From NCBI GenBank assembly GCA_964058805.1, contig CAXKVV010000193.1:1-30038 (forward strand): a stretch of 30,038 nt of DNA, in the 5' to 3' direction. A program made the translations under genes and the position numbers. Source of the DNA: Schoenoplectus triqueter (lineage: Eukaryota > Streptophyta > Magnoliopsida > Poales > Cyperaceae). The notes beneath the pieces are model-generated. The model saw only the letters and a program-made list of their open reading frames with translations, was not told the DNA's origin and made no database searches. This document shows positions 1 to 30,038 of this stretch, piece by piece. Within the stretch, counting starts at the first letter, position 1; the number at the start of each line of letters is the position of its first letter.

Positions 1-168
1 TCTTCTTTTTCTTAATTTCAAATGACAACAAAGAGAAAAAAAAAACCCTCCAAAACTACACAAAAAAAAGAAGAAAAACAAGCAGAGAACTATAACATAT
101 TACTCTCCTTCTCCTTCTTCTCCTCCTTCATTGTTTTCTGAGAAGATAAATTTCACCAAATAGAAATT

Positions 169-435
169 TCATCTCCTATTATGCAACGGATTTGGACCAG
201 TTGGTACAAGCCTCTTATCATCATCTACTAAGCTATCGTTACTAGCAGCAATGTTCTTTGCCTTGACCCGTTTCACAGCCATACCGACTGTACCACTGGT
301 ACCAGTGCTCAAAGCAGACCCATTACCTGGCCTCCTCTCTCTTCCAATCTCTCTAGCAAATCCATGCAAGCTTACATATGACATGAGAAGAGCTATAGAT
401 GCCACCATCAGGACTCTCGTCCACCTCCTCTTCAT
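169..435 (-). CDS. CLE: CLE-family secreted signalling peptide precursor
   Basis: Encodes an 88-residue prepropeptide of the CLAVATA3/ESR-related (CLE) family. These are plant hormones secreted to the apoplast, processed to 12-13 residues and sensed by leucine-rich-repeat receptor kinases. Residues 1-27 form a signal peptide: a basic start (MKRRWTR), a hydrophobic core and a small-residue cleavage site near GFA. A variable Ser/Gly/Lys-rich stretch follows. The CLE motif RLVPTGPNPLHN is at residues 75-86, then two Arg and a stop. The hydroxylated/glycosylated prolines and the terminal His-Asn of the family are present. An in-frame upstream ATG would give 124 residues, but I chose the ATG at 433-435 because it puts the signal peptide first. 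No intron is needed. The motif is closest in type to the CLE9/10, CLE16 and CLE19/21 peptides by memory; orthology is not resolved. The gene lies alone, far from the retroelement. Confidence 0.9.
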   Translation of the reverse strand: MKRRWTRVLMVASIALLMSYVSLHGFAREIGRERRPGNGSALSTGTSGTVGMAVKRVKAKNIAASNDSLVDDDKRLVPTGPNPLHNRR

Positions 436-1799
436 GACACAATGAAATTGTGAAAGAGAGGCTAATATAACTCGGAGAAATGGTGTAGTTAAACTCTCTG
501 TGTGTGTATGTGAGAGAGAGGGGAATGGGGTCAAAGAAGGCAATAACTAAGGCTCCTATGATTTTTACAATTGTAAAGGCCTCCCACCAAACGTCAATAA
601 ATTGGCCTTCAATTCAATTCTGACCACCTCAGACCTAGAGAGAGAGAAAGGCACAGAGATATAAAAAGACGAAATAAATGAAAAGCCAGATAAAGAAAAC
701 ACTGAGACCTGACCACTTCTTGTTACTTAAAAATAACCCCAAAACACCAATAAATAAATTGAAAATGCGAGCAGAGGAAGAAGAGGAGGGGACAGAGGGA
801 AGAAAGGTAAGAGACTTGCAGGAGGGAAGAAAGACAAATAGAGGGATGGATGGTGAAGATGGTGTCTTTGATTTCTCCTAAAACCTACATTTCGGGGCAT
901 TTCATCCCTTTACTTTGGATCTTACTATTTTGGGGTATTGGTTCGTAGTTGAGATGTGTTGTATTCTTCTGTCGTGCTGTACTGAGATTTCAGAAGAGAA
1001 CAAATGCATAACGCATAACTTCAACTACCACTTAAGACTTCCCTGCGTTTTTGCACTGTTTTGTGCATCACCCATAATGTCATGGGACTTGATGTATTTC
1101 CCTGTTTGATTATACCGGAATTATTAAAAGCAAGTTGGGTGTACTTGTTGTGAGGATGTAAGTTGGTATGGACGTATGGTGGTATGGTTGCTGCCAATTT
1201 TGCAAAAATTAAGCTAGTAATTTCTTATTGCGTATTATTTTTCTGGTGAAGTTTTAGTAAAAGTCCATTAATTTTTTTTTTCAAGAATTTAATAAATTCT
1301 GATAGAGTGTAATGGTTATAAATTTATAGTTTAGAACTGATAAATTTTTTTATCGACTTACGGCATTTTAAAGAAGAATTAATTTGCAAAACAATACAGA
1401 ACTCTGAATACTATTAAAATATTCCATTGTCATTCAATAGGGATAATCCATAAAAGCTTGGGCGTTGAATCTGATCCTTCAAAAATTTAGCTCTTATTTG
1501 ACCCTCAGAAGTCCGGTCCAGCCCTTTCTAATAGTAAGAGCCGGACTCAATTTTTAAAAAACAGACCCTTTGAACCCTTTCTGATCCTTACCTGACCCTT
1601 TCTTTAATATTTTATATTATATATTATTTACACTTAAAAATCTACAAAATTAAAAATTAAAATAAAATGCCAAGATAAAAAAAATATAATTTAATGTTAT
1701 TATACAAATTAACATTAAAAAACTATATAATCGGCATATATATCGGTACATTTTTGGAAATAACACCCTGATTTCGGGTTGCAATATAGGGAGACCGTA
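436..1799. other. Upstream region of the CLE gene and AT-rich intergenic DNA
   Basis: This contains the 5' flank of the minus-strand CLE gene. A GA/TC and TG/CA dinucleotide-rich patch at 481-530 would lie in its 5' UTR or promoter. I could not place a convincing minus-strand TATA box. Purine-rich sequence at 760-860 gives only low-complexity short reading frames. At about 1440-1620 there are repeated GACCCTTT-type words and an inverted pair AGTCCGG/CCGGACT. These look like remnants of a transposon, but no boundaries can be drawn. No gene is seen. Confidence 0.4.
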
Positions 1800-2192
1800 C
1801 GGTGGGTCGTGAAGCAAAGAGAGTTTTGCTTCAGTTTTAAATCTCATATACTGAAAGCTCAAAATATCAATCTAATTAATCCACAATAATCTAGATATTG
1901 AAAACTTGTTGAATACCCAATTTTACTATTTTTGAAGTTTTATAAAAAAAAATTGGATTTTTAAAAGATGACAATTTTGTAGGAGCATATATCATTATTT
2001 TATTATTATTTTTGTGGCATTTTTTTAAATCTGAAAAAAATAATTAAAAAGTTTCAAATGTAATCAAATTTGGTATTTAATAATATTTGAATATGTAGTT
2101 TATGTTGAATAAATAGGATTTGTAATTTAAACTTTGATTTTGTGAATTTTTTTAGGCCGAAGCAAAACACCTCTTCACTTCGCGAAGCACCG
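1800..2192. mobile_element. Degenerate foldback (MITE-like) element, candidate
   Basis: The left end starts CGGTGGGTCGTGAAGC and the reverse complement of the right end starts CGGTGCTTCGCGAAGT. About 35 bp at the two ends match with roughly eight differences and one indel. The interior is AT-rich and noncoding. The 393-bp length is close to that of the three clearer foldback elements that follow directly, which supports but does not prove an element. No target duplication was identified. Confidence 0.35.
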
Positions 2193-2241
2193 TAAGATCT
2201 CTCTCTCCTTCTATATAAATATATATAGAGAGAGAGAGATG

Positions 2242-2632
2242 GGCTATGGTACTATGCATAACACGAATCAGCCTCGTGCTATGAATCGGTTCTTCATTTT
2301 TAAAGTTCAAATGATTGATCCGAACCATACAAAATATTTTTCATATGACTATCTCGATGTAGATCAAATTTTATATTTTTTTAGAATTTTTTACTATTTT
2401 TTAAAATAGTTAAAAAATCACTTGATTTAGTTATTATGAGTCATTCAAAAGAGGTGATATTCTAATTATCTTCAAAAATAGAAAAAAATTAAAAAAATAT
2501 ATAAAATTTATTTTACATCGAGATATTTATATAAAAAATATTTTGTACAATCAGATCAACCATTTACACTTTGATAGCTCAAAACCGATTCATAGCACGA
2601 GAGCGATCCGTGCTATGCATAGCACCATAGCC
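2242..2632. mobile_element. Foldback MITE 1 with long terminal inverted repeats
   Basis: The left arm begins GGCTATGGTACTATGCATA and the right arm, reverse-complemented, begins GGCTATGGTGCTATGCATA. Similarity continues for about 50 bp, through CTCGTGCTATGAATCGGTT, and then more weakly. The element is about 390 bp and noncoding, and it is flanked on both sides by (GA)n/(TC)n and (TA)n tracts that are themselves mirror-arranged. The family is not recognised. Insertion into TA-rich microsatellite resembles Micron- or mariner-type targeting. Confidence 0.8.
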
Positions 2633-2636
2633 TAAT

Positions 2637-2683
<47 letters not shown>
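2633..2683. repeat. (TC)n(TA)n microsatellite between two foldback elements
   Basis: A TC dinucleotide run followed by a TA run. It is bounded by AGCCTAATTC on the left and GAATTAGGCT on the right, so the ends of the two neighbouring elements form an inverted pair around the microsatellite. Confidence 0.9.
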
Positions 2684-3056
2684 GAATTAGGCTGTGGTGC
2701 TTTGCAAAGCACAAAAACATTATGTGCTTTGCGCTCTATTTTTAATTTTAAGTCAGAAATGATCGATCCAAACCGTTCAATCTAATCTCAATATTAAAAT
2801 TTATTAGTAAATCAAATTTTATATTTTTTGGAATTTATTTGCTACTTTTTTGGATAGGGGGAAAACCGTCATTTTTGGATGATTCAAAATTCTTAGATCA
2901 AGTCATTTTCTCCTCATCAGCAAAAAAGATTGGTTTATTAATAAATTTTTATATGAAGATTAGATTGAACGGTTCAGATCGATTATTTCTGACTTGAAAT
3001 TAAAAATAGAGCGCAAAACACACAACGCCTATATGCTTTGCAAAGTACCATAATCG

Positions 3057-3059
<3 letters not shown>
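2684..3059. mobile_element. Foldback MITE 2 with long terminal inverted repeats
   Basis: The left end GAATTAGGCTGTGGTGCTTT and the reverse complement of the right end (starting GTTCGATTATGGTACTTT) match imperfectly. The match then strengthens over about 60 bp, through the shared block TTTTGCGCTCTATTTTTAAT and CCGTTCAATCTAATCT. It is about 376 bp and noncoding. The terminal motif GGCTRTGGTGCT is shared with the preceding element, so the two are probably related families. Confidence 0.8.

Positions 3060-3092
<33 letters not shown>
3060..3092. repeat. (TA)n microsatellite
   Basis: An uninterrupted AT dinucleotide run separating the second and third foldback elements. A matching TA run follows the third element at 3503-3527. 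Confidence 0.95.
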
Positions 3093-3096
<4 letters not shown>

Positions 3097-3502
3097 GAGA
3101 TAGCGTGAGCTTAAGCTCACGGAGGCCTTCCGTGAGCTTAACTCAAAAAACATATTAAATCATCTCGAAATTTTAATTTATCATTCTCATTAAATTCTTT
3201 ATATGAAAATCTCATGGGATGCAAAAATTTGGAGCGTTTTGAGCTTTTTAAGTCACCGTTTTTAATTTTTTAAAATGATGTTCAAGTATTGAACATATTA
3301 TTATTATTTTTAGAGCTGATTTTCAAAAATTAAAAACGATGACTTAAAAAGCTCAAAACGCTCCAAATTTTTGCATCCCATGAGATTTTCATATAAAGAA
3401 TTTAATGAGAATGATAAATTAAAATTTCGAGATGATTTAATATATTTTTTGAGTTAAGCTCACGGAAGGCCTCCGTAAACTTAAGCTCACGCTATCTCCA
3501 CT
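3093..3502. mobile_element. Foldback MITE 3, near-perfect 178-bp inverted arms
   Basis: Left arm 3093-3270 and right arm 3325-3502 are both 178 bp and almost perfect reverse complements, around a 54-nt AT-rich loop. The ends read AGTGGAGATAGCGTGAGC and its complement. The element carries no reading frame and sits inside (TA)n on both sides. The high arm identity indicates a young element or one kept homogeneous. A transcript would fold into a long hairpin able to feed small-RNA pathways (inference). Confidence 0.92.
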
Positions 3503-5775
3503 CTATATATATATATATATATATATATCAGATCCTTACCTACTGACTCTTATTCGGCCTTTAAAGTCTAAAGGATTTGATAAGAACTGAACTTTCTTAA
3601 AGATCATATTCAATCATTAAGAAAATAAATCATTTAAACCCGATCTTTTAAATTTTTTTATTAAATTAGACCCTTACTAACTCTTATAGATCCGTTAGAT
3701 CTGATATCTAAGAAACCCGACCTTGCCTGCCATTCAATTACAGTTTCAAAAACCCAAGTGGAGAGGGACAATGAGCTGACATATAGTCAGAACAGGACAA
3801 AAGGAAATTATCTCGTTGAAAAAGGGAGTCAACTATTATTAACTTCTCATAAGTATGGAGAATATATTTTATTTATATGTTTTGACGAAAGGTGAGGCTT
3901 AAAGTCCCCCTTTTTATTGCCATTAACTGTAAAAACAGTTACATTAGCTGTCGAGAAATTGAGAATATATTTCAATGTAAGTTCATTAGGATGGTCAAAG
4001 TAAAGATTTTAACACAATATTTTCGATCAAACAAGCATACTACATGTACAACAGAATTTCTCAAATTAGAATAAAATTAATGCAAATCAGTAAATTTGGA
4101 AAGAGAGAAAAAGATGTCGTTATCAATTTAACTAAGAATTAAGAGAGTACAAACCAAGTTAATCAATGTCGATATCAATTTAATTAAGAATTAAGAGAGT
4201 GTTAGCGGACAAATCACTATTAGAAAACGATGAAAAAAAGTGGGCCTATCTCTGTTGCGTTAAGTTTAATTGATCCTCACCTTTGTAACCATGTTTTTCT
4301 ATCGCAATTAATTGCTGTTTGTATCCCTTGGTTTCTAAATACGACTTTACTTTCAAATTAAGGAAATGATGAATCTGACAGACTTCTCTAAATTCCGATT
4401 TTAATATTCCAATGAAACTGATTAATTAATGTTTAATTAGAATAGAAAACCCCGGATTTTATGATGAAAACCATCCAATTATCCTACATTCTCAACGGTT
4501 TGGTGACTAAAATTTTGTCAAGTGTCTTCACTAATTTGATATAATTATGTTCGCTTTAAGGATTTAGTATTTTAGACTTTAATCAGAGATAAATAACAGC
4601 AAATCAATTGATCGATATCATTTCAATTATGTCCTAATGTCCGAAATTTTCAAGAGGCTAGTTTGTTAAATCTTTAAAGCCCGCAATTCATTAAAATGCA
4701 TCATCTCTTTGTACATTCTTTCTGTCTTGTAAATTCTTTTTATTCAATTAATATATTTTTTAAGTAGACTATTCATTCGTGTATTTTATAGTTCTAGACT
4801 CATCAAGGAGTCAAGGGTACAAGCATAAAATTCTAGTACAATCACCTTATTTGATAAGTGTAGTAAAAATATCGTAAGTGTTTTAAGTATCAAAAGGAAA
4901 TGATTTAAAATAAAGTAAAGTTAAATCACTTTTATAATATAATTTAAAGTAAAGCATTATTTTATTTTGTAATTTTTATATATTTTTTAAATAAATTATT
5001 TTATTTATTTACTTCATAATCAAACATTATTATTTTAACATGATTAAATTTTTATTCCACTTTAATTCTACTAGCCGTGACAACGGTGAAAATAATTAAT
5101 GAATGAGGAGAGCTATCACGTATCGAATTTGGGGCGATTTGTTTGACATAGAATTATAGATGTATTGCTTGTGATGGTGGATTAGGCTTAATAATCCTCT
5201 TTACTTTACTTCTAGATAAAATCGGGCATTCACTTAAAAGGCCTTTATAAAAATATTTGTTGTCAGTGACTATCCTTAAAATTATGAACCAAAAAAAGGA
5301 GCAATGATTCTTGCGCTTATTAAACCCGTAAGAGATTAAATTTGTGATTACGCTTGGTTGTACTCGTAATTTATTCAAAGTTTAGTAAATAGTCTTAAAC
5401 GGGGGAGAGGAGTGCTCAGCAGTCAACATATAGAATTGTTTTCATTAGTTTAACATGAAAGCGCTACATCATACTATAAATGCTATTTTTTTAGTTTCTG
5501 AAATTATGATCAAATACATTACACCAAATGATTAAGAAACCCACTTGCTTCAGCTACATTTTTATCATAACTTTTTTGTGGGATAAAGATGGAATTTAGA
5601 TATTCTAACTTTAATGTCTATAAAGAACTCTTATTCAGATTTCAAACATGTAATATTTAGGGCAATTTTTAGATTAGTTTTTTGTTTTGTTCCATTGCAC
5701 TAGAGTTGTGGATTTTATTAAACAAAATTTTAATAAAAATTAACATAAAAGAAAAGTCAATATGTTCAGTCCATA
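3503..5775. other. AT-rich intergenic DNA without recognised genes
   Basis: A TA run at 3503-3527 is followed by sequence at 3528-3720 whose opening (GATCCTTACCT) resembles 1583-1593, on the other side of the foldback cluster. The cluster may have interrupted an older element. The rest is AT-rich with stops in every frame apart from short chance reading frames. A short direct duplication (GTCGTTATCAATTTAACTAA and a near copy) lies at about 4115-4200. Confidence 0.4.
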
Positions 5776-6767
5776 TCTATACTATTATATAAAACATCTA
5801 AGTACTGGAGACGTCCATTATTTATCATGGTATTTAAACTTTCATAATAATCATTTTATCTTTTATGCAACGGTTGAGATTCAATTTGATTAACTTCGGT
5901 GGCAGATATTGTTTTCAGTTTTTCAATTTTCTCTCTATTCAGAAATGATATTTTTTTGGAAAGGTAAAGATTTAATTAAAAATTTGATGTCAATTAACCG
6001 AAACAGTATGATATTGTATCTTTTCTGTTAATTGACAAAGATTTTCTGATCATCTTAGTTTTTATAATAATTATTTTCTAAATTGACTTCTCTTATTGAG
6101 TGATCTTCTATAATAATTATTTTTCAATTTCCTCTATATTCGGAAACAATATTTTTTTGGAAAGGTAAAGATTTGATTAAAAATTTGATGTCAATCAACC
6201 AAAACAGTATGATATTGTATCTTTCCTGATAATTGACAGAGATTTTTTGATCATCTTAGTTTTTATAATAATTATTTTCTAAATTGACTTCTATTATTGG
6301 GTGATCTTCTATATTAATTATTTTCTTTTTGTTTTATCTTTTATACGAGTTCTCTCTGATGATGTATCTCACAATTTCAGATTTAAAAGCATCTGCAAAT
6401 ATTAAAGATGATGATAACAATCATGTTACGTATTTTTGACGGAAATAATAGTTTGCTGCATTGGTAAGTGTTTTTTTATTAATGATACGACGTACATCAT
6501 TTGTATAACTGAAAAGATGGGAAAGAAAATGCATGATAAATTGATTATCATAGTTGTATAAAGATAGAGGAGAAAATCAAAAATAAATTCTAATCTTTTT
6601 TTCTCTTAGAAATATTAATCATGTCTTCCATCAAGATATTTTAGAAGATGGAGACGAACAATTTTTGTTTTTTCTAATATAAATGAATTCAATTGTCAAA
6701 ATAAATTATTATTTTTTTTATGTTTCTAAATAAAAATATCCGCCGTAATGCGTGAATATGCAGCTAG
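5776..6767 (+). mobile_element. Non-autonomous Helitron, complete
   Basis: The 5' end reads TCTATACTATTATATAAAAC, a typical plant Helitron start, preceded by A at 5775. The 3' end reads CAGCTAG and is followed by T at 6768, so insertion is between A and T without target duplication, as expected. A decayed hairpin (ATATCCGC, loop CGTAAT, GCGTGAATAT) ends about 5 nt before CTAG, the position of the rolling-circle terminator. The 992-bp body has no Rep/helicase coding capacity and contains a 201-bp tandem duplication. Helitrons move by a Rep-helicase supplied in trans from another copy. Confidence 0.85.
5922..6323. repeat. Two-copy 201-bp tandem repeat inside the Helitron
   Basis: The segment starting TTCAATTTTCTCTCTATTC at 5922 recurs at 6123 with a constant offset of 201 bp. 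Shared blocks include TTTTTTTGGAAAGGTAAAGA and ACAGTATGATATTGTATCTT. The two copies differ by scattered substitutions, so the duplication is not recent. Confidence 0.9.
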
Positions 6768-9700
6768 TAAATTTAATGAGTTTAATGCACATAAAAAATA
6801 AGAAGACAATCTTTTAATTCTCTTTTCCTTTAAAATTATGATGAAGCAGCACGGATGGGGAAAATAATCAAGTCCCTTCTCTAGAAAACCAAGGAAATGT
6901 AATCAAATTGGTTGAATTGATAAAAGATCAATCTGCAATGTCTTTAATTTGTCTTTATGTCAACAAATTTAATTACTTGAATTCCACAACTGAAGATCCA
7001 ACATATATAGAACAAATATCTGAGAGCGCAACAGCAACGGCAGAGGCCCAGTAAAAGAACAGCGGTCCTTCACATCACAATTACTCTGCCATATCATGTT
7101 CAAAATTTGCACTTTGACCCTCGATTAATCTGAAAATTAGAGTGACATAATCCATCCGAACTGGATCCGACCTAACTAAAATTAAAATTTTTCAAAATCA
7201 AACTAATTCGACTTGACCGATCCGATCCGAAATCAAATAGCTTATAATTCAACTAAAATCAATTTAAGATTCGAATAAATTCAACTTCCAAATTGACTCT
7301 ATCCGATCCGACCAACTCGACCTGATTCGAATCCCATCTGACTCGAATATGACCCGACCCATTCCATTATCACGTCTACTGAAAATACAATCAAAGCTCG
7401 TTATGAAGTTGTCCGCTAACAATAAAAAAATGAAAAGATAGAAATAAAGAGACACAACAAGAGGGGACCGAAGAGCTCCATTTCCTCATTGTGACACTCA
7501 AAAAGAATTGACAGAATTGAAATGAAATTACTGTGTTGTGTTAGCAAGTAATGCGGAGAGGAGAGGGAAGCAAGGAAGAAAGCGAGTGGGCCAGAGCCCA
7601 GAGGATTCTTGCATTGCATTTCTCCAGAAATATTATAAAGAAAAATTATTAGGTCCAATAAAATTGTTTACCTCACAAGTAGCCGTAGCAAGAGCACGGC
7701 CTGTTTGAACGAAAGTCTTAAACCAAGTTATATTAAACCTAAATTGAGGCCTTTCAGAGGACACTATTTGGGTTTCTTTGAAATGAGGCCTAATTGTTTT
7801 CAACTCTCATGAGTCTTATCTATGGATATCAAATCTGATTATATGTGGTAGCTAGGTGCATGATCTGTTCAGATCCTCTGAAATTTTATTTGTAAAAAAG
7901 TAAATTTAATCTGTCCCGATTAATTTGATTTTATCATGCTTTCTACAAGGCATGAGGTTTTTATCAAACTTGATTGCTACAGTATAGTTACTGCTTACAC
8001 GAGGAGAGAATTGAGTGATAAGTAAGGTGAGATAGAGAAATATATTGATTTGAATAAATTCCAATAGTTACAAGTACATGAATATTTTATATTTGTAGAT
8101 GAATATAATGTTTTTTAATTAATCCCAATGCTAAATTGTAACGAGTACATGAACATTTATATTCACGACTATATAAAATGTGTTAGGTCACTATGTGTCA
8201 CATATTCACATCACTAATTTGACATAAATTCTGTTTTCAATGAAAAATCAATATGTTTCCTGCCAATGCATTTCCTCCGTATCAGTTAGAGTTATGAGTG
8301 TAATTATTGATCCGACTCGTCGGGTTGATCTGACCCGACATGATCAGACGATAAGTGAGTCGGATATATATCGATTTTTTTTAATCTGAGTCGAGTTGGG
8401 TTGGGTCCATATCACTTGGAGTTAGAGTAGTCCTTACTATTTTGGGAGTGGGACGTGTTTTACGTCTTTTATCCTTCTTAATTTTTCTGTAGGAGTTAGG
8501 AATTTATTATTTCAATACAATTTTCAAAGAAGAATAAATATCAAATATACAGTGAGAGTCTATATTTGCTATTATTTACTATTGGAAGTAGGACTTTATT
8601 TTTTTTATATTTATGTCTAATCCTATTTAAAACGCATGGAAAAAAATCAGATTGGGTGGCATAAAAAAAATTAGGAGGAATTGTTTGATGACCCATCACT
8701 TGTAGATCTGACGATAAAAAAAATATATATTTTTAATGACGTAAATGATAGCTGGCGAGGTGCTGAATGCCATTAACACCGCATATCCAAGTAGTTGAAA
8801 TGAAACATTGTCACATATGACGAATCAGAAAGAATGACAATTACACCATCCAAGCTGGATCAACTTTTTGGCTATTTTTTTTTGTCAATTTCCCCTTCCA
8901 GTTTCAAATAATTGACGCTTTTAATTTCCCCTTCGTATAGGTTTATATTCAAGGTAATTAATACAGCTAGCAAGCCACTGCTGTCTGGTCTTTCACTCTT
9001 TCAATTGAGACCAACAATATTGCAAGAAGCACGCTTCTATGCAAGTCCATTATAATTGATTTTATTAAAGAAGAGGTTACTTGACATTTGACAATGAATA
9101 TTTAAATAAATTTAAAAAAAATAGTATAAATCTTAGGGTAGATAATTTGCAAAAATAAAAAAAGTACTGTCGGATCTGAGTTAATAATTAAGCCGATTAT
9201 TGTAGTTAATACATTGAATGAATTAAGTTAAAATTGCTGATTGGCTAATTGTCTCATTATCTTATAATTTCCCCTTTACTATCAGAATAATAGTAATTGG
9301 AGTTGTACATTACTGAACAATTTATTATATTTTTGTTGTCTCCTGAAGAATATCATTTGTCAAATAGTTAATGGATTTATATATTTTATCACATCTTTCA
9401 GGGGTCATATGTCTCACGAATAGGAATGTGCAAATGTATCGTTTTATTTGATTTTCATCCGAATTTAGGATCACTCTTTGGTTTAGAAGTTTCTTTAAAA
9501 TTTTGATTTATTGGATTTATTTTCTTAGATTTGGTTATTTTTTCTAAATCAGATAAATTGAAAAGCCAAATAGATAAAAAAAAATTATCAAGCGAATCAC
9601 TCTACATGACATAAATAAGGATTATATAAAGATAATCCGATATTTAGCTATTGACAACCTTTATTTGCTCATTTACTTTATTATTTAAAATATCTCTCTC

Positions 9701-10899
9701 ATCTATTATTACTTTGGAACTACTGACACTTAATTTCGCCATCCTTTAACTAATGTGAATTGATTGAACCAAAAAAACAAATAAAATTTCGTTGCATTTT
9801 TTATAAACACTTTATTTTATAAATTAATTTTCCAAATAGTGAATTCAGTTTCTCAACGAGAAATACCAAAAATTTCTCATTAATTTTATTAGGCCTGGGA
9901 ATCTACAAGTGCATTGTGATATTGAAGATTTTTGTTGTATGGAGAAAGCATTGTATAAAAAATTATAGTTATGGAATACAAACTCCGCAATAACTTGTGG
10001 AATAAATAATACTTAAGATAATCATTTTTGGTAGATTTTTTTCACATATTTTCATATATTTCGAAAACTTTTATATTTCTTTCTTTTTCTTTTCTTCAAA
10101 AATTGACCCTTCTCCGAGGGTATGTTTGGTACCTTCTTCTCCGCGCACTATTTGGAAAGAGAGAACTATTCTAGTTTTTTTTTTATTTACATAAAATTCC
10201 AAAATATATAAGTAGAATTGTTCGATCATGATATTTCTTGGGGAGTCTCAAATTGCAGAAAAAGAGGAGAAATAAAACAATTTGAATAGTACTATAATGA
10301 TACAATTCCAACAAACTGTTCACTGAGCAGCCTGCAGTCATATTCGTTGTCATAGAAAATTATAGCAGCATCTTACCATTGAAATAAAATGTCACATCAG
10401 AGTAATGATGTAAGCAAAGGACTGAAGCCCCTTTGTAGCCATTCTTTCTCTCGTTCCCTAAAAGTTTCTTATACTTGTGCATTTTCTGTTTCTTTGCAAT
10501 TTTAGAGAAACGCGAAAGCACAAGTTTATGGGGTGCTTCTGTAACTGGATTACCCTAAAAAAATATTTACATCCCTCAAGTTAATTAAAAAAACAATTAT
10601 TTTGTTTTCGTTTTGAAATGAGAACATCTTCAAATTAGAAGAACCCAAACTTCAACGGAAACACCGGTCACATCCTCAACAAGATTTGTTTGTTAGCAAT
10701 GGAGCAACAGCTGTAAGCTAGCGAGCAAACACGCACACGTACAAGAGGTTGGCATCTGCATGCAATTATTGGTGTCAACGTGTAAATACGTTTGATCGTG
10801 GTAAATGAAACAGAATAATTAAATAATATTATTTCATTTTAATAATAACGAAATAGTTAACATAAAATTTAGTCATTTCGTCTTTAGAAAGAAACAGTT
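6768..10899. other. AT-rich intergenic DNA with old transposon-like words
   Basis: No gene is supported. Two patches are rich in repeated words of the type GATCCGACC / GACCCGACCC, at about 7140-7365 and, in inverted sense (GGGTTGATCTGACCCGA, GAGTTGGGTTGGGTCC), at 8300-8410. They may be the two ends of an old element of roughly 1.2 kb, but the arms do not align cleanly. The remaining sequence is low-complexity and AT-rich. Confidence 0.35.
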
Positions 10900-10943
10900 A
10901 ACGAAATAACTTTTTTTATGATCGTTTGTTTCGTTATTTCGTT
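10900..10943. repeat. 11-bp perfect inverted repeat
   Basis: AACGAAATAAC at 10900-10910 and GTTATTTCGTT at 10933-10943 are exact reverse complements separated by 22 bp. Additional AACGAAAT words lie at about 10848. This is probably the fold of a small decayed element; boundaries are unclear. Confidence 0.5.
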
Positions 10944-13659
10944 CGATATTTATATTCTATATGAGTGCTTTTGTATGGATTGCAAGTGATGAAAAACGGA
11001 GAAAACACAGACCCTAACCTAGTTCTCCCTCGTCTCGTCACCTTCGCCACTCAGTCACTCATGCACCTTTTTTTTCGAATTTTCCTTCACCGCACAGCTG
11101 CTCAGTCGCTCAACTGCTCATGCACATCATCTCGTCGCTCAGCGTAACTAAAAGCTGTCTAGACGAACTAGGATTCCATGTCAGGAGGAAAAGGAGAAGA
11201 TGAAATATAAAATTGGCTTTATCATGACCGTCTGATGGCCAGTTCGAGACAGATGGCCGTAGAGTACACAGCAAGTACCTAGAGATTTTTAATGTGTTTT
11301 ATTTTTATAAAGGCTTCTAGTTTCACTCGATTCTTTTGTTTAAATTTGGTTTTGTTCAATTCTTCATAGAAATTGATTTTACTGGTACATACTCTCAAAC
11401 TTCTGCTTTTTACTAGTAACGATTTGTTCTTGCTCTTTATTGGTTACAAATTTGCTCTTTATCGGTAATAATTTTTCATAGAAATTAGTTTTACTGATAC
11501 ATACTGTTAAACAATGATAATTAAATTTACTGGTACATACTGTTAAACAATTTTGATCGTTTTGATTGTTTAGAATCTTTAGATTGTTTAATTCAATGAA
11601 ACAATCAACACAATAGTTTTTTTTCATTTATCCCACAAAACTCTTAACGCAAAAAAATTATTAATCATTCTTTAAACAAAACGATTAACACAAAAAGGAA
11701 TTTTTCATGACTGTTCTGTACGTTAGACAGCCCTACATGCAACATTGCAACCGATCCAGCCATTTCAAATTTTGAATTGTTCAAGAATGCTCTCAAACAA
11801 AGACATAATGAAATTTTAGTACAAGAAAATCTTATATGTGAATTTACATCACTTGAATATTAAAATTCATAAATTATGAGATATCATACACTTTACAAAA
11901 TAAAAAAATACATAATAAGTTATAATTCTGATATATTACTTTTGTGAGATTAGAGGATGTCTCTGATCTCTACTCTCACAATATAACATTTGAAATTTGC
12001 GTTCTCTAACGCGTGATATGTTGCAACACAAAGTTAGTGTTGCTAGTTTCACATTAAGATTAAGTTTTATGTTTCATCCGGGACAATTATTGGATTGTAA
12101 TAGTTTATGAATTTGAATCCATTAACTAATTGGGTACTAAATAAAAAATTTATAATTTAATAACTGTCAAAATAATATTCTTTTACATATTAAAAATAAT
12201 TACAAAATAAAACTCAAAGTAATAAATAATTAAGTTGATGACAAAAATTTTTCACTATAGAACTTCATAATTTGAAATTTTTACATAATTATTTCATTAT
12301 GTACTCATTATGCATGATATTAAATATTTTTTTTAAAAAAATAATTAAATAATCTATGATGGCAAAAAAAAATTCAAAGAGAGACATATTATGAAAAATA
12401 TTATCTAAAAATATATTTTTTTAAATTCATAAGGACAGCCGGTCCCGACTCCCTCTAAATCTGCCCCTAACTTCATCTATCTTAAAGACCTATGTGAATG
12501 ATATTATCGATGGGACATACTGCATGCGTACCGCGCTCAGAGAATGAGTTTCCCAATATTGAGGAATGGTCAAGACAAATTTTTGGATGACTGTTTAATT
12601 TAGTTCGGAATGCTAACGGATTTCATACAGTTTGATAATTATAAATCATAAAAGTTAATAATTATAAATTAAATTAGCCTATCAGATTTTATGATAGTTC
12701 ATTTTTGCATATAATTTATAAAATATAAAATGAGCAAGTGAAATAGACGAAGTTACGAATTCATATATATGCATAAAATAAGAAGGAAAACGGGATGGAG
12801 ATGCATGAACAAGAGAAGCAAAAGAAAACGACACGTGCCAAGTGCCAACCATGACAAGGGTCCACCAATTGATAATTGTATATGATTGTAACAAACAGGA
12901 TCTGAGTACATACATAAATCTCCAGCTGGAACCATGAAGCTGCCTTGCACGTGACCGCTGCCACAACAAAAGTGCAAATCCATGCCTGGGACCCCTGCAC
13001 ATGTTTGAAACTTTGAATTGATCCTCGTTTCACAACCCCAAATTCTTGTTTCAACTTTCAACGCCGCTTCAGTGGTTGTCTACTCCACCATGTACACCTG
13101 TCCGGAATTAAATCCCAATTTTAATTTTAGGTCGAACGTGTTGTCATATAATTGATGGGGTTGGAAATAAGTGAGGATAGGTTCCGATGATGTTGAATAT
13201 TGAGTTCTCAATGAGTGTGGGTAGAAAAAATTAGGTCAGAGTTGTTATTTTTTTTTCAAGGATTTATATTGAATTGGTACGTTAAAATAGGAAAATCCGT
13301 CCAACCCACAATAAAAATAATTGCAGAACGGATCTGGGGCTTTTAATGTTGTTAGTGAGAAAATAAAAATTCACTCTGAGTAAATGTTTTTTCTCCACAT
13401 GTACAGTAATTTTAGCTTAATTTTGGTATTTATTTCTATTCTTTTGTGTACGTCGAACATGCCCTTAATGTTTAGGTTATCAATTAAAACAAAAAAATTC
13501 AGATATTCAGCTAAATATATTTTTAATTTCTTTTAGTAATTGTATAGTACTAAACATTTATTAAAAATATCAGAAATCTGTACAGGCCTAAATGATTCGA
13601 CATTTTTACCAGAAAATGGTCCAGTTTCGCAATTAGACCATGCACAAGAAGAATTATTT
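10944..13659. other. Intergenic DNA; short repeats, one GC-richer patch
   Basis: No gene is recognised. At 11361-11555 the phrase TTTACTGGTACATACT recurs three times with small changes. At 12810-13100 GC content rises, with words such as CACGTG, and several overlapping minus-strand frames stay open. None shows a recognisable domain, so this may be a conserved noncoding segment or a decayed gene rather than a coding region. Confidence 0.35.
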
Positions 13660-14100
13660 ACGGGTGTGTTTGGATGGTGAAAGGATTAGTGTAAGAATAG
13701 CACTGTTTGGATTAGTAGTTGAGAATAGTGTGAGGTTAGTGATATCTCGGGAAATATAAGAAGAGTGTTAATTTTTACTATTTTGGGTTAGTAAAATATT
13801 ATTTGGATAGAAATATAAGAACAATAGAGAGAATAGTTAAAATAATTAATTATTTTTTAGTATTTTATTTAATAATAATATTTATCTAATATTATTCCAT
13901 ACTAATATAAATGAAAAAATATTTGTTTAGTATTTTCATTATTCTCATGAACGCTAATCCGCTAACCCAACATTTTCTATGAATTAGTGAATTAACATTA
14001 TTCTGCTGTTATTCTCGATTTCAATTTTATGTTTGATTGATTACTAACTCGAGAACAATATTACTATTCCCAAAACATTAATATTCTACAAGTATATAAC
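13660..14100. mobile_element. Possible PIF/Harbinger-type MITE end, weak
   Basis: GGGTGTGTTTGGATGGTG at about 13663 resembles the GGGTGTGTTTGG-type terminal motif common in plant Tourist/Harbinger elements. It is followed by AT-rich, TTTGGATTAG-containing sequence. A clear matching inverted end was not found within 450 bp, so the element is either truncated or the match is by chance. Confidence 0.25.
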
Positions 14101-14410
14101 ACAACAAATGTGAGTGTAAGGAACTAATATGAGGCTGAAAGATTCGTACACGGTACATCTAACTAGTGTTTCTTGATGAGCAGTGTGGAGCAGCAAAGAG
14201 AATACGAGATCTGAACTTTCTTTGGAGAAAGCTCTAATTTAATCTGTTAAAGCTGACATTATACAAAGATCACTGTGGTACTTTTCTATTTTTTCATGCA
14301 TAAAAGGTTCTTTTGGTTAAAACGAATCTAACTCAGCGTTAAGCAATCTATAGTTAATTCATTAATTTAATGTTCGATGGCCATTATAAGTTAACGTGAT
14401 TTTAAGAATC

Positions 14411-14548
14411 ATTCTTTTGTTTGGTGAAGTACTCTTTAAATAAAATAACTCAAATTTTTATAGACATTTAAAATCGAGTTAATTATTTTATTATCTGAAA
14501 ATAAGTTAATGTGATTTTTAGAATTAAAGGGGCCAAACAAAAGTTAAT
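14411..14548. mobile_element. Small inverted-repeat element, candidate
   Basis: TTTTGTTTGG near 14416 and CCAAACAAAA near 14532 are inverted, and inside them AAATAAAATAACTC pairs with GAGTTAATTATTTTATT. The segment is noncoding and about 140 bp. A related phrase, ATAAGTTAAYGTGATTTT, occurs both before and inside it. It may be a tiny hAT-like MITE; no target duplication was established. Confidence 0.35.
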
Positions 14549-15341
14549 TGAAAAAAAGTTTTCATTCAATAGAGCATGCTAGAATGATAAAATGTTTTAT
14601 GTTTAAACAACAAAATGTGATTTCTTTTTCCTTGTTGAGTCACAAGCACACGGCTTTAAATTTCAGTGTTCGTATTGAATAAGTGTACTTTGACATCTAA
14701 TATCATGCGCAAAAGATATGGAACAAGAGTCAACAGGAATCATACGTCTTGATTAAAATATAAAGAAAATAATAATTATTGTTAGCATGCAAATCTTATT
14801 TTGTGTAAAAATAGAATTTGTGCTGTTGTGATATGATTCTTGTATTAAATTTAAAATTATATGAAATTTACACATAATACATAAAGTCATAACAATTAAA
14901 AATGTGAAGTGAGTTTAATAGGGAGCTGGTAGGAAGAAATTGCTCTCCAGCATAATGACAAATAAAATTGTTCGGTAAAGATCGAAATTTCATGGCTCGG
15001 ATATATTTTGGTAATAATTTATTTTATATTATTTAATAAAAGATATATTGAAATGCTAAAAATTTTAAAAACCATATAAAAGAATATAGAAATATTTTAA
15101 AATTTATAATATATGTTCTTCGTGAATTATTATTTCCATATAAATGGATTGTGTTGTTTACCCTTGAAAAATTTCAAGGATGAATAGATGAATAAATGAA
15201 ATAAATTGATGATAAATCATAAGAAAGGGGAAGAAGAGAGGGAGCAGTAGAAAGGTGGCCCACTGATCAGGAAAGGTCGCTGCATAATCCCGGAACAAAT
15301 CCATTAGTCCCACAACGGAATGCTAGGCATGAAGTGAAGAG

Positions 15342-15349
15342 TATAAATA
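15342..15349 (+). promoter_or_regulatory. TATA box 1 (TATAAATA)
   Basis: TATAAATACCCC is a good plant core promoter sequence. A 17-bp hairpin begins 25 bp downstream, about where transcription would start. Confidence 0.6.
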
Positions 15350-15373
15350 CCCCGCTATTCTCTATCCACTCAG

Positions 15374-15430
15374 CATGAGTGACACCCAAGAAGATCGAGG
15401 GAGAGAGGAGACCTCTTGGGTGTCACCATG
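15374..15430 (+). promoter_or_regulatory. Long hairpin just after TATA box 1
   Basis: GTGACACCCAAGA (15379-15391) pairs exactly with TCTTGGGTGTCAC (15414-15426). After a bulged A, CATG on each side adds four more pairs. The loop is GA-rich. The arms differ from those of the downstream paralogous hairpin, yet each stem is self-complementary. Confidence 0.8.
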
Positions 15431-15451
15431 TGATTATATCTTTTCTGACAA

Positions 15452-15462
15452 GTGGGACCCAC
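15452..15462. promoter_or_regulatory. TCP-type palindrome GTGGGACCCAC
   Basis: This matches the binding consensus of plant TCP transcription factors (class I GGNCCCAC, class II GTGGNCCC). Six similar sites follow at 15698, 15785, 16646, 16678, 17032 and 17173. Confidence 0.5.
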
Positions 15463-15587
15463 ATGGCATTCCCTTATGAGCAGCTCCAATGACATGGACC
15501 TAGCCTATTTTGTTAAGAAAGCTAACCAACCCGGAACAGAGGTTAAGCATTAATCCCACAATGAAATAATAGGGTGAATGACGAGGA

Positions 15588-15595
15588 TATAAATA
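15588..15595 (+). promoter_or_regulatory. TATA box 2 (TATAAATA)
   Basis: Identical core TATAAATACCCC in the second repeat copy. A 20-bp hairpin starts 28 bp downstream. Confidence 0.6.
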
Positions 15596-15622
15596 CCCCA
15601 CCACCTCCTACTCATTCGAGGT

Positions 15623-15673
15623 GGCTGACCCTCGGGAGATTTAGGAGAGAGAAAATCTCTTGATGGGTCAGCC
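15623..15673 (+). promoter_or_regulatory. Long hairpin just after TATA box 2
   Basis: GGCTGACCC (15623-15631) pairs with GGGTCAGCC (15665-15673). The next eleven positions (15632-15642) pair with 15653-15663, allowing two G-T pairs and one bulged T at 15664. This gives 20 bp around a 10-nt GA-rich loop. Its arms differ from hairpin 1 (GTGACACCC/GGGTGTCAC) in a matched way. Confidence 0.8.
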
Positions 15674-15697
15674 ATTTGATTACATTTTATCTGACAA

Positions 15698-15708
15698 GTG
15701 GGACCCAC
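15698..15708. promoter_or_regulatory. TCP-type palindrome GTGGGACCCAC
   Basis: Exact palindrome in the second repeat copy. Confidence 0.5.
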
Positions 15709-15971
15709 CTGGCAGTCCCTTGTAGATGAATCTAACAACATAGCCTATCTGATGAGTCACCCATGTGACCATTTTCACTGACAGGTGGACCCCACACCTC
15801 AGTGGCCTATTGAAGGAGTCAGAATTGAACCCTAAAAATCTGCCTTTGGAGCTAACCCTAGAAAGGAGCTAAAGCAGTATAATCCCTATGCTACATGAAA
15901 TGATGTCAATGCCAAGCTAGCATTTTGATGCAACTAGTCATGAGAAATTCTAAATGTGATTTTGCTTTCAA

Positions 15972-16063
15972 GGCTGACCTGGTGCCAAAGCTGCGAGCAA
16001 CCACCTAACCATGCTTTGATTTGTGTCAATTACTGATAAGTAGTCAGTTATTTGACCAAGTCA
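15972..16063 (+). repeat. 127-bp-offset direct repeat, copy A
   Basis: It contains GGTGCCAAAGCTGCGAGC and ACTGATAAGTAGTCAGT. The first hairpin stem is reduced to GGTG/CACC. The second, ACTGA/TCAGT around loop TAAGTAG, is intact. Confidence 0.85.
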
Positions 16064-16098
16064 CCCTCATGTTAAGGGATTGAAAGTCAATTTCACAA

Positions 16099-16189
16099 GA
16101 CTGATCAGGTGCCAAAGCTGGGAGCAACCACCTGATCAAGTCTAGATTTGTATTAATTGCTGATAAGTAGTCAGCATTTGATCAAATCA
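16099..16189 (+). repeat. 127-bp-offset direct repeat, copy B
   Basis: It contains a 10-bp stem TGATCAGGTG/CACCTGATCA (16102-16111 with 16129-16138) around the loop CCAAAGCTGGGAGCAAC. A second hairpin, GCTGA/TCAGC, closes around the same TAAGTAG loop as in copy A. Confidence 0.85.
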
Positions 16190-16608
16190 AGCCCTAATGA
16201 ATATCAATATAAGTCTAATTGGTATTTAGTTAGGGTGGTTTCTGCAAGAGAGAGATAATTGGCAGAGACACAGAGCTATAATTGAGATCAGGGATTAATT
16301 CAGAAGGAATAACAGGGTTTATTGGATAAAAGAATTTTTAATTCAGAGAGGCAAGGGTAAAAATGGAATTAAAAATTACAGGGATGATCATCATGAATTT
16401 AGGGATTTTTGGTGAAATTTTCATGATTTTTGGATAAGTGGAGCTATTAAAATAAATTCAGGGAAAATAAAGGCAGAATAAATGAATTAATCAAAGGCTG
16501 AGATTTGATCAGAGCAGTTCTGGGTGCAAGTTGGGGATAACAGCAGCTCTGGGTACAAACTGGGTACAAGAAACACAAGAGGCATAAAATAATCGAAGAG
16601 AGAGGGTG

Positions 16609-16903
16609 TGCCACGTGGCAGCCTCTCATTGGGCCATGTCAGCAAGTGGGCCCCACCCTGGTATGAGTCACTGACAGGTGGGCCCCACCTCAGTGCCACG
16701 TGGCAGACAGCCAATGGGCCACCTCATCACCCTAATGCCACATGGCACCATACCAGTGGTCCACTACACTCCCTCTGTGCCACACGGCACAATCAGAGGA
16801 GGCCACCTCATTCAGCCTATGCCACATGGCATAATACCACAGGGCCATCTCACTCTGTTAATGCCACATGGCATGATCCTACAAGGCCACCTCAGCAGTT
16901 GTT
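16609..16903. repeat. 42-bp tandem repeat with palindromic TGCCACRTGGCA core
   Basis: Core words start at 16609, 16694, 16736, 16778, 16820 and 16862. The last five are exactly 42 bp apart; the first gap of 85 bp fits two diverged units. Each unit carries TGCC-NNNN-GGCA, often TGCCACGTGGCA (a G-box-like palindrome) or TGCCACATGGCA, followed by a GGGCCACCTCA-type word. Because 42 is a multiple of three, the short reading frames across it look repetitive but are not evidence for a protein. Confidence 0.9.
16646..16688. promoter_or_regulatory. Pair of TCP-type palindromes GTGGGCCCCAC
   Basis: GTGGGCCCCAC occurs at 16646-16656 and again at 16678-16688, 32 bp apart, within the first diverged unit of the 42-bp array. 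Confidence 0.5.
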
Positions 16904-17172
16904 AAGCAAGTCATTAATGCTAAAGGGGAGTGATTAATCTAGCAGCCAATCAGAACATGCCAACTCAGCCTAATTAGCCCTAATACGTGTACTAATCAAT
17001 TGCTATAAGCCTAGACTCTGTAATCTTACAGGTGGGACCCTATTGTCAGGATTATGAGTCAGAGGCGCATAAGCTGTCATGTGAACCAAACTCATTCAGA
17101 TAAAGCCACAATTCAAATAAAAAGGAAAGAAAGGAGGTATGCACCTGGCCCTTGCGCATTATCTCTATGACT

Positions 17173-17183
17173 GTGGGCCCCAC
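17173..17183. promoter_or_regulatory. TCP-type palindrome GTGGGCCCCAC
   Basis: The last of seven such sites in about 1.7 kb. The preceding one at 17032 is only a half match (GTGGGACCC). Confidence 0.45.
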
Positions 17184-17430
17184 TTTGTTGCGGCTCACAT
17201 GCGCCGAGACCGGCCCCCCCGGAGGCGCTTTCTTCTTCCCTTCCTCCTCTTCTTCTTTTTCTTCCGCGCGACTGGCCGAGAGGCGCCATGGTTGAGTGGG
17301 TTAGAGATAGCGGAATCCTTCAAATTCATTCGATAGGAAGGTGCATATCATTGATTAGAACATGTATCAAGCATGAATTTTAAGGAATATGAAAAGAATA
17401 AAGAGAATTGCGCTGAGGCAGTCAATGAGA

Positions 17431-17640
17431 TCAAAATTGGGATTGACCTTTGCAAGCTTGTAAAAGTGAAATTAATTGAACAAGCAGCTTTCTTTCACTA
17501 AGGCGATGCTCTCTGGATGCAAAGATAGTACCCTTTGAAGCCTTGCAATAGCATTCCACTAGATCACCAATCGGGTAAAAGGCAGCAAGCTCAAATTCAA
17601 TAGTAGGGAGTAGAGACAATGCAAAGAACAAGGTGGATCA
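17431..17640 (-). pseudogene. Antisense coding-like fragment, possibly captured host exon
   Basis: The minus strand reads a 66-residue frame with protein-like composition (for example IEFELAAFYPIGDLVECY, then a Lys/Arg-rich amphipathic stretch), unlike the low-complexity frames nearby. An AAAG|GTCAAT junction that resembles a splice donor follows LLQACKG. The family is not recognised. It could be an exon fragment transduced into the retroelement, or chance. It has no signal sequence or domain that I can name. Confidence 0.25.
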
Positions 17641-18068
17641 ATTACTGAGTCTAATAGGAGGCTAAGAGAGCTTGCAATTGGATGAATTGATGAGTAAGGT
17701 AATGGCAATGGTAATTGAGTAAAAATCGGGCTCAAATGGAGAAATGGAGATCTCTCACTATACAGAAGCTTTTATAGTGTTTCAGAGAGCTCTCTGGTGA
17801 TTGCCAAGAGTGGAGAAGGTTCTAGAACAGTCCAGAAGTGAGTGATGGTTAGTTAATATGGAGAGTGGCAAAAGAGTGAATAAAAGACCTTTGTAACTAA
17901 CTCAAACGGCTTAACCACTGACAGCCAACTCAATTGAGCAATTAGAAAGCACAAATACATCCTAACCATTGATCTAAACTGAACCAAGGGTGGAGATTGA
18001 ATCCAAGCCGTGATCCAAGTGCTAATCACCCAACCAATCACCATTTAGCAAATTACACACTTCTAGCC

Positions 18069-18076
18069 TATATAAA
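18069..18076 (+). promoter_or_regulatory. TATA box 3 (TATATAAA)
   Basis: CCTATATAAACTGAA is a strong plant-type TATA box, preceded by promoter-like sequence with CCAACCAATCACC at about 18028. If this is the LTR promoter, the start would be near 18100, giving a leader of about 4.3 kb before gag. Confidence 0.5.
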
Positions 18077-18603
18077 CTGAATTGGAGAACACAGAAAGGG
18101 TCTCTTGGAGAAGCTAGAATATCTTGACAGTTGAGAGAGAAAGCCAATTGATAGCCAGCAAAGAAGAATCAAGAAAGAACAAGAAAGCAATTGGATTAAT
18201 TGATAGTAGACTTAGTCTCTCAATTCAATTCATTCTGCAGCTTCTAGGAGATCCAGTCATCATCTACAAAGCTTGATTAGGTACTGCCATGAAATCCAAA
18301 GTGTATTTGAGAATGATTTTGTAGAATTGTATAATAAGCTTGATTCTTGCATTGAACCGCATAATAATCCTCTATTTTTCATTTGATTCAAATGCTATAA
18401 CATTGATTCTTATGCTTTCCTTGCATTTCTGCTTTTCAATTTCTATTTTCTTAATTGAATTTCATGAATTACCAGCATTATCTTCAAATAAGCCATGAAT
18501 TTCAGATAAACAAAAATTTGAGCTTTTCCGGTTTAGAGTTTCATGTAATTGTGTTGATCTTCTTCTACATTTCTCATCGTGTCATCTAATTGAATTGGTA
18601 GTA

Positions 18604-18692
18604 GAGTTATATAACTCTCCCATTTCACTGATCCGAGTCGACAATCTGTCTAATCTTGAATCGATAGAAGGATAACTTAATCCTCTCGATTC
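18604..18692. repeat. 14-bp palindrome and a 13-bp hairpin
   Basis: GAGTTATATAACTC at 18604-18617 is a perfect palindrome. At 18658-18692, GAATCG, AG and AGGAT pair with ATCCT, CT and CGATTC around loop AACTTA, giving 13 pairs with three bulged bases on the left arm. Confidence 0.7.
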
Positions 18693-18793
18693 CATAGCTT
18701 AGATGATAATTTGGAAACATACGATTCATCCAAGATACAAGGAAGCACCATAATTGAAGGTTAATTGGCGTATAACGATTGAAACAAACATGG

Positions 18794-18982
18794 CCGGTAC
18801 TGTGCCGGGTGACATCGAGACCAATTGGGATATACACGACAAATTCAGAAAAAATTGAACTTGCAATCATGATTAGAATGCATAGACGATCAATAATGGA
18901 AGGTTAATTGCAAGAATCATTGATTAATTAGGTTGAATTACCGATTAGAAACTCAATTGGTATCAAACCGGGACTGTACCGG
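18794..18982. repeat. Two CCGG hairpins with shared ACTGT loop
   Basis: CCGG-T-ACTGT-G-CCGG at 18794-18808 and CCGG-G-ACTGT-A-CCGG at 18968-18982. Each lies in one of two loosely repeated units that also share GGAAGGTTAATTG-type and CAATTGG-type words. Confidence 0.6.
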
Positions 18983-19479
18983 AAAATGGTACCCTTGTAC
19001 ACGATGAAGCACCGCATTGATCTTCGATCAGGTGTGGCAGAAAGTTTCTTGGCAACAAGACGACACTACTGGGTTCATCTGATCGGAAGGACAAGGCTCC
19101 GGTCGCCGGCAACAACCTCTAGCGCGAATCTCGGCAAGGTGGTCAACAGAACAGTCAAAGAAACGGGTGCGCACGAATATTAGCGCATAGACACGAGTAT
19201 TGATGCGAATGCAAATCTTGGAATAAATCGGACGCTTGGGATAAGATGATATTTTTAAATAAAGATCTAGAATGGATCTGGGCCTTACATCTCATACGGT
19301 TTAATCTTGAGGTGAATCCAGCGGCCCAAATAAGAACGAAGTTAAATGAAAGATGAGCGCCAATCTTGGAGCAGATCCAACGGCCCAGATTAGGCTCAGT
19401 AATTAAATAATAACAGAATAGTAATAGTAAAGAATAAATAAATGATTTGAAAATGTTCTTGAACTCCAAATTGACTCAA

Positions 19480-20700
19480 ATTTGTTTCTAAAATTTTCTT
19501 ATTTTTCATACTATTTTTCTATGCAATAATATTCTAGTTTTAAAAATATAATCATGATAAAACAATTTAAAAGCAAAAAACATTACCTATATTGATATGT
19601 TTGACCTAATTTTGACTTGTCATTTTAAATACTATAAAAATTCCAAAAATACAAATAAAAATCATAAATAATAATTAGATATATTTTAGTGATTTTTCAA
19701 GTGATTTTTCCATGAAATAATAATGATGATAATAATATACTATAATAAATAATGAGATTAGCTATATTCTTTGATAAATAAAAATATATGAATAATAATA
19801 GATATTATATTGATATTTTCTTGATATCTTTCTGTAAGAAAAGAATAATGAAAATAAATAACACAAAATATACAAAAATATACTACTATGGTAATAAATA
19901 GTAAAATACATTTTCTTTTATAATAAAGAATGATAATATAGTTTTATAATATGAATTGTATTTCTTTTGTTATTTCTATACAAATATATAATAAAAATAC
20001 TTTTGATGAATAAAATGAAATAAAAATAATAGTTGTAATAAAAGTATAATAAATTTCATCTCTTATGACTATTTTCAACTAATAATAAAAATCTTATACT
20101 TTTCTATAGATAATAAATAGAAATAATAAAAATAGATATAATAAATAGTATAATAAATAAGATAGAATATTTGTAATGATTTCTTTTAGCTATTATAGAT
20201 ATAAAGAAAAAAAATATAATAATAATAATAATAAAAAAAAATAAAAAAAATAATAATAATAAAAATATAATAATAATAAAAATAGTATAGCTAATCATCT
20301 TTTAATTTTGTAAATAATTATTACATAATGAATAGTATTACAACATAATAGAATATAATAACAAAATTCTATTACTTTAGCTATTATAAGCATTTTGAAA
20401 ATATAAATAAAAAACATAGCCATCTTATTTTCTATTATTTTTTGTAAGTGATTTTCTACAAAATAAATAGAGTTTAGAAATAATAAAAATAAAAATTCTA
20501 CTATTTTGGCCATTATAAAAATCCCAAAAATATTAATAGCTACCCATTTTCCTATTATTCTTGTAAATAATTTTCTACATAGAGTTTAAGGAATAAAAAT
20601 AATAATAATAAAAATAATAATAGTAATAATAATAATAATAATGATAATAAATGTATCTTCATAATAAAAATAATAATGAAAGATATTATATAATAGACTT
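19480..20700. repeat. 1.2-kb A/T low-complexity tract
   Basis: Almost entirely A and T, with AAT/ATAATA microsatellite stretches, especially 20217-20280 and 20598-20650. Short phrases such as CTATTTTGGCCATTATAA recur (near 20350-20520). No gene is present; long Phe/Ile runs in reading frames are artefacts. The tract separates two GC-richer, structured parts of the LTR. Confidence 0.85.
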
Positions 20701-20726
20701 TGTGCATTTTAGAAATGAATAAGTAT

Positions 20727-21146
20727 GCTCACATAAGGAGTGTAGAGCCACATATAAATATTTGCACACATGATATGACATTTAGAATGGTACGTCGAGA
20801 CAGGAACATCTTGACATGAGATGAATAAAGCTTTGATAGCAGCATGAAGAAATACGTCGAGACAAGAACATCTTGACACTTGATGAAGAATAATAAGATA
20901 CGTCGAGACAGGAACATCTTGACGTGAGATGAATAAAGCTTTGATAGCAGCATGAAGAAATATGTCGAGACAAGAACATCTTGACACTTGATGAAGAATA
21001 ACCAGAGCTGCGATATTAACATGGAGATGTGCGTCGACTCTGAAGAAGAAGAACATTATGATGTCCTAGATAGGTGACATCTTAATGACTCGCTGCCATG
21101 AGCAAGTAACTCATGATTGAATACGCTCACACAAGGGGTGTAGGGC
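20727..21146 (+). repeat. Hairpin family with 3-side bulged A (two copies)
   Basis: At 20727-20748 GCTCACA pairs with TGT-a-GAGC around loop TAAGGAG. At 21125-21146 GCTCACA pairs with TGT-a-GGGC around CAAGGGG, with one T-G pair. Both copies keep the same single bulged A. Confidence 0.65.
20791..21000 (+). repeat. 108-bp compound tandem repeat
   Basis: The phrase TAYGTCGAGACARGAACATC starts at 20791, 20853, 20899 and 20961. Alternate copies are exactly 108 bp apart (62 + 46), and the intervening text (GATGAATAAAGCTTTGATAG) repeats at the same period. Confidence 0.9.
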
Positions 21147-21212
21147 AACATAGTAATTTTGCACAAGTAATGCAACACATAGAATGATTAGTTGAGACAA
21201 GAACATCTCGAC
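20794..21212 (+). repeat. Five GTCGAGA hairpins with conserved loop CARGAACA
   Basis: GTCGAGA/TCTTGAC stems close 8-nt loops at 20794-20815, 20856-20877, 20902-20923 and 20964-20985. At 21191-21212 the stem is GTTGAGA/TCTCGAC: a G-T pair becomes G-C and a C-G pair becomes T-G, while the loop is unchanged. The third copy extends to nine pairs (ACGTCGAGA/TCTTGACGT). Confidence 0.85.
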
Positions 21213-21308
21213 GCTCGTTGAAGAATGACCAAAGCTACGACATCAGCATGGAGAGATATGTCGACTTTGAAGAAGAAGAACATTACGATGTCCGAGCGAA
21301 GTGACATC
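21060..21308 (+). repeat. Two GATGTC/GACATC hairpins
   Basis: GATGTC (21060-21065) pairs with GACATC (21076-21081), and a second copy at 21287-21292 pairs with 21303-21308. Both have 10-nt loops that start with C and end with GT, while the loop centre varies. Confidence 0.75.
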
Positions 21309-21344
21309 TTAATGACTCGGTGTCATGAACAAGTAATTCATGAC
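21097..21344 (+). repeat. Two CATGAR hairpins with conserved loop CAAGTAA
   Basis: CATGAG/CTCATG at 21097-21115 and GTCATGAA/TTCATGAC at 21322-21344 enclose the identical loop CAAGTAA. The loop-closing pair changes from G-C to A-T with both sides altered. The second stem is two pairs longer. Confidence 0.85.
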
Positions 21345-21362
21345 CATTTGAGCTGGCAAGAC

Positions 21363-21951
21363 TGAACTCGTCCGTCGATGAGTTTATCTCCTGGCTCATT
21401 TCCCGAGAATGTGAGATTGAATCGGTCTGTTGGTAGATTCATCCACAAAACAGTGAATGTGAACCGTTCTGTAGGTAGGTTCCTTCACTAACACATGCCT
21501 CAATGTTGAACTGGCCCAGCGCTTCAGGTTTGACATTGTGTGCAATTGTGTTTCCTAGGTTTATGAATCGGCTTAGTGCTTCGAATTCATGATCTAGAAG
21601 ATCGGTGAGAAGAAATACGTGGGCCATAGCCACCCTTCTCCTGATTCACCAACCTCAAGATCAACCGGCTCAGTGCTTCGAGTTGTATTTTGTGTGATTG
21701 GTTGTTGACTAGTTAAGATTGAACCGGTCTGTTTGTAGGTTTATCTTCTAGATCAACGGAGGTCGAGTCGGTCTGTATGTAGACTCACCTCAAGCCCCCT
21801 ATGAAGAGATTAACCTGGTCTGTTGGTAAGGTTACATCTCGAGGTGGCATGGACTGAACCGGTCTGTTTGTAGGTTCGTCCCCCATAAGACAAAACCGAT
21901 CTGTTTGTAGGTTTGTCTTCCATAGATTGAACCGGTCTGTTGGTAGGTTCA
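21363..21951 (+). repeat. Nine hairpins with conserved loop GGTCTGTTKGTA (type A)
   Basis: Stems and positions: AACTC/GAGTT (21365-21384), GAATC/GATTC (21419-21440), GAACC/GGTTC (21461-21482), GAACC/GGTTT (21721-21742), GAGTC/GACTC (21765-21786), TAACCT/AGGTTA (21811-21834), GAACC/GGTTC (21856-21877), AAACC/GGTTT (21893-21914), GAACC/GGTTC (21929-21950). Loops are 12 nt and nearly constant; the first copy has a 10-nt loop because an extra pair forms. Several stems differ by paired substitutions, and the sixth has an added T-A pair. Spacers between copies are not conserved. Confidence 0.9.
21504..21685 (+). repeat. Three hairpins with loop GGCYYAGYGCTTC and a bulge (type B)
   Basis: Copies lie at 21504-21535 (nine pairs), 21563-21590 (seven pairs) and 21662-21685 (five pairs). 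The 13-nt loop is conserved. The loop-closing pair is T-A in one copy and C-G in two, and all three leave a single unpaired purine next to it on the 3' arm. They are interspersed among the type A hairpins. Confidence 0.85.
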
Positions 21952-22276
21952 TCTTCCGTAGATCCATTTTTATAAACTTAGACGACCACTTGCCCATCTC
22001 TTAACTATACTATTTGCTTCTCTCTTTCAAAGATCCAGAGGTGCCTCGAGGTTCGTAGCCCAGGGTAATTAACGGTGGGGGCTTGCGCCCACCGGAATCT
22101 ACAAGAACTCACAATCACTAAAAACCCCCTGAATGTGCATCCAAATAATCTCTAAACGGCAGAATCGGCCGACACCCAGCAGATGCACGCTCGGGAGGGA
22201 TCTCCGTGTCCTTCTTCCGCAGAACCCATCGCCCGGCGGCGGTGCGGCGGCGCGCGAAAAAGGGTCGCACAGGATC

Positions 22277-22294
22277 TGGCACGCCCGGTGGGAC
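22277..22294 (+). promoter_or_regulatory. Primer-binding-site-like segment
   Basis: TGGCACGCCCGGTGGGAC begins with TGG, the complement of a tRNA CCA end, and lies 5 nt after the putative LTR end. Very similar text follows the LTR in other plant Tat elements (from memory). Which tRNA would prime is not determined; it only partly fits the 3' end of a plant tRNA-Arg. Confidence 0.65.
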
Positions 22295-22399
22295 CTAGAT
22301 TCTCCTCTTATCTCTGAAAGAGAGAGGCAAATAGAATACTTAAGGGATACAAGTGGTCTTCTATGTGCTAAAATGACTAATGATTTTCAAGTATTTTTT

Positions 22400-22410
22400 T
22401 GTTTTGCAGG
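22400..22410 (+). promoter_or_regulatory. Possible 3' splice site before gag
   Basis: A T-rich run followed by TTTTGCAG|GA ends 3 nt before the gag ATG at 22413. A candidate donor, AGG|GTAATT, lies at about 22064-22070. Splicing between them would remove the primer-binding site and the upstream ATGs at 22133 and 22373, which open an overlapping frame ending at 22777. Confidence 0.4.
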
Positions 22411-22412
22411 AA

Positions 22413-25400
22413 ATGGCATTCTTTGGCAACTTCAACCTTGCTCCCTACACCGTCACTCCTGCTCAGAGCCCAGAGGGCAAACTATTCATGTTCTTCGGGA
22501 CCATCCCGCAAGAACTTACCATCTACGGCCCAGCTCCAGTGGCCGCCTTCACTCCCGCGACCGTCCAGATCTCTATTCAGGACGAAGAGGAGGACTCGAT
22601 CACCCTAACTCCCAAGGGGATCTCGAACAATGTCATGGCCTCTCCTACTGCTTCCCCAAAGAGGAGAAGGCGCCCGTCCAAGAGGACAAGCCCAAAGGCA
22701 GCAGCCCGAACTGCCCGCGACTCTCAAGCATCCAGGAAGAGGGCCCTGGATGCATACCAGAACCAGCTGGTGGCTAGGCCAGCTATCCCAGTCTCTAACA
22801 AATTCACAGCCCTCCGCATAGTGGCCAAGAACTCGGCCACGGGCCAGCTCCGCCAGGCATGGGAGGTGCCTAAGCCCACACCTCGCCCAACTCAAAGGCC
22901 TCAGCGCCGCCAGGACAAACCCCAAACCCCTGCAGAAGCCATCTACAAGGCTCACAGGGCCCTCAAACAGAGGAGAAGCGTTAAAAACGCTAGGTCGAGA
23001 CAGTACGTCTCCCGCCCTAACCAATCTCAAGGCTTGGCTCAGCCGCGAGTCATTGCCTCCACTCCGAACACAAGGAGGTCTATACCAAAGGCAACACCTA
23101 GCACCCAGCAGGTGTGGGTCCCAAAGGGATCCCAGCCGACGAAACCCCAGTCTCAAACCCGGCCCAGCAAGGCCAGCAGGTCCAACGCTCCGCCCGAGAG
23201 CGTGTTCAGCCGCTTAGGTCAGAAGAGTGTATTCAGCCGATTGGGCTCGAGAATACCACTCAATAGTCTAAAAATAACTGCCCCTGACCAAGCAAAGAAG
23301 AAGAGAAGAACCGCTCGTTACGAAGAGCACTTCTCGGTCAACACCATCAGTATAAGCTACGATACTGATCCAGACACTGATGGTGAGGTGAATATGGTCC
23401 AGGATGACCAGTCCCCGCCTAATCAAGCTCACGTCACCAATACCAATAAGAATAATGGTAGAAAAGGGAGACCACCCAAGAGAGTCAACCCCGAAGGCAA
23501 CAGCAGGGAAGGGGAAGACCACAACGAAAACCCTGACTTCTTTGATAATGAAGATGACGTTGAAACACGTCCCGAAGTGCCTATCGATGAAATTGAAATA
23601 CTAAAAGGCCACATCGAGGCACGGGATGAAGAGCTGATTAGGCAACGGGAGCTAATCGCTACCATGCTGAAGCAGAATGAAGAATTGATTAAGGCGGTCA
23701 AATCGTTACAAGAATCACAAGACGCCAATTTCAAAGCTGGTAGCTCCCGTCAAGAAGGGGTCCACAGTACCAAAAGCAATCATAAGGGAAAACAACCTGT
23801 CGATTCTAAACCCCATCCACATAGAACCATAGAAGTGGAGGCTGAACCAACGGGAATATCCCGGAAGGAGATTCAAGCCATGATTGCCCAGCAAATGCAA
23901 ATAGCTGGAGGTGGATACGCTATCCCTCCTGTCAAAAACTGTGGACATCCATACCCTGCCATATACGATTTAGAAGAATATCCTAAAGGGTATGTGATCC
24001 CCCGCTTCAGGACCTTCTCAGGGGAGGGCAATAAAGACCTGAACCCCGAACAACACCTAGCCCATTTCGTAGCCTCGTGCGGCAACACGGGCGGCAATGA
24101 TGCACTGTTGTTAAGACAATTCCCTCAGAGCTTGGTGGGAACCGCCTTTCAATGGTACTATTCGCTGGAAAACAACAGCATCAGGACCTGGGACGAGATG
24201 GCGGACTCGTTCAGGGCACGTTTTGTCATGGTGTCTGACAAGATAAACATAGCCGATCTGGCAAGCACTAAACCCAAGAAAGGGGAGTCAATGACAGATT
24301 TTATCAATAGATGGCGGAACCTCAGCATCAAATGCGACCGCACATTAACCGAAGATGAGGCCGTCAACCTAATCATGAAGAACATTGACGGGTGGATGGG
24401 CATGCTTCTTGGTGTGACAAAGGTCAACACGTTTAAAGACTTGCTCAGATCGGTATCCAATATGGAAAGGATGTCACCACACACCGTGCCGAACTTCATG
24501 AATAATAGGCCGCAACGAGGAGCCCGAGCTGAAACCAAAGTGACATTCAACTCGTTAAAGGATAAGATGGTTGCCAATGCAGACACCCAAGGCGGCAGTA
24601 GTAGCATAAATGGCAACAATTATAATAAGGGACCCAGGCCCAACCCAGGAGGGAGTTCACGGAGTTTTGAATCCCTTAAACAAAAGAAATCTAGACCATA
24701 CTCCTTCAGAAAAGATAAAGTTGCCCAAATCTTCAGAGGGGCACTGAAGAATGGCCTAACCCTGCCGGCCAGTAAACGCCCGGAAGATGCCGATAAATCG
24801 GACGAACCCAACTTCTGCCCATACCACAGAATAATAGGGCACTCAATCGAAGATTGCTGGGTCTTCAAAGATTGGGTCGAGAAGGCGTATAAAAACGGTG
24901 AAATTACTTTACCTAAGGGGTTCTTGCAAAGCCCATCAGCCCATGAGCAGGCCAACACGATCTCTCATGAGGAAGAGAAAGTCCCGGGCCAGTCATGCGA
25001 AGACCAGGAAGAACAATGGACTACGCACCTATCGAAGAAATCAATTAAAATGCTTAAAGCCCTTAAGAAAGAACCTGGCATGAAATGGAAAGACGATATC
25101 ACACCAGTGGTCCCACCAAAACCCAGGGTATATTATAAGGTGGACCAGAGCCAAGACCAGGTTCTTAAGAAGAAAAAGAAGCATAGAAATAACAAGTCCA
25201 GAAAGAACAAGATTGAAGAATATGAGCAGGGCAGTCCCGAGGCGATCACCCTTCAACATTTCATCTCCAAAGAAGACTGGGAGAAGTTAACCCTAGGTCA
25301 AAACGAAGAAAATGTAGATGAAGAAATAAATAAAGAAGAAAGCGAAGAGATCTGGGGTGCTTCGTGCAACATGGTATATTCTTCTCACGACGAAGATATG

Positions 25401-28400
25401 CCAACATTAGAGGAGATGTTCTTCCCAAATGATGAAGGAGAAGCAAGCACCTCTGGGACCAAAAATGAAGAATGCAAAGCCGTGCTCCGGTCCGGGACTT
25501 ATATACCTGAGAGACAGGCTCCCAAGGATTCCGATAAAGGAAAGGATAAGGCCCTGAATAAAGGTAAAGAGGCCGAGAACCTAAGCAAGAACCCAGAAAA
25601 GACCCGGTCGACGGGCGAAGAATATAATGTGTTGGCACATCTGCGTAAGATCCCAGCGCTATTAAGCATATTTGACGCGTTGATGATGTCACAAGACCTA
25701 AGGGAGGTACTAATCCAGGCCTTGCAAGATCCTGAGAAGTACAAGTCATACTTCGTAGAGCAAAATATGCAAGAAGCCCTATTCACCGCCAAACGGGCCG
25801 CCTGTATAAATTTCACAGACGATGACCTCCTAATAGGCACCGTCGACCATAACCGCCCGCTATATATCACCGGAAACTGCGGAGGGCAAAAGATTGGCCG
25901 CATCCTGGTCGACGCAGGGTCTTCGATCAATATTATGCCGCTTAAAACCCTAAAGACCATCACCTTAGATGTGAAGAACTTATCTGATGAAAAGGTGATT
26001 ATTCATGGCTTCAACCAAAACTCCCAAAAGGCCCTGGGAGCTATAACTTTGAACCTGCAATGCGGAAGCTTAAAGGCGCCTACTAAATTCTATGTTATTG
26101 ACGCTGAAACCTCTTATCGGGCGTTGCTGGGTCGCCCGTGGCTTCACAGCAATCAGGTCATACCCTCTACTCTGCACCAGTGCCTGAAATATATTGAGAA
26201 TGGTAAGCAAAAGAGAATTGACGGAGATGTCAAGCCATTCGGGGTGCATGAGATTAAGTTCAATGACGCCCAGTATTTTCTGCCTAAATCCGCTGTGGCG
26301 CCGAGCCGGCCAATGACAAAAGCGGGTCAGAAACCCTTTAACAAAGGCCCTAAATTTGATACTTCATCTGGAGAAGAAGAAGAGGTCAAATTTAACATTA
26401 AACCCCGAGGCGCTCGAGCCCAAAGACCCGGAAGAAAGTCGGGTGAAGAAGCAACCTTCCGCTTCAAACAGGTGGCTGCGTATAAGGCCCAAATAAAACC
26501 GAGCGAAATCAATGCAAGTGATTCTGAAGAGGAGGTCATTTTCAATTTTAGGCCTGCCAACACCCCTCAAATTCAGATCATAGAGGCAACTTCAGGAGAA
26601 GACTCCGAAGATTCTAACAACTCGGGCGATACCACCTCGGGAGAAGAATCTGGCCATGATCGTCAACCCTGGGAAGAGGAGTCTGACGAAGAGATCATCT
26701 ATCACATCCTCAAGAAGCCATATAAAGGGCCCGAAACAGATAATGAAAGCGAGGAGTCATTTATGATCAACGCGGGACCCGGTAGCGGAAGGGATAACCC
26801 GGTTAGGCCAAGGCCTATAAATGAAGAACGCTCATGGCGGGAAAATTTCGAAGGTCGCGTCTGGAATGCGATCGACGAAATAAGGCACCAAGTTGAAAAT
26901 AATAGAAGAGAGGTGTCTGAACAATGGGAAGTGATGCAGGATATCAAGACGCAACACAATGAAATCATGGTAATGATTGAAAACCTGCAAACCGCGATTT
27001 ATAACTCCGAGCTACTCAAGGAGGTGACGAGCGAACCCCGTTCTGGGACCCCCGAAAGACAAGCACCCGATAGCGGCAAACGGGTAATTGTAATAGTAGA
27101 TGAATCAAAGGGGGAAGAAACGAAAGCTAAACAACCGACCGTCATGCAAACTCTTAAGGTCAAGAAGAGTAAACCATACTCTTTTCTGAGAAATAAAACA
27201 GCTCGGATATTTGAACAGGCCCTAAAGAATGGATTAACACTTCCCGTATGTAAGAGACCCGCTGACATAGAAAGAGCCGGTGAAGGCGAATTCTGCCCTT
27301 ATCATCGCATATTGGGTCATACTATTGAAGAGTGTTGGGTATTCAAAGACCTAATAGAAGAAGGGCATAGAAACGGGACAATCCAACTCCCGAAGAGCTT
27401 TCAACAAGACCCAGCTCCGCATAACTTGAATAACAAAGGCAAAGGGGTGGCTTATACGATCTCGCACACTCCCGTACCTAGTAAACCTAAGGCTGCGAGA
27501 CGTAAGCCGATCAAAGAAATCTACCGCTCCAACTCAGTCATGAACATTGAAATAGAAGAAGAGATGGCAGCGCTGGAGATTACTGTGGTTCCCGAAAGGC
27601 ATTTTAAAGACCTTATACCAAGGGAGGTGAATCACATCCAAACCCTAAAGACCTTTGTTGTGCCGGCAAAGGTAGAGCGCCTCAAAGGGAAAACTATCAT
27701 CCATAAGGCTATAATTTTCTATCAGAGTGATTCGACCCAGTCTCTGAAGAATCCTGATCACAACACTTGGAAGAAGTGGGTGATAGAACAAGAGTCAGAG
27801 AATGCAACGAGCGGTGACGTTGCATCTCATCCCTTTGGAAAGGAGCTATATAAATTGGCAAAAAGGGCAAAATGTCTGAGAGACATATCCAAGGCCGAGG
27901 CCAAGCGCTTCGATGAACTCTGGAATGGCGGCCAGAATAAAGTCCTAGGCCTGGATGGCAAAATAAAATATACCCGGGGGCTAGGGTATGACTGCGATGA
28001 TGCAGCATGTTTTGAAGGGTCTCTCAACGAGTACCGTATGAAAGAGAGCTGTTGTATGACTTCTGTTGAGATGCCGGACAATGAAACAGAAGAGGACAAT
28101 GCCCCGGTCCTGAAAAATGCTTTGAAACAGCTAGAAAAGGAGCCTAATACGGTCGATGAGTTAGCTGAAATCAATCTGGGGACGGAAGAAGATCCACGAC
28201 CAACTTTCATAAGCGCGTCATTGCCAGAAGAAGTGGCTGACAGGTTGAAGACATTCCTTAGAAGCTATATGGACTGCTTCGCTTGGAGTTATAAAGAAAT
28301 GCCTGGATTAGATCCCAACGTGGCGGTCCATTATTTGAAAATTGATCCAACCTTCAAGCCGATTAAACAAGCGCCGAGGCGGATGAGAATAGAGCTCGAA

Positions 28401-30038
28401 GAAAAGGTCGTGGAAGAGACAAAGAAACTCATCGACGCCGGCTTTATACGGGAAGAAGAGACGCCAGAATGGGTGGCTAGCATTGTCCCGGTTAAAAAGA
28501 AAAATGGGCAAATCCGCATTTGCGTGGACTTTCGGGACTTGAATAAGGCGTGCCCTAAAGATGATTTCCCGCTCCCAGTAACTGAAATTATAATTGACCA
28601 TACATCCTCCTATGAAGTCTTCTCCTTCATGGACGGTTATGCGGGCTATAATCAAATTAAAATGGCGCCAGAAGATGAGAGGCATACGGCATTCCGCACG
28701 CCGATTGGCATCTATTGTTACAAAGTCATGCCGTTTGGGCTGAAAAATGCAGGTGCCACCTACCAACGGGCGATGACGAAAATATTCGATGATCTGATCC
28801 ACAAGATAGTCGAGTGCTATGTGGACGACCTAGTCATCAAGGCCATGTCATATGAAGAACACCTCCAATATCTTGAGGTCGTTTTCAACCGCCTGAGAGA
28901 ACATGCACTCAAATTAAACCCGTTGAAATGCGCATTCATGGTATCATCTGGTAAATTTCTGGGGTTTGTAGTACGCCACAGGGGAATTGAGATAGACCCG
29001 GGCAAGATCAAAGCAATAACTGAACTATCCCCGCCAAAGAATTTAAAACAATTGCGATCTTTGCAAGGGCAATTGGCGTACATCAGGCGGTTTATAGCCA
29101 ATCTATCGGGTAAAATCCAACCCTTCACCCGGCTGACTAAGAAGAACATCCCGTTTAAGTGGGATGGCGAGTGCCAGCGAGCCTTTGAAGAAATCAAGGC
29201 ATATCTACTCAACCCTCCAGTGTTGGCGGCGCCCATACCCGGGAAGGAGCTCATTCTATACACGACCGCCCTAGATGGATCCTTGGGAGCCCTGTTGGCA
29301 CAAGAAAACCAGGATGGAAATCAAAATGCGCTATATTATCTAAGTCGCATGATGGTAGGGGCAGAACACGGGTATTCACCGATCGAGAAGCATTGCCTAG
29401 CCCTAATCTTCGCGGTGAAGAAATTGAGGCATTATATGTTAGCCCACAAAATCATTTTAATATCCAAGGTGGACCCTCTCAAGTATCTGATGACTCGGCC
29501 AATGCTGACGGGGAGGCTGGCCAAGTGGGCTATCATCCTCACTGAATTCGACATCACCTATACACCGCAAAAGGCGATCAAGGGGCAGGCGCTAGCAGAT
29601 TTCTTGGCTGCACACCCGATTCAAGATGACTCCCCATTAAAATGTGACTTTCCTGACGAGGAAACTCTACATGTTGAAGAAGGAGACCCTATATGGGAGA
29701 TGTACTTTGATGGTGCTTCTTCAATCAAGCCAATCGCGGGCCCGGGAGTCCCAACTGTGCGAGCTGGCGCAGGACTAGTCTTCGTAACCCCGGAGGGCGG
29801 GATAATACGACATTCTCTAGCTTTAACTGAACCATGTACAAATAACGAAGCAGAGTATGAGGCACTCATCGCCGGACTAGAGCTTTCATTGGAGCTGGAA
29901 ATCAAGGCTATGCGTATCTTTGGGGATTCACAGCTGATAATAAATCAGATAATTGGCGAATACAAGGTCTTAAAGCCGGAACTAATACAATATCACCAGA
30001 AGGCCATGGAACTAATGAAGAAAATCCCGTACGTGTCC
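22413..30038 (+). CDS. gag-pol: Tat-type gag-pol polyprotein, 3' end outside window
   Basis: One frame of 2,542 codons without a stop; I read every codon line by line. Order by residue: Lys/Arg-rich N-terminus (83-112), SVFSRLG twice (263-278), coiled coil (391-436), Retrotrans_gag-type capsid (about 527-690, with AFQWYYSL near 581), CHHC knuckle (802-815), aspartic protease (VDAGSS, catalytic Asp 1167; ALLGRPW near 1240), acidic and coiled spacer with a second knuckle (1628-1641), reverse transcriptase (Asp 2074; YVDD 2136-2139), first RNase H, and second RNase H (Asp 2433, Glu 2479, Asp 2505). In the first RNase H, two of three expected acidic positions read Thr 2285 and Lys 2352; Glu 2325 is kept. 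Gag and pol are fused without a frameshift. Integrase should follow beyond the edge. It acts in cytoplasmic particles, copying element RNA into DNA. The N-terminal 390 residues match nothing I recognise. Confidence 0.93.
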   Translation, partial: MAFFGNFNLAPYTVTPAQSPEGKLFMFFGTIPQELTIYGPAPVAAFTPATVQISIQDEEEDSITLTPKGISNNVMASPTASPKRRRRPSKRTSPKAAARTARDSQASRKRALDAYQNQLVARPAIPVSNKFTALRIVAKNSATGQLRQAWEVPKPTPRPTQRPQRRQDKPQTPAEAIYKAHRALKQRRSVKNARSRQYVSRPNQSQGLAQPRVIASTPNTRRSIPKATPSTQQVWVPKGSQPTKPQSQTRPSKASRSNAPPESVFSRLGQKSVFSRLGSRIPLNSLKITAPDQAKKKRRTARYEEHFSVNTISISYDTDPDTDGEVNMVQDDQSPPNQAHVTNTNKNNGRKGRPPKRVNPEGNSREGEDHNENPDFFDNEDDVETRPEVPIDEIEILKGHIEARDEELIRQRELIATMLKQNEELIKAVKSLQESQDANFKAGSSRQEGVHSTKSNHKGKQPVDSKPHPHRTIEVEAEPTGISRKEIQAMIAQQMQIAGGGYAIPPVKNCGHPYPAIYDLEEYPKGYVIPRFRTFSGEGNKDLNPEQHLAHFVASCGNTGGNDALLLRQFPQSLVGTAFQWYYSLENNSIRTWDEMADSFRARFVMVSDKINIADLASTKPKKGESMTDFINRWRNLSIKCDRTLTEDEAVNLIMKNIDGWMGMLLGVTKVNTFKDLLRSVSNMERMSPHTVPNFMNNRPQRGARAETKVTFNSLKDKMVANADTQGGSSSINGNNYNKGPRPNPGGSSRSFESLKQKKSRPYSFRKDKVAQIFRGALKNGLTLPASKRPEDADKSDEPNFCPYHRIIGHSIEDCWVFKDWVEKAYKNGEITLPKGFLQSPSAHEQANTISHEEEKVPGQSCEDQEEQWTTHLSKKSIKMLKALKKEPGMKWKDDITPVVPPKPRVYYKVDQSQDQVLKKKKKHRNNKSRKNKIEEYEQGSPEAITLQHFISKEDWEKLTLGQNEENVDEEINKEESEEIWGASCNMVYSSHDEDMPTLEEMFFPNDEGEASTSGTKNEECKAVLRSGTYIPERQAPKDSDKGKDKALNKGKEAENLSKNPEKTRSTGEEYNVLAHLRKIPALLSIFDALMMSQDLREVLIQALQDPEKYKSYFVEQNMQEALFTAKRAACINFTDDDLLIGTVDHNRPLYITGNCGGQKIGRILVDAGSSINIMPLKTLKTITLDVKNLSDEKVIIHGFNQNSQKALGAITLNLQCGSLKAPTKFYVIDAETSYRALLGRPWLHSNQVIPSTLHQCLKYIENGKQKRIDGDVKPFGVHEIKFNDAQYFLPKSAVAPSRPMTKAGQKPFNKGPKFDTSSGEEEEVKFNIKPRGARAQRPGRKSGEEATFRFKQVAAYKAQIKPSEINASDSEEEVIFNFRPANTPQIQIIEATSGEDSEDSNNSGDTTSGEESGHDRQPWEEESDEEIIYHILKKPYKGPETDNESEESFMINAGPGSGRDNPVRPRPINEERSWRENFEGRVWNAIDEIRHQVENNRREVSEQWEVMQDIKTQHNEIMVMIENLQTAIYNSELLKEVTSEPRSGTPERQAPDSGKRVIVIVDESKGEETKAKQPTVMQTLKVKKSKPYSFLRNKTARIFEQALKNGLTLPVCKRPADIERAGEGEFCPYHRILGHTIEECWVFKDLIEEGHRNGTIQLPKSFQQDPAPHNLNNKGKGVAYTISHTPVPSKPKAARRKPIKEIYRSNSVMNIEIEEEMAALEITVVPERHFKDLIPREVNHIQTLKTFVVPAKVERLKGKTIIHKAIIFYQSDSTQSLKNPDHNTWKKWVIEQESENATSGDVASHPFGKELYKLAKRAKCLRDISKAEAKRFDELWNGGQNKVLGLDGKIKYTRGLGYDCDDAACFEGSLNEYRMKESCCMTSVEMPDNETEEDNAPVLKNALKQLEKEPNTVDELAEINLGTEEDPRPTFISASLPEEVADRLKTFLRSYMDCFAWSYKEMPGLDPNVAVHYLKIDPTFKPIKQAPRRMRIELEEKVVEETKKLIDAGFIREEETPEWVASIVPVKKKNGQIRICVDFRDLNKACPKDDFPLPVTEIIIDHTSSYEVFSFMDGYAGYNQIKMAPEDERHTAFRTPIGIYCYKVMPFGLKNAGATYQRAMTKIFDDLIHKIVECYVDDLVIKAMSYEEHLQYLEVVFNRLREHALKLNPLKCAFMVSSGKFLGFVVRHRGIEIDPGKIKAITELSPPKNLKQLRSLQGQLAYIRRFIANLSGKIQPFTRLTKKNIPFKWDGECQRAFEEIKAYLLNPPVLAAPIPGKELILYTTALDGSLGALLAQENQDGNQNALYYLSRMMVGAEHGYSPIEKHCLALIFAVKKLRHYMLAHKIILISKVDPLKYLMTRPMLTGRLAKWAIILTEFDITYTPQKAIKGQALADFLAAHPIQDDSPLKCDFPDEETLHVEEGDPIWEMYFDGASSIKPIAGPGVPTVRAGAGLVFVTPEGGIIRHSLALTEPCTNNEAEYEALIAGLELSLELEIKAMRIFGDSQLIINQIIGEYKVLKPELIQYHQKAMELMKKIPYVS
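24684..24923 (+). repeat. Gag zinc-knuckle domain, copy 1 (residues 758-837)
   Basis: An 80-residue block with PYSF, ALKNGLTLP, CPYHRIIGHSIEDC and WVFKD landmarks. The knuckle is C-x2-H-x4-H-x4-C, a CHHC variant usual in Tat gag, and is expected to bind element RNA. It lies after the capsid, where a nucleocapsid domain belongs. Confidence 0.85.
27162..27401 (+). repeat. Gag zinc-knuckle domain, copy 2 (residues 1584-1663)
   Basis: Same length as copy 1 with no gaps; by hand count 50 of 80 residues are identical. The CHHC ligands, ALKNGLTLP and WVFKD are all kept. It sits between protease and reverse transcriptase, preceded by a second coiled coil (about 1480-1533) and a repeated RSGT..PERQAP phrase also found at 1027-1037. 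Confidence 0.85.

Follow-up and report, generated by a model that had tools for sequence, protein, structure and literature searches.

The window, the whole 30,038-bp stretch of DNA analysed (contig CAXKVV010000193.1 of the Schoenoplectus triqueter assembly GCA_964058805.1), contains a long terminal repeat (LTR) of 7117 bp at positions 15155-22271 of the + strand (TGTTTACCC...GGGTCGCACA), whose edges were set from a sister copy on contig C404 that has both LTRs. It is the 5' LTR of an element that runs past the window end. The sister copy is complete, measuring 29,156 bp in total with LTRs of 7,258 bp (from coordinates); these begin with TGTTTACCC, finish with GGGTCGCACA and are 99.9% identical over the pieces compared, and the insertion carries the target-site duplication CAGAA on both flanks, a TG...CA LTR pair with such a duplication being the mark of an LTR retrotransposon. 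Five nucleotides past the window LTR lies a putative primer binding site (TGGCACGCCCGGTGGGAC, 22277-22294, + strand), read in the sequence from its position and its TGG start. A polyprotein frame then stays open from 22413 to the contig end at 30038 (+ strand), in which Pfam gave protease matches that were weak and below the curated cut-off, followed by RVT_1, RT_RNaseH and RVT_3 (3.4e-12), 28107-30038. These domains comprise a reverse transcriptase, a Ty3-type RNase H and an additional RNase H-like domain, the combination that defines Tat elements, and an excerpt of PMC5348765 gives this dual-RNase-H order as a feature of plant Tat elements. Because of this domain order, the host element of the array described below is likely to represent a giant Tat-like Ty3/gypsy family, and the view of the initial annotation that the structure sits in a retroelement is thus borne out. 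Ogre elements carry an extra ORF ahead of gag; here the frame from 22413 holds ~1,150 codons ahead of the weak protease match with no separate ORF seen, no Pfam Gag domain was matched in the polyprotein, and its first 1,100 amino acids had no Pfam match.

The best organism-named protein match to the polyprotein came from a sedge, Carex rostrata (79%), and metagenome proteins reached up to 99% identity with part of the query covered. Four plant-type reverse transcriptase proteins (P0023, P0046, P0069 and P0115) are filed under Klebsiella and Serratia and likely reflect plant contamination of bacterial assemblies. The polyprotein frame also contains two CX2HX4HX4C motifs, at 24816 and 27294, which look like zinc knuckles by pattern only. 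The segments around them (24816-24857 and 27294-27335) are similar to each other, one lying before and one after the protease match, and apparently arose by internal duplication of the polyprotein.

No part of the array is more than 915 bp from the 3' end of the LTR. The initial annotation had described it as nine hairpins with one fixed loop and covarying stems; the array is present at the stated coordinates and with matched stems, and the shared loop was overstated. The exact loop GGTCTGTTKGTA occurs in five of the nine (loops at 21424, 21726, 21817, 21861 and 21934), three others carry the variants GTTCTGTAGGTA (21466), GGTCTGTATGTA (21770) and GATCTGTTTGTA (21898), and the ninth, h0, has a 10-nt loop, GTCCGTCGAT, unlike the others. 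All the stem pairs that it named were found (GAACC/GGTTC, GAATC/GATTC, GAGTC/GACTC, AAACC/GGTTT and AACTC/GAGTT), together with the extra T-A pair of one copy (TAACCT/AGGTTA). The system is moreover larger than was described, since a one-base bulge, a covarying outer stem and a second hairpin type with another loop (B1-B3) had gone unmentioned. Eight of the nine hairpins share a common motif, consisting of an outer stem, the bulge, a 5-bp inner stem and a loop of 11-12 nt with the consensus G-N-TCTGT-NN-GTA. The bulge is on the 5' side in most hairpins and on the 3' side in h8, h2 having two single-base bulges, and the outer stems (3-6 bp) covary too, as in AAGAT/ATCTT, GAGGT/ACCTC, AAGAC/GTCTT and GGAC/GTCC.

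Along the + strand, h0 (21358-21390; GAACTC/GAGTTT, loop GTCCGTCGAT) contains the AACTC/GAGTT hairpin of 21364-21385 and an outer GAC/GTC that is interrupted by one base in the window. It is followed by h1 (21411-21446; GAATC-GGTCTGTTGGTA-GATTC, outer stems GAT/ATC and GTG/CAC) and h2 (21452-21489; GAACC-GTTCTGTAGGTA-GGTTC, outer stem AGTGAA/TTCACT), and then by the three hairpins of the second type, which have the loop GGCYYAGYGCTTC in common: B1 (21502-21537; 11-bp stem, loop GGCCCAGCGCTTCA), B2 (21563-21590; stem ATGAAT/ATTCAT) and B3 (21662-21685; stem CAAC/GTTG, loop core GGCTCAGTGCTTC). The 3' part holds h6 (21715-21747; AAGAT-t-GAACC-GGTCTGTTTGTA-GGTTT-ATCTT), h7 (21759-21791; GAGGT-c-GAGTC-GGTCTGTATGTA-GACTC-ACCTC), h8 (21806-21840; GAGAT-TAACCT-GGTCTGTTGGTA-AGGTTA-c-ATCTC), h9 (21851-21881; GGAC-t-GAACC-GGTCTGTTTGTA-GGTTC-GTCC), h10 (21887-21919; AAGAC-a-AAACC-GATCTGTTTGTA-GGTTT-GTCTT) and h11 (21923-21955; AGAT-t-GAACC-GGTCTGTTGGTA-GGTTC-ATCT). 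Most spacers are unrelated, as the initial annotation had it, with the exception of the last three hairpins, which form a 36-37 bp tandem repeat.

A covariance model, the search that the initial annotation had proposed, recovered eight of the hairpins in the window at E values of 6e-10 to 1.3e-7 and the ninth, h0, at only E 0.87; beyond the window h0 was found at E 0.0067 in 7 of the 12 other loci searched, and h0 is a diverged relative of the eight-hairpin motif. The array varies in size, from 8 strong matches in the window to 18, one of them partial, in L105, a copy of the older type in which a block of ~four hairpins is repeated, and the number of TATA-proximal hairpin units differs among subfamilies through tandem duplication. 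Across the genome, 419 sites match one array 25-mer with at most 3 mismatches. Two array copies lie ~1 kb apart both in L010 (contig C1014, 13331 and 14591, inside one 3.6-kb stretch) and on contig C435 (1035 and 2019). A lone genomic loop match, L063, was rejected as an array member, having neither an array nor stem arms. Rfam covariance models gave no match at E<=1 in window positions 15000-22500, in keeping with the earlier statement that no named motif is alike. A search of 15155-30038 for kissing partners of six loop forms returned no complementarity beyond 7-8 nt, and the 7-mer complementarity counts there were lower than for shuffled loops. Upstream in the same LTR (20794-21212), five more hairpins of the form GTCGAGA-CARGAACA-TCTTGAC (7 bp including one G.U) sit in diverged 108-bp and 150-bp repeats, and in the last of them the wobble has moved to a different pair (GTTGAGA/TCTCGAC).

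Folding energy alone is weak evidence for structure here, because another part of the LTR folds alike and sliding windows do not separate the array. The array region reached -199.8 kcal/mol on the + strand (z -4.2) and -176.9 kcal/mol on the - strand (z -5.2; 20 shuffles each). Positions 15155-16355, in the 5' part of the LTR, fold equally strongly (z -5.1 and -6.3 per 600 nt, + strand), and in 42-nt sliding windows on the + strand the array was not singled out (mean z -0.23 vs -0.15 for the rest of the LTR). The 15155-16355 stretch contains diverged direct repeats and may be another structured region.

Covariation, by comparison, is strong evidence. We collected 141 distinct rows from 894 occurrences in 108 stretches, chosen by loop letters alone, and in these the inner pairs were standard in 97-99% and the outer pairs in 67-84% of cases, compared to 32-51% overall when the partner strand was slid. 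A second alignment of 31 rows was hand-picked for distinctness from the 44 stem types, out of 110, that occurred two or more times. Of its 310 pair cells 91.6% were paired, a somewhat flattering value because some of the 13 omitted stem types pair poorly in the outer stem. These 31 rows held 62 double-changed cells, compared to 18.8 in shuffled alignments (none of 500 reached 62) and 3-8 in slid ones; the covariation score was 0.571, with 0.279 for shuffled and 0.06-0.18 for slid alignments. Two weaker measures separated the rows less from the shuffles: double changes in 9 of 10 pairs vs 6.4 (reached by 16 of 500), and 19 further pair types vs 17.2 (reached by 98 of 500). The slid control is the better one, because relatedness inflates the shuffles. 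Across the array the loop letters are more uniform than the stem letters.

To follow the same hairpins between copies of the LTR, 148 fetched copies and the window were aligned (149 in all), of which 138 were counted after dropping 11 second LTRs presumed to belong to the same element; the rows L013 (the window itself), L026 (cut by a contig end), L063 (no array) and L168 (a 78-bp stub) were dropped before the counts. The copies are a non-random sample, in which L009-L038 are best matches to the window, 36 of the 40 copies L045-L084 were selected through an exact 25-mer match in B1, and the later ones are matches to L071, L104 and L123. Pairing was retained in 98.5% of 11,993 pair cells over the 138 copies, compared to 28-47% with slid partners, so that loss of pairing in most other copies, named in the initial annotation as what would refute a selected structure, did not occur. 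On a tree built from spacers only, the ratio of lineage-level to private changes was 54/153 in stems and 165/289 in spacers (Fisher p=0.0098), so that lineage-level changes, set against private ones, are scarcer in stems. Taken together, the covariation over slid controls, the conserved stems and the retained pairing agree with the earlier proposal that the loop motif with its compensatory stems behaves as a selected structure.

Two Watson-Crick states, each present in at least two copies, were seen at four pairs, three of which have a G.U intermediate: h8 (CG/TG/TA in 93/43/2 copies), h9 (AT/GT/GC in 86/5/46) and B1 (TA/TG/CG in 17/112/8). In the fourth, the closing pair of the h0 loop, 73 of 138 copies have C.A, unpaired; C.A is also found at an outer h0 pair, in 15 of 138. 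Because G.U stands as the intermediate in three of the four switched orthologous pairs, template switching alone, the alternative that the initial annotation had raised, is disfavoured. Double changes among the stem events comprise one lineage-level and two private cases. The private stems GAATC/GATTC, GAGTC/GACTC and TAACCT/AGGTTA were kept while their loops changed, and in many older copies the h8 stem reads TAATCT/AGGTTA, with a wobble. Lineage-level changes away from Watson-Crick pairs gave 22 G.U, 10 A.C and 4 other mismatches, and private ones 50, 41 and 16. Such counts suggest that the array acts on the sense strand, and the lineage-level G.U excess rests mostly on B1. As proof of RNA the strand asymmetry was rejected, being 10 vs 8 once B1 is removed.

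In six separate hairpins the loop varies from copy to copy in a parallel manner, between an 11-nt type (GTTCTGTAGTA) and a 12-nt type (GGTCTGTTGGTA); each of the six hairpins retains its own private stem, and the inserted loop bases differ between hairpins. A 12-nt length and a G at position 2 are both absent from all six core loops in 46 of the 138 copies, where the loops are mostly GTTCTGTAGTA or GATCTGTAGTA. Copies with 1, 2, 3, 5 and 6 long loops number 1, 11, 28, 1 and 50, the states with one and five long loops thus being seen in one copy each, and because these states exist the change comprised at least five steps. L104, the sole copy listed as (0,1), is without most of h9, whose loop is unreadable there. 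Loops h1 and h2 went from TAGTA to TAGGTA, and h1 further to TTGGTA; h7 went to TATGTA, h8 via TAGGTA to TTGGTA, and h6 and h9 to TTTGTA. Ten indel columns are shared by at least three copies, and the six 12-nt loops, which make up 72 of 536 nt, account for six of these columns, one per loop (binomial p=7.6e-4, with columns treated as independent). Parsimony on a midpoint-rooted tree placed one internal-branch length change in each of five loops and two in h7, with terminal-branch length changes in h6 (1), h7 (2) and h8 (1).

The midpoint root leaves the direction of the loop change unfixed, and the order from 11 to 12 nt was taken from private divergence on the terminal branches, by which the copies with 11-nt loops are likely the older and those with 12-nt loops the younger. 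The median terminal branch was 0.0171 in the 46 copies with 11-nt loops, fell to 0.0140 and 0.0066 in two large groups of intermediates, and was 0.0 in the window's group (25 copies with six 12-nt loops, five with G at position 2), whose near-zero branches are partly due to its having been fetched as best matches to the window, which does not apply to the intermediate groups. Terminal branch and loop state correlated at a Spearman coefficient of -0.46, and a smaller set gave the same order. On this order, G later spread over loop position 2. The identity of LTR pairs agrees weakly with this age order: 99.3 and 99.4% over ~870 bp in two older-type elements (one of them 99.75% over 1.2 kb further upstream), 100% and 99.6% for two intermediate pairs compared over 0.8-0.9 kb, and 99.75-99.9% over 2.4 kb in the younger-type C404, C33 and C68, with 98.8% in C394. 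The h6 loop passed from GTTCTGTAGTA to GATCTGTTTGTA, which is also the loop of its neighbours, with GAACC/GGTT arms in common and no intermediate seen, and could have been converted by neighbouring hairpins; the other loops were hardly acquired in this manner.

As for placement, the initial annotation had suggested a retroelement leader. That placement is not supported: the array is inside the LTR and ends in the window 12 bp upstream of a TATA-like TTTTTATAAAC (21967-21977, + strand). The promoter position is uncertain, and a leader position may still apply, because this box is absent from likely older copies, which have GTGAA in its place, and the box was rejected as a marker of promoter placement since it is not conserved in them. 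Among 16 copies, the 11-nt group has GTGAA, the next groups GTGAA, GTGTA or ATGAA, and the younger copies ATAAA, an order that is not strict and that runs roughly as if a TATA box had been strengthened along the lineage (GTGAA to ATGAA to ATAAA). If the TATA-like box marks the start site, the array falls in U3 and the genomic RNA has it at its 3' end; it may then be promoter-upstream U3 DNA that enters RNA only via the 3' LTR. An excerpt of PMC3601003 states that the U3/R/U5 borders of LTRs require RNA data.

Covarying stems imply that a single-stranded form is under selection, and parallel loop differences imply a reader of the loops that itself changed; together they point to selection on both structure and loop. 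We infer that the active form is RNA, with the sense strand used and a factor binding each loop. With moderate confidence, and on comparative sequence evidence, we propose that the sense RNA of the element would carry the array as a docking platform with many sites for one trans-acting, loop-reading factor. A candidate would be the capsid/nucleocapsid region of the element, with its CX2HX4HX4C motifs, or a host RNA-binding protein. Such a factor would bind each loop, and several sites would sum to selective capture, export or packaging of the element RNA; if its preference moved over time and each hairpin adapted in turn, this would explain loops that move in step with stems that are merely paired. 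Given a start site at the TATA-like box, the platform would be present only in the 3' LTR part of the RNA, at its 3' untranslated end. Counting against the proposal are the folding of the - strand (z -5.2), the sliding windows that do not separate the array, the two weaker covariation measures, the C.A states of h0, the dependence of the G.U excess on B1, the loop-length changes on terminal branches, the negative Pfam result for Gag and the loss of the TATA-like box in likely older copies. A bolder and distinctly tentative version is a self-recognition code, in which an RNA-binding protein of the element itself would meet the same loop 'word' in up to 18 hairpins and the passage from 11 to 12 nt would be a rewrite of that word, made in one hairpin after another; if true, the RNA of each younger subfamily could be told from that of its older relatives while the stems, which only need to pair, drift privately.

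Unlikely, in our estimate, is a DNA-level U3 enhancer, in which a host transcription factor, probably an AC-box MYB, would recognise the inverted repeats upstream of the TATA-like box as its sites. The closeness of the array end to TTTTTATAAAC in the window and the variable number of TATA-proximal units between subfamilies fit this idea, as does the presence, in hairpins with GGTT 3' arms, of GTAGGT, the complement of ACCTAC, an AC-box-like motif of MYB factors. A cis-element of Tto1 is reportedly repeated in the tobacco LTR promoter and linked to MYB. A 13-bp cis-element in the Tto1 LTR promoter, known from a title cited in PMC8656106, was taken as the precedent. However, h1 (GATTC), h7 (GACTC) and h8 (AGGTT, shifted by the extra A) lack GTAGGT in nearly all copies and are nevertheless paired, so that the identical recognition letters expected in every repeat of a Tto1-like MYB enhancer are not seen, and a double-stranded DNA site predicts conserved letters rather than compensatory changes in inner and outer stem pairs. 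Less likely still is a different role as RNA, in which the many hairpins would make the transcript end compact and thereby help it to use its poly(A) site, to stay stable or to evade RNA silencing, with no specific loop-binding factor; the hairpins are dense, those of the B type are interleaved with another loop, and the array is at most 915 bp from the LTR 3' end, but this leaves unexplained both the uniformity of loops over stems and the parallel loop differences. Least probable is the absence of function, with template switching, in repair or in reverse transcription, keeping the quasi-palindromes perfect and gene conversion among units making the loops alike, for although the abrupt h6 loop change, the tandem duplication of TATA-proximal units and the few double changes (one lineage-level, two private) would be expected of it, the h1, h7 and h8 loops changed within private stems (h7 with its own letters), so that a conversion tract would need to fit within 12 nt, three switched pairs went through G.U, the stems are conserved relative to spacers at the lineage level, and private changes freely break Watson-Crick pairs (41 A.C, 16 other), which constant self-correction would forbid.

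To our knowledge, little is known of the cis-acting RNA signals of plant Ty3/gypsy elements, and a few narrow queries of the open-licence literature (titles and abstract starts) returned no hairpin array of this type in LTR elements. The many copies within one genome record a structured element changing stepwise, and the parallel loops would offer a handle on the letters that a factor reads, through which the packaging or export specificity of plant retrotransposons would become testable.

Among known systems, the U3 elements of Tto1 and Tnt1 are primary-sequence elements. They resemble the array in that cis-elements are located in the LTR promoter (excerpt of PMC8656106) and differ from it in that the array has covarying stems and preserves private letters. 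RNA structure within or next to LTRs is also found in the stem-loops of long retroviral R regions and in the PPT hairpin of Sire, which are described in an excerpt of PMC3601003 as single structures, as opposed to the present array with one loop motif. Tat and Ogre elements share with the host element the reverse transcriptase, RNase H and second RNase H-like domain, the giant size and the very long LTRs; Ogre measures 16-25 kb with LTRs of 1.9-6.5 kb (excerpt of PMC6431247), whereas the complete copy from this sedge host exceeds both with its 29,156 bp and 7,258-bp LTRs, and the excerpts of PMC5348765 and PMC6431247 do not mention a hairpin array. The nearest functional analogue of the proposed docking array, with no common descent claimed, would be the 3' UTR of alfalfa mosaic virus, a linear stem-loop array with several independent coat-protein binding sites (excerpt of PMC9414508). 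The two share a stem-loop array plan, but the viral hairpins are flanked by AUGC, whereas ATGC occurs once in 21355-21960 (by eye), and in the LTR array it is the loops, not the spacers, that are alike.
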